From contig WGMF01000040.1 of the NCBI GenBank assembly GCA_016125215.1, positions 1-64,000 on the forward strand: a stretch of DNA of 64,000 bases, read 5' to 3'. Below the pieces are notes generated by a model. It was not told the DNA's origin. It searched no databases and saw only the letters and a list, made by a program, of their open reading frames with translations. The stretch comes from Phycisphaera sp. Its GTDB lineage: Bacteria; Planctomycetota; Phycisphaerae; Phycisphaerales; Phycisphaeraceae. The translations under genes were made by a program, and so were the position numbers. Numbering within the stretch: the first letter of the stretch is position 1; every line of letters begins with the position of its first letter. This document shows, in pieces, positions 1 through 64,000 of the stretch.

Positions 1-126
1 AACCCGCACAGACCCGGTAGACACGAACCGCGTGTGGTCAAACGAAGGAAAGACCGCTACAGCTACATGACCCAACCCCGCGACCAACTACGCAAACACC
101 TTGAAATCACAAGCGTTGCCGCTTAA
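1..126 (+). CDS. IS4-type transposase, C-terminal fragment
   Basis: Frame 1 is open from the window edge and ends in TAA at 124-126, giving 41 residues. The fragment contains EPRVVKRRKDRY followed by YMTQPRDQLRKHL. This basic tail, with VVKRR and a later PR-x-x-LR, is the usual end of IS4-family transposases in planctomycetes and proteobacteria (family knowledge). The rest of the gene lies outside the window, so I cannot tell whether the element is intact. The catalytic DDE residues are not visible here. It would mark an insertion-sequence boundary at the left edge, next to the decayed genes that follow. The assignment rests on a short but characteristic tail. Confidence 0.6.
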   Translation, partial: NPHRPGRHEPRVVKRRKDRYSYMTQPRDQLRKHLEITSVAA

Positions 127-529
127 GTTGATGGCGTTCGGTATAAGACACAATATGGCCTTCTAAGATATGCGTCAGAATTACAGCGCGTGACACTCTT
201 TCCCAGCACCATGCTATGATTTCTTGTTGTAGTCTTCGAGACCAAGAAGTCAGCTCGTAGTCATCGTCCACGAATACCATTTCGGTATCAATAAGGAACG
301 TGATATTGTCATAAATAAGATACGCCTTCCGAATGATATTATTACTTTTCCCAGATATTACCTCACAATAATCGAAAAGTTCTTCAAGCTGTCCCTGAAA
401 TCTTGTTTTTGATGTGACTTGATAATTATAGCTAGATTCTCCCTATAACTGCTCGATTACATCGCCAACGACTCCCATAATACATACCATCGCCATAGAT
501 CGCGATTCACTCAAAAAGGAAATATCCAT
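107..529 (-). pseudogene. Unknown gene interrupted by an in-frame TAG
   Basis: Read on the minus strand from ATG at 529, the frame runs 28 codons (MDISFLSESRSMAMV...) to a TAG at 443-445. It then continues without another stop for 111 codons to TGA at 107-109. The downstream part has a protein-like composition with aromatic and acidic patches, for example FQGQLEELFDYCEVISG and FLIDTEMVFVDDDYELTSW. The region is clearly richer in A/T than the rest of the window, which points to foreign DNA. I do not recognise the family. Its 3' end overlaps the transposase tail by 20 bp, consistent with a decayed gene cut by insertion. A sequencing error at the TAG is an alternative. Confidence 0.4.
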
Positions 530-729
530 AGTTATAATGCCTTTCTCGGGATTAATTACTTGTCATGTCGTGATCATAAATGGGAGTCCGCTGCAAGGCG
601 CGTGCCATTGGATCCGTATTTCTTGATCTTCTTAGCCCACTCTCCTTCTGTAGTCATATCCCACCACTCTCCTATCAACCCCTCACCCCCCAAGCCCCTG
701 ATCCCGACCCGCCTGGAATCAAATTTCCT

Positions 730-903
730 ATCGGTATCCTCGCTGCGTTCATAAATGCTTCGAGTTCACTGCATAGCCGTATCGAGACAACCGCTCGCCA
801 AAATCGCAGACTCGTGGGCCTGCGTGACACGCTCCTGCCCAAACTCCTGAGCGGTGAGCTGAGCCCGGACGACGCGGCGATTGGGGATGAGGTGACAGCA
901 TGA
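730..903 (+). pseudogene. Type I restriction specificity subunit (HsdS), C-terminal remnant
   Basis: The frame ending at TGA 901-903 carries RQNRRLVGLRDTLLPKLLSG followed by ELSPDDA. The LRDTLLPKLLSGEL block is the classic C-terminal end of the second target-recognition and spacer repeat of HsdS, which sets DNA specificity in type I restriction-modification complexes (family knowledge). Upstream of about 730 the translation is proline-rich and unlike HsdS, and no hsdM or hsdR is present, so the gene is a fragment. It overlaps the next truncated reading frame by ATGA, preserving the original operon coupling. No function is expected. Confidence 0.6.
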
Positions 904-1043
904 GGTTTGAGGTCTACTGCGACGAGAGCCGACCGGACCTGCTGCGGTCGGTCACTGAACCCGCGTCATCATTTTGTACCGCGCGATGTGTGTGGCGGCG
1001 AACGGCACTTGCCCTTGCACATCGCGCATGCGATAATTCATAG
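900..1043 (+). pseudogene. DUF3800-type protein, truncated N-terminus
   Basis: ATG at 900 overlaps the HsdS stop (ATGA). The first residues, MRFEVYCDESRPDLL, match the start of DUF3800 proteins: a beta strand with an early YCDES acidic motif, predicted to belong to an RNase H-like fold (family knowledge). After about residue 17 the similarity ends abruptly and the frame stops at TAG 1041-1043 after 47 codons, where family members are usually 200-300 residues. DUF3800 genes are frequent passengers of restriction and defence loci, so this pair is probably the scar of a former defence operon. Confidence 0.5.
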
Positions 1044-1421
1044 ACTTGGCAGTAGCCACTTCCGCGCGGCAGTAGCCCACCCGACGAGGCTGCTGCCATG
1101 CACACTAAATCACATCCGCACACGTTGACCGACCAACCCCAGCGGAGTGCGCTACGCGTCCACCTTGCCCAGTGCGCGCACTTGGCCACCGTTGGCCCAC
1201 GTTCGCCCACGTCGCGACACTGGCAGTTCGTCGTATACACCTACCACCTCTGCACCCTACGCCCACGGCCCAACGTGGCGCGATCGGGGCGATGCCGCCA
1301 GTCTGGCAGAGCCAATGGTTCCTCCCCGGCGATGCAATCGCCTGACCCCGCGGGGAACAGTCAGGCCCTACGTTTTTGTTTGTTGCGCGCGCGGACACAA
1401 CCCTAAACCGGAGAATCCTAC
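1044..1421. other. Intergenic, no gene seen
   Basis: No frame here has recognisable protein features. The stretch has many short GCGCG and TTGGCC words. It ends with the leader CCGGAGAATCCTAC directly before the methyltransferase start, where GGAG acts as the ribosome binding site. Confidence 0.4.
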
Positions 1422-2744
1422 ATGGAAGTCAAGCTCGTAAACATTGATGAAATCAGGCCCTATGAATCCAACCCGCGTCTGAACGACCAGGCGGTGGACG
1501 CTGTGGCCGCGTCGCTACGGGAGTTCGGTTTCCGCCAGCCCATCGTGATCGATCCCGACGGCGTGATCATCGTCGGCCACACGCGTTGGAAGGCGGCGAA
1601 GAAGCTGGGCCTGGCCAAGGTGCCGGTCCACAAGGCGACCGGGCTGACGCCTGATCAGATCAAGGCGTACCGGATCGCCGACAACCAGACCGCCACGATC
1701 GCGGACTGGAACATGGAGTTGCTGCCGATCGAGATCGGCGGACTCCAGGAGGCGGGTTATGACCTGGCGCTGCTGGGCTTCGACGAAGAGACGTTGGCGC
1801 ACCTGCTCGACGGTGACGCGAAGGACGGCCTGACCGACCCCGACGACGTGCCGGCGCCACCCGACGAGGCGACCACCCAGCCCGGCGACCTGTGGGTGTT
1901 GGGTGACCACCGCCTGCTGTGTGGTGACAGCTCACTGCCTGCGGATGTGGATCGGCTGCTCGACGGTCAGTTGATTGACCTCGTCAACACCGACCCGCCT
2001 TACAACGTGAAGGTCGAGCCCCGGTCGAACAACGCGATCGCGGCAGGCAATTCGTCCTTCCCCGAAGCGCACCGGACGCACCACCAATCCTTCGACGTGG
2101 CGCGGCAGGGCGAGAAGAAGAAGACCACCAACAAGATGCGGGCCAAGGACCGGCCCCTAGCTAACGACTTCGTGACCGACGAGGCGTTCGACGCGCTGCT
2201 CGACGCCTGGTTCGGCAACATGGCCCGCGTGCTCCAGCCGGGGCGCGGGTTTTACATCTGGGGCGGGTACGCCAACCTGGGCAACTACCCGCCGTACCTC
2301 AAGAAGCACGAGTTGTATTTCAGCCAAGGCGTCGTGTGGGACAAGCAGCACCCGGTCCTGACCCGCAAGGACTACATGGGCGCGTTCGAGATCTGCTTCT
2401 ACGGCTGGCGTGAGGGGGCCGCCCACCGCTACTACGGCCCGAACAACGCCACCGACCTGTGGCACATGAAGAAGGTCAACCCGCAGTCGATGGTCCACCT
2501 GACCGAGAAGCCCGTCGAGCTGGCGGTCCGCGCGATCCAATACTCATCCCTGCCGGGGGAGAACGTGCTCGACTTGTTCGGCGGGTCGGGCTCGACGCTC
2601 ATCGCGTGCGAGCAGACCAACCGCCGTGCGTACCTGATGGAACTCGACCCGCCGTATTGCGATGTGATCGTGCAGCGGTGGGAGAAGTTCACGGGGCGGC
2701 AGGCGGAAAGGACCCAAAACGCCCTCACCGCAGGTGTGAATTAG
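1422..2744 (+). CDS. ParB-N domain plus DNA methyltransferase (beta class)
   Basis: This 440-residue protein combines two domains. Residues 1-100 are a ParB/Srx nuclease-like domain (IRPYESNPRLND, VIIVGHTRWKAAKKLGL). Residues 155-430 are an adenine- or cytosine-N4 DNA methyltransferase. The catalytic motif TDPPYNV lies at 190-196 and precedes the S-adenosylmethionine motif DLFGGSGST near 385, so the order is that of the beta class. The fusion is common in prophages, plasmids and integrative elements, where it methylates element DNA; no partner restriction enzyme is visible. The start follows GGAG with good spacing. Its TAG overlaps the 3' end of the convergent doc gene by 3-4 bp. Target specificity cannot be read from sequence. 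Confidence 0.9.
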   Translation: MEVKLVNIDEIRPYESNPRLNDQAVDAVAASLREFGFRQPIVIDPDGVIIVGHTRWKAAKKLGLAKVPVHKATGLTPDQIKAYRIADNQTATIADWNMELLPIEIGGLQEAGYDLALLGFDEETLAHLLDGDAKDGLTDPDDVPAPPDEATTQPGDLWVLGDHRLLCGDSSLPADVDRLLDGQLIDLVNTDPPYNVKVEPRSNNAIAAGNSSFPEAHRTHHQSFDVARQGEKKKTTNKMRAKDRPLANDFVTDEAFDALLDAWFGNMARVLQPGRGFYIWGGYANLGNYPPYLKKHELYFSQGVVWDKQHPVLTRKDYMGAFEICFYGWREGAAHRYYGPNNATDLWHMKKVNPQSMVHLTEKPVELAVRAIQYSSLPGENVLDLFGGSGSTLIACEQTNRRAYLMELDPPYCDVIVQRWEKFTGRQAERTQNALTAGVN

Positions 2745-3127
2745 TGGGCATGCGAACGGAAGAATTCTGCGGCGGCGGCTTTGTCGGCTTTGCCAGAGGC
2801 AACCGCAATGGTGATGTCGTAAAGCGCGCCGGTTGGAGCGGCAATCGTCACGCCGTTGAGGTCCAGAAACATCAAAGCCGCGACGGCCGCGGCACGCTTG
2901 TTGCCATCGACGAAGGGGTGGTTCTGGGTGATGTGGAACAGGTACGCCGCCGCCATCGAGAACAAGTCTTCGTGCAGGTAGGCCCCACCGAATTGAGAGC
3001 GGGGTTGGGCGACCGCCGAATCCAGCAGGCCCAAGTCACGCACGCCGTGGCCGCCGCCGTACCGATCGATTTGATCGGCGTGGGCAGCGAGCACGTCTTC
3101 GATAGTCAGAAAGTCCGGAGTCACCAC
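2741..3127 (-). CDS. doc: Doc/Fic-type toxin of a toxin-antitoxin pair
   Basis: The protein has 128 residues, the normal size for Doc (death on curing). The Fic core motif HPFVDGNKR is at residues 70-78, followed by the expected helix. Doc enzymes inactivate elongation factor Tu by phosphorylation (established for P1 Doc); I infer the same reaction here from the motif. The ATG at 3125-3127 directly follows the antitoxin stop, giving an antitoxin-first operon. Production should be limited by the palindrome upstream of the antitoxin gene. The 3' end overlaps the methyltransferase gene on the other strand. The protein looks complete and likely acts as a stabiliser of the mobile region. Confidence 0.9.
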   Translation of the reverse strand: MVTPDFLTIEDVLAAHADQIDRYGGGHGVRDLGLLDSAVAQPRSQFGGAYLHEDLFSMAAAYLFHITQNHPFVDGNKRAAAVAALMFLDLNGVTIAAPTGALYDITIAVASGKADKAAAAEFFRSHAH

Positions 3128-3355
3128 TCACTCGGCCAGGCGTTTGAGGTCTTGACCGAATGTCGCGTTGATCTTGTCCAACGACACCCGCAGCTTACGC
3201 TGTCGGGCCTTGTCGCGGTGGGGCGAGACCATGAGCCTGTCACCGTCGCTTGTGAGTTCGAGGGGGGTGTCCTCGTTGATCTGAAGCAGTTCGAGGATCG
3301 GCTTGTCTATGACAAGCGCCAGGCTGTTGCCGTGTCGGATGAGTTTTTTGTTCAT
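3128..3355 (-). CDS. AbrB/MazE-like antitoxin
   Basis: This 75-residue protein starts MNKKLIRHGNSLALVIDKPI and continues with LELTSDGDRLMVS. That is the swapped-hairpin AbrB/SpoVT fold used by many antitoxins to bind DNA. The charged C-terminal third should wrap the toxin. It is the first gene of the pair and abuts doc with no gap. The combination of an AbrB-like rather than a Phd-like antitoxin with Doc is known in other bacteria. A perfect 8-bp inverted repeat lies 18 bp upstream of the start codon and is the likely autoregulatory operator. Confidence 0.85.
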   Translation of the reverse strand: MNKKLIRHGNSLALVIDKPILELLQINEDTPLELTSDGDRLMVSPHRDKARQRKLRVSLDKINATFGQDLKRLAE

Positions 3356-3373
3356 GGCCGGGGGCTCCGTTTC

Positions 3374-3392
3374 GTATACACACAGTGTATAC
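3374..3392 (-). promoter_or_regulatory. Palindromic operator of the doc operon
   Basis: GTATACACACAGTGTATAC has perfect 8-bp arms (GTATACAC and GTGTATAC) around ACA. It lies 18 bp upstream of the antitoxin start on the minus strand, where an AbrB-type antitoxin would be expected to repress its own promoter. A TTGACC box is visible further upstream on the same strand. Binding is inferred, not shown. Confidence 0.6.
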
Positions 3393-3541
3393 CAATAGAT
3401 CGGTCAAAGCAATGCCGGACTTTGAGGGGAATCCCACAGTTAAATAGCACGCTCCCGGACCGGCCAGCCCAGACTCAAGACAACCCCGACCGATGCCGAG
3501 GCCGGGGCTGTATCCGGGGGCGTGGAGGTGAAGGCGTGAAT

Positions 3542-3916
3542 CTACGTCCCGCGGAACTCGGGCGGGAACCCTTCGATCAGGGCGTAGAACTCGGTCATCG
3601 CGTGCTCGAAGAAGCCCGTGGCGTAGCCGTCGGCAACGTAGCCGAGGCGTCCATGTGTTTCGAGCAGGCCCCGCTCGGTGAGCAGCTGCAGCGCCACGTT
3701 GACCTGCGTCATCGGTTCTTCGAGGGCGTCGGCGAGGGATTGAATCTTCACGCCCTCGCGCGGGTGTTCGTCGAGGTACGCGGCCACCTTCTCGAAGACC
3801 ACCTTCGAGCAGCGGTGGGCGTACTCCCGACCGTCGGTCAGTTTCACGACACGCTCCAGTGCGCCGCCGGGCGTGCCGCGGAACTCGATCTCGCGTCGCT
3901 CAAGAGATCGTCGCAT
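3542..3916 (-). CDS. Winged-helix-like accessory protein of mobile region
   Basis: A 124-residue protein that I cannot name. Residues 44-95 (VVFEKVAAYLDEHPREGVKI, then QSLADALEEPMTQVNVAL) read like a winged-helix DNA-binding domain with a helix, a recognition helix and a wing (LLETHGRLGYVADG). The start ATG lies 4 bp after the stop of the HARE-HTH gene, so it is the last gene of the reverse-strand operon from 5533 down. A role in element regulation is inferred from the fold-like pattern and the company it keeps. Confidence 0.65.
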   Translation of the reverse strand: MRRSLERREIEFRGTPGGALERVVKLTDGREYAHRCSKVVFEKVAAYLDEHPREGVKIQSLADALEEPMTQVNVALQLLTERGLLETHGRLGYVADGYATGFFEHAMTEFYALIEGFPPEFRGT

Positions 3917-3919
3917 GGT

Positions 3920-4492
3920 TCACGCTCCCTTCCGCAGTTGGAACAAACCGCGCTCGACCTTGGTGAAGCGGGCGTCCTTACCCTTCTGTCCGATCTCACG
4001 GATGATCGCGGCGTAGAGCGTGGCGTGCGGCGTCTTCCCAACGCCGGGTTTCCACAAGCCCTTGGCGGCGACCGCCTCGACCATCTGTTTGGCGTTGAGC
4101 CCGTCGGAGGCGTCGGCCAGGACCTGCGCGGCGGCGTTGATCAGGCTCAGCTTCTTGGGCTTGTCCTGCTTTACCGACTTCTTCTTGCCCTTGCCTTCGT
4201 CACGCGGCCGGGCGTTCTCCTGGTCGGCCTTATCCCGGGGGGGCTGGGCGTGGAGCGCTTCGCGCTGCTCCTTGGTGACCGGCTTCTTCTCGGGCTGGTC
4301 CTTGGGTGCCGTTCGCTCAGGCGCCGGCCCGCGCAGGCGCTGGGCGCTCTTGATGCGGACCTTCTTGTTGGTGGCCAGGTTGGTCGCGTCCCAACCACCA
4401 TGCGGGTTCTCCACATCGATGCGGACGGGGACGACCTTGTCGGTCACCTTCGCCATGTACGTGCCGCCGATTCTGATCTCGTTCTTCTTCAT
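3920..4492 (-). CDS. HARE-HTH domain protein
   Basis: The protein has 190 residues. The N-terminal 60 residues form a small beta-rich segment (IRIGGTYMAKVTDKVVPVRI). A lysine/glutamate-rich linker follows (about 65-118). The C-terminal 70 residues (LSLINAAAQVLADASDGLNA to FTKVERGLFQLRKG) match the HARE-HTH winged-helix domain found in ASXL proteins, RNA polymerase delta and restriction-linked proteins (family knowledge). It may recognise modified or specific DNA, which fits a mobile element that carries its own methyltransferase. It sits 4 bp upstream of the next gene, indicating co-transcription. A small AGGAGACACACC leader precedes the ATG. Confidence 0.75.
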   Translation of the reverse strand: MKKNEIRIGGTYMAKVTDKVVPVRIDVENPHGGWDATNLATNKKVRIKSAQRLRGPAPERTAPKDQPEKKPVTKEQREALHAQPPRDKADQENARPRDEGKGKKKSVKQDKPKKLSLINAAAQVLADASDGLNAKQMVEAVAAKGLWKPGVGKTPHATLYAAIIREIGQKGKDARFTKVERGLFQLRKGA

Positions 4493-4528
4493 GGTGTGTC
4501 TCCTAACTGTTGGGGTTTGATCGAAGCG

Positions 4529-4795
4529 TCAGCGGCGGTACACGCGCCGCGAGTAGTGCTGGCCGGGTTCGTCGATGAACTCAACGCGCCCGTCCCAGAA
4601 GTCCGTGTCGCTGCGGTTGGTGTCGGTCTCTCGCAGCACGGCGAGCCCTTCTTCGCGCTGCCGCGTGATGGGGTCCTCGTAGACCATGGTCGCCACGGGC
4701 GGGCTGTCCGGGTCGATCGAGACCTCCCGGTTGTCGACCAGCGGAAAAGCTCGCGCCCTTCCGCCTGCGAAGGTGATGGTGGGGTTCTTGGTCAC
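4529..4795 (-). CDS. Small conserved accessory protein, unknown
   Basis: I choose GTG at 4795 as start because GGAG lies eight bases upstream; an in-frame ATG at 4861 would add 22 unlikely residues and consume the leader. The 88-residue product (VTKNPTITFAGGRARAFPLV...) has a beta-rich pattern and ends HYSRRVYRR. It contains no recognised motif. It sits within the reverse-strand operon between the DUF6900-like and HARE-HTH genes. Its upstream leader resembles the one before the DUF6900-like gene. Confidence 0.6.
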   Translation of the reverse strand: MTKNPTITFAGGRARAFPLVDNREVSIDPDSPPVATMVYEDPITRQREEGLAVLRETDTNRSDTDFWDGRVEFIDEPGQHYSRRVYRR

Positions 4796-4873
4796 GGTGT
4801 GATCTCCATTGGCCGTGTTCCGGCTGGCCGGGCCGTGGGGGCGACGTGCCCCGTAAACCACCGAAGCCCTTAT

Positions 4874-5176
4874 TCAGGGCTTCGGGAGTGCGATCCGCTT
4901 CTTGGCCTGGCGTATGGCTTTCCTCAGCTTCCGCCACTCGGCCAACGTCTCCATCTGGTTGTCCTTGGCCTCCAGCAGCGCCTCGGCGGCGGAAAGAAGT
5001 TCCGCCAGGCCAGCGAGGTACGCCTCGTCCAGTGCGCGCTGTACGCCGACGACACCGACATCGTGGAAGTCGAGGTGGTCGCGGTTACGCGGCTCGAGCG
5101 TTTCGATGAACAGGTGCTTGCGGGCGATCTGCGTGAAGAGTTCGTGTCGGGTGCTGGGCATGGGTTGGTTCTTCAT
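4874..5176 (-). CDS. DUF6900-type protein
   Basis: A 100-residue protein with IARKHLFIETLEPRNRDHLD followed by FHDVGVVGVQRALDEAYLAG. The pattern TLE-x-R-x-x-D-x-LDFH-[DE]V is what I recall of DUF6900, a small helical family found on plasmids, phages and integrative elements; its function is unknown. The C-terminal half is a charged helix that may form a coiled coil (LLEAKDNQMETLAEWRKLRK). It belongs to the reverse-strand operon and is separated by 54 bp from the gene upstream of it. Confidence 0.65.
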   Translation of the reverse strand: MKNQPMPSTRHELFTQIARKHLFIETLEPRNRDHLDFHDVGVVGVQRALDEAYLAGLAELLSAAEALLEAKDNQMETLAEWRKLRKAIRQAKKRIALPKP

Positions 5177-5230
5177 GGCGGGGTTTCCTGTGGCCGTGTT
5201 GGGTTGAATGGGCTGGCCGGGCCCGTGTCG

Positions 5231-5533
5231 TCAAAGCCCGACCTCATCCATCAGGCGGTTCATGGCGTCGGTGCCGCCGACGGTGTTCCGCAAGAGCGTG
5301 CGGAACCACTCGAGCTCGGTGTTGATGTTTGCGTGCTTGGTGCTCGCGGGCTGGAGCCAGGCGTGGATGGCGGCGACGGCTTCGGGCGAGAGGTTCTCGC
5401 GCAGGGCGTCGATCAGAAGTTCCTCGGGCTTGGGGTTCTCGGGGACGCTGACGCGAACGCGTGCAGCGGGTTCATGACAACAATTGAGTTCGCGTGGGAG
5501 CGGGGAAAAGTAGTAGAAATTGGCTGAAAACAA
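5231..5533 (-). CDS. Accessory protein with doubtful N-terminus
   Basis: The C-terminal 70 residues (PEELLIDALRENLSPEAVAA onward, ending MNRLMDEVGL) look like a compact helical domain seen in plasmid- and phage-linked proteins. The first 30 residues (MFSANFYYFSPLPRELNCCH) are unlike the rest in composition, and no ribosome binding site precedes the ATG at 5533. I infer that the natural 5' end was lost, perhaps at the left junction of the element that carries the 6-16 kb genes. The function is unknown. Confidence 0.5.
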   Translation of the reverse strand: MFSANFYYFSPLPRELNCCHEPAARVRVSVPENPKPEELLIDALRENLSPEAVAAIHAWLQPASTKHANINTELEWFRTLLRNTVGGTDAMNRLMDEVGL

Positions 5534-5649
5534 GGCCGCTTTGCAGTGGATTTTTCAACGCGGGACGACGCCCTGGCGCTGCCGCTCACCTCGGGTCAGG
5601 TGGGGATTGTTGAAGCATAGCTAGCGGCGACGGGTTCGCCTACCAACTT

Positions 5650-5892
5650 TCACTTCACGTCACTCTCTTTCACACTGAATCCTTGATCTCGCAGTGTTTT
5701 CAGCCAGTCGTTGTATTCTTGCTGGTTCATCTCATTCGTCAGAAGACGCGGAATCCCAGCCCCTGAGACTGTAAGCTTTCGTGGATCAACAAGGATCGTG
5801 CCCGCATTAACATCATTCACATCTAAGATCGTGACGTTTCCAGCATCACTACGAAGAATCATGAATGACCACGTTCCTTTTATGTTTGTCAT
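5650..5892 (-). CDS. Small protein, possible partner or immunity gene
   Basis: An 80-residue protein (MTNIKGTWSFMILRSDAGNV...) with alternating hydrophobic strands and a hydrophilic C-terminus. There is no signal peptide or membrane segment. It lies 135 bp downstream of the exported nuclease-like gene on the same strand and has the same lower GC content. Small cytosolic proteins directly after a secreted toxin are often immunity proteins (family knowledge), but nothing in the sequence proves this. The gene itself is plausible because its codon pattern is even and the start is preceded by a GGGA box. Confidence 0.45.
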   Translation of the reverse strand: MTNIKGTWSFMILRSDAGNVTILDVNDVNAGTILVDPRKLTVSGAGIPRLLTNEMNQQEYNDWLKTLRDQGFSVKESDVK

Positions 5893-6027
5893 GGAGTCAT
5901 TCCCTATTTAGGTTACACATCATGGTTGTTGTTGCGATAGCTATATGCCTGCCTGGGATCGAAACAGTGTTCGCCCAATGATTATGCCTGTGATTTGGAA
6001 ATTGGATTATTTGTGGAAACGATGTTT

Positions 6028-7389
6028 TTATTGCAAATGCCCCAACCCATAGTGCGCTTCGACCGCTCGATCGACAGCTAATTGCTGTTTCTCTGTGAAG
6101 TGTTTATCCACAAAGTACCAATGGATTTTTTCAACCCCTTCCGCCACAGCGCCGACAATGGCACCGATACCAGCCCCGGGTGCGACTCCAACGCCACCGA
6201 ACCATACCCCGATTCCGGCACCTACAGCAGTGCAGGCGAAGAAAGTCCCCGACCCCTGTAATGTGCGATTGAAATCCCGTTGGCTCATCATGCCATGGGA
6301 ATACTTGTAGTATGCAAATCCAACGTCAAATGCCTCGACACCCAATGCAACCGGGAGAAACCATTTACCTGCACCTTGTCCCAATAGCGATAGGCCGCCA
6401 TTTCCCAGCCAACCCAACTGTGCGGCTGAACCAAACCCTAGGGTGATCGCTTCCCCCCAACGACCGATGGCTGCACCCGATTGTAGATATGGCATGGCGG
6501 TGTGACGAAGGACGGGATCATGCCACATTGTCCACGCCGCCCATGATTGTTGATACGCATCCCACGCCAAACCCGCAGAGCCAAGCACACCCAATCCCGC
6601 GACACCCTTCGACGCTCGCGCCCAAAACACATCTGCTGATTGCGCTTTTCCTGCCGCCTCAAACGTGGATGCAAGTTTGGGACGTTCGCGTATTAACTTC
6701 TCCTCGATAGCGAAAGCGTCTTGTGATACGTTATTGGTGTCCCACCGTCCGATCATTTCTGGATCGCGCGGGGTTCCCCAAATATGTTCCGTCCTGGTCG
6801 CTCCCGTGGCCAGTCTGCCTCTTTGTGCTGCCCGTATGATGCGAGCGGCTTGTAGTTGCTCAGCTTCCGACGCAATATTGGATTTGAGAGTGAATTCTGC
6901 AGATCGAATCGTATTAGCGTTTGTGCCTTGAGGGAATCCATAGGAAATTTTCAGTGGAGAAAAGCCACCTTTTGCCTCTATAACACGAACTTTGCCGGAC
7001 ATCGCATCCCAATACGCTGAATCTGGGCCTTGGGGTATCGCTCTGTTCTTTGATCCAAGCAGCTTGGTCCATCCACGCTCTGCCGCATATCGTGCTCGAC
7101 CTTGAATGCCGATTCTTTCCGCCAGCAAAATACGTTCGTTAAGCGATGAGGTCATCCAGACGGTTCGGTAGTTACGTTGAAAATACGCAGCTTGGTTTGG
7201 TATGTCCCATGAAGAAGCAAATAAAGTGGAGCCGCTGCTTCGGCTTGCCAGGCCTGAAACCACCCCGGCCTGCTCCAGTTGGCTCAATGGCATGGTTAAG
7301 ACGAGATTAGCCGAATCGGCCAACGCAGTTCGCCAGACCGATATCGCCGCGATGCAAACTATCAACTTGAACCAATATCGCTGCATCAT
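6028..7389 (-). CDS. Exported PD-(D/E)XK-like protein with glycine-rich membrane tail
   Basis: I place the start at ATG 7389, which overlaps the upstream stop (ATGA) and has GGAG in front; 453 residues result. Residues 1-24 are a signal peptide ending TALA. Residues 90-142 read AERIG...GPDSAYWDAMSGKVRVIEAK, with D123 and E138-x-K140 spaced as in PD-(D/E)XK nucleases of the toxin-REase type. The C-terminal third has several hydrophobic, glycine-rich stretches (GAGIGVWFGGVGVAPGAGIG) like glycine-zipper membrane segments. This is not a standard cytosolic restriction enzyme. It could be an exported effector or a bacteriocin-like protein. Function is inferred; the nuclease residues and signal peptide are what I see. 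Confidence 0.7.
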   Translation of the reverse strand: MMQRYWFKLIVCIAAISVWRTALADSANLVLTMPLSQLEQAGVVSGLASRSSGSTLFASSWDIPNQAAYFQRNYRTVWMTSSLNERILLAERIGIQGRARYAAERGWTKLLGSKNRAIPQGPDSAYWDAMSGKVRVIEAKGGFSPLKISYGFPQGTNANTIRSAEFTLKSNIASEAEQLQAARIIRAAQRGRLATGATRTEHIWGTPRDPEMIGRWDTNNVSQDAFAIEEKLIRERPKLASTFEAAGKAQSADVFWARASKGVAGLGVLGSAGLAWDAYQQSWAAWTMWHDPVLRHTAMPYLQSGAAIGRWGEAITLGFGSAAQLGWLGNGGLSLLGQGAGKWFLPVALGVEAFDVGFAYYKYSHGMMSQRDFNRTLQGSGTFFACTAVGAGIGVWFGGVGVAPGAGIGAIVGAVAEGVEKIHWYFVDKHFTEKQQLAVDRAVEAHYGLGHLQ

Positions 7390-8768
7390 GGTTTTATCTC
7401 CATGAAATCCCGCAACGGCTTTTTCACAACGGATACGGTTTGCTCTGCCACGTAGGTTTGGTCCTCGCGCCCGTCCAGTTGCTTCCAACCCAAATCAAAT
7501 GCGCGTTGATATCGATTCTGTACTGGTAATTCAAGCAACGCCATGTTCACTGGCATCAGATGTATAACCATGGCATCACGGACTTCCCTATACCTCGCGT
7601 CATTCCAACCACCATTGTCCATCTTCCAAATACTGGCATCCTTCTTGGCATGTTCCTCTGTGGCGTGATATGAGCTTTCAAATGCCTTGATTTGTTCCAG
7701 GGCCCACCTCTGATAGTCGCGTATCGCTTTCGCCTGTTGGTCTTCGGCTTGAGCAGCGGCATGTGTGGTCATTCCCGAAACGGCGTGCTTCAGGTTATCT
7801 TCGAGCTTGTTGTAGCCCGCATCCTGAATTCCTTCCATCGACAAGGCGACGCGTGCCACAACGACCTGCTGGAGCAACATGCTGACAGCGGTTTGATAAA
7901 TCTCGGGCTGCGTATCCTTCAATGCGGCGACAGCCACCCACTGCCGATTCAAGATCGCCGCTTGTTGTTCGGCTTGATGCTTAATCATGTGCTGGTGCAA
8001 TTCCTCCCGCAAAGTGTGGATTTCGGCAGCTTGAGGTCCGTCCTTTTCGTGGTCACCTAAAAAATCATAAACATCCGCAATATCAGAATCGGCATCGGTG
8101 CTGACAGGCAAATCATCATGTTCTTCAGCAATGAACGCTTTCGCTCGAGCCACGGCCGTTTCCAGCATGACTTGGCTATATTTGTTGGAGAGCGCATCAG
8201 CTTGTGAGATCAAACGTTTCTGCAGGTCGGACGATCCACCATCGGGCTCTGCGCCTGCTAGTTGGCGCAGTTCCTGTGATTGCTGATTTAGAGACAATGC
8301 TTCGGTAGGGGTGGGACAGAGACCCATGAATGACATCGCCGCCCATCGGACCGGTGTCAGCCGTGGCATATAATCGGCTTCTGCCCAAGCGGGAAGGGTC
8401 TTAAATAACTCTGCCGTATCATTGAGAAAATTCTGTGCGTCAACAGCGTTTTGCGGCCAACGTGTGGGGTCTTTGATTCGATCTTCGAGTTGTGCCAATT
8501 GATGCTCCCATGCGGTCGGCATTACAACGGGAATAACCTTCCCCAAAGCGTGATTCAAAACGGCAGTCTGTTGATCCGTCGAAGTTCGTAGGGATTGCAG
8601 GTCACGCAAAAGGGTTGCACGCTCACTGTTTGCGGATGCCAACTGTTTGGAGATGTGTTGTTGTTCCACAATCAACAAAACTCCTATGGCAATTAGGACA
8701 ACCATGAATAGCGATAGAAGCAGCGTTCCTTTGCACTTGGTTAATTCGGACGAGCTGGTGTTTTGCAT
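7386..8768 (-). CDS. Membrane-anchored coiled-coil protein, partner of exported protein
   Basis: The start ATG 8768 follows a GGGGA box; upstream in-frame ATGs at 8810 and 8786 lack one. The 460-residue product has one N-terminal membrane segment (LLLSLFMVVLIAIGVLLIV, residues 15-33). A coiled-coil stretch rich in Q, E, L and A follows (SKQLASANSERATLLRDLQS), then a long alpha-helical domain with many W and Q. I recognise no family. It is translationally coupled to the next gene by ATGA, so the two proteins are probably made together and act at the cell envelope, for example as an anchor or delivery partner. Regulation is not visible in the AT-rich DNA upstream. Confidence 0.65.
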   Translation of the reverse strand: MQNTSSSELTKCKGTLLLSLFMVVLIAIGVLLIVEQQHISKQLASANSERATLLRDLQSLRTSTDQQTAVLNHALGKVIPVVMPTAWEHQLAQLEDRIKDPTRWPQNAVDAQNFLNDTAELFKTLPAWAEADYMPRLTPVRWAAMSFMGLCPTPTEALSLNQQSQELRQLAGAEPDGGSSDLQKRLISQADALSNKYSQVMLETAVARAKAFIAEEHDDLPVSTDADSDIADVYDFLGDHEKDGPQAAEIHTLREELHQHMIKHQAEQQAAILNRQWVAVAALKDTQPEIYQTAVSMLLQQVVVARVALSMEGIQDAGYNKLEDNLKHAVSGMTTHAAAQAEDQQAKAIRDYQRWALEQIKAFESSYHATEEHAKKDASIWKMDNGGWNDARYREVRDAMVIHLMPVNMALLELPVQNRYQRAFDLGWKQLDGREDQTYVAEQTVSVVKKPLRDFMEIKP

Positions 8769-9105
8769 GATGAGTCCCCTGGTCATTGGAGCATGAGGTG
8801 TTCGATACACGGCCCTAAAAAAATGTATCGACTGTTGCTACGATAGGGTTAGTCAAGTCAATTCTCGGACAAGTTGCCAGTCAAGGTAATACGGTTCGCA
8901 TCCATTCGCAACTATTGTAAAGCTGACCTGCGACAGGTGCGGTCACACCTGCGTCGAAGGCGGAAAATATTTTCTGTTGGGTTTTATGAATTCGCCTTAT
9001 GGCTTGCAAATCAGTGGGTGACCGGTATGCAAGTGGGTAATGTGCCATTCCGTTCCCCCCTTTGTATTGGTGCGTCATTAGCAGATGGACGATCCCCAGG
9101 TTGAA

Positions 9106-9128
9106 GACGGCATAGGTGGCCAATGACG
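9106..9128 (+). repeat. 23-bp direct repeat, copy 1
   Basis: GACGGCATAGGT-GG-CCAATGACG. It matches 9556-9578 except for the central GG/AA. The spacing between copies is 450 bp. Confidence 0.6.
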
Positions 9129-9440
9129 TTCCCGACGGAATGGGTTTACGCCGGGTATGTAACAGATGTGGCATGCGGCGGCGAAAGCATTTTGGATTTT
9201 CATTACGAATCAGCCCCATCGCCACAAATAAGTGGATATACGGGCGTGGTGGCCTGGGTATGTAAAAAAAATCGAAAAGTTTCCAGATTTCACGCAACAT
9301 TTCGGGCCCTTCTGCAAAAAGACAATAGTGCAGGGACGATGGCGGCGGATCGGTCGATTGTCGGCAGATTCGGCGCAAGAAAATCGCCGCAGGTGCAGAT
9401 ATAGAGGGTGACGGAAGGGTGAAATCGCGGCGTGTGCGGA

Positions 9441-9470
9441 CAGAAAGTTCCAGTAATGGAACGATTTTCA
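9441..9470 (+). repeat. 30-bp repeat containing a TTCCA/TGGAA palindrome, copy 1
   Basis: The unit starts CAGAAAGTTCCAGTA and ends TGGAACGATTTTCA. Its centre is an inverted repeat of GTTCCA and TGGAAC around a 4-bp spacer. It differs from the copy at 9628 at one base. A related palindrome is at 12353. Confidence 0.65.
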
Positions 9471-9555
9471 GAAAAACCCGATTTTGATCCCGCACGGGGG
9501 GGGTGAGCGGCAAATAACTTTATGGAGACAGACTTTTGCGGACAGCAGTCCGGCG

Positions 9556-9578
9556 GACGGCATAGGTAACCAATGACG
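9556..9578 (+). repeat. 23-bp direct repeat, copy 2
   Basis: GACGGCATAGGT-AA-CCAATGACG, the partner of 9106-9128. Confidence 0.6.
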
Positions 9579-9627
9579 AGAGCAACAAAAAGTCGGCCGA
9601 CGGTGGGTGGAGATCGACGCTCCCGAT

Positions 9628-9657
9628 CAGAAAGTTCCAGTATTGGAACGATTTTCA
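9628..9657 (+). repeat. 30-bp repeat containing a TTCCA/TGGAA palindrome, copy 2
   Basis: Same unit as 9441-9470 with one substitution in the spacer, which makes the arms GTTCCA and TGGAAC flank GTAT. It lies 211 bp upstream of the first gene of the capsid-bearing element, so an operator role is possible. Confidence 0.65.
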
Positions 9658-9868
9658 AAATCTTCGGATTTTGTTGCAACTTTTCGGAGGGGTGCGGCAA
9701 TAAGCATTACGTCGGCGGAAAAAATTCTGCCGAATCTCGAAATCCGACGGCGAGATTTGGGGTTGAGCGGGTAATCACTATGGGGGGCCGTGCGATGGTG
9801 GAGCGCCGATGCGTATCGGCGGCCATCGCCCCCGGAATAGGGCCCCCGTCTGAAAGGAGTTTTGTTTT

Positions 9869-10402
9869 ATGCGGAACGTGATGAGCATGGCGGACTATCG
9901 GAAGCTGTTTCCCCACCAGGTGTCGTACCCCAAGCGAACGTCGCAGGCGGCGACGGAACTGGTGACGCGGGGGCTGAAGGCCAGCGTGGCGACGCTGGAT
10001 TATCTGGTGAACAAGGGGGAAGTGCGGATGCCGCGCGGCGACAAGCGGACGCGCCACTGGTATCCGTGGCACATCATGGAGGCGGCGCGATACCTGGAGA
10101 AACACGAGGCGTTCACGCCGGAGGGCTGGCGGTGCGTGATGGAAGATGTCGATCTGGCGCAGGACATCCGTGCGTTCCGCGCCGCGTGTGCGCAGGCCCC
10201 GCACCTGCCGCCGGACCGGGGTTACTTTGTTCGGACGGTGACGCCGAGCGGGCCGTGCTATCGCAATGGTGAGTATGACGTGCCGGGCATGGCCGCCAGG
10301 CGCGTGTATGCCACGGTCAGCTATCGCCCCATCAGCGTCGAACAACTGGCCGAGTGGGGCGAAATGCTCGATGCCGCCAAGAGTCAGGGGGTGGCCGCTT
10401 GA
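9869..10402 (+). CDS. Putative DNA-binding protein of capsid-bearing element
   Basis: The start ATG follows AAAGGAG by nine bases; 177 residues. Residues 30-70 (VTRGLKASVATLDYLVNKGE, then VRMPRGDKRTRHWYPWHI) look like a winged-helix or excisionase-type domain: a recognition helix followed by a basic wing. The remainder is helical with no known motif. It is the first gene of a forward-strand series that leads into the capsid fusion gene, and its TGA overlaps that gene's TTG start. I infer an element regulator or a head-morphogenesis helper; there is no sequence proof for either. Confidence 0.6.
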   Translation: MRNVMSMADYRKLFPHQVSYPKRTSQAATELVTRGLKASVATLDYLVNKGEVRMPRGDKRTRHWYPWHIMEAARYLEKHEAFTPEGWRCVMEDVDLAQDIRAFRAACAQAPHLPPDRGYFVRTVTPSGPCYRNGEYDVPGMAARRVYATVSYRPISVEQLAEWGEMLDAAKSQGVAA

Positions 10403-12282
10403 CCCCCGCCCCCGAAAGTAAAGAAGCCATCGCCACCTTCGGCACGATGCCTGAAACCCTCGATCTGACGGCCTCCGTAAATGTCAACAAGCTTCCGGGG
10501 GTGAATATCGTGGCGTACACCGGTGGATTGATGACGGTGCCGCAGTGGGGGTTGATCGTCATCGACCTGGCGGGTTTGGAACTGGGGCAGGTGCCGATTC
10601 TGGCCGATCACGAATCACGGTTGGCGGGGATCGTCGGGCATGGTGACGCCCAAGTGCGGGATCACCGTTTGATCGTCGCCGGGAGCATCTCGGCGACGGG
10701 CGAAGCGGCGCAGGAGATCGTCGCGGCGGCGCGCAACGGATTCCCGTGGCAGGCGTCGGTGGGTGTGCAGGTCATGGAGGCCGAGCCCGTGCGGGCCGGT
10801 CAGGTCATCGAAGTCAACGGTAGGCGGATCACGGCCCCAACTTCCGGGGGCCCCGGAAGTGAAGGGTTGATGCTCGTCAAAAGGGGCCGCCTGCGGGAAG
10901 TCAGTATCACCTCGCTGGGTTGCGATGGGGACACGGTGGTCTCCATCGCGGCCTCGCAAAGAAAAGGACAACACATGGACGTTGAAACAGTGCAAGTGCA
11001 GGATCAGGTTCAGGCAACCGATGCGGCGGAGACACAGCGGGTCGCCGCCATCGCGGAGATTTGCGGCCAGCGGTATCCGCAGATTCAGGCGCGGGCCGTG
11101 GCCGAAGGGTGGGATTCCACACGCACCGAGTTGGAGGTGCTGCGTGCCAGTCGCCCGAAGATCAGTTCGGTCTGGCGTAGCGCACCCACATCGCCTGCCG
11201 GGAACGTATTGGAAGCGGCGTTGCTGACGCACATGGGGCGCGTCGGCCTAGGTGAACGGGTACTGGGGCCGGTGGCGATGGAACAGGCCCATCGCATGGG
11301 CGTCACCAGCATGATCGACCTGTGTCGGGCGGCGCTACAAATGGATGGGCGCGACGTGCCGACGGGGCGGATGGAACTGGTGAAAGCGGCACTCAGCACG
11401 ATGTCGTTGCCGACGGCGCTGGGTAATGTGGCGAATAAGGTGCTGTTGGACAATTACAACGAGACGCCCGCCTCGTGGCGTGCGTTCTGCGCCGTCCGTA
11501 GCGCCGGCGACTTCAAAACCAACAACGCCATTCGGCCCACGTTCACCGGTTCACTCGAACAGGTGGCCCCCGGCGGTGAACTCAAACACGGCGGCATCAG
11601 CGAAGCGGTCACCACGTTCCAGATCGATACCTTCGGCAAGATGCTGAGCATCGACCGGCGCGACATCGTCAACGACGACCTGGGCGTATTCGAGGATGCA
11701 GCGGCGAGTTTCGGGCGCATGGCGATGCGGAAGGTCAGTGATCTGGTGTACCGGGTGCTGCTGGCCAACGGCGGCAATTTCTTTTCGGCAGCCCATGGCA
11801 ACCTGCTGGACGGTGTCGATTCGGCGCTGACGCTGGATGCGTTGTCGCAGGCGATCGCGCTGATGCGGACGCAGCGCGACGACGAGGGTAACGATCTGGA
11901 TTTGCGGCCGGCGACATTGCTGGTGACGCCGGAGTTGGAGCCGACGGCCCGGATGCTCATCGAAAGCGAGTACGTTCAGCGGGCCGAAGACGTGCCGACC
12001 GGCAACAGTCTGCGGCGGGCGGTGAATCTGGAAGTCGAACCGCGATTGAGCAACACGACCAAGTTCGGCGCGTCGGCCAGCACCAAGCACTGGTATCTGT
12101 TCACACAGCCGTCGGCGGTGCCGATGATCGTGGCGTTCCTCAACGGCAAGCAAACGCCGACGGTGGAATTCTTTGGCCTTGATCAGGACGTGAACAAGCT
12201 GGCGGTGGCGTGGCGCGTGTACCACGACTTCGGCAGTGCGTTGTGCGATCCCCGGGCTGCGGTGCGCAGCGCCGGTCAATAA
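10399..12282 (+). CDS. Prohead protease-major capsid protein fusion
   Basis: I place the start at TTG 10399, overlapping the previous stop (TTGA), with an AGGGGGT box upstream. The 627-residue product has an N-terminal prohead-protease-like domain of about 200 residues (VPILADHESRLAGIVGH with the likely catalytic His, FPWQASVGV with the likely Ser, and the closing LREVSITSLGCDGDT). A linker with Q-rich scaffold-like sequence follows. A capsid domain runs from about 270 to the end (DTFGKMLSIDRRDIVNDDLG, RPATLLVTPELEPTARML), like Mu gpT/HK97-type major capsid proteins. Self-processing fusions are known in phages. No portal, terminase or tail gene accompanies it here. An exact 21-bp palindrome sits at the end of the protease part. 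Confidence 0.85.
   Translation: MTPAPESKEAIATFGTMPETLDLTASVNVNKLPGVNIVAYTGGLMTVPQWGLIVIDLAGLELGQVPILADHESRLAGIVGHGDAQVRDHRLIVAGSISATGEAAQEIVAAARNGFPWQASVGVQVMEAEPVRAGQVIEVNGRRITAPTSGGPGSEGLMLVKRGRLREVSITSLGCDGDTVVSIAASQRKGQHMDVETVQVQDQVQATDAAETQRVAAIAEICGQRYPQIQARAVAEGWDSTRTELEVLRASRPKISSVWRSAPTSPAGNVLEAALLTHMGRVGLGERVLGPVAMEQAHRMGVTSMIDLCRAALQMDGRDVPTGRMELVKAALSTMSLPTALGNVANKVLLDNYNETPASWRAFCAVRSAGDFKTNNAIRPTFTGSLEQVAPGGELKHGGISEAVTTFQIDTFGKMLSIDRRDIVNDDLGVFEDAAASFGRMAMRKVSDLVYRVLLANGGNFFSAAHGNLLDGVDSALTLDALSQAIALMRTQRDDEGNDLDLRPATLLVTPELEPTARMLIESEYVQRAEDVPTGNSLRRAVNLEVEPRLSNTTKFGASASTKHWYLFTQPSAVPMIVAFLNGKQTPTVEFFGLDQDVNKLAVAWRVYHDFGSALCDPRAAVRSAGQ
10840..10860. repeat. Perfect CTTCCGGGG palindrome inside the capsid gene
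   Basis: Arms ACTTCCGGGG and CCCCGGAAGT around a single G. It encodes TSGGPGSEG in the linker between protease residues. It is built from the CCCCGGAAGT motif that recurs, often in tandem, in other genes of this window. Confidence 0.75.
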
Positions 12283-12352
12283 CGTGGCACTGTGTGGGCG
12301 CGGGTGGCCGGGCCGGTGTTCGTCTTTCGCACCGGTCCGGCATCCGCTTTCG

Positions 12353-12374
12353 ATACTGGAAACATTTCCAGTAT
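12353..12374. promoter_or_regulatory. 22-bp perfect palindrome, possible operator
   Basis: Arms ATACTGGAAA and TTTCCAGTAT are separated by CA. It lies 70 bp downstream of the capsid gene and 41 bp before the next start codon. Its half-site TTCCAGTA also occurs in the repeats at 9441 and 9628, suggesting a shared DNA-binding protein. It lacks a T-run, so it is a poor terminator. Confidence 0.55.
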
Positions 12375-12414
12375 GCCTTCGGCATATTTCACGGTGAATT
12401 TACTCGAGGTGAAT

Positions 12415-12642
12415 ATGGTTGCGATGGATCGACCGTGTGCCACGGACGGCACGACGGACCGGGTGGGCAAGTACAAATTCGAGACGGCGTTCGCCGAGGG
12501 CGGCGATGGGGATGTGGACCAACTTCGATCACACCGACGCCGGGCGCTGACCCGATGGCTGGTGTCGGAGTGGCGGCGTGAACACGGGCGCGGTCGCCAC
12601 ACTCGGCCGACGACGTTCCGTCAGATCGCGGAGAGGAATTGA
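12415..12642 (+). CDS. Small basic protein before the helicase gene
   Basis: ATG 12415 is chosen because GAGGTG lies just upstream; the frame is open earlier but without a ribosome site. The 75-residue product (MVAMDRPCATDGTTDRVGKY...) is rich in arginine in its second half (LRSHRRRALTRWLVSEWRRE), consistent with nucleic-acid binding. No family is recognised. Its TGA is two bases before the helicase ATG, so the two are co-translated. Confidence 0.55.
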   Translation: MVAMDRPCATDGTTDRVGKYKFETAFAEGGDGDVDQLRSHRRRALTRWLVSEWRREHGRGRHTRPTTFRQIAERN

Positions 12643-12644
12643 AT

Positions 12645-14021
12645 ATGGTGGCCAAACAGACAACACCGATCACGCCGGGGCACTATGAAGCGAAGATCGT
12701 CAGGTCGCAGATGGTCGCCACGGCGGACGGCAATCGCCTCGATCTGAACTTCGAGATCATCGGCGGCGAGCACGATGGCGGCACCATCGTCAAGCAACTG
12801 CACTTGCACAGCCGCAATGCGAATACGCAGTGGCGGGACCGTCAGGACCTATGCCATATCTGTCGGGCGGTCGCCGTGCTGACGCCGCACGACAGCAGCG
12901 AACTACATAACATCCCGATGGTGATCCAAGTTGGGGTGGACAAACGGCGCAACACGATTCTGGCGTATGCGTCCGCACGCAGACAAAGTGCTGCTGAACC
13001 ACCCAAATCCCGACGTCTGCAACTGACCCGCGCCGATCAGATCGAGATTCGCCCGCCGGACTGGCTGTTGCGTGGCATGATCGAGCGCGACACATTCGCC
13101 CTGATCTTCGGTGATCCGGGTTGCGGCAAATCGTTCCTCGCCATCGACTGGGCGTGCAGGATCGCCACAGGGACGCCGTGGCGCGGTCAGGCGGTGAAGG
13201 GCGGCCCCGTCGTCTACGTCGCGGGAGAGGGCCAAAACGGGTTCGGCAGGCGCATTCGTGCGTGGAGCGAGCACCACGGTATCACGCTTGCCGAGGTGCC
13301 GCTGTACCTGGCCCCGGCGGTGGCGATCCCCGATCCGACCGACCTTGTCGCCCTGATCACCGCCATCGACACCGGCGTGGCGAACGTCGGGCAACCGACG
13401 CTGATCGTGCTGGACACGTTGGCGCGCTGCTATGGCGGCGGCGATGAAAGCTCGACGCAGGACATGAGCCGGTTCGTCGCGGCCTGTGATGCGATCCGCA
13501 ATCGATACAACTGCACGATCCTTGTCGTGCATCACAGCGGTCACGCCGACAAAACTCGCGCCCGGGGCGCAATGGCCCTGAAAGCGGCGCTCGACGCCGA
13601 ATACCGATTGGCCGGCGACAACGGCCTCAGGTTGACCTCCACCAAGATGAAAGACGCCGAGACCCCGCCGCCGTTGGCGATGGAACTGGTGACCGTCGAG
13701 TTGCCGGGGCTGGTGGACGACTACGGCAACCCCGTCACGTCGGCGGCCATCGACGTGGTTGATGCCGACACCGGCGCACTCGAATCGCAGGCGAAGGCGG
13801 CGCTGTCGGGCAAGCGCGGCAAGTGGCAGCGACTGGGTTTGAAGATCGCCAAGCGTTTGATCGCCGACAACGACGGCGGCGAGGTGGCCATCGAATCGTG
13901 GCGGGACGAATGTCTCCGAGCAGGCATGGTGCGGCAGAACCAGCATCGCGTGATGCAGGCGCTGTTGGAGCGCGGCGAAATCATCGTCGCCGGTGAATCA
14001 ATGAGCCTTCCAACCGCCTGA
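12645..14021 (+). CDS. DUF669 domain fused to RepA-like hexameric helicase
   Basis: ATG 12645 follows GAGG by eight bases; 458 residues. Residues 1-110 match DUF669 (ITPGHYEAKIVRSQMVATAD, LNFEIIGGEHDGG), a phage family placed next to single-strand binding and replication genes. Residues 125-370 are a RecA-fold ATPase of the RepA/AAA_25 type, with Walker A GDPGCGKSF, GGPVVYVAGEGQNG, Walker B PTLIVLDTLARCYGG and the sensor VVHHSGH. The C-terminal 80 residues are helical, possibly a winged helix. Such helicases start replication of plasmids and phage satellites. The array of CGTGAC repeats begins two bases after the stop codon and is the likely origin it acts on. Confidence 0.85.
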   Translation: MVAKQTTPITPGHYEAKIVRSQMVATADGNRLDLNFEIIGGEHDGGTIVKQLHLHSRNANTQWRDRQDLCHICRAVAVLTPHDSSELHNIPMVIQVGVDKRRNTILAYASARRQSAAEPPKSRRLQLTRADQIEIRPPDWLLRGMIERDTFALIFGDPGCGKSFLAIDWACRIATGTPWRGQAVKGGPVVYVAGEGQNGFGRRIRAWSEHHGITLAEVPLYLAPAVAIPDPTDLVALITAIDTGVANVGQPTLIVLDTLARCYGGGDESSTQDMSRFVAACDAIRNRYNCTILVVHHSGHADKTRARGAMALKAALDAEYRLAGDNGLRLTSTKMKDAETPPPLAMELVTVELPGLVDDYGNPVTSAAIDVVDADTGALESQAKAALSGKRGKWQRLGLKIAKRLIADNDGGEVAIESWRDECLRAGMVRQNQHRVMQALLERGEIIVAGESMSLPTA

Positions 14022-14022
14022 T

Positions 14023-14260
14023 CGTCACACCGTCACACGTCACGTTTGCCCCCCTTAAGGGGGGCAAAACGTGACGGTGTAAACGTGACGGTGCCCAAAA
14101 TGAAAATGTGACAACGTGACAAACAAAACGTGACGCCGCAACACAAGTCAAAACAACACTTTACGGAAAGCGTCACGTTTGGAGCTTGATGAAAACGTGA
14201 CAACGTGACGGTTGGAAACGTGACGAGCGTCACATTTTGGTTTTTCGGGCAAACGTGACG
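14023..14260. repeat. CGTGAC iteron array and palindrome, candidate replication origin
   Basis: Within 240 bp I count about a dozen copies of CGTGAC in both orientations, most extended as AACGTGAC(G). Forward copies include those near 14068, 14082, 14113, 14127, 14194, 14202, 14217 and 14252. Reverse copies (GTCACG-type) are near 14023, 14031, 14038, 14171 and 14228. The perfect palindrome GCCCCCCTTAAGGGGGGC is at 14048-14065, embedded in a longer imperfect inverted repeat. The array begins directly after a RepA-like helicase gene, as in iteron origins of plasmids and satellites. No ordinary gene fits here. Confidence 0.7.
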
Positions 14261-14394
14261 CTTGGGCGGTTAGGTACTCCGCCGCGACGGCCTTTTCATG
14301 ACGGCGGCGGGAACCGTCGAGGACCAAAGCAAAGTTTGTTGGCAAGGGCGCACATTCTGCCGTAACGCCCCCCCCGGAAGTAATTGAGGCCACG

Positions 14395-14586
14395 ATGTTG
14401 ACGCATCAGATGTTGTTGAAGATCGCCTGGCATCAGCATGGCGACCATCGCGGTTGCTACCGCCGCAGGTGCGCCGCGTGCGGCACCGTGTTCTATGTGG
14501 GTCGCCCCGAGGCCCGGTATTGCCGTTCCGCCTGCCGCCAACGCGCCTATCGCAACCGGCGAAGAATCCGGGCACATTCCACTTGA
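14395..14586 (+). CDS. Small zinc-ribbon protein
   Basis: A 63-residue protein whose start ATG follows GAGG. The second half contains CAACGTVFYVGRPEARYCRS and then ACRQRAYRNRRR. The arrangement C-x2-C-x12-C-x3-C is a treble-clef or zinc-ribbon pattern with a basic tail. Proteins of this type occur in actinobacterial and planctomycete mobile elements as short DNA-binding factors (family-level impression). It sits between the candidate origin and the serine recombinase gene, so a role in replication or excision control is possible. Confidence 0.6.
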   Translation: MLTHQMLLKIAWHQHGDHRGCYRRRCAACGTVFYVGRPEARYCRSACRQRAYRNRRRIRAHST

Positions 14587-14676
14587 TGTTCACTCCACGT
14601 TCAGCCCTCATGTCGTAGATGCGGCACCGCATCGTGTGGTGCCTGTCCGACTCATTCCGCGAAAGGAGATTCCACC

Positions 14677-16701
14677 TTGGTTGCCAACCGAAAAGCCATC
14701 GCCGCCGTCGGGTACGCCCGGCGCTCCACCGACATGCAGGAGCGTTCCATCCCTGACCAGCAGGCCTACGTCGAACGCTGGGCGCAGGACAACGGCTATC
14801 GCATCCTCCGCTGGTACGTCGACGACGCCATCAGCGGCACCAGCGTCAAGGATCGTGACCAGTTTGAAGCCATGATCGCCGATGCCGAAGGTTCCGGGGT
14901 TTCCGGGGGTGGGAGAGATTTCGACGCCGTGCTCTGCTACGACCTGTCCCGCTTCAGTCGCGGCGGCACCAACGAGACCGGCTACTACATCCACCGCCTG
15001 CACATGGCGGGCGTCGAGTCCATCTTCCCCGCCGAGTCCATTCCCGAAGGCGATGAAGGCGAACTGCTTCAGGGCGTCAAGTCGTGGCAGGCCCGCCAGT
15101 ACAGCGTGAAATTGTCGCGCGACACGCTGCGCGGCATGGTGTCCAGCTTCATGCAGGGCCGCAACACGCCCGGCGGTTGCAACCCCTACGGCTATGACCG
15201 CCAACACGTCACCGCCGACGGCACGGTGCTGCGAACCATCCGCCAACTGCCCGACGGACGCAGGCAGGAGTTCGACGCTCAAGGCAACCCGACGCGCATC
15301 CTCGGCGAGGGCGAACGCGCCCGCAAGGACAAAAGCATCTATGCCCGCCTGGTGCCGTCGTCGCCCGAGCGCGTCGCCGTGGTCCGGCGCATCTTCGATC
15401 AATACATCAACGGCCACGGCATCACCACCATCGCCTACGAACTGAACCAAGAACAGGTGCCCGCCGTGTTCAGCAGGCATTGGACCGTCTCCACCATCAA
15501 GGGCATTCTCTCCAACCCCGTCTATCGCGGCGCGATCGTCTGGAACCAGTCCAGCACCGGCAAGATTCACGGCGTCGACGGCACCGGCCACACCAAACGC
15601 AAACGTGGGCGCGATCGTGAAAAGAACCAACGCACCGACTGGTTCATCATCGAAGACGCCCACGAACCGTTGGTGTCGCGCGAAATATTCGAGCAGGCGC
15701 AGCGGCTTCGTAAACAACGGGCCGGGGATCGCGCTGGCAAGCGAAGTGGCGGCGCGGCCCGCGTGGAAAATCGTTCGCTGCTGTCGGGCTTGTTCACCTG
15801 TCGCCACTGCGGCAACGGCTACCACCATGTCGCCGACTCCAATAGGTACAAGGGCCGCAAGAAACGCTATCGCTATTATCGCTGCACCGGCTTCACCACC
15901 GGCGGCACCGGCGTATGCCCCTGTTCAAGCGTGCCCGCCGACGGACTCGAATCGCTGGTGCTGGATCGCATCAAACGCATCCTGTTGGGCGAACACCAGA
16001 ACACCGACGCCGCCATTGACGACTTCGTCGCCGCCGTGCTGGGCGGCACCGGCCCGGTGGTGGACACCGCCGAAATGACCAAAGCGGTCGCCGCCGTCAC
16101 CCGGCGCATCGAAACCACCGTCGCCATGCTCGCCGATCCGGAGTTCGACGGCCTCGACGAACTTCGCGCCACGTTGGCCAAGCTCAAAACCCGCCGCGAC
16201 GATCTTCAGGCCGACCTCGAACGCATGGAACGCACCGGCCCGGGCATTGCGAACGAAACCGCTCTGCGTCAGTGGGCCGGTTCACGCATCGCCCTGCTCG
16301 ACGGCCCCATCGCCACCTACCAGCCCTCGCCGGAACTGCGGCAGTTGGTGCAGAACTTCGTGGATCGCATCGAAATCGACCCCAACGCCAAACGTGGTGC
16401 GATCCACCTGCCCAAAGACATCGCCACCGCCTACCAACACCTTTTTGTGGGGAACCCAGCGCACGGGAACGCGTCGGCCGTCGGGTCGCGTGATCTGGCT
16501 GATGAAGGGCCGTGGCTTGTTCATGGTGTTCTCCTTGGTTTTGGGTGGTTGGGGCTTGGCGTTCATCGCGTGCTCGTTGGTGATGCGTATGAACACATGA
16601 GGGCAAGATGTCGCCCCGACATCAAGGCCAATCTGGCCCATGTGGGGAACTTTTTGATGCACACATGTGGCGTCCCCGTGGCGAGTTACGGACATGCCTG
16701 A
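14677..16701 (+). CDS. Large serine recombinase (integrase)
   Basis: The start is TTG 14677, eight bases after AAAGGAG. The resolvase domain (1-150) begins AVGYARRSTD with catalytic Ser17, and continues with YDLSRFSRGG. A recombinase domain (200-300) and a zinc-ribbon domain (LFTCRHCGNGYHH, near 370-420, with later cysteines) follow. A coiled coil then runs to about residue 590, ending in the typical RIEIDPNAKRGAIHLP. These enzymes integrate and excise phages and mobile elements at short att sites. A GSGVSGGGR insertion near residue 70 is built from the TTCCGGGG repeat. The last ~80 residues (from VGNPAHGN) do not look like integrase and may be read-through into flanking DNA across an att junction. 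Confidence 0.9.
   Translation: MVANRKAIAAVGYARRSTDMQERSIPDQQAYVERWAQDNGYRILRWYVDDAISGTSVKDRDQFEAMIADAEGSGVSGGGRDFDAVLCYDLSRFSRGGTNETGYYIHRLHMAGVESIFPAESIPEGDEGELLQGVKSWQARQYSVKLSRDTLRGMVSSFMQGRNTPGGCNPYGYDRQHVTADGTVLRTIRQLPDGRRQEFDAQGNPTRILGEGERARKDKSIYARLVPSSPERVAVVRRIFDQYINGHGITTIAYELNQEQVPAVFSRHWTVSTIKGILSNPVYRGAIVWNQSSTGKIHGVDGTGHTKRKRGRDREKNQRTDWFIIEDAHEPLVSREIFEQAQRLRKQRAGDRAGKRSGGAARVENRSLLSGLFTCRHCGNGYHHVADSNRYKGRKKRYRYYRCTGFTTGGTGVCPCSSVPADGLESLVLDRIKRILLGEHQNTDAAIDDFVAAVLGGTGPVVDTAEMTKAVAAVTRRIETTVAMLADPEFDGLDELRATLAKLKTRRDDLQADLERMERTGPGIANETALRQWAGSRIALLDGPIATYQPSPELRQLVQNFVDRIEIDPNAKRGAIHLPKDIATAYQHLFVGNPAHGNASAVGSRDLADEGPWLVHGVLLGFGWLGLGVHRVLVGDAYEHMRARCRPDIKANLAHVGNFLMHTCGVPVASYGHA
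16440..16524 (-). pseudogene. Start of an unknown gene cut at the recombinase end
   Basis: On the minus strand AAGGAGAACACC precedes ATG 16524, an excellent ribosome site. The reading frame begins MNKPRPFISQITRPDGRRVP followed by VRWVPHKK, which looks like a natural protein start. It then runs into the antisense of the recombinase gene, where it becomes meaningless. I infer that an intact gene once continued to the left and was split when the serine-recombinase element inserted; the missing part may be near 5480-5640. Confidence 0.5.
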
Positions 16702-16978
16702 AAAAACACCGAAAATTCCTCCCCCGGAAGTGCCCCCGGAAGTGCCCCCGGAAGATGAAAACACCGGCCCGGGTAGCGCCGCCGCCCACGCGCCCGTGGC
16801 CGACCCGGCAGCGCTGAGCGTCGCGCATCTGGCGCGGCTGTTGGCGTTACCGGAAGACAAGGTGCTTAAGCACATTGCCGCGGGCGCACCTTCCGCGGCC
16901 GACGGGACCATCAACCTGGTGCGCTACGTGGCGTGGCTTAACCGACGCCTGAAGGAGAACGATGGCCCGGAGGTTTGA
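16694..16978 (+). CDS. Proline/glutamate-repeat protein with HTH-like end
   Basis: A 94-residue protein. The N-terminus holds PPEVPPEVPPEDE, encoded by tandem CCCCCGGAAGT units, a motif dispersed through the window. Residues 40-94 (LSVAHLARLLALPEDKVLKH, VRYVAWLNRRLKEN) resemble a small helix-turn-helix domain. The next gene's ATG lies inside its last codons, so the four genes from here to 17720 form one overlapping set. Function is unknown. Confidence 0.55.
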   Translation: MPEKTPKIPPPEVPPEVPPEDENTGPGSAAAHAPVADPAALSVAHLARLLALPEDKVLKHIAAGAPSAADGTINLVRYVAWLNRRLKENDGPEV

Positions 16979-17225
16979 TCCAACGCAGCTCAGCCAGCAG
17001 GACCTGCTGCAGATCGTCAACGCCACGCCGATGGGCGCGGTGCTGACACGCTCGCGCCTGCGTCGGCAGATGGACGCCGGGGGATTCAAGTTCGGCGACG
17101 GCGAATCCATCCACCTGGCCCACTACGCGCGGTGGTTAGTTGATGAGTTGGATAATCCGCCTCTTGAACGAGCTGCGCGCCGCTGGCGTGGAGTTGCGCG
17201 TGTCGCTCGAACTGGATGGTTCTGA
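16962..17225 (+). CDS. Small accessory protein, unknown
   Basis: AAGGAG precedes ATG 16962, which overlaps the upstream gene by 17 bp. The 87-residue product (MARRFDPTQLSQQDLLQIVN...) has helices and the segment RLRRQMDAGGFKFGDGESIH, followed by YARWLVDEL. Its layout resembles the end of the upstream protein (AHYARWL against VRYVAWL), so the two may be distant copies of one domain. No enzymatic motif is seen. Confidence 0.55.
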   Translation: MARRFDPTQLSQQDLLQIVNATPMGAVLTRSRLRRQMDAGGFKFGDGESIHLAHYARWLVDELDNPPLERAARRWRGVARVARTGWF

Positions 17226-17388
17226 AAGGGCCTTGACCGACGATGTGCTGGAGCGCATCCGCGTTCACTATGCCGGTCTGATCCTGCTCGTGGCGGACGA
17301 GGAATCGCCAGTACCACTCAAATTGGAGCTACCCAAAGAATCAGAATCACGGCGACATTACTCTGCCGGGGAGGGTGGGTCGACGTGA
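17143..17388 (+). CDS. TubC N-terminal docking domain-like protein
   Basis: I choose ATG 17143, with GGTGG upstream; the frame begins inside the preceding gene. The 81-residue product has LLNELRAAGVELRVSLELDG followed by LTDDVLERIRVHYAGLILLV. That is the pattern of the TubC_N docking domain: a strand pair, then L-T-x-D-x-L-x-R-I-x-x-x-x-A-x-[IL]-x-x-L. Stand-alone copies are common in phage and plasmid accessory gene sets, usually next to primase or integrase genes; their role is unclear. The GTG of the next gene overlaps the stop. Confidence 0.6.
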   Translation: MSWIIRLLNELRAAGVELRVSLELDGSERALTDDVLERIRVHYAGLILLVADEESPVPLKLELPKESESRRHYSAGEGGST

Positions 17389-17720
17389 CGCGTTCGACCG
17401 CCGCCAACCTCCAGCTCCACGACGACCATGACGATGGCGTGGTCGACGAGCTTGGGCATGAGCCCGGCACGTCGCCCATGGTCGGCATCGCGCCCATCGA
17501 GCCGTTGGCAGTGGATGTCACGCAGGCGGCGGCGCTGATCGGCGTCAGTCGCAGTGCGTTCTACAAACTCGTCAGCGCGGGGCGGATCGGCCCTCGGGGC
17601 GTGCAGTTAGGCAAGCATGTCCGCTACCCGCTGGCGGAACTGCGCGAATGGGCAGCAGCGGGGATGCCACCGAGGCATGAATGGGCCGGACGCAGGGATC
17701 GGCTGGAAGACCCCGAATAG
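17385..17720 (+). CDS. Helix-turn-helix excisionase-like protein
   Basis: GTG 17385 overlaps the previous stop (GTGA). In the 111-residue product, residues 44-95 (DVTQAAALIGVSRSAFYKLV, GPRGVQLGKHVRYPLAELRE) match the HTH_17/AlpA-type winged helix of excisionases and directionality factors. It lies 99 bp upstream of the tyrosine integrase gene, the normal place for an excisionase. It would bend DNA at the att site and may also regulate the integrase. Confidence 0.75.
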   Translation: MTRSTAANLQLHDDHDDGVVDELGHEPGTSPMVGIAPIEPLAVDVTQAAALIGVSRSAFYKLVSAGRIGPRGVQLGKHVRYPLAELREWAAAGMPPRHEWAGRRDRLEDPE

Positions 17721-17819
17721 CAGGGAATCCCGTTGTTTGCCCTTGATTAATGGGCCGACAGTCGCCCTTGTGTGTCCTACCGGCCTCAACAGATACAGCC
17801 GGGGAAAGGACTGTGAAAC

Positions 17820-19049
17820 ATGGCAGGTTGGCGAGCATTCAAGAAACAAAAGAACCGCAGCCGGTACACGATCGCGGGCAAGGACCACCTGGGCGTCGTG
17901 CGGCAGATGCCGGCGTTCACCCAGGAGGGCCTGAGCCGCGAGTTAGCCCGGAATGTGGCGACGCTGGTGGAGCACAAGCGGAACAACTGGACCTTGCCGC
18001 CGCACCTGGCGATCTGGGCACAGGGCTTGGCGCCGGATATCAGGAACAGGCTCACCGACTTCGGGCTGCTGGATGGCCAGTCCAAACCGATCGCAGGTCA
18101 CCTGGCCGACTTCGAGGCGACGCTCAAGGCCAAGGGCAACACCGGCAACTACGTCATGCAGACGCTCTTCAGAATCAGGACCATCGTGGACGGGTGCCAA
18201 TTCAAGCACTGGTCCGACGTGCAGGCCAGCAAGGTCCAGCGGTTCATCGCGGAACTGATGGCGAGCAAGACCAAGCCCGCCACGGCGCAGACGCAGAACT
18301 ACTACTTGCGGGATTTCAAGGGCTTCGTCCGCTGGGCGGTGCGGGACGGCAGACTGGCGCAGTCGCCGGTTGAGCACCTGCGTCCCCTGTCCGCCGCCAA
18401 GGTGCGGGGCGACCGCCGCCACGAGCGCAGGGCGCTGACCGTCGAGGACGCTACGCGCCTCTTGACCACCACGAAGGCCGAGCCGGAACGCTTCGGTATG
18501 ACGGGTATCGAACGGGCGATGCTCTACCACCTTGCGATTGAAACGGGCCTGCGGGCGGGCGAGCTGTGCTCGCTGACGCGCCAGTCGTTCGACCTCCACG
18601 GCTACGAGCCGACGGTGACGGTCCACGCCGCCTACACGAAGAATGGTGACCGAGCCACGCTACCGCTGCGTTCGGAAACGGTCGAAGAGTTGCGCGTAGT
18701 GCTGGCGGGCAAGGCTCCGCAGACCAGGGCGTTTGCGATGCCGCGCCGGCACCTGGTAATCGCGATGTTGCGCGCAGACCTCGCGGCAGCGGGCATCCCG
18801 TACCGGCTCGACGAAAAGCACGGCAAGGTGATCGACTTCCACAGCCTGCGCCACACCTGCGGGTCATGGTTGGCGGCGGCAGGCGTCCACCCGAAGGTGA
18901 TCCAGAAGATTATGCGCCACTCGACGATCACGCTCACGATGGACCGATACGCGCACGCGTTCCAGAGCGATGAGGTGGCGGCAATCGCCAAGTTGCCCAC
19001 GCTGACGCCACCCAACGCCACTGTCCACGCCGTGGCCCAGACGGCGTAG
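17820..19049 (+). CDS. Tyrosine recombinase (phage-type integrase)
   Basis: 409 residues. A SAM-like core-binding domain (about 90-200) is followed by the catalytic domain. The conserved residues are visible: Arg in ETGLRAGELCSL, the box HSLRHTCGSWL near 340-350, the His in IQKIMRHSTI, and the nucleophile Tyr in MDRYAHAF near 379. These enzymes integrate elements into tRNA or other genes. A decayed second copy of its C-terminal sequence lies at 21790-21917, so related elements have inserted in this place more than once. The C-terminal residues HAFQSDEVAAIAKLPTL are shared with that remnant. Confidence 0.93.
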   Translation: MAGWRAFKKQKNRSRYTIAGKDHLGVVRQMPAFTQEGLSRELARNVATLVEHKRNNWTLPPHLAIWAQGLAPDIRNRLTDFGLLDGQSKPIAGHLADFEATLKAKGNTGNYVMQTLFRIRTIVDGCQFKHWSDVQASKVQRFIAELMASKTKPATAQTQNYYLRDFKGFVRWAVRDGRLAQSPVEHLRPLSAAKVRGDRRHERRALTVEDATRLLTTTKAEPERFGMTGIERAMLYHLAIETGLRAGELCSLTRQSFDLHGYEPTVTVHAAYTKNGDRATLPLRSETVEELRVVLAGKAPQTRAFAMPRRHLVIAMLRADLAAAGIPYRLDEKHGKVIDFHSLRHTCGSWLAAAGVHPKVIQKIMRHSTITLTMDRYAHAFQSDEVAAIAKLPTLTPPNATVHAVAQTA

Positions 19050-19160
19050 ACCACGGACGACCTACGCGATCAGCCCACGGCTGGACGACAAACATCTACT
19101 CAGCCATAATCGCACACACAGACAGACCCCCATCGACCACAAGCTTACAGGGGACACATC

Positions 19161-21722
19161 ATGCCACGGCATTCGGACGCCATTGGATATCTCCTTGAGC
19201 TTCGTGATGAGATCGGCTTCGATTGGTTTAGGCTCGCCTGTGATCTGGCGATTGCATCTCACGACGGCTCGGTCTCGGACGATGATCGCATTCAACTGTG
19301 GGAGCAGTTCGTCAGCACTACCCCATACACGCCACGGTCCATCAGCCCTACCCCTTCAGCCTCATCCGCATCTCCTATCCCCCATTCATGGATTGAGGCG
19401 CTGGGTGGCTTCCTCAACTTTCGCCGATTGACTGACAGTTTGCAAGTCTCATTCTCTAAGCCTTTGACCGTGATATTTGGAACAAATGGCAGCGGGAAAT
19501 CGAGCATCTGTGACACGGTACGTATCCTCGCCAGTGCTTCTCCGCCTCCCGCTGAATACGCTAACGTCCGATCGCGTGATAAGCCGTACGGGTTCGACTA
19601 TAAATTCCGAGATCAGCCACCAGCCAAGTGGAATAGTGGCGACGGATTTGGTGTCCATGCGGGTGCGTTGCGCTATTTTGATACCACGATCGCGATGCGC
19701 CATATAGAGTCATCATTGGATGCAGGTCGAGTTGTTGAGCTGTCACCCTTCAGACTAGAGGTCTTCGACTATTGTCGGGCGCTCATACGTGCGCTTAAGA
19801 CGGTAACGGAAAATAAAGCAGAAGGAGATCGCAGTGCGGCGCAAGCATTGATCGATCCTGTTGTAAAGGGCTTCGGCAACGAGCTCCCAACGGATGAGAC
19901 CGCAATCTCATCGCTGTTCACTGGTGACGGACAGCCGCTGAAAGCTGCAATCGAGGCGCACGTATCGCTGACAGAGGCAGATGCGAAGGCGTCAAAGGAG
20001 GCGGAAGCTACCATTACACGCCTGAAACTGGCAGGGAGTGCGGAAGGTGTACGCGCGCTCAAGGCGGAAGTGCAACTCCTTAAACAACTCGCGAGGTGGC
20101 TTGACGAGTACACCACAACCATTGGCACGGCGTCCGTTCGCGACACCATGAACAAGCATAACGAGCTAGATGGGTTACGGGAGCAGCAATCGGACCTCGT
20201 AAAGGCCGTTACACCATCTGACCTCAGAGCGGACTCGTTTGTAAAGTTAATACGAGTCGCCTACGAAGTTGCAAGCATCAACAAGGACCGAGATGACTGT
20301 CCGTTATGTAAGCAGGCGTTGAGCGACGATGCGAAGGTTATTTTCACCAAGTACCACGAGCTTGTCGCGAGCGAATTGTCGGCTCGGATCGAAACCGCCG
20401 AGGGTGAACTAGACAAAATGCAGAAATGCCTCTTTGCGGCGAAACGCATGTCGCTGCTAGATCTAGCTCCCTACAAAGATTTGCTGGCGGACGAGATATG
20501 CGACAGGATAAAACACCAGTTTGACGCCATGGTTACAGCAATTCCCGCCAAGGTTGATGACTCAACTGATGCGCTCGCTGATGCTTTTGAGGAGGCAGGC
20601 GACGTTGACGGCCCCAAGCAGTCCGTCGTAACCGCCATTATGGCGCGTGAGGGAAGCATCGCAACTGCAGAATCGGGCAATGAAGCTAGAGACAACGAGA
20701 TCGCCGCTGCTGAAGCAATCGTACGGAGCTACAAGTATCGACTCCATTTCGAGAATTCGCTCAATACTCTCAAGAAGATCGCAAGCCACCTCACGGGTGC
20801 CCAAACGATCGACAAGCTGGTTGCCATCACGGACTTCCCTACCGTTCTACGGAAGATGACAAACCTTGGTAAGCAAGTACATGACGAACTGGTCATCGAT
20901 CAGTTTCGGCATCGTTTGGACGCCGAGTACAAGGCACTCACGGGTAAGGTAATGGCAGACTTTGGTATCGAGCTTGTCCGACGCGGAGCAGATCAGGATG
21001 TGACTATTGACCCACAGATCGGTGGCGCGGAAATTCACCGAGTATTGAGCGAAGGAGAGCAAAAGGTACACGCCCTTTCCCTGTTTCTCGCGGAGGTGAG
21101 CGTCAGCCCGACCGACGTCATTGTCCTCGACGATCCGGTCAATAGCTTCGACTACAACTACACGCGCACATTTTGCGAGCGACTGCGTGATCTCGTCCTG
21201 GCGACACCGGATCGACAGTTCATCATCTTTACGCACAGTTGGGAGTTCTTCTGCCGCATCCAGAATGTTCTGAACAACTCTGGTCTTAACAACAACTACG
21301 AGATACAGGTCGTGGAAGAATGTTCTTCCGTGCAACTGTACAAAGAAAAGGTCGCCGAACTCAAACATGACGTCCAGCAAGCACTCGCCATCAAGACGCT
21401 CTCTCGACGTGACAAAGAAAACGTGGCGAAGTGGATTAGAATTCTCGCTGAGGTTGTCGTCAATTCTAGCGCATTCAACGGACAACGCCAGCAATACAAA
21501 CAGAGCGGCTTGAAGGTCTCGGACTTCACCGCCTGTACCAAGCTGGTTGCGCTTACGAACGATGAAGCAACCACGCTAAAAGACGTTTTCGGGCGGATGA
21601 GTCCGCAGGAGCACGATGACGCGAGCACTTTCTACACCGCGATGGATGTCGGTATCCTTAAGGCCAGTTATGAGGATGTGCTTAAAGTCGAGGAGGCTCT
21701 TGTCGCGCGTCGGCCAAAGTAG
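19161..21722 (+). CDS. Rad50/AAA_13-like ATPase, possible defence protein
   Basis: 853 residues. The ribosome site CAGGGGAC precedes the ATG. Walker A GTNGSGKSS is at 107-115, long helices run from 200 to 600, and a zinc-hook-like CPLC lies near residue 380. The ABC signature LSEGEQK is near 628 and Walker B VIVLDDPVNSFD near 652-663. This is the layout of SMC/Rad50-like proteins of the AAA_13 class, which includes the ATPase parts of PrrC, Septu and other defence systems (family knowledge). I see no nuclease domain. An unusual 100-residue N-terminal extension precedes the ATPase. GC content is lower than in the integrase, pointing to recent transfer. It is the only gene between the integrase and the second integrase remnant. 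Confidence 0.8.
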   Translation: MPRHSDAIGYLLELRDEIGFDWFRLACDLAIASHDGSVSDDDRIQLWEQFVSTTPYTPRSISPTPSASSASPIPHSWIEALGGFLNFRRLTDSLQVSFSKPLTVIFGTNGSGKSSICDTVRILASASPPPAEYANVRSRDKPYGFDYKFRDQPPAKWNSGDGFGVHAGALRYFDTTIAMRHIESSLDAGRVVELSPFRLEVFDYCRALIRALKTVTENKAEGDRSAAQALIDPVVKGFGNELPTDETAISSLFTGDGQPLKAAIEAHVSLTEADAKASKEAEATITRLKLAGSAEGVRALKAEVQLLKQLARWLDEYTTTIGTASVRDTMNKHNELDGLREQQSDLVKAVTPSDLRADSFVKLIRVAYEVASINKDRDDCPLCKQALSDDAKVIFTKYHELVASELSARIETAEGELDKMQKCLFAAKRMSLLDLAPYKDLLADEICDRIKHQFDAMVTAIPAKVDDSTDALADAFEEAGDVDGPKQSVVTAIMAREGSIATAESGNEARDNEIAAAEAIVRSYKYRLHFENSLNTLKKIASHLTGAQTIDKLVAITDFPTVLRKMTNLGKQVHDELVIDQFRHRLDAEYKALTGKVMADFGIELVRRGADQDVTIDPQIGGAEIHRVLSEGEQKVHALSLFLAEVSVSPTDVIVLDDPVNSFDYNYTRTFCERLRDLVLATPDRQFIIFTHSWEFFCRIQNVLNNSGLNNNYEIQVVEECSSVQLYKEKVAELKHDVQQALAIKTLSRRDKENVAKWIRILAEVVVNSSAFNGQRQQYKQSGLKVSDFTACTKLVALTNDEATTLKDVFGRMSPQEHDDASTFYTAMDVGILKASYEDVLKVEEALVARRPK

Positions 21723-21789
21723 TGCGTACAGGTTAGAGAGTTGACTCTACTCTGTCGGCTGTGATGGTCCGACGTAGCGGATCGGCAGG

Positions 21790-21917
21790 CGGTCGAGCAC
21801 CCTCACATGGTTCCCTTCGCCCATGCCTTCCAGAGCGACGAGGTGGCGGCGATCGCGAAGCTGCCGACCCTCTCAGCCTCACTTGTGATTACTCCGGCCG
21901 TTACAGGCGCTGCGTGA
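21790..21917 (+). pseudogene. Remnant of a second tyrosine integrase (3' end)
   Basis: The frame from 21816 reads FAHAFQSDEVAAIAKLPTL, nearly identical to the C-terminus of the integrase at 17820, but with different codons. Upstream, CTCACATGG aligns with CTCACGATGG of the intact gene after a one-base deletion. Only about 40 codons remain, so it is a scar of a related integrase. Confidence 0.75.
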
Positions 21918-22018
21918 GTACGAACCTGCGGCGCCCCTGTATAAAGCGGAACGGGTACATGTACGGACGATTCGACGCAGGCTGAAGTCGCCTAACCATC
22001 GCCCGCAATTCACCGGCG

Positions 22019-22810
22019 TTACAAATTTGCGGCCCGTGAAGCCGGCGTGGTGCAGTAGAGCACGATGCCCAGGTAATGGCAGGTACTGCCGGCCAAGACC
22101 AGGACGTGCCAGGCCGCATGGAAGTAACGGACCTGGTGGTCGTAGCGAAAGAAGACGGTTCCGACGGTGTAGAACAGCCCGCCGACAACCAGCCAGACGA
22201 CCAAGCCCGTGGGCAGCGTGGTCAAGAGCGGCCAGGCGGCCATCACTGGCATCCAGCCCAGCAGCAGGTACAGCGCCGTCGAGACCCGGCCCAGTCGCAC
22301 GTTGTGCGCAAAGAGAGCCTTGGAGATGAACCCCGCCAGCGCAACGCCCCAGACCAAAGCGTGCAGCACCCACCACGGACCGCCGCGCAGCCACGCCATC
22401 GCTACCGGCGTATACGAACCGGCGATGAACAGGAAGATCATCGCCTGGTCGGCCGTCCGCATCATGTGCCGCAGCCGGGGACGGTGCAGCATGTGCGAGA
22501 GCGTTGAGGTAGCGAAAACAGCGACGAGTGTTGCGGCATAAATGGCACAGCCCCAGACCTGCCACGTCCCGCCGTGCCGAGCGGCCAGGACAACGACAAT
22601 CGCGGCGCCCGCTATGCCAAAGGCCAGTCCCAACCCGTGCGTGACGGCGTTCATCCGCTCCTGCTCGTGATCGGTCACCCGCAGGCTCGACAGTGGTCGC
22701 CGAAGCGCCTCGCCATGCCCACTGGCTCCATAGGCGGGAAGACGGACAACGGCGTTGAGGATCGAGCGGATCGACACCGGAATGGATTTTAGCAGATCCA
22801 CGCGGAGCAC
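22019..22810 (-). CDS. trhA: Hemolysin III/TrhA family membrane protein
   Basis: 263 residues with seven predicted hydrophobic segments. Family signatures are DHEQERMNAVTHGLGL at the start of the core, FATSTLSHMLH, the helix with DQAMIFLFIAGSYTPV, and YFHAAWHVLVLAGSTCHYLG. The conserved His and Asp residues would bind zinc in the PAQR/hemolysin III fold. In E. coli the protein takes part in membrane energetics and fluidity responses. The core starts near residue 50, so the true start could be an internal codon (the first 40 residues are unusual). It lies 34 bp downstream of the copA-like gene on the same strand and is possibly co-transcribed. Confidence 0.85.
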   Translation of the reverse strand: MLRVDLLKSIPVSIRSILNAVVRLPAYGASGHGEALRRPLSSLRVTDHEQERMNAVTHGLGLAFGIAGAAIVVVLAARHGGTWQVWGCAIYAATLVAVFATSTLSHMLHRPRLRHMMRTADQAMIFLFIAGSYTPVAMAWLRGGPWWVLHALVWGVALAGFISKALFAHNVRLGRVSTALYLLLGWMPVMAAWPLLTTLPTGLVVWLVVGGLFYTVGTVFFRYDHQVRYFHAAWHVLVLAGSTCHYLGIVLYCTTPASRAANL

Positions 22811-22844
22811 GATGGCCCCAGAGCCCGGTGGAGAGATATCCGAG

Positions 22845-25223
22845 TCAGATGGATGCTCGGCGTAAGCGCAGGGCGTTGCCGACCACCGACACCGAACTAA
22901 AACTCATGGCCGCTGCGGCGATGATCGGGCTGAGGAGAATCCCGAAAACCGGGTAAAGCACGCCGGCGGCAAGCGGCACACCCAGCGCGTTGTAGATGAA
23001 AGCGAAGAACAGGTTCTGACGGATATTCCGCATCGTCTTGTGTGACAACAGCCGGCACTTGGCGATGCCGCGCAGGTCGCCCTTGACGAGCGTGACGCCG
23101 GCCGATTCGATTGCCACGTCGGTGCCGGTGCCCATCGCCACGCCCACGTCTGCCTGTGCCAAAGCGGGTGCGTCATTGATGCCATCGCCGGCCATGGCCA
23201 CTCGCTTGCCTTCAGCTTGCAATTTTTTGATCACATCCGCTTTCTGGCCCGGCAAAACTTCAGCCTCGACGCGGTCGATACCTAACGTCTTCGCCACTGC
23301 CTGGGCGGTTGTCCGACTGTCGCCGGTGAGCATGACGATTTCCACGCCGCTGTCGTGCAGCAGCTTCACCGCTTCGGGGGTTGAATCCTTGATCGGGTCG
23401 GCCACGCCCAACAAACCGGCGGGCTTGCCATCGATGGCGACAAACATCACGGTCTGACCCTCGCTGCGCGACGACTCGGCGCGATCGGCCAGATCGTCCG
23501 TGGCAACGTTCTGTTGCTCCATCATGGCCCGGTTGCCCAACGCGACCGTGCGGCCATCGACCTTTCCCTGCACGCCTTTTCCCGTGACTGACTCGAAGTC
23601 TTTAGCGTCCGAAAGATCGACGCCGCGTTCCTTCGCGCCGCGAACGATCGCTTCAGCCAGCGGGTGTTCGCTGCCACGTTCCAATGATGCGGCCAGATGC
23701 AGCAGCTCGGCTTCATCTAATTCTCCAACTGGTTCAATGCTGACCAGCTTGGGCTTACCCTCGGTCAGAGTGCCGGTCTTGTCCACGACCAACGTGTCGA
23801 TCTTTTCCATGACTTCCAGGGCTTCGGCGTTCTTGATGAGCACGCCGGCCTGTGCCCCGCGGCCGACGCCGACCATGATCGACATCGGCGTGGCCAGCCC
23901 CAACGCGCAGGGGCAGGCGATAATCAGCACGGCCACCGCGTTTACAGTCGCATAGGCCATCGCCGGCTCGGGTCCCAAGAGCGCCCAACTGATGAAGGTG
24001 ATCACGGAGATGATCAGCACCGTCGGCACGAAATAGCCGGCGGCCAGATCGGCAATACGCTGGATCGGTGCCCGGGAGCGCTGGGCGTCGGCCACCATCT
24101 GCACGATTTGAGCAAGCAGTGTCTCGCTACCGACGCGCTGGGCTTTCATGAGGAAACTTCCGGTCTGGTTGACGGTTGCCCCCGTCACTCGATCACCCGT
24201 CTCTTTCTGGATGGGCATCGGTTCACCGGTGATCATTGATTCGTCAATGGAGCTTTTGCCCTCGACCAGTTCGCCGTCCACGGGGACTTTCTCGCCGGGA
24301 CGGACGCGCAACTTGTCGCCGATCTGTACCTGATCAAGCGTTATTTCCTGCTCGTTACCATCATGGTTGATGCGGTGGGCTGTTTTGGCTGCGAGGTCCA
24401 GCAACACCCTGATCGCACCACTGGTTCGGCGACGGGCTCGCAATTCGAGCACCTGCCCCACCAGTACCAGCGTGACGATCACGGCCGCTGCCTCGAAATA
24501 GACACCCACTTCGCCGGATTCGCCACGGAACGACGGTGGGAAAAGCCCGGGTGCCACCGTGGCGATGACGCTGTAACCCCAAGCCGCAGCCACGCCGATC
24601 GAAATCAGCGTGAACATGTTCAAGTTCCAAGTTACGATCGATCGGTAGCCCCGGACGAAGAACGGCCAGCCGGCCCAGACCACCACCGGCGTAGCCAGCA
24701 AGAGTTCGATCCACGACGCAATTTCATGGCCCAGCCAATGGTCCACCGGCCAGCCGGGAATGTGTCGGCCCATCGCCAACGCGAACACGGGAACACTGAA
24801 GGCGGCGGCAAACCACAGCCGACGGGTCATGTCCTTGAGTTCGGTGTCCTCGTTTTCATCTGACGGTGCCTCCGGGTGCAAGGGCTCCAGAGCCATGCCG
24901 CACTTCGGACACGAGCCCGGGCCTTGCTGCCTAATCTCCGGATGCATCGGGCAGGTGTAAGTCGCCCCCGTGAGCCGGGCATGCTCTGACTTCTGGTCGT
25001 TCTGGTGCTGAGGCTCTTTGACGTATGTCGCTGGAGCAGCCTTGAACGATTTGGCGCAGTGCTGGCTACAGAAGTAGTACGTCCGTCCTCCATGCTCAAC
25101 TGATGCCGCAGCGGCTGCTGGATCGACGCTCATGCCGCACACTGGATCAATGGCTTTCTGAGCAGCCGCCGAAGGGCGATCCTCGCCATGATTCTCATGA
25201 TGTTCATGGAGTTTGTGGGTCAT
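22845..25223 (-). CDS. copA: Copper-transporting P1B-type ATPase
   Basis: 792 residues. The His-rich start ([12 protein letters not shown]) is followed by a YHS domain ([10 protein letters not shown], with [11 protein letters not shown]) and a heavy-metal-binding domain ([20 protein letters not shown]). The P-type ATPase core has the membrane motif [11 protein letters not shown] near residue 436, the phosphorylation site [10 protein letters not shown] near 478, and [20 protein letters not shown]. The CPC motif and YHS-HMBD arrangement are typical of CopA/SilP exporters, which pump Cu(I) or Ag(I) out of the cytoplasm. No copper regulator is adjacent. All catalytic motifs are intact. Confidence 0.94.
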
Positions 25224-25267
25224 CGTTGGACAATCTGATATTAGACCTCAGTCTTAGGGTATAGCCG

Positions 25268-25294
25268 AGCAGGGGCAGAATTTGAACCTGCGAC
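25268..25294 (-). other. tRNA-like 3' fragment (T arm and acceptor side)
   Basis: On the minus strand GGTCGCAGGTTCAAATTC is followed by TGCCCCTGCT. The T stem (GCAGG with TCTGC) and TTCAAAT loop are good, but I find no matching AGCAGGG 5' acceptor strand upstream. Integrating elements often leave such tRNA 3' halves as attachment scars. Confidence 0.35.
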
Positions 25295-25574
25295 CTTTGT
25301 CTCCACTGCATTGCAGGTGCCCAACTTGTTCGCCTACAACGCCGCCGACCACGCCGTGGCCAGACCGGCGTAACCCACCAATGAATCGCCTCTCGCGGCC
25401 ACGAGGGCCAACGGGTGGCCACCCCAAGCGGGTCGCGCCGCGGGTCGCACTAGGCGTACACAACGGGACGCAATGGGACGCAATGGGATTTCAACGCGGG
25501 CGGCGGCACGACGCGCCTTCGCCCCAAGTCTTGGGTAACTCGCCATTTGGCCGAAAAACAAGCCGAAACATGAA

Positions 25575-25659
25575 AGGCCGCGGTGGGATTCGAACCCACG
25601 ACTGGCTTACGCCAAACGGATTTGCAATCCGCCCCCTTGGTCCACTCGGGCACGCGGCC
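25575..25659 (-). tRNA. tRNA-Cys (GCA) with long variable arm
   Basis: The acceptor stem GGCCGCG/CGCGGCC is perfect (7 bp). The anticodon stem is GCGGA/TCCGT with loop TTGCAAA, giving anticodon GCA. The T arm is GTGGG-TTCGAAT-CCCAC, and the discriminator base is U (T), as expected for cysteine tRNAs. Between anticodon and T stems lies a 16-nt variable arm with a TGGC-GTAA-GCCA hairpin, so this is a class II shape, unusual for tRNA-Cys in well-studied bacteria. No CCA is encoded. It is a complete cloverleaf. Confidence 0.9.
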
Positions 25660-25679
25660 GGGCAAGTGCTTCATTGTCC

Positions 25680-26086
25680 CTCACCCCCAAGAACACGTCA
25701 AATCACCGGTGTTTTGCGGGTATTTACGGTTGCCTGTCCTTGCGAAGGCCGTTTGGATCATAGCACGCAATACCCCCGTTTGTCCGTATTTGTCCCCGCT
25801 TGTCCGGGGTGCGACGGATAGCAGGATGGAAACGGTTGCTCTTGCCCGCAGCCTGAGCAATCCGGCTGCGGACCTGGAACACCACGGGGCCTGCAGCGCC
25901 GCGCTGCACGCTTGATCGGCGTGTCCGTATCGCCGGCGGGGTGGGGTTTGCGGTATCGAGAGGCTCGGCCCTACGGTCGGCGACTTGCGGGGTAGAGGGC
26001 GGCGGTGATGGCGTTGGTTTACGTCGCGGAAAGATCATGTGTGTTCCTTGTATTGAAAGGGGATTGAAAACCAAGGGGTCGTGATA
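25680..26086. other. Intergenic stretch, no clear gene
   Basis: Reverse-strand frames here are proline- and arginine-rich. One, starting at ATG 26038 with AAGGAA in front, would give about 104 residues (MIFPRRKPTPSPPPSTP...), but its composition is unconvincing and I do not call it. Confidence 0.3.
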
Positions 26087-26232
26087 AGAAAGTGTGAGAG
26101 AATCCAGACTGAAATCACGAGGGTGTGTATTGGGGTGCCACTGGCGGCTTGCCCGCCAGTGAAAAAGCCGTACGTTTTAAGCACTGGCGGGCAAGCCGCC
26201 AGTGGCACACCCAGGCTTCTCCCACGCCTTCT
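26087..26232. repeat. MITE-like palindromic repeat, copy 1
   Basis: A ~146-bp element with near-inverted ends (AGAAAGTGTGAGAGAATCC at the left; the right end reads back as AGAAGGCGTGGGAGAAGCC). It carries a large central inverted repeat: GTGCCACTGGCGGCTTG, then CCGCCAGTG, a loop containing CCGTACGTTTTAAG, then the complementary arm. It encodes no protein. Other copies are at 32996, 40384 and, truncated, 43213. Confidence 0.85.
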
Positions 26233-26461
26233 AAGACCAGAGGGCTACCGGATCGAACGGTCGGGTTCGGGCAAGTCGGCGTAGCCGTCCTCGGGGTCGG
26301 CTTCACCTACAGCGACAAGAGAGCGTCGTACAGCGGGGACGAGGTGTCGAAGGTCCCGCCGGACCGGGTCTTGTAGCGCGCGCTTAGATCGCACCAGATG
26401 GGTTACTGTAGGCCCAGGTACACCAGGTCGGAGGGAGAGAGTATCGAAGCGGGGACGAGGG

Positions 26462-26766
26462 TCATGGCGAGACTCCTGTAAAGGGGGTGATGGAGTAAAC
26501 GAGCGCAACAATAAACCCGACCGGCAAGGACTTCGGGGTCTTGTAGTCGTGCACCTCAAGGGTGCCATGCGGTCGGCTGGTCAACCTGTCGACGAAGCCG
26601 ACAAAGCGGAGGCCGTTCCGTCCGAGTTTGAGCTGAAGTTGCTTTTCAAGTCCGAGGGGCTGGCTCTGATCGAAGGGGGGGTACTGGTCGTAATAGAGCC
26701 CGAGGGATCGCTCAAGGGCTGGCCATCTGGATATCCAAGGTATACTCAACAAGCCGTTTTGGCGTT
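26462..26766 (-). pseudogene. Remnant of a RecB-type PD-(D/E)XK nuclease
   Basis: On the minus strand the translation includes LKLGRNGLRFVGFVDRLTSR followed by GTLEVHDYKTPKSLP. The pattern GFVDR...LEVHDYKT is the catalytic GxxDR-x(n)-[EQ]VxDYKT block of RecB/AddB/Cas4-like exonucleases. The frame stops soon after (TGVSP), and downstream frames down to about 26245 show further scraps (for example YKTRSGGTFDT) in shifted frames. Only a fragment remains, so no activity is expected. A start for this fragment is not evident. Confidence 0.5.
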
Positions 26767-26771
26767 TCACT

Positions 26772-28277
26772 ATGCGCATCAGCATTCTCAACCACGTTCT
26801 CGGCCCGATCATGCGAGGTCCTTCCAGTTCGCACAGCGCTGCGGCGCTGCGGATCGGAAGACTCGCCCGCGATCTGATGGGTGGACAGTTCTCGCGGGTA
26901 ATCGTGACCTACGACCCCAACGGATCACTCGTCAACATGCACCGCTCACAGGGATCCGACCTCGGCTTGGCTGGGGGACTGCTGGGCTGGGAAGCGGATG
27001 ACCCACGGCTACTCGAATATGAATCCCATCTCCAACGGGCGGGTATTGAAGTGCGGGTTTGCTACGAATCCTTCGGAGCCGATCACCCCAATACCTATCA
27101 TTTGCGGCTGACCAATCCGACCACCGAGCACACGTTGCTGGCCGTCTCGCTGGGCGGCGGCATGATCGAAGTGCGACAGATCGACGACCAGCAGATCACG
27201 CTCACCGGTGGAAGCTACGTCTTGTATGACAGCGCGGACAGGAAACTCCTCGCGCAATCGACTAAGCCGTTTGAACCCCAACAGATCAAGGCCTTTGCCC
27301 ATGCGCGATTGCTCAAACCTGTGCTGCCGGTGTTGGATTCGGATGGATCACCGGACTTTGTCAATGGCAGCCAGATGGCGGAGATCGGTCGGCGTCGGGG
27401 CCTGAACTTGCCGCAGTTGGCCCTGCGACATGAAAGCGCACGTAGCGGGTTAGCCGATGTTCAGATTCGCGAACAGGTCGGCCGGGTTTTAGCGGTCATG
27501 CGAAGTGCATACGAAGACGGTCTTCGCGGCACGTCGTATGCCGATCGCATACTGCCCAGCCAGGTCGGCGGGTTGCAAGCTGCGCGTCAACAGGATCGCA
27601 TGGTCGGCGGCGAGCCGATGCACGATGTGATCGAAGCGATCACTGCGGTGCTGGAGACCAAGAGTTCCATGGGACCGATCGTTGCGGCCCCAACGGCTGG
27701 CTCATGTGGTGTGCTGCCGGGCACGCTTCTGGGTCTTAGCCGGCGAATAGCATGGACTGATGAACAACTGATCGATGCGCTTTTGTGTGCGGGGATCATC
27801 GGCGTGTTTATCGCCGAGGGCGCGACTTTCGCAGCAGAGGAAGGCGGCTGCATGGCCGAGTGCGGGTCGGCTTCGGGCATGGTCGCGGCGGCACTGGTGT
27901 ATCTCCTGGGTGGAACGCTGTCTGAAAGCATCGCCGCCGCATCTTTGGCGCTCCAGAACTCACTGGGAATGATCTGCGATCCGGTGGGTAACCGGGTCGA
28001 AGCGCCCTGCCTGGGAAAGAACACGATGGCGGGACTGAATGCGATGGCTGCGGCCAACATGGCGCTGGCGGGTTACCAGCACCTTGTGCCGCTGGATGAA
28101 GTCGTAGCCGCGATGAACCAGGTCGGCAAAGCCCTCCCACGTGAGTTGCGTTGCACGGGCCTGGGTGGTCTGTCCGTCACGCCAACATCACGCCGAATCG
28201 ATTTGCGTGTCAACGGTGTCACGCAACGTCTTGAGAATGCTGATCTGGACCGAATGAATGTCACGACCGGCCGGTGA
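26772..28277 (+). CDS. sdaA: L-serine ammonia-lyase, iron-sulfur type
   Basis: 501 residues, the length of fused alpha-beta enzymes. The N-terminal beta-domain part begins NHVLGPIMRGPSSSHSAAA. The C-terminal alpha domain holds SSMGPIVAAPTAGSCGVLPG, AAEEGGCMAECGSASGM and GMICDPVGNRVEAPCLGKN. Cysteines in these last segments are the expected [4Fe-4S] ligands. The enzyme deaminates L-serine to pyruvate and ammonia in the cytoplasm. It stands alone on the forward strand; no ribosome site is obvious directly upstream of ATG 26772. All core motifs are present. Confidence 0.93.
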   Translation: MRISILNHVLGPIMRGPSSSHSAAALRIGRLARDLMGGQFSRVIVTYDPNGSLVNMHRSQGSDLGLAGGLLGWEADDPRLLEYESHLQRAGIEVRVCYESFGADHPNTYHLRLTNPTTEHTLLAVSLGGGMIEVRQIDDQQITLTGGSYVLYDSADRKLLAQSTKPFEPQQIKAFAHARLLKPVLPVLDSDGSPDFVNGSQMAEIGRRRGLNLPQLALRHESARSGLADVQIREQVGRVLAVMRSAYEDGLRGTSYADRILPSQVGGLQAARQQDRMVGGEPMHDVIEAITAVLETKSSMGPIVAAPTAGSCGVLPGTLLGLSRRIAWTDEQLIDALLCAGIIGVFIAEGATFAAEEGGCMAECGSASGMVAAALVYLLGGTLSESIAAASLALQNSLGMICDPVGNRVEAPCLGKNTMAGLNAMAAANMALAGYQHLVPLDEVVAAMNQVGKALPRELRCTGLGGLSVTPTSRRIDLRVNGVTQRLENADLDRMNVTTGR

Positions 28278-28368
28278 TGCTTTATTGATCAGTGAGGGGA
28301 ACAGGCACATGCACAGCCTTCACGCACGAGTGTTTTGTAGGATTCGTATAAATGTATTCCCTGAGCGT

Positions 28369-29155
28369 TCAGCCGGTGGCCGACAACTGCGGCGCGGCAA
28401 GCGTCACTCGCTTGCAGATGTGAGGCGAGGGATAGGCCGTGACCCAGACTTCGCTCGACGAATTTTCGCCGGCGCATTCCTTGAGGCCCAGCAGCACTAC
28501 GTCGATCGTCTTGCCTTGCACCCGCTTGTCCAGCGGGATGAAGCAGGTGCAGTTGCCCCCCCAACATACGCCCCCCTCCCAGCCATTGCACGGGTAGGAC
28601 GGTGCGCGACGGGCTGCGCCAAGGTACCGATCGCCACATCTTGCCGCTGCGTAAACGGCCTCGGGCACCCGCTGGTCAAAGATGGGGACCGCGAGATAGC
28701 TGCCGGATGGACCTCGCTGATAGTCACAGTGGATGACCACGCCATGGCCGCGCGGAACGTGTGAGCGAACAGGTTGCTCGCGCGCCACATCGTGCGATCC
28801 AGCCTGCGGCCATGGTAAGACCCCCACGCCTCGTTGATCCGGTCCGGGCAATGGCGCAGCCGAATGTAACGCACCGGATGAGGGACGTTGATCCCAAAAT
28901 GGATGTCACCCTCTGCGAATCCACGGATCGGCGTCCAGTTTTTAAGGTCCGCCGATACCGCTGCCGCCACGGCTTCGTGGTTCTTGAGTGGCTGCAGGTT
29001 GTAGTTTCCGTTGGTCTGGAGGATAAATTGATCGATCTCGACCGCTTCACCCAAGTCAATACGCAGGCCCGCGCCTGGGGGGGCCGTTCACCGCGTCGTC
29101 GGCAAACCGAGAAGAAGGTATCGGGATCACCATCGAAACGGGTTTTGCGGTCATG
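28369..29155 (-). pseudogene. Frameshifted discoidin-like carbohydrate-associated gene
   Basis: Three reading frames carry consecutive protein-like pieces. First (near 29150-29060) comes TRFDGDPDTFF and DDAVNGPP. After a run of seven Cs follow LRIDLGEAVEIDQFILQTNG and VRYIRLRHCPDRINEAWG (to about 28820). Then comes GVVIHCDYQRGPSGSYLAVP to the end SATG. LRIDLGEAVEIDQF and the later YIRLRHCPDR resemble the F5/8 type C (discoidin) fold. At least two frameshifts are needed, so the gene is broken or the sequence has homopolymer errors. It follows the glycoside hydrolase gene on the same strand and probably belonged to the same operon. Confidence 0.55.
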
Positions 29156-29230
29156 TGATTGTCCTAAGACCCTGTTCGATACCAAAGCGTGTTCTTGACG
29201 AATGAATCAACCGCTGGATTCGCGGGGTAA

Positions 29231-30730
29231 TCAGGTTTTGGGGGGAAGTGTTGCGGTCAGCCTCGTCAGGGATTCGGCGTGGGCGATGGGTTTTCCATCG
29301 GCAAAGATGGCCAGTCCTTTACCGTGCTGGTAGTGATTGCCATCGCGATCCCACACGATGGTCAGTCGGTAGCCGTGATAGGTCACGTTGTCGAGCATGA
29401 ACCAGTCCCAGGCCCGGTCGGGCAGCAGCGGATTGACGACGATCTTGTCGTCGGCCCGCGGGCGCAGGCCGATGAGGCCGGTGATGACCAGGTCGCAGAA
29501 AGTGGAATGGTTGTAATCCTTGCCGCGTTCGTTGTCGGGGTCGCGCAGGTGGTGGAGTTTGCGGGCGATCCAGTCGCCGGTGTAGGGGTTTTGGTCTTCG
29601 TCGATCCATGGCACGATGCGCCCGTCATCACGCACGAGGCGCTGCGACCGCGCATAACAAAGGAGAGTATCGAAGTAATCGCGTTTGCTCACGACTTTCT
29701 GGTCGTAGTCGTTGAGCAGGTTCGCCATGGCGGTGAGGGTCTGCGAGGTGGCGTAGGGCCAGACCGGGCCGTTCCACTGGCAATCGTGGCCGCTGTAGCG
29801 AATCGCAAACTCGCGGTCGCGTTGTTCGGCGGTGGTCAGGCCGAATGGTGCGGAAAAGCCCTCGGGGGCGGTCACCTGCGACCAGGCAGCTTCGTAACCG
29901 TCATCGGGCAGATCGAAATACCACGGGATGTACCCGAGCTGCTCGCGCGTGGCGATGAGCGGTGAGATTTCATCGGGCTTGTTGCGATCACGCCTTCGCA
30001 TGGTGAAGAACTTCACCTGCGGGTTCCAGAGTTCTTTCTGCACAAGCCGCTTGATCTGCGCGGCGTTCGCTTCGAACCGGTCGGCGAGGTCGGGGCGTCT
30101 GGCATCGCGCGCCATGGCGGCGATGGCTATGGCGGCACCGTACATGTAGCTGTTGATGGTAGGTCTGTAACCGTCCCCACCGATGGCGACTTCCATGCCG
30201 TCCGCGTTGGCACTCTGCCAGTACAGACCGCCCGCGCCCAGCCGATCCATTTTCCAGCGTTCGAAGTCCGCGACCGTGGCGTCGAGCAGCTGCGTGTTGA
30301 GCGCGCTGTCACCGCTGACGCATCGCCGGGCCCACATGGCGTCCGCGAGCCAGTTGCTGTAACGGTGCAGCCCTTCGCGCCCGGGGGTGAGCCAGAACCG
30401 AATCTCGTCATCCATGTATCGCGGATCGCGCAGCCACCGGCCTTCGTAGATGTGATGCCCCAGCGCGCAACTGATCATGTTGTACTGGCCGGCCCATCCC
30501 ACCTTGGGCAGAAACTCGGTGATGGCGAAACCCTCAGGCGTCTTCTGGATGTGCTTGCGGTAGGTCCACCAGCGGAAGTAATACGTCGTCAGCAGTTGAC
30601 GGTCGGCGCAATCCAGAAGTGGAACGTTCTCGCGCAAAAACGCCAGTGAATCTTCGTTGGAAATCGCCTGCACCACGCTCTGATCGTCAGAGGCGTTGAA
30701 CTGGGACACGATGTTTTCAATATTTGTCAT
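29231..30730 (-). CDS. (alpha/alpha)6-barrel glycoside hydrolase, MGH1/GH63-like
   Basis: 499 residues. The segments LLTTYYFRWWTYRKHIQKTP, GWAGQYNMISCALGHHIYEG, YSGHDCQWNGPVWPYATSQT and KDYNHSTFCDLVITGLIGLR match the mannosylglycerate-hydrolase-like (MGH1-type) and GH63-like group of six-hairpin enzymes, which cleave small alpha-linked sugars (family knowledge). The DCQWNGPVWP segment normally carries an active-site acid. I see no signal peptide, so it may be cytoplasmic. The true substrate is unknown. It lies in a reverse-strand group with the DUF6785 membrane protein and a sulfatase and likely helps degrade imported oligosaccharides. Confidence 0.75.
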   Translation of the reverse strand: MTNIENIVSQFNASDDQSVVQAISNEDSLAFLRENVPLLDCADRQLLTTYYFRWWTYRKHIQKTPEGFAITEFLPKVGWAGQYNMISCALGHHIYEGRWLRDPRYMDDEIRFWLTPGREGLHRYSNWLADAMWARRCVSGDSALNTQLLDATVADFERWKMDRLGAGGLYWQSANADGMEVAIGGDGYRPTINSYMYGAAIAIAAMARDARRPDLADRFEANAAQIKRLVQKELWNPQVKFFTMRRRDRNKPDEISPLIATREQLGYIPWYFDLPDDGYEAAWSQVTAPEGFSAPFGLTTAEQRDREFAIRYSGHDCQWNGPVWPYATSQTLTAMANLLNDYDQKVVSKRDYFDTLLCYARSQRLVRDDGRIVPWIDEDQNPYTGDWIARKLHHLRDPDNERGKDYNHSTFCDLVITGLIGLRPRADDKIVVNPLLPDRAWDWFMLDNVTYHGYRLTIVWDRDGNHYQHGKGLAIFADGKPIAHAESLTRLTATLPPKT

Positions 30731-30925
30731 CGGTTTATTCGGCGGCCCCTTTCATTTCATCCGCCATCGCATTGACGCAACAGACCAAAAATCAGCATTG
30801 CATATCTCACGACCCCATGATCCTTCAACTTGTAAATAATCATCGCGTGACAGAGATATCGCCAGGCACAGCAACGGCGTACTTGGCCGCGGTGACAGAT
30901 TTCTTGAAAAGTATGATTAAGATGC

Positions 30926-32929
30926 TCATGGGTAGCGAATCAATGAATAACGGGGGACTGCCGCAGGGTCTGCGCCCGTCCAGAGGACGATGATCACCGG
31001 CACCCATGCCCAGAAGATGACCGCCGCGAGTTCTCCGATGATCAACCCAAGCAAGAACGGACGGGCCCTGCGATAGGCGCCGCTGCCAAACAGGCGGGTC
31101 ATGCTGACTTTCACCAGCCAGCCGAGAAAGATGCTGAACCAGATGAGGTTGCCAATCGAGAAGTAGCAGAACAGGATGCCCACCGGGTGAATCGGCCAGG
31201 AGACGAACCGGGAACAAGCCCACAGCAGCGCGATGCCCAACACCAGGCCGAGGCCTTGGTATCCGTGAGCGACTGTAAAAAACTCATACTTGGTGTGTTC
31301 GACCCGGTTCCAGTCGTTGAGCCTGGCAACGCTGGTCTTAGCCGCGGTCGCGACCTGGTCACTGTGGTAGCCCATGTTCAGGTGTACCGCACCGCAAATC
31401 ACCAGGCCAACGACCATCACAACCAACCCTCCGACGAGCAATCGCGACTGATGGGTTGGCGACGCATTCTTATCGAATCCCAAGGCGAGCGTGGCCATCA
31501 CCGCGGCACTGACGGCACTGGCGCGTGTGACCAGCGCGTAGATCACGCCATCGAAGTAAAGTGTGCTGGGCGACTGCCATGCCAACGGGAATAGTGAGAG
31601 CAGACCAGCCACCTCGAACTTGCTCATCCATAAAAAGGGCACGCCGGTTTCGGCGATGATCCTTGCCATCAACAGAGAGATGATCGCGCAACCCGCGGTG
31701 GCCACCAGGCACCACCACAGTGCGCAGCCGGCACAGTACAGCCAGCAGATCATTCCCGCACAGCCCATCGCGAACATCCAACCCGCCACTCGGTTGCGTC
31801 GGCTTTCCGGATCGCCCCCGGCCTGTCCGAGCATCGCACGGCCAACCTTCACCCAATGTTCGCGCCCCAGCCACAGGGTCCAGGTCGCGATGCCAAACAG
31901 CGCGCCAAAGGATATGCCACTCACCTGGGCATCGCCGTTGAAGGCCGGGATGTAGACGTAGCCGACGGCTGAGTAAAGGGCGACCCCTACGACCCATCCC
32001 CACGCAGAGATGGCATATCGATTTGGAATGAAATAGGTAACGCCGATGACGGTGAAGAAGATGTGCTGCTTGCTGAACACTCCGCCGGCATACCGCAGGA
32101 TGCTGTCGGTGTAATAGGAGGACAGGTCCCAGCTCAGGGGTATCGACGGAAATGCATGGGTGAACTCGTTGAGTCCGCGCAAGCCATGAATTGCAAATAC
32201 GGTGAGTGCCGCGATCCAGAACCCCCGGTTGTGGAACAGGTCGGGCAATGTGCTATCGGAGGGTTCATCCGTGTTGCCCGTGAGCATCTGATAAACATTG
32301 AGCAGCGGGAACGGCAATCGCTCGCGATCCCGCCATTGAGGGAAGACCACGCCGGCCAAGCCCAGCATCATCATCCAAAGGGCAAGGATGAACGCCCCCC
32401 AGAGCGCCATCGGACCCATCCAGGCGGACCACGGTAAGGTGTTGCCGGGATTCAATTCATCAATGAACTGGTTGGAGTTCGGCGTATCGTGGGTCTTGAC
32501 TTTCCCTTGGGCATCAAGGGTAGGCAAAGGGTCGGGGAACAGCGATTGTGGCAGATGGGCTTCAGCGGCGATTCGCGCCGTGGCGGTGTTGTCATTGAAA
32601 CCCTTGTTGGTTTCGGCGACAAAGCGCGGGTACATGCGCATCAAGCCGTTGCTGGGAATCACAGCGGCAAGCAACAGCAGACTGCCGATCAGTGCCAGTT
32701 GCCTTCGGCCCAGGACACAGCCCGGGCCGATCAATCGCAGCAATGGATTGATGAGCAAGACCATCACCATCAACAGACCGATGACAATCTCCGGCAGGTA
32801 ACTATCCGACAGGTAGGTGTTCTGAAACAGAAAGTTGTTGTATGGCACGACCCCCCAGATGATCACGCAACCCATCAGCGCGACCAGCAATGCAACAGCT
32901 ATTCGAGGATATGAAAAATCGGCTTTCAA
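30926..32929 (-). CDS. DUF6785-type polytopic membrane protein
   Basis: 667 residues with about 14 hydrophobic segments (for example IAVALLVALMGCVIIWGVVP and LLVGGLVVMVVGLVICGAVH). The pattern of long periplasmic loops with TWTLWLGREHW and MARIIAETGVPFLWMSK is what I recall for the planctomycete DUF6785/DUF6784 family; the function is unknown, though a transporter role has often been guessed from genomic context. The gene lies between the glycoside hydrolase and the sulfatase on the same strand, with a repeat copy just upstream of its start, so uptake or release of sugar-acid fragments is a reasonable inference. Confidence 0.7.
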   Translation of the reverse strand: MKADFSYPRIAVALLVALMGCVIIWGVVPYNNFLFQNTYLSDSYLPEIVIGLLMVMVLLINPLLRLIGPGCVLGRRQLALIGSLLLLAAVIPSNGLMRMYPRFVAETNKGFNDNTATARIAAEAHLPQSLFPDPLPTLDAQGKVKTHDTPNSNQFIDELNPGNTLPWSAWMGPMALWGAFILALWMMMLGLAGVVFPQWRDRERLPFPLLNVYQMLTGNTDEPSDSTLPDLFHNRGFWIAALTVFAIHGLRGLNEFTHAFPSIPLSWDLSSYYTDSILRYAGGVFSKQHIFFTVIGVTYFIPNRYAISAWGWVVGVALYSAVGYVYIPAFNGDAQVSGISFGALFGIATWTLWLGREHWVKVGRAMLGQAGGDPESRRNRVAGWMFAMGCAGMICWLYCAGCALWWCLVATAGCAIISLLMARIIAETGVPFLWMSKFEVAGLLSLFPLAWQSPSTLYFDGVIYALVTRASAVSAAVMATLALGFDKNASPTHQSRLLVGGLVVMVVGLVICGAVHLNMGYHSDQVATAAKTSVARLNDWNRVEHTKYEFFTVAHGYQGLGLVLGIALLWACSRFVSWPIHPVGILFCYFSIGNLIWFSIFLGWLVKVSMTRLFGSGAYRRARPFLLGLIIGELAAVIFWAWVPVIIVLWTGADPAAVPRYSLIRYP

Positions 32930-32995
32930 GTCGGATCAAGGAACCTAATAGGATCAGGAATACGGCGTCGCTTTTTTACAACCAAAGGATGTGTA

Positions 32996-33141
32996 AGAAG
33001 GCGTGTGAGAAGCTTGGGTGTGCCACTGGCGGCTTGTCCGCCAGTGCTTAAAACGTACGGCTTTTTCACTGGCGGACAAGCCGCCAGTGGCACCCATATA
33101 CACACCATCGTGATTTCAGTCTGGCTTCTCACACACTTTCT
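32996..33141. repeat. MITE-like palindromic repeat, copy 2
   Basis: Best-preserved copy: ends AGAAGGCGTGTGAGAAGC and, read back from the right, AGAAAGTGTGTGAGAAGCC. The central arms GTGCCACTGGCGGCTTGTCC and GGACAAGCCGCCAGTGGCAC are fully complementary. It separates the DUF6785 gene from the sulfatase gene and could form a strong hairpin in RNA. TA lies directly outside the left end. Confidence 0.9.
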
Positions 33142-33356
33142 AATTTCTTTGTTTCTGCCTTTCGCTAACGAGCAACGCGGAACAGGTTGGGTGGGTTCTT
33201 TTGCCTTTGTCATCCGTGCATCGTTCGTTGACATGCCTGCTCACACAAGGCCTTGGCTTTGGAACACAGTCCATATGTGGTCTTGTCGCCGGGCTCAAAG
33301 CCAACGCCGCGTTGATTTCGGTCCTGAATGGGGGGCATGCCGCTCGGGGCCCCGGA

Positions 33357-34865
33357 TCATTCCGTGGTTTTGGAGGCGCTTTTGTAGACTTTGCCACGAT
33401 AGGAGTATTCGTCGAACTTGTCGCCGCCGCCAATAACACGCGGGTCTTTCGTGGCTTTGAGTTCCGTGTTCAGGGCTTCGGATAGTTTTGTAAGCATCTG
33501 GGCGTAAGCCGGGTCGGCCGCGACGTTTTTAAGCTGGTTGGGGTCTTTGCGCAGATCGTAAAGTTCCTCCGCGGGACGTTTGCCAAAGGCCAATTCATAC
33601 AAGGGCTTGACGGCCGGGTCATCGCGATGATCGATCATGTATTTCTTGGTCGGTCCACCATCGATGTCCATGAACGCCGGTGGGTCGCCAGCCGGCCAGC
33701 GGTCGGGTTTGAAATTACGGATGTAGAGGAAGTCCGCGGTTCGATAGGCCCGCATGGGGTAACCCAAAGCACCATCTCGGGCGGGGGCGGCGTGTCGTTC
33801 CATGCCGGTGAGCACGTGATCGCGTGAGGGATCGACCTGTCCGTTCTTGTCGGACGCCAACACGTTCATCAGACTCTTGCCGTCGACATCCGCAGGGATA
33901 GCCACGCCCGCCGCCTGAAGGAACGTGGGGCACAGATCGGCGAGACTGACGAAGTCGTCGACGCTGCGGTGGGACTTGATCTTGTCGGGCCAGCGGATGG
34001 CCAGCGGAACGCGCGTGCCGGTGTCGTAGATGTTGCACTTGCCGCGTGGGAAGGGCAGGCCGTTGTCGCCGGACATTACGACCATGGTGTGATCCAGTTC
34101 GCCCGCGGCTTCGATGGACTTGATGATCTGGCCGGCATCGTGGTCGTAGCGTTGCGTGGCCGCGGCGTAGTCGCACAGATCGGAGCGTGTGGTTTCGCAG
34201 TCCGGGAGACAGGCAGGCACCTTGACATCAGCGAGCTTGAGACCGGCGTTCACACCGCTGCCGGGTCGGTAGGATCGGTGTGGTTGGTGGCTGCCGAACC
34301 AGAAGCAGAAGGGTTTGCCCTTGGGTCTTTCCGCCATGAACGCTTCGAAACTGGCGTATTCCTTGCCTGCGGGGTTGCGAGTCCTGCCGCCGGCGGTGAC
34401 GTTGCCCGGGCCCCATCCCTTGCCGGTGTAGCCGACGTGGTAGCCCGCCTTTTCCAGCAGATCGGGATAGACCGCGAACTTGGCGGGAAGCGTGCCAAAA
34501 AGATTCGCGTCTTCTTCCAGTCGCCAATGCCATTGCCCGGTGAGGACACTGGCGCGACTGGGGGTGCATGAGGGAGCCGTCACGAACGCGCGGTTGAATA
34601 CGACGCCCTCGTTGCAGATACGTTCGAAGGCCGGCATCTTGAACCAGTTGTTGTCCGACGCGACCGGTTCGGGCCAGGACCAGTCATCGGCGAAGGCAAA
34701 CAGAATGTTCGGCCTGCCATCGGGTTTATCGTTGGCTGGGGCATCATCGGCGTAAAGCAGACCGGCATGACGGGATGTTGTCATCGCGGCGGCAAGGGTG
34801 CAGAACGTTGCGGTTTTCAGAAATCGACGACGAGTGACGGATGAAGTCGTTGGATCGGGAATCAT
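33357..34865 (-). CDS. Sulfatase (heparan N-sulfatase-like), Tat-exported
   Basis: 502 residues. A twin-arginine signal (SVTRRRFLKTATF) opens the protein. The sulfatase core starts RPNILFAFADDWSWPE, with the formylglycine motif APSCTPSRASVLTGQ (Cys near 98) and metal-binding MSGDNGLPFPRGKCNIYDTG. The C-terminus includes ELYDLRKDPNQLKNVAADP, typical of the S1_8/N-sulfoglucosamine sulfohydrolase group. It removes sulfate from glycans outside the cytoplasm after modification of Cys by a maturase not seen here. It is expressed with the esterase and DUF6288 genes upstream on the same strand. A close relative of the third sulfatase in the window (45414). Confidence 0.92.
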   Translation of the reverse strand: MIPDPTTSSVTRRRFLKTATFCTLAAAMTTSRHAGLLYADDAPANDKPDGRPNILFAFADDWSWPEPVASDNNWFKMPAFERICNEGVVFNRAFVTAPSCTPSRASVLTGQWHWRLEEDANLFGTLPAKFAVYPDLLEKAGYHVGYTGKGWGPGNVTAGGRTRNPAGKEYASFEAFMAERPKGKPFCFWFGSHQPHRSYRPGSGVNAGLKLADVKVPACLPDCETTRSDLCDYAAATQRYDHDAGQIIKSIEAAGELDHTMVVMSGDNGLPFPRGKCNIYDTGTRVPLAIRWPDKIKSHRSVDDFVSLADLCPTFLQAAGVAIPADVDGKSLMNVLASDKNGQVDPSRDHVLTGMERHAAPARDGALGYPMRAYRTADFLYIRNFKPDRWPAGDPPAFMDIDGGPTKKYMIDHRDDPAVKPLYELAFGKRPAEELYDLRKDPNQLKNVAADPAYAQMLTKLSEALNTELKATKDPRVIGGGDKFDEYSYRGKVYKSASKTTE

Positions 34866-34938
34866 TGTTTGATCCGTAATGTGACAAATATCGCTTGACC
34901 TGTCAGAGTGTTAGTGAGTTCAGAAGACCACATGGAGA

Positions 34939-36243
34939 TTACTCGTTCATTTTGAACAAGGCCTTGGCGAACGCTTCGCCGATCTGGCTGTAGGTCTTGG
35001 CGGAGCCCAGGTAGTGGTAACCCTGTTGGGACCGGTTCTTGGCGATGTAGTCCAGTTCTTCGGGGGTGAAGAGGGTGTTCTGGATTTTCTCGTTGAGATC
35101 GGTGATCTCGCTTCTGGTTTGGTTGGTCTTCGGTTGTTCCTCTAACGTGGCTAATTCTTTGAGGAAGGGGGCCAGTTTCTTCCGCAGGTCGCTGTATTGA
35201 TCGTCCTTGATGTTTTTACTGTTCGGATTTTCTCTCGCTAACTGTCTGCGATTATCCAGCTCTCCGAGTTTCTCATCCCAGTAGTCAGCGGTATTCACAG
35301 CCCTGACATTGCCCTTGAACTCATCCATCGCGGCGGGGGCGGCCATCGCTTTGCGGAACGCGTCGGTGTTTCCACCGGCGTTCTTACCGCCGACGCCCAG
35401 GACACCGATCACGAACGGCATGTTGGGAGCTGAAAGGTCCTTGCGCACATCACGGATGAAACACGCAAGGAGGCGGCTGTATTCGGAGTAATCCCTCGGA
35501 GCGCCTCGCTGAGGGTCGTTCGGATTGGCGTTCGGATAGTCGCCGACCAGATCGTTGAAACCTTGGAACCATACGAACCCAGCGATTTCGTAGCCATCCT
35601 TGGGGTCATAGGCGGGGCAGTACTTGCCGGGATCGGCCAGCACCTGCTGGACTTCTTTCAGCATCAACCGGTAATACCTGCCGGATGCTTCTTTGGTCTT
35701 TTCGAGTTGTTCTGCCGCGGTGATCAACACTCCCTTGTTGGTCTTGCGATCCTTCACCAATTCCGGATGTTCGTAATACGGCCCGCCGCTGGGGGGACGG
35801 AAGTCCAGCTTAAGGCTCTTGCCGCCCCACGAAGTCTTGATGAGGAGGATCGGCTCATGGAGGTTGTCGTACATCGTGACGCCGAAACCCAGTTCCGGGC
35901 CGGCTTTCTCCGGGTCCACAGCGCCGCCGTAACCAAAGGTCAGCTTGCCGCTCTTCTCCACATCAACAAAAGTCCCGTCTGTGGCTCTGTTTTGACTGAA
36001 GCCCACGATATAGACGTTGTCCTGTTCCCGCGGCTGGCCGCTGGCGTCCATGATCTTGTCATAGAGCGGCTTGGCATTGGGGTCCATGGCCATCCCGGCA
36101 AACGAAGACAGCCTGGCCTGTCCCTGCATGTTGGATTGCCCGACCAGGATGTAAATCTTCAAGGGCTTGGCGTCGGCGACCGTGGTAAACAACGCTGCGC
36201 ATGCGACGATCAGGCAGGCGACAATACTTTCTCGAGTCAACAA
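34939..36243 (-). CDS. Sialate O-acetylesterase/CE6-like SGNH esterase
   Basis: I choose TTG 36243 as start because AGGAG lies seven bases upstream and the codon follows directly after the previous stop; an ATG at 36303 lies inside the upstream gene. The 434-residue product has a signal peptide (IVACLIVACAALFTTVADA), then KIYILVGQSNMQGQ with the catalytic Ser of the SASA/CE6 family, and LIKTSWGGKSL. The expected C-terminal Asp-x-x-His block is less clear but GYHYLGSAKTYSQIGEAF fits. The enzyme would remove acetyl groups from polysaccharides. A coil near residues 330-380 is an unusual insertion. Confidence 0.8.
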   Translation of the reverse strand: MLTRESIVACLIVACAALFTTVADAKPLKIYILVGQSNMQGQARLSSFAGMAMDPNAKPLYDKIMDASGQPREQDNVYIVGFSQNRATDGTFVDVEKSGKLTFGYGGAVDPEKAGPELGFGVTMYDNLHEPILLIKTSWGGKSLKLDFRPPSGGPYYEHPELVKDRKTNKGVLITAAEQLEKTKEASGRYYRLMLKEVQQVLADPGKYCPAYDPKDGYEIAGFVWFQGFNDLVGDYPNANPNDPQRGAPRDYSEYSRLLACFIRDVRKDLSAPNMPFVIGVLGVGGKNAGGNTDAFRKAMAAPAAMDEFKGNVRAVNTADYWDEKLGELDNRRQLARENPNSKNIKDDQYSDLRKKLAPFLKELATLEEQPKTNQTRSEITDLNEKIQNTLFTPEELDYIAKNRSQQGYHYLGSAKTYSQIGEAFAKALFKMNE

Positions 36244-36244
36244 T

Positions 36245-38821
36245 TTACTTCTCCTGTTTGGGTTCGGATTGCTGCGCAGGGGCCAGCGGGTCAGGTGTCG
36301 CATCGATATAGGGCTGGATGCTCTTGAGCTTCGGTGCAGGGTTCTTCAGGGTCTCGGTCAATTTGGCCTCGAACTCCTTGGCGCCTTCATGGCTGTTCTT
36401 GCTATGGTTTTCTCCCCAACCGGCAAGCACCCTAACGATTTCGGGAACGTAGGCCTTCAACGCAGCACCGTATTGCAGCAGTGAAGGAACCCCACTCTTC
36501 TTTCGTTGAGCGTTGCCCCAGCCCTCCTGGCGCAATGCCCAGTCGATGCCCACCGGGATGCCTTCTTCGACACCGTGATCCGCCATCAACTTCAGACCGT
36601 TACCGCGGACGCCACCGGCTTCCATGCTGCCGCTGGGCGACTGGTACTTGGTCGCATAATAGATGTCGCCCCAAACCTGCTTCAGCTCGTCCTGCGTCAA
36701 CCGATCAAAGACACAGCTCACGTTGGTGCGGGCGGCACCGTTGGGATTCTGAAGCAGGGCTTTGATGGCTGGGATCAAGACCTTTGGATCGACCGTTTCA
36801 ACGCCCTTGCCCTTGGGCAACAGACCTGAATATCCCCGCACGCTGCCGCCATAAAACAGCGTATCGGAAATAATGCGGGCAAGTTTACCCAAGGGGTCCT
36901 TTTCCGGCTCGTAGATGGCGACCTGTTTCAGAAGAGCCGGTATCGCCTTGTCGATCGCCCCGCCCTTTATTCCCAGGGCATTGGGCATGTCCCAACGCTT
37001 GCGGAAAGCGTTCGCGGCATAGTAACGCACGGTCAGATCGTCATCTTTCTCGAGGACGTTTATCAACGCATCAATGGCCTGCTCCGACCCGCGCCCTGCA
37101 TAACTTAAGCCCTCGCAGGCGCCATAGCGGGCGTAGCGATCGGGGCTGTCGAGCATCGTGACGAGTTGCGAGGCCACGTCTTCGTCCCGCTTGCCAAGTT
37201 CTTTGGCCGCCTTGTTCCGGACGATCGGCGAATGGGACGTCAGGGACTTCAACAACTCCTGGGTCGGCAGTTCCCGCGGATCGAACATCCCTTCGGATGC
37301 AACCGCTTTCAGATCATCACCCGTGATGGGGGCAATGCACAAACCGCCCTTGCCGGTGATGTACAGCTTCTTGCGAGGCAGGCAGAACTGCAGCAGGCGC
37401 GAGCCCGTGGTGCTCCAACTCAAATAGTGACCATGGTCCAGATTGGACAACTGCGGCTGATACTTGAACCCACCATTGGGCCTGCGCTCCAACTCCGTGA
37501 ACCATTGCGTATTCTTGACGAACGACTGTGCGGCCGCATCGCCCCCGCAGTTGGCACCCAGAGCGCCCCATTGCCAGGAGAAGAAGTGCCCGGTGTGCCC
37601 CATTTCCCGGACGTTATATGAGGCCAGCGTTTCACGCGTGTAATACTCGGTTGCCTCCTTGTCGCCCAAGAGGTTGTACAGGACGGCCGCCTGGGAGTTG
37701 ACGCCGTTGTTGTCGAAGTTCTCGACGGGCGGATGGTCGCCGTAGGGGATAGCGCCCTTGTCGACGAACCACTTGTAGAAATAGGCTTCTTTCTGAATGA
37801 CGCGATCCACCTCAGGGTCTCTGACCCCGCATTTTCTGGCCAGGACAAGCGCAATCGAACAGGTGAGACTGCACTGATTCATGGCGCCATATGCACTGGG
37901 ATACTTCCACTCCTTGCCGTATGCCGTGAAGAACTTGGCCGGCCCATGACTGAAGGTGCCCACGTCACTGGCGCCCTGGGCGATCTGTCGCGCCACATTG
38001 TTGATGGTCGGTAGGACGTACTCGTCTTGAGTGGCAAGGTAATACTCGGTAAGCAGAATCATGTCATAACTGGTGAACCAACTGCTGGTGAACGTTCTAT
38101 CTTTCCAGGAGTCAGCCAACTGCCTGACGTAGGTTTTCACGAGCGGTAGATACTTTTCTTCACCCGTGGCCAGAAGCCCCAGCGCTTCCAGTTTGCCCGG
38201 GATGCCTCCCCCGACGACCTGTTGCCCTTCATCGACCTGCTTAAAGAATCCCTGCGTGACAATATAGTTGCACATATTGTCAATAATCTTCTGGCTCTTG
38301 GCGTCGTCCCATGGGGCGGTGTCGCTGTAGGTTCCCAGGACGGGGATCTTGACAGTGACCTTCATTTCACTGCCCTTGCCGTCTTTGGGATCGCCCTGCG
38401 GGCGGTAGATCAGGAAATCGATTTTCCCGTCGCCTTCCTTTGTCTCCGCCCCGGTGATCGCGGCGGAAATTTCCTTTCGAACATCCGATGAAAACTTCGA
38501 ATCGCCCACGCCCAGGATCACATCGTTGACCTTCAACACACCCTCGGCCGGGGTTCCCTCAAGAACCTCCATGACCCGGGTCGTCCGTGCCATCACCGTG
38601 GTATGTCGGCCCATCCATAGTTCACCGCGTGCGCCCACCGGGCCAAGGTTGATGTAGTTCCAGCATCCTTTGCCCTCATAGCGTTCTCCGGTCGTCTCGC
38701 CTTTTGTGTAATCCGGTTCGGTGTCCTCCGGCTTGATTGCACCGGCGTATATCACCGTCGAGCAGATCATCACTACCACCAATGCAAGCGGGAACTTGTT
38801 GAAACGGTGATTGCGTACCAT
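36245..38821 (-). CDS. DUF6288 protein with PDZ and HEAT-like parts
   Basis: 858 residues with an N-terminal signal peptide (LALVVVMICSTVIYAGA). A PDZ-like segment follows (TRVMEVLEGTPAEGVLKVND). The middle forms an alpha/alpha-barrel like that of terpene-cyclase-type proteins (FTSSWFTSYDMILLTEYYLA, GHTGHFFSWQWGALGANCGG). HEAT repeats occur near 560-680 (VASQLVTMLDSPDRYARYGA, DDLTVRYYAANAFRKRW). This layout corresponds to DUF6288, frequent in planctomycete polysaccharide loci; its activity is unknown. It is the first gene of the reverse-strand operon and is preceded by an AAGTATGCATACTT operator-like site. Confidence 0.75.
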   Translation of the reverse strand: MVRNHRFNKFPLALVVVMICSTVIYAGAIKPEDTEPDYTKGETTGERYEGKGCWNYINLGPVGARGELWMGRHTTVMARTTRVMEVLEGTPAEGVLKVNDVILGVGDSKFSSDVRKEISAAITGAETKEGDGKIDFLIYRPQGDPKDGKGSEMKVTVKIPVLGTYSDTAPWDDAKSQKIIDNMCNYIVTQGFFKQVDEGQQVVGGGIPGKLEALGLLATGEEKYLPLVKTYVRQLADSWKDRTFTSSWFTSYDMILLTEYYLATQDEYVLPTINNVARQIAQGASDVGTFSHGPAKFFTAYGKEWKYPSAYGAMNQCSLTCSIALVLARKCGVRDPEVDRVIQKEAYFYKWFVDKGAIPYGDHPPVENFDNNGVNSQAAVLYNLLGDKEATEYYTRETLASYNVREMGHTGHFFSWQWGALGANCGGDAAAQSFVKNTQWFTELERRPNGGFKYQPQLSNLDHGHYLSWSTTGSRLLQFCLPRKKLYITGKGGLCIAPITGDDLKAVASEGMFDPRELPTQELLKSLTSHSPIVRNKAAKELGKRDEDVASQLVTMLDSPDRYARYGACEGLSYAGRGSEQAIDALINVLEKDDDLTVRYYAANAFRKRWDMPNALGIKGGAIDKAIPALLKQVAIYEPEKDPLGKLARIISDTLFYGGSVRGYSGLLPKGKGVETVDPKVLIPAIKALLQNPNGAARTNVSCVFDRLTQDELKQVWGDIYYATKYQSPSGSMEAGGVRGNGLKLMADHGVEEGIPVGIDWALRQEGWGNAQRKKSGVPSLLQYGAALKAYVPEIVRVLAGWGENHSKNSHEGAKEFEAKLTETLKNPAPKLKSIQPYIDATPDPLAPAQQSEPKQEK

Positions 38822-38985
38822 GGAATCTCCTTAATGCGGTATGACTTGGCCCTACCCGGTCGAATGTACGAATAAAAAATCGGCGTCACTGCGAGACTTG
38901 CCGGTCGTCGCTGTGAACGCTAGACGGCCGACATCAAATCCGGCTTCAAAGGTAAGCCGTACTTAGTATCGCAGATCGACTCGAA

Positions 38986-38999
38986 AAGTATGCATACTT
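38986..38999. promoter_or_regulatory. Operator AAGTATGCATACTT
   Basis: Perfect 14-bp palindrome 165 bp upstream of the DUF6288 start. The identical 14-mer occurs at 43307, upstream of the second sulfatase transcription unit. The XylR-like regulator at 40592 lies between the two and is the natural candidate to bind them. Confidence 0.6.
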
Positions 39000-39086
39000 A
39001 TGTATATATTTTGTATACTAATATATCAATCTTGGGCAGCTCACTCCCGCCGGTCGCGTTAAATAGCCGCTTGCACAGGCAAGATT

Positions 39087-39133
39087 GTGATACAATTGTA
39101 TACAATGCATTGACAAAATTGTCTTGCCAATCG
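39087..39133 (+). promoter_or_regulatory. Conserved upstream element with TTGTATACAA palindrome, copy 1
   Basis: GTGATACAATTGTATACAAT and the following TGACAAAATTGTCTTGCC are matched, with few changes, at 41998-42040. Internal palindromes are ATACAATTGTAT and TTGTATACAA. It lies upstream of the prepilin-like gene and the second copy lies upstream of the PEP-CTERM gene, so both may share one regulator. Confidence 0.6.
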
Positions 39134-39256
39134 TCGAATCGTCGATAATAATATGTAGCGGTAAAGTGTTGCTTCAGGAACCGGGTAACTTCTCGCAGTA
39201 TTGCTGATCGTCATTTTGGTTTGGTGTCGCCTCTTGATTCTGCCGAGGGCAAGGAT

Positions 39257-40282
39257 ATGCACAAGGCGTTCATCACCGCAGGGACGGCTAGTTACGTCTG
39301 CTGTGTCGATGGCCGGTCGACCGAAGTCGAGCAGCCCCTCAATTACGCGCGCAGCCGGGTTGGGCGCGACCCACGCGGTGATCGAGCACCACGATCGCTT
39401 CGTCAGCCCCGCCAGCCCTTACACGGTTTTACGCTTATCGAACTTCTTGTGGTCGTCACGATCATCGCGCTGCTGGTCTCCATCCTGCTGCCCGCTGTGG
39501 GTCGTGCCCGATACGCGGCCAGAATAGTCAAGTGCATGAGCAACCAGAAACAGGTTTACCTCGGCGTGACGATCTACACATCGGATAATCACAATTACTA
39601 TCCTTCGGATGAGAAGATCAGCACCTCGCCTTCGTACCCGCCGGGTTCAATCACGATACGGGAGGATATGAAGACGTTAGAGGATGCGTGGGGTAAGAAA
39701 GGGTATGACCTCAAACCGCTTCTGGCTCCCTATTTCCCCGGATTCCCGTTAGAGCAGCCCCCGAGTCCCAGCTACATTTTAGACCCAGACGTCTTCTGCT
39801 GCCCGCTTTGCCCGATGAACCGGCCGTGGCCGCGCTCCCAGTACGCGATGTTCTTCAATTGCACGGGGGGTTGGTCCGGCAGCAGTGCTGACTATATCGG
39901 ACAAGATGACGGTTCCGGAAGGATGCGCAGAGTGGGTGAGTCGTGGCAGTATCGCAGGACCGGCGACTATTATTCCCTGTTCATGTGCGACTTCGTCAAC
40001 ACGCCGAGCGGAACCACCGGTGCCCGGCGTACCAACCATCATGAGTTCCAAGATAGCTATGGGATCGATGGCAACGCCTTTTACCGTTCGGCGGCAGGTG
40101 ATTATCCCCGAAGTTCCGGCGTGTTCACGGGAATTGATGGCGCGGCCCAGCAAATCCAAATACCTGCTGGAATCTATTCCCCTGAGTTCCTGAATAACGG
40201 CGCGAGGCTGGTGGGTCCGGGCGGCAATTATGCATTCGGGAATTACCAGGTCATCCCGCTCGAGTACAGAGAAAGCCGTTGA
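39257..40282 (+). CDS. Prepilin-type surface protein (type II pseudopilin-like)
   Basis: I choose ATG 39257, eight bases after GAGG; the frame opens slightly earlier. The 341-residue product has the prepilin cleavage motif [20 protein letters not shown] near residue 56, preceded by an unusually long leader. The soluble part contains [14 protein letters not shown] and many Tyr/Ser/Gly residues, ending [12 protein letters not shown]. Such proteins are common in planctomycetes, where tens of H-x9-DG-type pseudopilins occur (family knowledge); the exact role is unknown. The operator element at 39087 and the secretion operon at the window end are functionally consistent. Confidence 0.8.
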
Positions 40283-40383
40283 TGACCTGTCGCTTCGACA
40301 CCGATCCATGACGGCTCATCGGCGGGACACGAGGCCACCTCATGCCACGTGCCGTGCAAAGATAGTTTTGCCCACGTCTACTC

Positions 40384-40529
40384 AGAAAGCGTGTGAGTAG
40401 CCAGACTTCAATCGCGACGGAGTGTGTTTGGGTGCCACTGGCGGCTTGCCCGTCAGTGAAAAATCCGTACGTTTTAAGCACCGGCGGACAGGCCTCCAGT
40501 GGCACCCCTATGCTTCTCGCACGCTTTTT
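40384..40529. repeat. MITE-like palindromic repeat, copy 3
   Basis: Ends AGAAAGCGTGTGAGTAGCC (left) and AAAAAGCGTGCGAGAAGC (right end read back). The central arms are slightly degenerate (CCGTCAGTG, CACCGGCGGACAGGCCTCC). It lies 62 bp upstream of the XylR-like gene. Confidence 0.85.
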
Positions 40530-40591
40530 CAAGATCGCAAATGCGCGTATAATTCTGTCGCAGCTACGCGGCAAGCGCAAGGGCGATCCCG

Positions 40592-41734
40592 ATGAAACGG
40601 ATCATGATGGCACATCACGGCAGACGAGACCTGCGCGAGAGCTTCGTAGGTCTGTGTGAGTTTGCTCGCCGCCATCGTCCTGACTGGCGATTCGTGACCG
40701 AAGACATCATTGATCTGGCGAACCCGCCGCGGCAGCTCGACGGGGCCATCCTCCATTCCGAAGAACAACCGAAGCGCGATTGGCTGCACGAAAAGGCGAT
40801 CCCGTGCGTCAGTCTCACAACGAGAATCCAAGAGTCTCACACCCCGCAGCTTTGGATGGATGAAGCCGCTGTGGGACGACTGGCCGCCCAACATCTACAC
40901 GAGCGCGGCTATCGGAGATATGGGTGGTTCGGCATTCAAGACCATATCGGTTCACAACAAAGACGAGCCGCATTCCTGCAGGCCTTGGAAGATTTGACCG
41001 GCAAACCTGTCGAGCTGGCGGTCCATGTTGATCATTCTGGCGAGACCGATGCCACCAAACCTGACGCTTCATATCTGGCTGAAGCCCTCAAGCAAAACCC
41101 CGCAGCGATCGGCTGTTTCTGTTACAGCGACTATCGCGCATCGCACGTCGTCCTCTCGTGCGACACGTTGGGACTCAAGGTGCCACATCGCATCGGCATC
41201 CTGGGCGCGGACAACTACGAGTTCCTGTGCGAAACGCTGCCTTGTTCGCTCTCAAGCGTCGACACGGACGTACGCATGCGCGGCTTTGAGGCGGGACGCC
41301 TGCTGGCAAAGGTCATAGATTGCCAGCCCATCGAAAAACCCCTGCCCCTGCTATCTCCCGTCGGCCTGGTGGCACGCGGCACAACCGGGTTCGCCAGCAC
41401 CGACGACCCGCTGGTCGACCGCGCGGTCGCCTTCATTTGGGCCAACGCACGAAAGAGTATCAACGTCACCGATGTCGTGGATCACTGCAACACCAACCGC
41501 TGTACTTTGAGCCGGCGGTTTAGATCGGTGCTGGGAACCACGCCACACCAACAGATCCAGGAGACACGACTTGAAGCCATCAAGGACCTGCTGCTGACCA
41601 CAAGCATGGACACTGAAAGCATTGCCGATGCCTGTGGGTTCACCGAACGATCCTACCTCTCGCTGTTTTTCAAGAAGGTGACAGGCGAAACCTTGATCGG
41701 CTTTCGCAAACGCAGCCGCGGTCATGCCAGATGA
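40592..41734 (+). CDS. xylR: XylR-like AraC-type regulator with sugar-binding domain
   Basis: 380 residues. Residues 1-270 form a periplasmic-binding/LacI-like domain (LDGAILHSEEQP, IGILGADNYEFLCETLPCSL, SSVDTDVRMRGFEAGRLLAK). The C-terminal 100 residues form two HTH motifs of AraC type (INVTDVVDHCNTNRCTLSRR; TESIADACGFTERSYLSLFF; GETLIGFRK). This is the layout of XylR of E. coli, which senses D-xylose. The ligand here may be another sugar released by the adjacent sulfatases and hydrolases. The symbol indicates the architecture only. Palindromes AAGTATGCATACTT at 38986 and 43307 flank it and are likely binding sites. Confidence 0.85.
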   Translation: MKRIMMAHHGRRDLRESFVGLCEFARRHRPDWRFVTEDIIDLANPPRQLDGAILHSEEQPKRDWLHEKAIPCVSLTTRIQESHTPQLWMDEAAVGRLAAQHLHERGYRRYGWFGIQDHIGSQQRRAAFLQALEDLTGKPVELAVHVDHSGETDATKPDASYLAEALKQNPAAIGCFCYSDYRASHVVLSCDTLGLKVPHRIGILGADNYEFLCETLPCSLSSVDTDVRMRGFEAGRLLAKVIDCQPIEKPLPLLSPVGLVARGTTGFASTDDPLVDRAVAFIWANARKSINVTDVVDHCNTNRCTLSRRFRSVLGTTPHQQIQETRLEAIKDLLLTTSMDTESIADACGFTERSYLSLFFKKVTGETLIGFRKRSRGHAR

Positions 41735-42135
41735 TGCGATGCGTGGGCCCTCCGGGATCACCCCGGGATCGGGCCCACCGATCGATCCTCGAGCAGCCGT
41801 ACAAGGCCATGGGCACCATCAAGCCAATGGGCAGGTGGAGGCCACCCCAGCACTCCCGCCCCCCGTCATGTCCCTTGAGCATTGAACCCACACGCCCCGG
41901 GTACGTTACCTGGCTACAGACCGTCGGTCGCTTTCCGATACGCCACCGGCACAGCGCATGCCACACTCGCCCCGTGGGCATGGGCGAAGTCTTAGGCGTG
42001 ATACAATAGTATACATTTAATTGCAGAAATTATCTTGACGAGGGGGCGCTCATGACTCATACTTTTGGGCATGTAGGCAATGTGTAACTCCTAACAGCAC
42101 GGAGACACCCTTCACTTTTCCAAGGAGAGACGGAT
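41735..42135. other. Intergenic, regulatory element only
   Basis: No gene seen. The 41998-42040 element and the start-proximal AAGGAGAGACGGAT ribosome site are its only clear features. Confidence 0.5.
41998..42040 (+). promoter_or_regulatory. Conserved upstream element, copy 2
   Basis: GTGATACAATAGTATACATT then TAATTGCAGAAATTATCTTG. It matches 39087-39133 in order and spacing. It lies about 100 bp upstream of the PEP-CTERM gene. Confidence 0.6.
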
Positions 42136-42897
42136 ATGAAACTGCCAACCCCAGCCCTTCTCGCAGGTATCGCCGCACTGGCCCTGATTGGATCGTCCGC
42201 ATCCGCCGCCATCATCGTTGACTCCTCCTCGGGCGGCGTGAATTTCAACGCCAGTAACGTCACGCCCTATACGATCACTTCCTCATCACTGGGAAGCTTC
42301 GATCCAACAGGGTCCGGCAAGCTCATCGTTGCGCTTATTTCTCGACAGGGACTCGCGTCTAACACCACCATGACCTACGGTGGGGTCGCAATGACCCTCG
42401 CTGGGATGGCATACAACAATACAAACAATCAAGGTTTAGCCGCAATTTACTACCTGGATAATCCCACCGCCGTGGGTGACCTGGTTCTCAGCGGTACCGC
42501 CCACAACTCGATTTCGGTCGATCTGTATGCGGTTTCAGGCCTTGCCGCAGGCGGCCCGGTTCTCCCCATCAGCACCGACCTGTCACCCAGTACGGATCCA
42601 TCACCAGGAGTCACCGTGTCGCTGACAACGGGTTCCGCGGGCTTCGTCGTTGGAGCCATTGGCCAGAGCGGTACCGGTGGCACCGTGACCCAGACTAGTG
42701 ATTACTACGACCGCTTCACGGCTAGAGGTGCGATCGCCAGCTGGATCGATAACACCGGTTCAAACTCTTACTTCCTCAGCGATAATCAAACTGGTGAAGC
42801 CGGTGTGATGGTAGATTTTGCCGCCGTCCCAGAGCCGGCCTCACTGGCGATGCTGGGCGTGGGCGGCCTGCTGATCGCCTCGCGCCGTCGTCGCTGA
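42136..42897 (+). CDS. PEP-CTERM sorting domain protein
   Basis: 253 residues. A signal peptide (LLAGIAALALIGSSASA) leads into a beta-rich, Ser/Thr/Gly-rich body. The C-terminus is VPEPASLAMLGVGGLLIASR plus an RRR tail, the exosortase recognition signal: PEP motif, hydrophobic stretch, basic end. Such proteins are anchored or exported to the outer surface or matrix through exosortase (family knowledge; no exosortase is seen here). The strong ribosome site AGGAG precedes ATG 42136. A terminator follows at 42955. The 41998 element likely controls its expression together with that of the prepilin-like gene. Confidence 0.88.
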   Translation: MKLPTPALLAGIAALALIGSSASAAIIVDSSSGGVNFNASNVTPYTITSSSLGSFDPTGSGKLIVALISRQGLASNTTMTYGGVAMTLAGMAYNNTNNQGLAAIYYLDNPTAVGDLVLSGTAHNSISVDLYAVSGLAAGGPVLPISTDLSPSTDPSPGVTVSLTTGSAGFVVGAIGQSGTGGTVTQTSDYYDRFTARGAIASWIDNTGSNSYFLSDNQTGEAGVMVDFAAVPEPASLAMLGVGGLLIASRRRR

Positions 42898-42954
42898 GCA
42901 CCTAGCACATAGCCCGGCAACCAGACGAATGACTCAATCCGATTCCTCCTCCAA

Positions 42955-42995
42955 AACGGCTGCGCCGTCAGCAACGACGCGCAGCCGTTGTTTTT
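42955..42995 (+). terminator. Rho-independent terminator after the PEP-CTERM gene
   Basis: The stem AACGGCTGCGC/GCGCAGCCGTT is perfect over 11 bp, with a 13-nt loop, followed by G and TTTTT. It lies 58 bp after the stop codon. Confidence 0.85.
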
Positions 42996-43056
42996 ACTTA
43001 GAACACCTATCGAAATGAATCTTGACGGGTACATAAGGCACATCAGCAGCAGGGCA

Positions 43057-43150
43057 GTAACCGCAGATTGCACAGATTTCACAGATCGATACAGATTGAA
43101 GATCGGGAATACCTGCCTTGAATCTGTGCCATCTGCGGAATCTGCGGTTT
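43057..43150. repeat. Imperfect inverted repeat with CAGATT units
   Basis: The left side reads AACCGCAGATTGCACAGATT and the right side mirrors it (AATCTGTGCCATCTGCGG then AATCTGCGGTTT). Similar AACCGCAGAT...ATCTGCGGTT repeats occur in many unrelated genomes (general knowledge). No protein-coding potential. Confidence 0.65.
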
Positions 43151-43212
43151 CTGTATCGACGCTCACGATATTTCCATGCTTGGCGACTTGGATCAATCTG
43201 TTAGGGGTTCTT

Positions 43213-43305
43213 AGAAAACGTGTGAGGAACATAGGGGTGCCACGGGCGGCTTGTCCGCCAGTGCTTGAAACGTACGGCTTTTCACTGGCGGACAAGGCCA
43301 GTGGC
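43213..43305. repeat. MITE-like palindromic repeat, copy 4 (truncated)
   Basis: The left end AGAAAACGTGTGAG and the left arm are present, the loop is intact (GAAACGTACGGC), but the right arm is shortened (GGACAAGGCCAGTGGC) and the right terminal repeat is missing. It ends at the operator at 43307. Confidence 0.8.
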
Positions 43306-43306
43306 T

Positions 43307-43320
43307 AAGTATGCATACTT
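43307..43320. promoter_or_regulatory. Operator AAGTATGCATACTT, second copy
   Basis: Identical to 38986-38999. It lies 150 bp upstream of the sulfatase gene at 43470 and directly abuts the truncated repeat copy. Confidence 0.6.
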
Positions 43321-43469
43321 TACGATCACATTGACTATTCTGATACGTCGTATAGTGAGGCCCGGTTTGTCGCCTGCGTACAGCGTGAAAGGCGACGACT
43401 GTTCCTCCGTGTTGTTTGGCAGGGACGCACGTCGGCAATATCCCTTGAAACCGTCAGGAGCTATTCGGC

Positions 43470-45248
43470 ATGGTCAACCAGCGGCCCAACATTCTTTTCA
43501 TCATGGCCGATCAGTGGCATCACCTTGACTTCGGCTTCCGCGGTCACCCCGATATCCGAACGCCGAATCTGGATCGACTTCAGGCACAGGCGATGGATTT
43601 CACGCACGCCTACGCGCAGAACGCGTTTTGCCTGCCAAGCCGGGCGAGCATCCTGTCGGGCCAATACGTCCACACGCATCGACAGTACGGATTCACCGGC
43701 CTTTTCGATGAACACACGCCATGCCTGCCGCAGACGTTGCAGCACCACGGGTATCGCACGTTCCACGTCGGCAAGTTCCACTGCAATCCGTACGGCGACC
43801 GACTGGGCTTCGATCAGTTCATCCCGACGCTGCCGGAGGACATGTATCAGGCCACGGATCCGCAGCAGACGTATGCGGCGTGGGCACGTCAGCGGGGCGT
43901 GGGCTTTCCGAACGACCATGTGCAGGGCGATGACTTTCGACCCGTGCGGCCACCACAACCGCTGGAACTTGGCGGCAACACGCTGAAGATGTTCGGCACG
44001 TCCGCCGTGCCGTTGGAACACAGCATCGAGCGATACACCGCCGAACGCGCTATCGAGTTTCTCCAGGGGCACAACGGGGATCAACCGTTCTATCTCAGCA
44101 TGTCATTCGACCGCCCGCACGGCCCATGGACGCCCTCGCCCGAGGACATCGAACTGTACGACCCTGATACGCTCACACTGCCGGGGCCGTTGACCGAGGA
44201 CGAACTGGATCGCATGCCCGCCCACATCGTGAAGTACGTGCGCGAAAGCAAGCTCAGCACACGGGTCATCGGTGAAGACGGCATGCGGCTGGTCCTGGCG
44301 CTCTACTACGCACTGATCACACGCATCGATCACGAGATTGGACGCGTGCTCGAGGTGCTCGACGCCACCGGCCGCGCCGATCATACCGCCATCGTCTTCT
44401 GCGCCGATCACGGTGACATGGCCGGCCGCCTGGGTCTGTTCGACAAATACTCCAACTGCGTTTACCGCGATGACATCATCCGCACGCCCCTGCTGCTGAA
44501 GTTGCCGACCGGCGAACACCAGCCCCGACAAGTGCAGCACAATGTCGAACTGATCGATCTTTTCCCAACGCTCTGCCATTTGGCCGAAATCGATACCGCC
44601 GACTTGCCGCTCGATGGTCAGGACTTGCTCTGGCTTTCAGCCGACCCGAACACCCCGTGGGCCGGCACAGCATTCAGCGAGTCCTACGGACTCAAGACGA
44701 TCATCAAGGACGGCTGGAAGCTGATTCACTACGTGAACAGCGAGGAGGGCGAACTGTATTGTCTCGTCGATGATCCGCAGGAGCGCAACAACCGTTTTGC
44801 CGATCCGTCCTGCCGGGACAAGCGAATCGAGTTGCTCGCGCAACTGGTCGCATTTTTCACGCCCGTACCCTCGCAGACCAGGCAGGCCTACATCCGCACT
44901 TTGTTTGACGATGCCGCGGTGATCGAACGCCAGTACCTCGGGAAATTATTCAAATGGGACAAGGGCATCATTGAAGGCGCGGGCTTCTGGCAGAGCTTCC
45001 GCGATGGCTATCGCCTGACGGTCATCCCGTTCGACAAGATCTGCCGGCTCGAGAAGAAGGACGCCTCCAACCCAACAGACGGATTGGTCTGGCATTACCC
45101 TCCTTCCAGCGACCGTGATCAGATGGAGCGCATGCTCCGCGAACTGGTGAATTATCTCAGCGGCAAGATCAGGCCGATTTCAATCATGACCGGCGGCCAG
45201 GAAGCCATCGACCGGGTGTCGTTCACCCGAGGATTCGGTTTCTGCTGA
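43470..45248 (+). CDS. Sulfatase (formylglycine type)
   Basis: 592 residues. AGGAG precedes ATG 43470 by nine bases. The core starts RPNILFIMADQWHHLDFGFR; the modified Cys lies in NAFCLPSRASILSGQ near residue 53; the metal-binding block is VFCADHGDMAGRLGLFDKYS. The GFRGHPDIRTPNLDRLQA arrangement is typical of choline-sulfatase/S1-type enzymes. There is no signal peptide, so it probably acts in the cytoplasm on imported sulfated sugars. A longer than usual C-terminal region (from about 450) is unassigned. The gene is followed at 45414 by a second sulfatase on the same strand, and both are likely controlled by the 43307 site. Confidence 0.92.
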   Translation: MVNQRPNILFIMADQWHHLDFGFRGHPDIRTPNLDRLQAQAMDFTHAYAQNAFCLPSRASILSGQYVHTHRQYGFTGLFDEHTPCLPQTLQHHGYRTFHVGKFHCNPYGDRLGFDQFIPTLPEDMYQATDPQQTYAAWARQRGVGFPNDHVQGDDFRPVRPPQPLELGGNTLKMFGTSAVPLEHSIERYTAERAIEFLQGHNGDQPFYLSMSFDRPHGPWTPSPEDIELYDPDTLTLPGPLTEDELDRMPAHIVKYVRESKLSTRVIGEDGMRLVLALYYALITRIDHEIGRVLEVLDATGRADHTAIVFCADHGDMAGRLGLFDKYSNCVYRDDIIRTPLLLKLPTGEHQPRQVQHNVELIDLFPTLCHLAEIDTADLPLDGQDLLWLSADPNTPWAGTAFSESYGLKTIIKDGWKLIHYVNSEEGELYCLVDDPQERNNRFADPSCRDKRIELLAQLVAFFTPVPSQTRQAYIRTLFDDAAVIERQYLGKLFKWDKGIIEGAGFWQSFRDGYRLTVIPFDKICRLEKKDASNPTDGLVWHYPPSSDRDQMERMLRELVNYLSGKIRPISIMTGGQEAIDRVSFTRGFGFC

Positions 45249-45413
45249 ACGCATGAACCCGATGTCATGAGCCACGCGACGGCGTCCCTCCGGTCGTCAC
45301 GTATTGCCAGGACACGGTGAGGTGACCATAAGGATCACAACCGCCCGGTCACCGGACCGGGAACCGACCATGTTTTTGGGTTTGCGAATTGTGACTCTGT
45401 GCGGACAAGAACG

Positions 45414-46946
45414 ATGAGCAGACCGAACATTCTATTTGTGCTTGGTGACGACTGGGGACGGTACACCAGCGCTTATGCCGTGGATGAAGGGAAGATGTCG
45501 GTCAATCATCTGATCGATACGCCGAACGTCGACCGTATCGCACGGGAGGGCGTTCGATTTCGTAACGCCTTCGTCCCTGCGCCGTCATGCACGCCTTGCC
45601 GAAGTTCGATTCTGTCGGGTCGGTACTTCTGGCAGACCGGTCTCGGTGCGATCCTGCAAGGTGCCGAGTGGGACACGTCGATCCCCACCTTCGCGCTGGA
45701 ACTGGAGCGGCACGGCTACCACGTCGGCTACACCTACAAGGTGTGGAGCCCGGGCAGGAATCCGGACGCGCCGTTCGGCGGCGTCCGTAACCGCTACCAG
45801 TCGGCTGGCGATCGGTTCTGCTGGAACTTTTCCCGAAACGCGACGAAGCTGGCAGCGAACATGTCGGTCGAGCGGGCCAAGGGCGTGTTGTACCGGGAGG
45901 TGCGCGACAACTTCGACGAGTTCCTCGCCGCCCGGCTGGGCAACACGCCGTTCTGCTACTGGTGGGGGCCGACCAACACGCATCGTGACTGGCAACGCGG
46001 GTCGGGCAAGAATCTGTGGGGACTCGAACCGGATGATCTGAAGGGCCGACTGCCCGCGTTCCTGCCCGATGTGCCTGCGGTGCGGGAAGACTTCTGCGAC
46101 TACCTCGGAGAATGCCAGGCGTTTGATGCGGGGCTGGGGGTGATCCTGTCGCGGCTGGAAGCGATCGGCGAACTGGACAACACGCTCATCGTGGTGAGCG
46201 GCGACCACGGCGTACCCGGCATGCCGCGCGCCAAGTGCAATCTTTATGACATCGGCTGTGAAGTCGCGCTGGTCGCACGCTGGCTCGGCCGCATCCGGCC
46301 CGGTCGCGTGGTGGATGACTTTGTCAACCTGATGGACATCGCGCCGACCCTCTGCGAAGCCGCCGGTGTGCCCATTCCCGACAACATGATCGCACGAAGT
46401 CTGATGCCCGTCCTGGTCAGTGACCGCAGCGGTCAGATCGAGCCGGATCGCGACTACGTCGTGACCGGGCGCGAGCGCCACGTCGCCAGGGCACGTCCCG
46501 GCAAGCTGCCTTATCCCCAGCGCGCCCTGCGGACCAGCGACTTCCTCTACGTGCGGAACTTTGAGCCCGACCGCTGGCCGATCGGCGATCCCGGCATACT
46601 CGACGACCCGACGCAGGCAGAGCCGGACTACCAGACACTTTGCAACAAGACCGAACTCACCTACGCCGACATGGACGGCAGTCCGACCAAGGCGTGGATG
46701 ATCCACCATCGCAACGACGCTCCGGTGCGGCCGCTGTACCAACTGGCGTTCGGCAAACGCCCCGGCGAAGAACTTTACGACCTGCGGACCGATCCGCACT
46801 ACATGAACAACCTGGCGGGCGACCCGGCATACCGCGAAGTCCTTGATCGACTGGGCACAAAACTCATGGCCGTGCTGACGCAGCACAACGACCCCCGGGT
46901 CACCCAGGCCAAATGCTGTTTCGAGTCGTCGCCCTACACGGATTGA
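45414..46946 (+). CDS. Sulfatase (heparan N-sulfatase-like), no signal peptide
   Basis: I choose ATG 45414 (MSRPNILFVLGDDWG...); a GTG at 45399 is an alternative. The 510-residue product has PSCTPCRSSILSG with the formylglycine Cys, VVSGDHGVPGMPRAKCNLYD for metal binding, and the C-terminal ELYDLRTDPHYMNNLAGDPA. It resembles the Tat-exported sulfatase at 33357 along most of its length, so the two are paralogues, but this one lacks an export signal. It probably acts on intracellular oligosaccharides. It lies 165 bp after the previous sulfatase and ends just before the convergent rhamnosidase gene. Confidence 0.9.
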   Translation: MSRPNILFVLGDDWGRYTSAYAVDEGKMSVNHLIDTPNVDRIAREGVRFRNAFVPAPSCTPCRSSILSGRYFWQTGLGAILQGAEWDTSIPTFALELERHGYHVGYTYKVWSPGRNPDAPFGGVRNRYQSAGDRFCWNFSRNATKLAANMSVERAKGVLYREVRDNFDEFLAARLGNTPFCYWWGPTNTHRDWQRGSGKNLWGLEPDDLKGRLPAFLPDVPAVREDFCDYLGECQAFDAGLGVILSRLEAIGELDNTLIVVSGDHGVPGMPRAKCNLYDIGCEVALVARWLGRIRPGRVVDDFVNLMDIAPTLCEAAGVPIPDNMIARSLMPVLVSDRSGQIEPDRDYVVTGRERHVARARPGKLPYPQRALRTSDFLYVRNFEPDRWPIGDPGILDDPTQAEPDYQTLCNKTELTYADMDGSPTKAWMIHHRNDAPVRPLYQLAFGKRPGEELYDLRTDPHYMNNLAGDPAYREVLDRLGTKLMAVLTQHNDPRVTQAKCCFESSPYTD

Positions 46947-46966
46947 GTTCTACATGATGTAGCGCG

Positions 46967-49723
46967 TCAGCAAACAGCAAACGTATACTCACCGCCGCCC
47001 ACCCGGCAAACGACGGCCCGCTCATCCCGGCCAATCAACGTCACCCCGTTCGCTTGGTCCACGGGTTGCCCCGATTCCCGCACCGTCGCGCCTTCGCAGG
47101 CCGGGACGTAAATCGTGGCCGAGGTATTGGCTGGGATGGTGACGGCAAGTTCCAATCCATCGTCGGAACGTCGCCACCGGCTGATGATCGGGCCGCGGAC
47201 TGATTCGTACCGGCAGTTCACCCAGTTCAGCAGCTTGGGAACCTGTGGCCGAATGACCACGTGAGCAAACCCAACCGTCTCCGGCGCGGGCTGGATGCCG
47301 CCCAGCCACTGGTAGAACCATTGACTGACCGAGCCGAACATCGGGTGGTTGTGGGAGTACGTGTTGTCGGAGTATTCCCAGTGCTCCCAGAGCGTGGTCG
47401 CGCCGTTTTCCAGCATGTGACCCCATCCCGGGAACGTCTTACCGGCGACGAGTTCAGCGGCGAGTTCTGCGTGGCCTTCGCGCGACAGCACGTCGATCAG
47501 GAACTTGGTCCCGAAGATGCCGGTGGTCATGCTCGGGCCGTCTGGTTTGTCGCGGAGTTGGTCCACGAGGCACTTCAGCACCGCCGGTCTGTGCGACGCC
47601 GGCACCATGTCGAGGTAAAGGGCGAACGCCTGCGCCGCCTGTGTTCCCGTGCCGACCTTGCCCGTGGAGGGTTCAAGAAACTGCGCCACCCATGCCGACT
47701 GAATCTCACGCGCCAGTTGCTGATACCGCTGGGCATCCGCGTCGCGGTCCAGCGCCGCGGCGAGCTCGCCGATGAGTCGGGCGCTCGTCGCAAACAACGG
47801 GGTCACCAGCATCCCCGACGCGCCCGGCGCCGGGGCCTCGTGATCGCTCAGCCCCTTCTGCACGATGAGTCCCGGGTTGTCCGCGGCCTCGGTGTCGAGC
47901 CACCGTTTGGCCGGTTCATATTGTTCGCCGACGATCGCCGCGCATCCGTAGTAAGCACGGAGTTGGGAAAGCACCAGCGGATGCGCCATGGCCCAGCCGA
48001 TGCCGCAGTATTGGAGGCCGACATACGGTGCGGTGTCGGTGAATCGGCCGTCCGGGTGCACGCTGTCCGTCAGGTCGCACACCGACTTGCTGTAAAAACC
48101 GGTCATGTCGTAATTCATCATGAGCGCTTCACTGGTGACCGCCAGGTCGCCGCCGTAGCCGAAGCGTTCGCGGTGCGGGCAGTCCGACTGCACGCTCATG
48201 AGATTGCTCAAGAACGTCTGATCGCACATCGTCTGGATGCGGTTGAACTGCTCGTCGGAACAGGAGAACGAGCCGACCCGCTGGACATCCGAGCTGAGCC
48301 GAAGCCCGGTCAGCATCTCCAGTGTGGGCTGGCCCGGCAGCCCGGTGACCTCGACGTATCGAAACGCATGAAAAGTAAAGCGTGGCGTGTAGCTCTCCAC
48401 TCCCCCGCCGCGCGCGATGTACGTGTCAGTCTGCCAGGCAGTCAGCGGCGCGCCGGGACCTCCGATGTTCTCAATATGTCCGTCTTTGCTCGTTCGCGTG
48501 CCTTTGATCTGGCCGGCGACACTGGTCATCGGGTTGAGCGTGCCGTCGGGGTGCAAGAGTTCACCGTATCTCAAGACAATCTTCGTTCCCGCCGGTGCGG
48601 ACACTTTCAAGTTCACCCAACCGGTGAAGTTCTGTCCCATGTCGAAGATGAACACGCCCGGGGAGGGCTCGGTGAGACTGACCGGATGCAGCTTGCCGAT
48701 GACCCGGATGGGCGGCTGCGACTGGGATCGCATTTCACCGACCACCTCGCCCGCCAATCCAGCCCGGCTCCACGCCGAATCGTCAAACCCGGCACCGTCC
48801 CAGCCGGGAACCTCCAGGCGAGCGTCATAGACCTCGCCCAGATAGATGCTGTCGAAGCGGATGGGGCCCCGGCCGACCTTCCAATCGGGATCGCTCGTGA
48901 TGACCTGTTGACTCCCGTCCGCGAAGGTCAGTTCAAGGCGTGCGATGAAACGCGGCCGACCTACGGGTACATGCTCGCGCAGGTTCAGGTGGCCCCACAT
49001 GCGCAGCGGCAGCGGGTTGTACCAGCCGCGCCCCAGCATCACGCCCAAACAGTTGACGCCCGGCCGCACCGCTTGAGTGACGTCGTAGGTGCTGTAGAGC
49101 ACACGACTGGAGTATCGCGTCCAGCCCGGGTCGAGCACATGATCGCCCACGCGATTGCCGTTGAGACTGGCCTCGTAGTAACCCAGCCCGGAGATATGAA
49201 GCCGCGCCCGCAACAGGTCGGTGCGGACAACAAACTCCCTACGGAACATCGGAGCGGGGTCTTCGCGGTAAAAGTCTTCGTCGTTCGTCGGATTGGGCTT
49301 GCCGTCGTTGATCCACGTGGCCTCCCAGTCCGCTGAAGAGAGCAATCCCATCTCCCAACTGGCGGTTTGGCTCCAAGGTGAAACCTTGCCATCCCGGTCC
49401 CACGCCCGCACTTTCCAGTACACACGCTCTGACGATTGCAGCGGCCGACCTTGGTACGGGATGTCAAGCGTTTGGTTTGTCGTCACCCGGCCGCTGTCCC
49501 AAAGGTCCGAATTATTTTCAGACAGCAATTCATCCGTGCTGGCGACGAAGATTTGGTAAGCGCTCTGCGATGGGTTGCGCAGAGGACTGTGCAGCCCCCA
49601 GGACAGCCCGGGCCGGGCACGGTCGATGCCGAGGGGGTTTTGCGCGAACTCACATCGCAGATTGATCGGCAACAGAGAGTCATCACGGACGTTATCACGC
49701 TTGACTGAAGATTCGAGGGTCAT
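46967..49723 (-). CDS. Alpha-L-rhamnosidase, GH78
   Basis: 918 residues, the family's usual length. Order: N-terminal beta-sandwich (INLRCEFAQNPLGIDRARPG, WDSGRVTTNQT), the Bac_rhamnosid_N domain (RARLHISGLGYYEASLNGNR, DPGWTRYSSRVLYSTYDVTQ), then the catalytic (alpha/alpha)6 barrel (SDCPHRERFGYGGDLAVTSE; ENGATTLWEHWEYSD; HNHPMFGSVSQWFYQWLGGI). A C-terminal beta domain (GPIISRWRRSDDGLELAVTI) closes it. GH78 enzymes cut terminal L-rhamnose by inversion. No signal peptide is visible. It is convergent with the sulfatase gene. The substrate could be a rhamnose-bearing sulfated polysaccharide such as ulvan, as an inference. Confidence 0.93.
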   Translation of the reverse strand: MTLESSVKRDNVRDDSLLPINLRCEFAQNPLGIDRARPGLSWGLHSPLRNPSQSAYQIFVASTDELLSENNSDLWDSGRVTTNQTLDIPYQGRPLQSSERVYWKVRAWDRDGKVSPWSQTASWEMGLLSSADWEATWINDGKPNPTNDEDFYREDPAPMFRREFVVRTDLLRARLHISGLGYYEASLNGNRVGDHVLDPGWTRYSSRVLYSTYDVTQAVRPGVNCLGVMLGRGWYNPLPLRMWGHLNLREHVPVGRPRFIARLELTFADGSQQVITSDPDWKVGRGPIRFDSIYLGEVYDARLEVPGWDGAGFDDSAWSRAGLAGEVVGEMRSQSQPPIRVIGKLHPVSLTEPSPGVFIFDMGQNFTGWVNLKVSAPAGTKIVLRYGELLHPDGTLNPMTSVAGQIKGTRTSKDGHIENIGGPGAPLTAWQTDTYIARGGGVESYTPRFTFHAFRYVEVTGLPGQPTLEMLTGLRLSSDVQRVGSFSCSDEQFNRIQTMCDQTFLSNLMSVQSDCPHRERFGYGGDLAVTSEALMMNYDMTGFYSKSVCDLTDSVHPDGRFTDTAPYVGLQYCGIGWAMAHPLVLSQLRAYYGCAAIVGEQYEPAKRWLDTEAADNPGLIVQKGLSDHEAPAPGASGMLVTPLFATSARLIGELAAALDRDADAQRYQQLAREIQSAWVAQFLEPSTGKVGTGTQAAQAFALYLDMVPASHRPAVLKCLVDQLRDKPDGPSMTTGIFGTKFLIDVLSREGHAELAAELVAGKTFPGWGHMLENGATTLWEHWEYSDNTYSHNHPMFGSVSQWFYQWLGGIQPAPETVGFAHVVIRPQVPKLLNWVNCRYESVRGPIISRWRRSDDGLELAVTIPANTSATIYVPACEGATVRESGQPVDQANGVTLIGRDERAVVCRVGGGEYTFAVC

Positions 49724-49742
49724 CCGGTGCTTTCCACTATGA

Positions 49743-49967
49743 CTATTGGCTTAAGACGGTGCAGGTTTCCGGTTTCTTATCTGGAATCAAGCCTTCATTA
49801 TCCCCGCTGAGAACCGGGTGCTCAAGGCATCCGTTGAACTCCACGGTGCAAGCCCCGCCACACAGACCGATGACCTGTATTTTCGTGTTGCGCTGAAGCG
49901 CCCACGTGACGGATAGTTCAATTCCCTCACGACAACGCAAGCCGGTCAACGAACCGCTTGGCCACAC
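49743..49967 (-). pseudogene. Probable GH95-like fucosidase C-terminal remnant
   Basis: The translation contains SLTGLRCREGIELSVTWALQ followed by TKIQVIGLCGGACTVEF. The GLR-x-R-x-G-[IV]-E-[LV] pattern resembles the C-terminal beta-domain of GH95 alpha-L-fucosidases (GLRARGGxEV). No catalytic barrel is present, so only a fragment of a gene on the minus strand is left. The reading frame starts without a ribosome site. Confidence 0.4.
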
Positions 49968-49983
49968 ACATCGGGCAGGCAGG

Positions 49984-50150
49984 TCAGGGCAACAGCACGA
50001 GGCGATACGCCCCGCCGGGGTTTTTCGGCTCGAATGATTGCGCGATGAGTGCCGGCAGGTCAGCGCTGTCGAGCAGGCTCAACCCACGGGCCATTTGTTG
50101 CACGGTTCGCGCGTAAAGGCGCACGCGGCCGGATGCATGACTTTTTGTTG
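49984..50150 (-). pseudogene. C-terminal scrap of an unknown protein
   Basis: The last ~50 codons (VRLYARTVQQMARGLSLLDS, ALIAQSFEPKNPGGAYRLVL) look protein-like, while upstream codons do not. I cannot name the family. Together with the fucosidase remnant it suggests a deletion around 49.7-50.2 kb. Confidence 0.35.
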
Positions 50151-50238
50151 TCTTACCCTTGTTTCCCGTCAACTCGATGGGTGTTGAGGTATCATTAATC
50201 CAAATAATAAAAAGTTCATTATCTAATGAAATAACAGT

Positions 50239-51027
50239 GTGAACCCTATGCGTCATCAAATACCGGTGCTCAATAAGGCCCTGCGCGTGTTGGAAGCGAT
50301 CACGGGCGGCGCACAGAACCTGTCCGTGGCCGACCTGGCGCGGTTGCTCAAGCTCTCGCCCAGCACCTGCTACCGCATCCTCCAGACCCTCATCGCGGCC
50401 GACTGGGTGCGCCCGAAGTCGGCCGGTGTGGGGTATGAACTGTCGTTGGGCCTGTTGCCTTTGGTTCAGCCCTTCCTGGGCCACCAGGCGGTGATCGAAG
50501 CGTTGACGCCTGCCATGAATCGGCTGGTGGACCGGACCGGGTTGTCCGCGAAGCTCACGGCCCGTCAGGGCTCCGAGGCGGTCACGCTCCTGCGTGTCGA
50601 TGCGTTTGAACCCATGACCGTCACAGGGCGTGTGGGCGTGCGTTTCCACCTCGCGCTGGGTTCGTCGGGGTCGTGTCTGCTGGCGCAGATCGATGATGAA
50701 CAGGTCGAACGGCTACTGGCCGGTGCCCCGAGGGAAGTCTGGAAGTGGCAGAGCCGGCGGGACGTGGCGGCGCGGGTCCGCCAGTGCCGATCGGTGGGGT
50801 ACTGCGTCGACCGGGGTCAATACCACCCCGCCATCCACACCCTCTCGGTCCCCTGGCACGAACCCCGGACGGACGCGTCCTATGCGGTGACCTTGATGGA
50901 GTTTGCCCGCCCCGGTCGGCGAGCCACGATCCAGAGGCACCGCGCCGAACTGTTGCGCACGGTCCAGGATGTCCAGCGCTCAGTGACGCGCGACGGACAG
51001 AACAACCCAGCGCGAAAGGCGTCGTGA
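50239..51027 (+). CDS. IclR-family transcriptional regulator
   Basis: 262 residues from GTG 50239 (an ATG at 50248 is the alternative). The N-terminal winged helix (VLNKALRVLEAITGGAQNLS, LSPSTCYRILQTLI) is followed by the IclR effector domain (GLSAKLTARQGSEAVTLLRV, FHLALGSSGSCLLAQIDDEQ, HPAIHTLSVPW). Members bind small organic acids or sugar-acid derivatives and control catabolic operons. The GTG of the next reading frame overlaps its stop. The neighbouring genes are truncated catabolic genes, so it has probably lost part of its regulon. Confidence 0.9.
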   Translation: MNPMRHQIPVLNKALRVLEAITGGAQNLSVADLARLLKLSPSTCYRILQTLIAADWVRPKSAGVGYELSLGLLPLVQPFLGHQAVIEALTPAMNRLVDRTGLSAKLTARQGSEAVTLLRVDAFEPMTVTGRVGVRFHLALGSSGSCLLAQIDDEQVERLLAGAPREVWKWQSRRDVAARVRQCRSVGYCVDRGQYHPAIHTLSVPWHEPRTDASYAVTLMEFARPGRRATIQRHRAELLRTVQDVQRSVTRDGQNNPARKAS

Positions 51028-51533
51028 TAAAGATCGTGGACATGCGCGTGTACGGCGCGATCGAGACTGCGTGCCTGGACATCATGGGCAAAGTGCTCAA
51101 TCGGCCGATGGCCGACCTGCTCGGCGGATCGGTGCGCGACCGCATCCCCATGATCGCGTGCCTGTTCTGGCGATACGACCGTCCGGGCGGCGGAGACGAC
51201 GCCTGTGCGCAGGACATGGCCGACTTGTACCGCAAACCGATCCAGTTCGGTGAGTGCGGTTGCACATCCAGCACCGGCGGGGCGATGCCCCCCTCGGGAT
51301 GGAGCGGGCAGGGGCGTTACGACCCGGATGAGCAGGCCCGCTACCTCGAAGCGGTGCTGCGCACCTACTGGGACGAGCCGTGGTGGTCCGGGATGTACTG
51401 GTGGAAGTGGGACGAACAGAACGACCGACCGCAATTCAAGGACGACCCACGCGGCGACAAGGGGTTCACGATCGACGGCAAGCCCGCCGCACAGGTGATG
51501 AGGCGTTGGTACGCGAGGGAGGATCGGGCGTGA
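51024..51533 (+). pseudogene. Chimeric frame: enolase-family start joined to GH113-like end
   Basis: GTG 51024 overlaps the IclR stop. Residues 1-50 (VYGAIETACLDIMGKVLNRP, MADLLGGSVRDRIP) are an N-terminal piece of a mandelate racemase/enolase-superfamily sugar-acid dehydratase. From about residue 57 (DMADLYRKPIQFGECGCTSS, SGMYWWKWDEQNDRP, DKGFTIDGKPAAQVMRRWY) the sequence is the C-terminal end of a GH113-like endo-mannanase. The junction near RYDRPGGGDD is in frame, and no complete active site remains on either side, so the gene is probably the product of a deletion. Its small size (169 residues) fits that. Confidence 0.65.
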
Positions 51534-51997
51534 ACGGATCGACACACATGTTGGGCAATGATCGGTTCGACCTGCGTGGCCGCGGCGCGCTGGTGAACGG
51601 GTCGAGCCGGGGCATCGGGCGTGCGATCGCGCTGGCCCTGGCGCATCACGGGGCCCGGGTGTGGGTTCATGCGGTCCACCACGAAGCAGCTGCGCGGGAC
51701 GGGGTGCGTGAGATCGAAGCCTCGGGCGGCCACGGGGGTGTGGTCCTGGCGGACCTGGCTTCGCGGGACGGGGTGGATCGGCTGGCGGATCACGCGCTTG
51801 CGCCGCCGGGCGTCGACATCCTTGTGCTCAACGCTTCCGTGCAGGAAAAGCACCCCTGGCAAACGTTCCCGCTCGAGGAGTTCGACCGTGAGATGGCCGT
51901 CAATGTCCGCGCGTCGTTCCAACTCATCCAGCGTCTGACACCGGCCATGATCCAACGGCGATGGGGACGCATCCTTGCCATCGGCAGTGTGAACCAG
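51530..51997 (+). pseudogene. Short-chain dehydrogenase, 3'-truncated by IS
   Basis: GTG 51530 overlaps the previous stop (GTGA). The translation has the cofactor motif GALVNGSSRGIGRAIALALA (TGxxxGIG variant), DILVLNASVQEKHPW and NVRASFQLIQRLTPAMIQRR, all typical of classical SDR enzymes. It proceeds to RILAIGSVNQ and then meets the antisense of an IS3 orfB. The catalytic Tyr-x-x-x-Lys is missing, so the enzyme cannot work. Before insertion it was probably a sugar-acid dehydrogenase of the IclR-controlled operon. Confidence 0.8.
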
Positions 51998-52071
51998 TTC
52001 ACGCCCAGCACACGGCACATCACCGTGACGGACCAACGCGTGCGGTGCTCACGGATGAAGGCGAACTTCAT
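51998..52071 (-). pseudogene. IS3 orfB, first ~25 codons
   Basis: ATG at 52071 overlaps the orfA stop (ATGA). The frame reads MKFAFIREHRTRWSVTVMCR, the standard orfB start (MK-[YF]-AFI-x-EH, then MCxVLGV), before breaking off. The DDE integrase core is lost. A run of seven As in orfA (near 52102-52108) is the likely frameshift site for the OrfAB product. Confidence 0.75.
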
Positions 52072-52400
52072 GGCTGCTCCTTGGCAAAGAACGCCGCCGC
52101 TTTTTTTAAAATCTCACGCTCCATCAGCAGCCGTGCGTTCTCACGACGCAGCCGCTGGTTCTCGGCCCGCAACGCCCCGTCGCCCCCGGAAGCCCCGCCC
52201 CCGGAAGCCCCGCCCCCGGAAGCCCCGCCCCCGGTAGGGGTCAGGCCCTCACCGCCCTGGCCGAACTTGGCCAGCCAGCCCCGGATACTCCCCGCGTCCA
52301 CCCCCAGGCTCTTGGCCGCCTGGGCGACGGTGTAGCCCTGCTGCCGGACCAGACGAACCGCCGATTCCTTGAACCCGCGTGTGAACTTCCTCTTGGCCAT
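52068..52400 (-). CDS. IS3 orfA transposase subunit with ASGGG repeats
   Basis: 110 residues. The helix-turn-helix part (RGFKESAVRLVRQQGYTVAQ, AAKSLGVDAGSIRGWLAKFG) is followed by a linker with ASGGG repeated three times. That linker is encoded by tandem GCTTCCGGGGGCGGG units. The leucine-zipper end is LRAENQRLRRENARLLMERE. OrfA binds IS ends and combines with OrfB by frameshifting. The glycine insert between HTH and zipper is unusual and is made of the dispersed CCCCCGGAAG motif, so it was probably added here. Confidence 0.85.
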   Translation of the reverse strand: MAKRKFTRGFKESAVRLVRQQGYTVAQAAKSLGVDAGSIRGWLAKFGQGGEGLTPTGGGASGGGASGGGASGGDGALRAENQRLRRENARLLMEREILKKAAAFFAKEQP

Positions 52401-52480
52401 GGCGCGCTCCTTCGACAGCCATTATGCTGTCTTTCGACGCGCCCACCATTCGTGGGGAAGTCCAGTGTCAAGTTCATGAT

Positions 52481-52648
52481 CGGGTTCTCAAGACCATTTG
52501 CTGGCCTTTAAACGTCAATCATGACCACGGGCTACAGAATCTAGAGGCGGATTCAAATCCGCCGGAAGTCTCCGTCATTATTCATCCTGACACCTTTACG
52601 TGGTCCCAGCATCGTGTCAGGGCACGATCGGAAGCTTGCGATGAACAT
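52481..52648. other. Short intergenic
   Basis: No gene or clear signal seen; the stretch separates the IS end from the reverse-strand accessory cluster. Confidence 0.3.
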
Positions 52649-53275
52649 TCAAGTTGAGAACAATTGTCGAAGCTTCTGAAGACTCATGGGGTTCTTCCAG
52701 AGCTCATTGATCTGCCACAATCCCGATCTACGGATTTTGTCATTGGGTGATTGAAGCCCCAGCCAAATCGATGACGGGCTGCATCCTGTGCAAAGCGAAA
52801 CTGTCGAAATCAGTTGCGATTCAACTTCGAGTCGTTGGGCTTTGCTATCTATAGCAACGACGACAAAAGAGAGCTTGCTACGGATGTGCTCTGATACCCT
52901 TGTCTCCACGGCTTGTTGCTTCGCGGCGTCATAAGCCGATTCTGCGGCCTGTTTGCCTCTTTGCGAAGTTCGATCCAGATCCCAAGCATCGAGGTAAGGG
53001 TCGTGGTCTCGCTGCAGCAGGCTGCGACCAATTTGTTTGCGAAAGACGCTGCGGTCCTTGTTTTCGTTGACAAAATGCTGTTTGAGTCGGGAGCGGAGTT
53101 GATTGGGGCCGGTGTGGGTGCCGATACGGACAATCCGATCACCACCGTGGCCGTATTCGCCCATCTCAAACAGCAGATACAGGCCGTTAGTTGGAATGAT
53201 GGATTCATCAAACGGGAAGCGACGTCTCGGTTGCTGACGAGCCCATTCATGCAATAGTTCACATTCAAGACTCAT
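52649..53275 (-). CDS. GIY-YIG-like nuclease-family protein
   Basis: I choose ATG 53275, which overlaps the end of the DUF6884 gene; 208 residues. Residues 26-60 (IIPTNGLYLLFEMGEYGHGG, DRIVRIGTHTGPNQLRSRLK) match a GIY-YIG fold: G-[LI]-Y...RIG-x-H, with a conserved Arg in the following helix. Further conserved Tyr/Glu residues appear in HDPYLDAWDL and EVESQLISTVSLCTGC. Endonuclease activity is not certain because the second Tyr of GIY-YIG is replaced by R-I-G. It is translationally linked to a DUF6884 protein and is possibly part of a defence unit. Confidence 0.65.
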   Translation of the reverse strand: MSLECELLHEWARQQPRRRFPFDESIIPTNGLYLLFEMGEYGHGGDRIVRIGTHTGPNQLRSRLKQHFVNENKDRSVFRKQIGRSLLQRDHDPYLDAWDLDRTSQRGKQAAESAYDAAKQQAVETRVSEHIRSKLSFVVVAIDSKAQRLEVESQLISTVSLCTGCSPSSIWLGLQSPNDKIRRSGLWQINELWKNPMSLQKLRQLFST

Positions 53276-53687
53276 TACGTAGTCTCCGGTCCAGCCACTG
53301 GAGTTGTCGGCCGATGCCCAGGCCGGCCAGAGGCACATGCACATGCGACATTTGATCCACCAAGCCCTCACGGTAGCGCATAGATGCCAGAATGACAAAG
53401 CGGTCTTTCGCCGGGTCAGTCCGTTCGTTTAACTGCTGTATCACCCTGTTGTACCACACACGGCGTTCGTGGATCGGCATGCTATTGAGCGTCTTTTCAT
53501 AGGGGGCGATTTCGTCATCCAGCCCAATCAGCCCGTATTTCGCCGAGAGCACAAAGACCGCATCGGGGTTCAGTTGTCTTGAATAAGCAAGGGCTTTACG
53601 GAACAGGGCACCGCGATAGAGTTCGCGGGCAGGCGCGGGGTGTTCCAGCTTGGTTTTGCAGCACGCAATAAGCACGAAGGTACGCAT
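53265..53687 (-). CDS. DUF6884 protein
   Basis: 140 residues starting MRTFVLIACCKTKLEHPAPA, then RELYRGALFRKALAYSRQLN, FVLSAKYGLIGLDDEIAPYE and FVILASMRYREGL. This is the conserved layout of DUF6884 (related to YaaA/DUF328-like proteins), with Cys-Cys-x-x-Lys and SAKYGL blocks forming the probable active site. The family occurs widely in phages and defence-associated gene neighbourhoods, where its role is unknown; a nucleotide- or base-modifying function is speculative. Overlap of 11 bp with the next gene indicates a shared transcript. Confidence 0.75.
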   Translation of the reverse strand: MRTFVLIACCKTKLEHPAPARELYRGALFRKALAYSRQLNPDAVFVLSAKYGLIGLDDEIAPYEKTLNSMPIHERRVWYNRVIQQLNERTDPAKDRFVILASMRYREGLVDQMSHVHVPLAGLGIGRQLQWLDRRLRNES

Positions 53688-53702
53688 GGCTCGCTTGGAG
53701 GA

Positions 53703-54122
53703 TCAGTGCACGACACCCAAGTAAAGTTCCGCACAACCTTGGCAGACATCATTATTGTGCAGACTTTCCGGGCCGTAGACCTGTCGACAGTACCGACATG
53801 TCCTGAATGAGCATCGTCGACTGGTCTGTGCGGATTCTATCCAGGGCTTTATCCTCGTGAATACCCGTGGGATCGGCACCTCTTTATGGCTGATCGATCC
53901 GATCAAACGCGGTGCCCGTATGGGTGTGTGCGGTCCATACCAGATCATGTTGTACCTGGCGATACTGACCTTGTTGGGTGTGATGCAGACTACAACCTCT
54001 CGTGGTTCTCCAGAGATCACTACAAGGTGATCCTTCCGCTTGGACTCGATACAGATTGGCTCTGCCAGCAACGCGCCTAACCCTTTAAGCAGGCCGTCGG
54101 TTTGTGGTGAAGAGGGATTCAT
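53703..54122 (-). CDS. Zinc-ribbon protein, unknown
   Basis: 139 residues. The C-terminal 40 residues contain CSFRTCRYCRQVYGPESLHN followed by DVCQGCAEL; the four or more cysteines fit a zinc ribbon (C-x2-C...C-x2-C). The N-terminal 95 residues form a beta-rich domain (CIESKRKDHLVVISGEPREV, RAPRLIGSISHKEVPIP) that I do not recognise. It lies 15 bp upstream of the DUF6884 gene on the same strand, so the three genes down to 52649 form a probable operon. A nucleic-acid sensor or adaptor role is an inference only. Confidence 0.55.
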   Translation of the reverse strand: MNPSSPQTDGLLKGLGALLAEPICIESKRKDHLVVISGEPREVVVCITPNKVSIARYNMIWYGPHTPIRAPRLIGSISHKEVPIPRVFTRIKPWIESAQTSRRCSFRTCRYCRQVYGPESLHNNDVCQGCAELYLGVVH

Positions 54123-54149
54123 GACGGACTATGACGCGCAGCAGTAGGT

Positions 54150-54389
54150 TTATGCCTCTCGAAACACCGCACCACACATCGTGACATGGGTCAATCGCTG
54201 ATATATCGCCCACGACTCGTCTACCGTGGCGGGTATTTCTTGCGTGCGTCGTATCAGACGCTGAAAATTCGGCCATGTCATCGACCTACCCAACCGGATC
54301 GACCGGGACAACTCGTGCACCGCGCGGCGCAAGGCATGTTCGTGACTGTGGTCTACCACTACGGGTTTGGGCGGCGCCAGCTTGGACAT
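54150..54389 (-). CDS. Small helical protein, unknown
   Basis: 79 residues (MSKLAPPKPVVVDHSHEHAL...), helical, with several Arg and His residues. No motif is seen. The start has a GGAG-like box (GTCGACGGAGCGAAACC) before ATG. It sits between the WYL regulator and the zinc-ribbon gene on the same strand. It could be a small component of the same unit. Confidence 0.45.
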   Translation of the reverse strand: MSKLAPPKPVVVDHSHEHALRRAVHELSRSIRLGRSMTWPNFQRLIRRTQEIPATVDESWAIYQRLTHVTMCGAVFREA

Positions 54390-54436
54390 GAGTGGTTTCG
54401 CTCCGTCGAACCCGAGGCTATCTCAGCCACCTGACC

Positions 54437-55504
54437 TCAATGCGTCAGTTGCCTGGTTTTCTTTCTGGTCGACTTAACGCCGCTGTCCCGACCTGTGCCC
54501 CCGACTGTACCGTAGCGCGTCACCGTGGCCTGTGCTAACTCCTTCACACGCTCGACCAGTTCCGGGGGCTTCTTCACCTCGCAGTGTGGGCCCATGCTCA
54601 GGACCCACCACACGATCTCGTCCAGGCCGTCCACCTTGAAACGCATCGTGATCGAGCCGTCCTCGTGGAACTCGGCCTGCTGGGTGCGGTGCCAATGGGT
54701 GTCGGCGATGGTCTCGGCAAACTCACGGTCGAAGACGATCTCCACCTCGTACTTCCGGGGGCCACGGATCATGCGCCAGGCGTCGCCGAGGTGGTCCTCG
54801 ACCTTGAAGTCGTCCGGGATCATGTAGGGCTTGGGCGTCTGCTTGATGTGGGTGAAGCGGTTGAGCTTGAGGTTGCGGACGGCCTTGCGACCACAGTGGT
54901 AGCCCACCGCGTACCAGGCCCGTTGCGAGAAGAGCAGCGCATACGGCCGAAACTCGAACATTTCATTCCCCTTACCGTCGCTCTTGGGGTTGCCCAGGCT
55001 GGTCTCAACCGACTCGTAGCGGCACTCAAGAACCCGCTTGCGGGCGATGGCAAGGCGGACGGTGTCGTAGACATCACGGATCCCGTCGTGCGGGCCGGCT
55101 TTGCCCAACTCGATGGCGATGTGTTTGTCGATCTCGGACAGCTCGTTCTGGATGACCTGCGGCAGTTGCCCACGCACCTTGGCAATCGCCCGGCCCGCTG
55201 CACGGGTGAGAGGCACCTGTTCCTTGCCGCCGATGTGCTCAGCCAGGGCGACCAGGGCCAGGGCTTCGTCCATGGTCAGCTCGACCGGGGGCATGAAGAA
55301 GTGCTTGTGGATGCGGTAGCCGTTGGTCTCAGGGTCGTGGAAGTAGGGGATGCCGACGCTCTCGAGGATCTTCATGTCGCGGTAGAGCGTGCGGACGGTG
55401 ACGCCACACTCGTCGGCCAGTCTCTGCGCGGTGTACCCCTGCTGACCCTGGATGAGGGTGAGGATGTGCAGCAGGCGGTGGATGCGTTTGTAGTCAGCGG
55501 GCAC
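54437..55504 (-). CDS. WYL-domain transcriptional regulator
   Basis: 355 residues. The HTH_11 domain is at the start (RIHRLLHILTLIQGQQGYTA, ADECGVTVRTLYRDMKILES). The WYL domain (about 160-260) contains EFRPYALLFSQRAWYAVGYH and FKVEDHLGDAWRMIRGP. The C-terminal extension (WCX-like) includes ITMRFKVDGLDEIVWWVLSM. These regulators act as ligand-gated repressors, many of them in front of defence systems such as BREX or CBASS, where they sense nucleotides (BrxR/CapW type). It is the first gene of the reverse-strand cluster, so it is the likely controller of the four genes downstream. Confidence 0.9.
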   Translation of the reverse strand: MPADYKRIHRLLHILTLIQGQQGYTAQRLADECGVTVRTLYRDMKILESVGIPYFHDPETNGYRIHKHFFMPPVELTMDEALALVALAEHIGGKEQVPLTRAAGRAIAKVRGQLPQVIQNELSEIDKHIAIELGKAGPHDGIRDVYDTVRLAIARKRVLECRYESVETSLGNPKSDGKGNEMFEFRPYALLFSQRAWYAVGYHCGRKAVRNLKLNRFTHIKQTPKPYMIPDDFKVEDHLGDAWRMIRGPRKYEVEIVFDREFAETIADTHWHRTQQAEFHEDGSITMRFKVDGLDEIVWWVLSMGPHCEVKKPPELVERVKELAQATVTRYGTVGGTGRDSGVKSTRKKTRQLTH

Positions 55505-55941
55505 GGGGTGGGGCCTGTGGGGTGGTGGGAGCGCAAAAATCTAACAGAGTGTCGTAGATCGTGGGCGAGGGGACAAGTGCGGCACGGAGCATGACGCAGG
55601 TCTGATTTCGTTTCTGCTCCTGACCCTCGGCCGGCCCCGTCATCCAACCCCGGCCCCACACCCATCGCACTCGACTCTCTTCCCCCCCGCCCCGCAATAA
55701 CTCTCTCTTCGGGCCACAAGCCCGAAACCCGGAAAGGCTCAGCAGCGCTGCCTTCGACGGAAAAGAACTTACATGATGGGCCTGACAACCCAGTGTCATG
55801 CGGGGCTGTCGGGAGTTTCCCGGCTGCCTATCCCGGGCTTGATTGATACGGGTGAACCGGCGCTGTCAGGCCTGCCCGGTACAAGGTGAATTGGAATTAT
55901 CCAATTGTCAGGCCCCCCACCACCCTCACCGGAGCACGCCC

Positions 55942-56190
55942 ATGTCAATCCCCCTGTCCTGGCTCACGGAAGCCGTCACCGTTGAAGAGATCGACACCGA
56001 TGTCAGAGAGGGGCGTATGTCCGGGGGTGCTCAGAAGTGGGAGGCGCACAAAGCCAAGATGCGCCCGGGTGACGAGCTGCGCGTCTACGCAAGCCCACTC
56101 GACTCCTGGCAGCACCTCGCCGGCCGGGCCGGCATCGCCCTTGTCCGGAACGGCCGCGTGGTCGACGATGTCCTCACGATGCTGAACTGA
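55942..56190 (+). CDS. Small hypothetical protein
   Basis: 82 residues from ATG 55942, preceded by GGAG at a good spacing. The segment RPGDELRVYASPLDSWQHLA then GRAGIALVRNGRVVDDVLTM reads like a compact beta-alpha domain of unknown function. Similar short proteins occur scattered in diverse bacteria. It stands alone between the WYL regulator and decayed DNA; the neighbours give no hint of its role. Confidence 0.5.
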   Translation: MSIPLSWLTEAVTVEEIDTDVREGRMSGGAQKWEAHKAKMRPGDELRVYASPLDSWQHLAGRAGIALVRNGRVVDDVLTMLN

Positions 56191-56334
56191 ACACGGGGTC
56201 ACATCGTGCTACCTCTTTTCACCAAGTTGTCTGTCTTGTGCGCGGCGTGATCTACAGGTACCGTCCCTACTGGGTTTCCGGAAGCTTCATCATGTCTGCT
56301 ACACCGGGTATCAAAAACAACGACGGAGGGCTTC

Positions 56335-56640
56335 ATGCCTGAGGCTTTGTCGTTCGAATTGTCGTTCAAGAACCTCACCGCCTCTTCGAACTGCGCAACC
56401 TAGATGGCTCTCGCCATCGCCACCCCCCCGTCAAGCTGACGCACATCGCGGCGATGGTTCGCCACCTCGCCATCGAGCGGATGGAGCGGCCCGGTTTTGC
56501 GCCGGTGGGATCACACCCGAACTCGAGGCCAGGACGCTTTCATTGATCGAGCAGGCCCGTGCGGCCGGGCAACGACGTGAACTCCCGTCCCCGCTCCAAG
56601 ACAGCCCCAAATGCCCATGGGCAAACCTTTTGTCATCACA
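56335..56640 (+). pseudogene. Decayed unknown gene, several frames
   Basis: One frame reads VKLTHIAAMVRHLAIERMER then PGFAPVG; the next, shifted frame continues with GGITPELEARTLSLIEQARA then AGQRREL. Earlier, ALSFELSFKNLTASS precedes a TAG. These pieces look like a single protein with at least two frameshifts or stops. I do not recognise the family. No intact frame remains. Confidence 0.4.
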
Positions 56641-56941
56641 CCCCGCGCCCACATCGTCTAGGTATCATCGAGCGGTGCAGTGGTCGCCAAATCCCGGGCA
56701 CCTCTCGCGGTCTTTGACAAGTCAAGACTTATGGGCACCAAGACCCACTTCAAGTCCATGTCAATTCTTTCATAATCCCCACCCCTCGCAAAACGCCTTG
56801 CAACACCCTGTATCCAGACTTGTTACAGCGAGCATCTCCGCGGCATAACAGCCGCGGTCCCATTGAAGCACTTGAATGGCCCGTGGTCGCTGACGGCCGG
56901 TCAATCTTGCACCTTCACACAGAGCCTGTGCCCCGTCAATC
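56641..56941. other. Intergenic, nothing recognised
   Basis: No coding pattern or structured element is apparent between the decayed gene and the sensor kinase stop. Confidence 0.3.
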
Positions 56942-58480
56942 TTATGGAGTATGCTCTGCCGATCCGGGGACGGTCGGCTCTGCGAGTTGCGGGAGGTCGA
57001 TCTTGATGGTGAGTCGGCCCTGTTCGAGTTGGGCTGACCACGTGCCGCGCAGCACGTCGACGCATCGGCGGACGATCGACAGGCCCAGGCCGCAGTGGCC
57101 GGCGGTGTCCGTGCGGGAGGCGTCCTTACGCCAGAAGCGGTCGCCCAGGCGCGGCAGGTCGTGGTCATCAAGCGATGAAGCGAGGTTGGTCACGCTCAGA
57201 CGCACGGTGTCACTTACACATTGCAACACGACGTGGACCGTCGAGCCGGGGTCGGCGTAGTGCGCAGCGTTGTCAATCAGGTTGTGTGCGATGCGGTCAA
57301 ACAACCGGGCGTCGGTGTGCCAATGGAGTTCACCGGGGAGTTGCAGATCAATCGAGCAGCCGTGCGTCTCGGCCACGACCGTGGCGTGGTCGTATTTCTC
57401 GCGCAGCACGCCCACCAGGTCCACCCGTTCGCCGCGGGCGTGGACCTGCCCGCCCTCGAGCCGGGCCAGGTCCATGAGCAGGCTCACAAGGCGCTGCAGG
57501 GACATGAGTGTTTCGAGCGAGCGCTCGACGGTCGCGCGGTACTCCTCGGCTGATCGCTCTTTACGCAGGGCGACCTCGATCTGTGTTCGGATGGCGGTGA
57601 GCGGAGTGAGGAACTCGTGGGCCGCGTTGGCGGTGAACTCGCGCTCTCGGTTAAAGGCCCCCTCGATGCGTTCGAGGAGCTTGTTGAGCTGGACGACAAA
57701 GGGTCGAAGCTCGGCGGGCAGTTGCTCGACGCCCAGTCGCTCGCCCAGGTCGTCGTCGTCCATCTGTGCCAGGTTCGATTCCATTGCACGCAGCGGCCGC
57801 AGCCCACGCCCGACCGCCAGCAGCACGATGGTCACCACCAACACCTCGGCCCCCGCGCCGCCGGCTAAAAGCAGCAGCAGCCAGTCACGCAGCGCCGCGT
57901 TGAGCGTGGAAAGGTCGCCGCCGGCAATGACGTAGCGGTTGGGCCGGGCGGGGGGTTCCTGGGTCTGCGCGGGTTCGGGTGGCGATGTCGTGTTGGGTTC
58001 GTCACGGTTGCGGTCACGCCGCCAATCGCCGCGCGCGCCCGGCCAGGGCCAGAGCTTTCGCACCACCACACGCGCGTCGCGCCCGTCGGGCAGCACCACG
58101 CTCAAGTGTGTCGAGTTCTGTGACTCCGTGAGCATCTCAATAAATCGGCTATCGACCTCAAAATCTCCGGGCACCACCGCGTCGGGTTTGGGCTGACCCT
58201 CGGTCCAGATGCTGACAAACAGGAGCGGCTCGGGCAGATTGGGCGCAGCTTCCTGAGGTTGAGTGATGTTTGTGGGATCGGGGGGAGCGTTCTCGGGCGG
58301 CCTGCGCCAGACCGCGCGCATCCCGCCGAGGACGCCGCGGTCCAGCCGACGGTCGAAGTCCTGCAACAACAATTCGCGCTGGAGCCAATACAACCCGCCG
58401 CCCCCGGCCGCAAGGACGAGCGTCAGCGACCCGATCAGGCCGATGAGCAGTCGTGCGCGGATGGAATAAGCCCTGGGCAT
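56942..58480 (-). CDS. Sensor histidine kinase
   Basis: I choose ATG 58480 (MPRAYSIRARLLIGLIGSLT...); the frame is open further upstream through the response-regulator gene. The 512-residue product has a membrane segment at 10-30, a periplasmic region rich in Pro and Glu, and a second membrane segment near 210-230. A HAMP-like linker follows. The phospho-acceptor box is AAHEFLTPLTAIRTQIE, His near residue 288. The ATPase domain has the N-box HNLIDNAAHYADP and GHCGLGLSIVRRCVDVL. It pairs with the response regulator, whose gene ends eight bases upstream. Confidence 0.92.
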   Translation of the reverse strand: MPRAYSIRARLLIGLIGSLTLVLAAGGGGLYWLQRELLLQDFDRRLDRGVLGGMRAVWRRPPENAPPDPTNITQPQEAAPNLPEPLLFVSIWTEGQPKPDAVVPGDFEVDSRFIEMLTESQNSTHLSVVLPDGRDARVVVRKLWPWPGARGDWRRDRNRDEPNTTSPPEPAQTQEPPARPNRYVIAGGDLSTLNAALRDWLLLLLAGGAGAEVLVVTIVLLAVGRGLRPLRAMESNLAQMDDDDLGERLGVEQLPAELRPFVVQLNKLLERIEGAFNREREFTANAAHEFLTPLTAIRTQIEVALRKERSAEEYRATVERSLETLMSLQRLVSLLMDLARLEGGQVHARGERVDLVGVLREKYDHATVVAETHGCSIDLQLPGELHWHTDARLFDRIAHNLIDNAAHYADPGSTVHVVLQCVSDTVRLSVTNLASSLDDHDLPRLGDRFWRKDASRTDTAGHCGLGLSIVRRCVDVLRGTWSAQLEQGRLTIKIDLPQLAEPTVPGSAEHTP

Positions 58481-58488
58481 GTTGAAGA

Positions 58489-59196
58489 CTAACAGGGTGT
58501 TGTACGGTGTGAGGGTTCCTGCACGAGTCGGTACCCGTGGCCACGCACGGTCTCGATCATGCTCGGGGCGTTGGGCCTGTCGAGCTTGCGCCTCAGGTAG
58601 CTCACGTAGACATCGACGACGTTGCTCGACGAGTCGGACTCGAACTCGTAGACGGCGTTCCAGATATCCTGCCGACTCACCACGTCGCCGGCGTGTCGGG
58701 CCAGCAGTTCGAGCAGGTGGTACTCGCGTGGCGTGAGGTGGACCTCTTCGTCCGCGAGTGTGACCTTGCGCTGCGCGGTGTCGATGCACAACTTGCCCAC
58801 GTCGATGCGCGGGCTGCGCTGTTCGTATCGCCTTCGGACCAGGGCGCCGACCCGTGCAAGCAACTCGGCAAACGCAAAGGGCTTGGGCAGGTAATCGTCC
58901 GCGCCGAGGTTCAGCCCCGCCACGCGGTCGTCCACGCCGCCGCGCGCGGTGAGGATGAGCACGGGTGTCTGCTTGTCGCTCTCACGCAGTCTCTTGAGCA
59001 GGGTCAACCCGTCCACCTTCGGCAGCATGAGGTCGAGCACGACGACGCCCGGCTGCGTGTTGCGGGCCTTCCACAGCCCGTCTTCCCCGTCGCCCGCCGA
59101 CTCGACGGTGTAACCCTCTTCGCGGAGCCCCTGGCAGAGGCTCTCACGCAGCGGCGCGTAGTCTTCGATCACGAGGACCTTCATGCGTCGGCTCAC
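58489..59196 (-). CDS. OmpR-family response regulator
   Basis: 235 residues from GTG 59196, which overlaps the lipoprotein stop (GTGA); an ATG five codons further is an alternative. The receiver domain has MKVLVIEDYAPLRESL (acidic pocket), VVVLDLMLPKVDGLTLL with the phospho-Asp near residue 55, LTARGG and the Lys in DDYLPKPFAF. The winged helix includes LTPREYHLLELLARHAGDVV and DVYVSYLRRKLD. It lies in the same overlapping operon as the secretion genes, so secretion may be both its target and its source of signal. Confidence 0.93.
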   Translation of the reverse strand: MSRRMKVLVIEDYAPLRESLCQGLREEGYTVESAGDGEDGLWKARNTQPGVVVLDLMLPKVDGLTLLKRLRESDKQTPVLILTARGGVDDRVAGLNLGADDYLPKPFAFAELLARVGALVRRRYEQRSPRIDVGKLCIDTAQRKVTLADEEVHLTPREYHLLELLARHAGDVVSRQDIWNAVYEFESDSSSNVVDVYVSYLRRKLDRPNAPSMIETVRGHGYRLVQEPSHRTTPC

Positions 59197-59612
59197 CGTT
59201 CAAAGAGCGTGGCGGGCAGGTTCAGGACACGGCAGGCGACCGTCGGCGAACTGTGGTCGATCACGACGCACCAGCGCGGGCCTTTGGGCGTGTGCGGCGC
59301 CGCGGCCAGCACGACCGTGCCGTCGTCGGGCGTGGTGGCCATCCCCCCGGGTTGGTAAGCAAAGCTTTTGCCTGTTGCGGGGTCAACGACCCTGTCGGGG
59401 TCGAGGCCGGTGGCGGTACACAGTTCGTCGAGCGTCGCGGGCAGGCGGTTGTTGCCGCTCAGGAACATGAGCAACGACCCGCTCACGTCGTGGAGCTGCG
59501 CCGCGACGGGGTCGAGCTGCCCCGTTGACGCGGGCGTGGCGTCGTGGGTCACAGCCGTCGCGCCGCAGCCCGACAGCAGCACAACTAACAGAATGTAAGT
59601 TGTGCGTCTCAT
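59193..59612 (-). CDS. Lipoprotein of secretion operon
   Basis: 139 residues. The N-terminus MRRTTYILLVVLLSGCGA carries a lipobox (LLSGC), so the protein should be anchored to a membrane after Cys16. The rest contains GSLLMFLSGNNRLPATLDEL and TPKGPRWCVVIDHSSPTVAC, resembling pseudopilin- or GspG-like C-terminal parts of planctomycetes but without a hydrophobic N-terminal helix. ATG 59612 overlaps the GspD stop by four bases. A role in positioning the secretin or in pseudopilus assembly is an inference. Confidence 0.75.
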   Translation of the reverse strand: MRRTTYILLVVLLSGCGATAVTHDATPASTGQLDPVAAQLHDVSGSLLMFLSGNNRLPATLDELCTATGLDPDRVVDPATGKSFAYQPGGMATTPDDGTVVLAAAPHTPKGPRWCVVIDHSSPTVACRVLNLPATLFER

Positions 59613-62188
59613 GGTGTGACATCCCGGGGGTTCTGTTCGGGCTGCCCGGGTTGGTCGGGCTGGTCGGGCTGGTCGGGCGTATCGGCGGCATCGCCCGGTG
59701 ATGGGGGTTTTAATTCGTCCAGCGCGCGGTCCATCGCGCCGGGCTCGACCGAGCCGTTGACCACGGTGGACTTCGACCGTGTGTGGACCGTCAGCGCGTG
59801 CAATTGGGCCGGCGTCAGCGCGGTCTGCGGGCAGAGGAAGATGAGCAGTTCGGTCTTGGTCTTCTTGTCGTCCGTGCGCCGGAACGCGGCCCCGAGCAGC
59901 GGCAGGTCGCCGAGGATCGGGACCTTGGAGTCGGTCTTGGTGACCTGGTCCTGCATCAGGCCACCGATCACGACGGTCTGCCCGTTGGCGACGGCGACGC
60001 GCGTGGTGGCGGATCGTTTGGCATAGACCTCGGCATCGAAGTTTTCCGATACCGTCACCGTCGTGCCGGTGTTCGAGGAGATCTCCTGGTTGATGTCCAT
60101 GATGACCATGCCGTCGGGCCCGATGTATGGCGTGACTTTCAAGAGGATACCGATATCTCGGTAGTTGACGGTGTTGACGGTCTGGCCGGCGTCGGTCACG
60201 CGGCTGTTGGTGATGTAGGGCACCTCCTGCCCGACGGTGATGGAGGCGGCCTGGTTCTCACTGGCCAGAAGGTACGGTCGGCTGAGCACGTCGAGCTTGC
60301 CGACCTTCTGCAGCGCGCGCAAAGTCGCGGTGAAGTCGGCGCTGGCAAACTTGCCGACCACGCCGCTCGTCACCCCCGCCAGCCCGAAGTCCGTCCCCAC
60401 CATGCCTTTGCCGCCGCCGATGTTGAGGTTCATCACGCTGAACTCGGTGCCCAGGTCCAGTTCGTTGTCGTGCGTGACCTCGGCGATGAGCACCTTGATG
60501 AGCACCTGCCTTGTCGAGCGGTCGAGTTCGGCGAGGATGGCCTTGACACGGTCGAAGTAACGCGGCGCGGTGCGGACGAGCAGGCTGTTCGTGTCGGTCT
60601 CCGCCACGATGTAGACCTTGCCCGCCAGGTCCGAGGCCGACTCGGCGACGTTGCTCGTCACCGCGCTGCCGGTGTTGATCTGCGGGGTGTTGTTGCGCGA
60701 GCTGCGGCTGTTGCGGCTGCTCCGGCTGCTCGACGAGCGTGAGCCCGAGGAGGTCGAACTGTCATCGCTGAAGATGTCCTGCAACACCGGCTCGAGGTCC
60801 TTGGCCTTGGCGTTGGTGAGCGGGTAGACGAAGATCGATTCCTCCGCGGTCGGGTTGTTGTCGATCTTCTTGATGACCTCTTCGATGAGGGTCATGATCT
60901 CGGGCGGCGCGGTGACGACGACGGAGTTGGTCTGGATGTCGGCCCCGGCCACGACCTTCTGTTGCCGGACGGTGTTGGTCGAAGCGGGGGTGTTCTGCTG
61001 GCCGCCCGAATCGCCGCCGCGCCCGAAGAACCCGCCGCGACGGAAGAAGGGCAGCGCGTTGTCGCCCGTGGTCCCGCCGGCCTTGTCGGTGTTGAAGACC
61101 TTCTCGATCAGCGTGGCGGTGTTGGTGGCGTCGGCGAACTGGAGCGTGAAGACGCGCACGGTATCCGCCTCGGCCAGTTGCACGTCAAGCGCGTTGACGA
61201 TCAGCGCCAGGTGACGCACGTCGGCCTCGGTGGCGGAATAAATCAGCGTGTTGCTGGCCACGTTGCTCGTGAGGTGCGCGTATTCGGGGACGAGCTGGGC
61301 CAGGTCGCTCTTGAGTTTGTCAGCGTCGGCGTAGCGCAGCGGGATCACCTGCGTGACCATCACGTCCGAGTCCTTGAGCCGGGCCAGGTCGCTGCCCGCG
61401 CGCACGGGGATGTTCGAGACCTTGGCCTCATCGAGCGGGACTATCTTCAGGCTCCGACCCGTGCGGATCGCGGAGAGGTTGCTCTCCTTGAGCACCGAGT
61501 TGAGCGCCTCGACCGCTTCGTCGGTTGATAACGGTTGTCTGCTGAGCAAATTCACCCGGCCCGAGATGCGCGGCTGGCCCACGATCACCAGCCCCAGCCG
61601 ATCGCTCATCTCGCTGAGCACTGCGCTGAGCGGCGCATCACGGAAGTTCATCACCATGCCATCCGGGTCAGGACCGGCAACGACCGGCTGCACCGGCGCG
61701 TCTTCCGGGGGCAGAGGAGTTGGCGCGGTTGCGGTGTGGTCGGGGTTCTCTTGGTTTGTGCTGGGCGGTGCGACCGCCTGATCGCTCGATGATGTTGCGG
61801 GCACGGATGACTGGACGGTTGAAGCGTCCAACTCATCGGGCGGGGGCATCGGAACGGGCGGGAGTTCGCCATTCAACAATGGGAAGACATCCGGTGGCGG
61901 CGGGGGCAGGTCGCCGGGGTTGACCGCGTCGCCTGGATCGGTCTGGTCGGCCTGCGCGTTCTCGTGGGTCTGCGCGTCCTCGTGGGCATGCGGGTTTGGG
62001 TTGTCGTGAGGGTCCGTCTCCGGATGTGTCACGTCCACGGTCGATGCGGCGGTTTCATCCGGCGCAGCGTTGCCCGTTTCCTGCGACCAGACATGTTGTG
62101 GGGCCAGCAGGAGCGCAGCAAACACGCTCACGCAGAGCAGCAGGGTTTTCATGGTTGCCAACTTTCTGATGTAGTGTGAACTTTTCAC
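59609..62188 (-). CDS. gspD: Type II secretion system secretin
   Basis: 859 residues from GTG 62188, six bases after GGAGG and overlapping the upstream stop (GTGA). A signal peptide (TLLLCVSVFAALLLA) is followed by a region rich in Asp, His, Pro and Gln (40-180). N0/N1-type domains contain DAPLSAVLSEMSDRLGLVIV and VIPLRYADADKLKSDLAQLV. The secretin domain contains GQEVPYITNSRVTDAGQTVN, YRDIGILLKVTPYIGPDGMV and VPILGDLPLLGAAFR. It forms the outer-membrane channel. An unusual Ser/Arg-rich insert (TSSGSRSSSSRSSRNSRSSR) lies in an N-domain loop. Confidence 0.95.
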   Translation of the reverse strand: MKSSHYIRKLATMKTLLLCVSVFAALLLAPQHVWSQETGNAAPDETAASTVDVTHPETDPHDNPNPHAHEDAQTHENAQADQTDPGDAVNPGDLPPPPPDVFPLLNGELPPVPMPPPDELDASTVQSSVPATSSSDQAVAPPSTNQENPDHTATAPTPLPPEDAPVQPVVAGPDPDGMVMNFRDAPLSAVLSEMSDRLGLVIVGQPRISGRVNLLSRQPLSTDEAVEALNSVLKESNLSAIRTGRSLKIVPLDEAKVSNIPVRAGSDLARLKDSDVMVTQVIPLRYADADKLKSDLAQLVPEYAHLTSNVASNTLIYSATEADVRHLALIVNALDVQLAEADTVRVFTLQFADATNTATLIEKVFNTDKAGGTTGDNALPFFRRGGFFGRGGDSGGQQNTPASTNTVRQQKVVAGADIQTNSVVVTAPPEIMTLIEEVIKKIDNNPTAEESIFVYPLTNAKAKDLEPVLQDIFSDDSSTSSGSRSSSSRSSRNSRSSRNNTPQINTGSAVTSNVAESASDLAGKVYIVAETDTNSLLVRTAPRYFDRVKAILAELDRSTRQVLIKVLIAEVTHDNELDLGTEFSVMNLNIGGGKGMVGTDFGLAGVTSGVVGKFASADFTATLRALQKVGKLDVLSRPYLLASENQAASITVGQEVPYITNSRVTDAGQTVNTVNYRDIGILLKVTPYIGPDGMVIMDINQEISSNTGTTVTVSENFDAEVYAKRSATTRVAVANGQTVVIGGLMQDQVTKTDSKVPILGDLPLLGAAFRRTDDKKTKTELLIFLCPQTALTPAQLHALTVHTRSKSTVVNGSVEPGAMDRALDELKPPSPGDAADTPDQPDQPDQPGQPEQNPRDVTP

Positions 62189-62835
62189 CGTGGGCCTCCG
62201 GTTTCCTGGGCTCGCCGTTGACGGAGCTGTTCAAGAATCGACCCCCCGGAAGCACTACCCCCGGAAGCACTACCCCCGGAAGTATTGGATGAAGGCGAGG
62301 CCGACCCGTTTGAGGAATCGTTTGTGGATGCGCTGCCGTGGCTTGAATCGCCCGATGATGACATTCCCGAGAGGGCGTACGAGGTCGTGACCGCGAGTTC
62401 GCCCGTGAGGCTCCGGCCGACGTTGATGTCGCTGCCGTTCTCGAGCGCGACGCCGTCGATGGAGATGACTTTCACGGTGCGTGAGGCCAGGCTTTGGCCG
62501 ACGTCGAGTGTCTTTGTCTCGCCCGTGCGGAGGTTCTCGAAGAGCGCGACCCACTTGTCCCCGCGGAACATCGTGCCGCGCAGGACCCAGTCCGAGCCCT
62601 CGTCGTGCGGCGCGGGCGGCTCGGTCGGTCGCGTTTGGGTGGGCGTCGTCGTCGTGCTCCTCACTGTGCGGCGCGACGAACTGAACACGCTGTGCTGCCA
62701 GACCACACGGTAATCGTCGATCCTCGGCTTCGTGTTCAGCCCGCTGTTGTCATGGCTTTTCGTGGTCTGCGCGACCGCGATCGGCCAAATAGCCGACAAC
62801 ACGCACACAACGAGGATGGGTAAAAATTTTTTCAT
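62185..62835 (-). CDS. GspC/PilP-like secretion protein
   Basis: 216 residues. A signal-anchor (FLPILVVCVLSAIWPIAVA) is followed by a Thr/Pro-rich linker. A small beta domain (DWVLRGTMFRGDKWVALFEN, GETKTLDVGQSLASRTVKVI) matches the homology region of GspC or the PilP-like periplasmic domain that contacts the secretin. The C-terminus is Ser/Gly-rich with SGGSA repeats encoded by tandem CCCCCGGAAGCACTA-type units. ATG 62835 overlaps the upstream gene's stop, and its own stop overlaps gspD. It is therefore made in step with GspD. The family name is an inference from position and beta pattern. Confidence 0.7.
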   Translation of the reverse strand: MKKFLPILVVCVLSAIWPIAVAQTTKSHDNSGLNTKPRIDDYRVVWQHSVFSSSRRTVRSTTTTPTQTRPTEPPAPHDEGSDWVLRGTMFRGDKWVALFENLRTGETKTLDVGQSLASRTVKVISIDGVALENGSDINVGRSLTGELAVTTSYALSGMSSSGDSSHGSASTNDSSNGSASPSSNTSGGSASGGSASGGSILEQLRQRRAQETGGPR

Positions 62836-63404
62836 CGTGACCCCGTCGAAGCCACCTTTCCCGAGGATTGATCGGTCGGCACCAGGCAGACCGTCGTGAG
62901 CACAAACTGTACCGTGACCGCGTCTTTCTTCGGGTCGCTCGACGACATCTGCACCGACTCGAGCATCACCGGGAAGTCGCTCGTCTCCACGTCAAAACAA
63001 AACCGCGTGACCGCTTCCATTCCACCGACCATGCTCAGTCGGCAGCGAACTTTTGACAGGGTGTCGCTCTTCCGGGCTTGTTCACGTTCGGGTTTCATCG
63101 AGGTCACCGCCAGCCCCGCGCCGCCGGCCCAGTGCTCGATGCGGTTGAGCAGGGCGCCCTCGGCCCGCGAGACATCGCCCGTCAACCCCGCCTTCTCACG
63201 CGCATCCCACAGGGATTGAATCTTCTGCCTGCGCTGCAGCAGGCCCTGTGTCTTGAACACACGCTCTTGAAGTTCCGCGGCGCGGTCCGTGTCCTGTGTG
63301 TAACGGTCCCAGACGGGTGAGAAAACCCAGCGGTCGCCGAAAAACAGCCCAACGACAATGAGCGTCACGATCACGATCCACCGCTCGCGCTGCGAAAGGC
63401 TCAT
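62832..63404 (-). CDS. GspM/PilO-like secretion protein
   Basis: 190 residues. One membrane segment (IVIVTLIVVGLFFGDRWVF) follows a short cytoplasmic tail. A helical coil runs from 35 to 85 (AAELQERVFKTQGLLQRRQK), and a ferredoxin-like domain follows (VRCRLSMVGGMEAVTRFCFD, FPVMLESVQMSSSDPKKDAV). This is the usual GspM/PilO arrangement in the inner-membrane platform. It overlaps both neighbours by four bases. It would pair with the GspL/PilN-like protein encoded just upstream. Confidence 0.75.
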   Translation of the reverse strand: MSLSQRERWIVIVTLIVVGLFFGDRWVFSPVWDRYTQDTDRAAELQERVFKTQGLLQRRQKIQSLWDAREKAGLTGDVSRAEGALLNRIEHWAGGAGLAVTSMKPEREQARKSDTLSKVRCRLSMVGGMEAVTRFCFDVETSDFPVMLESVQMSSSDPKKDAVTVQFVLTTVCLVPTDQSSGKVASTGSR

Positions 63405-64000
63405 GCGTCACCCGCTTTCTTGTAGCGGCACGTCGCGGCAAACGTGACCAGCCCGTCGCCGCCGGTTTGTTGACGGATGTAAGCCGGGGTGACACGGTCG
63501 AACCGCGTGCTTTTCTCCAGGTCTGCCAAGAGGCTCAGCACCGCGCTTCGTGACCTGGCCTTGCCGACCATCACGACCTGTCCCCCGCTTTCCATCTGAC
63601 AGCTTGTCAGCCAGACCGAGCCGGCCTCCGGGAACTGGTCCGTCAGGGCCTTGAGCGCTTCGAGGTGCTCGGGCTGCGTCTGGAACCAGGGGTTGGTCGC
63701 ATCGATGAGATTCTGCTGTCGTTGGACCGTGTCGGCGTCCTTTTCGACGGAGTCGAGCCAGCGCTGCGCATCCGACGCTCGGCCGCGCGCATCGAGCCAG
63801 TCGTACGTGAAGTAACCCAGCACACAGAGCAGCAACACCGCAGCCACCGCGCCGCGACGCAGGAGCGTTTTCCAGTTGCGGCTCGGCCCGGTACGCCTGC
63901 GCGCCGCGAAGTCGAGCGATCCGTCACGTACCTGACGCACCGCGCCGGCGATGAGCGACAGCGCATCCTGCTGCGCAGGCACGAGTGTGATGCCCAGCGC
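63401..64000 (-). CDS. GspL/PilN-like secretion protein, C-terminal part
   Basis: The frame is open to the window edge, so the gene is partial and the GTG at 63982 need not be the start. Visible: a cytoplasmic segment, a membrane helix (GAVAAVLLLCVLGYFTYDWL), a coiled coil (DAQRWLDSVEKDADTVQRQQ) and a ferredoxin-like domain (FPEAGSVWLTSCQMESGGQV, STRFDRVTPAYIRQQTG). This is the C-terminal half of GspL or of a PilN-like protein. It overlaps the GspM-like start by four bases. The ATPase and other platform genes probably lie beyond the edge. Confidence 0.75.
   Translation of the reverse strand, partial: ALGITLVPAQQDALSLIAGAVRQVRDGSLDFAARRRTGPSRNWKTLLRRGAVAAVLLLCVLGYFTYDWLDARGRASDAQRWLDSVEKDADTVQRQQNLIDATNPWFQTQPEHLEALKALTDQFPEAGSVWLTSCQMESGGQVVMVGKARSRSAVLSLLADLEKSTRFDRVTPAYIRQQTGGDGLVTFAATCRYKKAGDA

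Follow-up and report, generated by a model that had tools for sequence, protein, structure and literature searches.

Described initiators and origins of comparable design

In phage lambda, the initiator O reads type-specific iterons at ori and is not itself a helicase; the alpha protein of P4 combines a primase, an SF3 helicase, and an origin binder. In staphylococcal pathogenicity islands (SaPIs), several short iterons follow immediately 3' of rep, as stated in a source that cites Ubeda 2007 on this point (PMC7581432). The C-terminal domain of the SCCmec helicase Cch2, taken on its own, binds a putative origin that lies immediately 3' of the gene, and self-loading has been proposed (PMC7581432). 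Loading of RepA in RSF1010 is preceded by the melting of oriV, which is carried out by a different protein, RepC (PMC8965321). Finally, GP46 of Lactococcus phage F13 is an AAA_25, RepA-like 5'-3' helicase that has been shown to unwind DNA (PMC8965321).

The locus described here lies in a 64,000-nucleotide stretch of DNA from Phycisphaera sp., referred to in its entirety as the window. It consists of a helicase/initiator gene (12639..14021, + strand), encoding DUF669, an AAA_25 domain of the RSF1010 RepA-like type, and a C-terminal winged helix, followed by an array of short repeats. As in SaPI Rep/ori, an initiator helicase with a C-terminal origin-recognition domain, here a predicted one, has iterons directly 3' of its gene; unlike SaPI Rep, whose core is D5/Primase_C-term or DUF927-related, the window protein has an AAA_25 core of the RSF1010 RepA type. 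Of the traits of the SaPI/Cch type, the window locus has multiple short iterons immediately behind the initiator gene and, by prediction and covariation only, a C-terminal dsDNA-binding domain specifying the iteron. The window helicase lacks a D5/Primase_C-term or DUF927 core (Pfam; the nearest fold is RSF1010 RepA) and so would be SaPI Rep-like in its working but stands outside those families. With Cch2 it shares a putative origin just 3' of the helicase's own gene, but it belongs to another helicase family, and Cch2 has three AAGTG iterons, compared with ~12 here, and works with CCPol-MP. Helicase and origin binding would be united as in P4 alpha, and the P4 alpha-type criterion of a fused primase is not met by the window protein (Pfam). 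RSF1010 RepA has the same helicase core fold and is loaded at a plasmid-specific origin; in contrast, the winged helix is fused to the helicase here, and no separate initiator came up among the genes scanned. F13 GP46 is likewise a phage helicase of the same P-loop family, but the passages of the source consulted mention neither an iteron array nor an origin-reading domain for GP46 (PMC8965321).

An AAA_25 helicase with a predicted C-terminal winged helix

Pfam assigns to the window helicase an AAA_25 core (E 2.6e-45; residues 123-304, 13005..13550, + strand) and an N-terminal DUF669 (E 4.6e-8), and nothing beyond these two, a primase domain being absent. The best Foldseek matches are RSF1010 RepA structures (1olo, 1nlf, and 1g8y), and a profile search agrees on RepA (1g8y, E 5e-8). 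With a RecA-like core whose nearest structure is RepA, the protein is of the RSF1010 RepA type (AAA_25), and its hexameric state is inferred. It also matches phrog_2850 (E 1.4e-60), the function of which is unknown.

The C-terminal domain carries no Pfam name and is predicted by AF2 and by a separate domain model to be a winged-helix (wHTH) DNA-binding domain (13818..14018, + strand). AF2 pLDDT is 82-92 over A1 residues 281-347 (the C-terminal 67 residues), and the separate model reaches a core pLDDT of 92-98 with the order H-E-H-H-E-E, which is that of a winged helix; the AF2 helicase core is of low confidence (mean pLDDT ~60). The third helix of the modeled wHTH, RQNQHRVMQALLE (modeled helix 319-331), is the predicted recognition helix and, together with the preceding residue, V, is encoded by 13929..13970 (+ strand). 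Structural neighbors of the wHTH were generic winged helices only, none of them at E<=0.001. Pfam detects no Rep_3 or RepA_N initiator domain in the helicase or the scanned neighbors, and no separate iteron-binding initiator was found among the window neighbors scanned with Pfam and PHROGs, which does not exclude a highly diverged one.

A repeat array begins at the helicase stop codon

The array, a putative replication origin (14024..14260), begins at the helicase stop codon (TGA, 14019-14021) and harbors, around a perfect palindrome, 10 copies of AACGTGAC in 221 bp and four TGTGAC variants besides. CGTGAC occurs eight times on the + strand (14070, 14084, 14115, 14129, 14196, 14204, 14219, and 14254) and twice on the - strand (14039 and 14172); the variants lie at 14024 (-), 14032 (-), 14107 (+), and 14229 (-), for a total of 14 GTGAC. 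An earlier sequence-only reading had described about a dozen CGTGAC copies on both strands, most preceded by AA, packed at a density far above chance immediately after a RepA-like helicase gene, with a perfect GCCCCCC/GGGGGGC palindrome near the left end. The use of both strands, the position behind the gene, the RepA assignment (Foldseek, profile), and the palindrome are all confirmed, the last extending to 24 bp; AA precedes every copy rather than most, and the number comes to exactly 10. As to density, no other 6-mer or 8-mer cluster in the entire window is as dense as the array, and the claim stands for AACGTGAC (Poisson P(>=10 in 221 bp) ~6e-28); CGTGAC itself is common in this GC-rich window (0.94 per kb outside the array; 70 copies in the whole window versus 59.5 in shuffles). 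A count over the rest of the genome, which that reading had proposed for CGTGAC, gave 158 copies of AACGTGAC outside the window's array in a genome of 4.04 Mb, compared with 10 in the 221 bp of the array; the other 63.7 kb of the window contain two.

Three inverted words form a left group (14024..14046, - strand), separated from the direct words by the 24-bp perfect palindrome TTTGCCCCCCTTAAGGGGGGCAAA (14045..14068), within which GCCCCCCTTAAGGGGGGC (14048-14065) occurs only once in the genome. The palindrome and its flanking inverted words give a strong predicted hairpin (z -7.1), and an inverted repeat with a CTTAAG/CTATAG-type center is found again in many relatives, with different arm sequences. 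An intrinsic terminator at the palindrome was ruled out, the T-run being missing, and there are no Rfam families in 12-18 kb.

The direct words include a first triplet with steps of 8 and 14 bp (14100..14134, + strand), a second with steps of 8 and 15 bp (14189..14224, + strand), the first 21 bp of which are 95% identical to 14100-14120, and a last word at 14252..14259 (+ strand). The spacing of the first triplet is near-identical, with other words, in two relatives (L040 and L046) and is also found in L039 and L049. Between the triplets lies a word-poor spacer (14135..14193) with a single inverted word (14172-14179), a candidate unwinding region on weak evidence: the GC minimum of the array area is at 14101-14200, and over 44 loci the largest word-free gap has a median of 50 bp and a mean GC 0.12 below that of its own locus. 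An AT-rich unwinding element is only weakly supported, and the AT-rich spacer is a weak feature in the window's clade.

Arrays recur beside related helicases and use other words

An array is found at the same place for helicase orthologues from other Planctomycetota, from bins labeled Acidobacteria and Chloroflexota, and from phage contigs; nearly all close orthologues and most of the distant phage relatives examined have one. The 6-mer cluster after the helicase stop exceeds every other 400-bp window available for the same locus in 47 of 59 near-nonredundant loci, and in a wider set the cluster at the helicase 3'-end does so for 70 of 86 unique proteins. The layout is conserved, with inverted words, a palindrome-like inverted repeat (most loci), and then two word groups, which in the relatives have steps of ~8 and 13-15 bp and lie some 55-70 bp apart. 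The word itself differs from that of the window in most relatives, and ~20 word classes are found in 57 loci. AACGTGAC is the word of the window, L036, L039, and L049; AATGTGAC that of L035; ATTGGAAT that of L034, L006, L037, and L041-L043; ACTGGAAT that of L040 and L046; ATTGGACA that of L038; AAGTGGACT that of L044; and ATGAGAC that of L052. CGGGACA, CAGGACA, GGTACAC, and others are further words among the relatives. Array-bearing isolate phages include Rhizobium 16-3 and RHph_X2_25 (both GCGTGACA), Idiomarinaceae 1N2-2 (GGTACA), Alteromonas PB15 (GGTTCA), and Roseobacter CRP-406 (GCTGGA), in whose gene tables no replication origin is annotated. The non-coding stretch from the array to the Zn-ribbon ORF, TAGGTACT...GTTTGTT...GCCGTAACGC (14260-14380), is also conserved across word classes.

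These comparisons, which the sequence-only reading had named as a check, show a shared layout with differing words and lend support to its iteron/origin interpretation, there being a RepA-type helicase upstream and arrays beside the orthologues; replication remains an inference. Its expectation of an array beside orthologous helicases is fulfilled in most cases as regards the array, but the word CGTGAC is mostly replaced, and its proposal that absence of the array beside orthologues would be a refutation leads astray once CGTGAC itself is taken to be the array. A chance or low-complexity repeat without function, for which one could cite the abundance of CGTGAC alone in the window, is refuted by the density of AACGTGAC and by the arrays found in this position across dozens of loci, and we regard its probability as negligible.

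A cluster of at least seven at the gene end is absent in 21 of 86 loci; in some array-less loci a cluster lies upstream or 0.7-2 kb downstream, and in others none was found. L061, L063, L110, and L486 belong to the former: words are densely clustered 0.7-2 kb past the helicase gene instead of at its end, and inserted genes may have moved the origin away. No array was found at the homologues of mycobacteriophages Rich and Hughesyang, nor at those of SETP3 and Tlacuache. Among 392 genomes drawn from across the phylum there were no more than three close homologues, one of them that of the window itself, so the helicase family is patchy. A scan of viral contigs with the exact double word AACGTGACAACGTGAC returned 31 matches, mostly isolated doubles, and most had no array or recognizable helicase; the word alone is therefore a poor handle for finding such loci.

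The word follows the winged helix rather than the helicase core

To compare the two parts of the protein, we used partial correlations of word similarity with wHTH similarity controlled for the helicase core, and the reverse; words were automatic k-mer calls, and the statistics rest on pairwise identities, with no tree. Within the window's clade (n=16), the partial r of the word is 0.82 with the wHTH (p 0.0005), as against 0.10 with the core (p 0.19); over 57 loci, the values are 0.38 (p 0.001) and -0.09, respectively. The nearest relative by wHTH has the same word in 34 of 46 loci and the nearest by core in 28 of 46, the wHTH being favored in all six discordant loci. The recognition helix tracks the word beyond the remaining wHTH (difference 0.234; shuffles sd 0.046, max 0.169), and its columns V, R, Q, and N hold four of the top five word-tracking scores of all protein columns. 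These best-tracking residues at the start of the helix read V-R-Q-N, R-Q-S-T, P-R-S-T, or G-K-S-T, and in the window's clade ..GAC words occur with R/K at the second variable helix position and ..GAA words with Q/P, a pattern that rests on few classes and is not a tested code. No DNA-binding protein had been put forward in the sequence-only reading; judging by the covariation, the putative reader of the array is the wHTH at the C terminus of the helicase itself, direct binding being inferred.

Another DNA-binding protein of the element could instead bind the array, for example as a centromere. Candidates lie nearby, namely an HTH_17 protein (17385-17720) and the Zn-ribbon ORF (14395-14583), or a partition protein could be involved; parS-like arrays are likewise short repeats, and in some mycobacteriophages a parS array lies just downstream of repA (PMC7157519). 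The word, however, covaries with the helicase wHTH, best of all with the recognition helix, the neighbors vary among array-bearing relatives while array and wHTH remain together, and the flank 3' of the array is common to different word classes. We judge such a binder to be improbable and retain the helicase wHTH as the likely reader.

Block replacement and in-place word switches

Because the wHTH adjoins the array, co-transfer could mimic recognition, and the correlation could arise from physical linkage only, with recombination moving the gene end and array together in the absence of any recognition. Adjacency speaks for this, as do block exchanges in three cases. In one genome that contains both L039 and L043, the cores of the two elements are 93% identical, identity breaks off sharply at the wHTH, and the words are different (word similarity 0.02), which by comparison of the two loci is a module replacement. 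The array of L040 reads ACTGGAAT and has a fossil AACGTGAC at its right edge as the counterpart of the window's last word, and L046 has ATGTGAC at the position of that last word with AACGTGAC just after. These old-type GTGAC words precede the shared flank and, as judged from the alignments, are the fossil of a replacement whose right breakpoint lies inside the array.

Two further pairs switched their word in place. Between L064 and L084, 12 of 12 sites differ at word position 5, as against 0 of 72 for the remaining positions, with site positions kept and spacers 63% identical; between the isolate phages 1N2-2 and PB15, 12 of 12 sites have changed at word position 4, with spacers 54% identical. 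In both pairs the remaining word positions are nearly or wholly unchanged. The same base changed in 12 of 12 words while the spacers drift cannot be accounted for by linkage alone and is what recognition predicts, and the recognition-helix residues track the word above the rest of the same domain. Linkage with no recognition is, in our estimate, highly improbable; the in-place switches and fossils weaken it, yet few pairs are involved, and linkage could still contribute in part.

A putative origin and the upstream helicase as its probable reader

We consider it probable that an integrative phage-like element has its replication origin in the array and that the wHTH of the upstream helicase reads it, with binding and origin activity inferred. 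Direct observation covers the array itself, where it lies and how it is built, the arrays with other words in relatives, the way the word covaries with the wHTH, the module swap, and the word switches in place. Several helicase subunits would bind the words, which are arranged as two triplets (8 + 13-15 bp steps) and inverted words around the palindrome; this binding would concentrate and assemble the helicase hexamer at the origin, where the hexamer would melt the word-poor spacer and act as its own loader. In the absence of binding or replication data, it is an inference that the helicase binds the words directly, that a hexamer is loaded, that the DNA melts there, and that the array acts as an origin. 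A single protein would be both initiator and helicase, encoded beside its own origin, a RepA-type motor having gained its own origin reader. Since reader and sites form one compact block, the block could be replaced by recombination, or the word could shift base by base, and either would place new origin specificities on the same motor. In PB15, cumulative GC skew turns ~2.5 kb from the array, at the point of transcription divergence, so it neither supports nor excludes an origin there.

The wHTH could also bind the array for control (autorepression, copy-number handcuffing, or transcription termination) and not for firing. In plasmid iterons, origin and control roles are often combined, and the array here lies behind the gene, with a strong hairpin and a single weak terminator-like site within it. 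On the other hand, no sigma-70-like promoter is found at 13900-14700 and there is no T-run after the palindrome, a dozen sites in two clusters exceed the needs of an operator, and a 3'-end array with a helicase core resembles the SaPI and SCC origins. A purely regulatory array is thus unlikely, though not negligible, and an origin remains the preferred reading.

We also lean, with more reserve, toward the view that the very widespread phage AAA_25 helicase family comprises origin-reading initiators, in which the wHTH and dozen-copy array form an exchangeable specificity cassette with many dialects that change by block exchange and by concerted single-base change. The literature yielded the SaPI/SCC and RSF1010 precedents but no description of arrays behind AAA_25 helicases, in a search limited to open-access sources in which absence is no proof. 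If this view is correct, the pairing would be a readable protein-DNA code, and phage origins would be predictable from sequence alone, in a setting where the origins of most environmental phages are unknown. Origin and DNA-reading residues could then be located in a family annotated as "primase/helicase" or of unknown function (phrog_2850), with a bearing on replicon compatibility among prophages and satellites. The natural dialects already offer the data from which a wHTH recognition code could be worked out and allow one to ask how a dozen sites change together, which is open for iteron replicons; PB15, 1N2-2, and 16-3 are usable for this.

The surrounding element

Recurrent neighbors of the helicase are a Mu-gpT-like capsid/protease gene and a gene for a large serine recombinase. 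In the same element of the window these are the capsid/protease gene at 10354..12282 (+ strand; Phage_capsid_4, Mu gpT-like; phrog_4523) and the recombinase gene at 14677..16701 (+ strand; Pfam, PHROGs). The recurrent cassette, seen in the window (9869-16701) and in L034, L035, L037, L041, and L050, has the order small or sigma-like ORF, capsid/protease, helicase, array, often a Zn-ribbon-like ORF, and large serine recombinase. No match to a GpA terminase or lambda-type portal was found in the window's genome, and in L034, which lies on the complete chromosome CP050848.1, neither is near the cassette, a terminase of this kind being no closer than ~475 kb; this absence and distance suggest a capsid-bearing satellite, and the cassette is possibly a satellite carrying its own capsid. 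The L050 contig, however, bears a terminase, a portal, and a second recombinase, so a prophage context is also possible. There, it is as if the cassette were inside or beside a tailed prophage. No direct repeats of at least 14 bp flanking the element were found in the stretches tried.

The L050 contig, a 36-kb phage contig (L500/L501), has two serine recombinases, two capsid/protease-like genes, a terminase, and a portal, and also a D5/NrS-1-like primase-helicase. Two window genes have counterparts on it: a ParB_N + N6/N4 methylase fusion (1422-2744; 70% identical) and a HARE-HTH protein (3920-4492; 57% identical). The window further encodes a Fic/Doc-family protein, a possible Doc toxin (2741-3127, - strand), and a small ORF in which a tandem 12-bp repeat, CCCCCGGAAGTG (16721-16754), encodes PPEV repeats.
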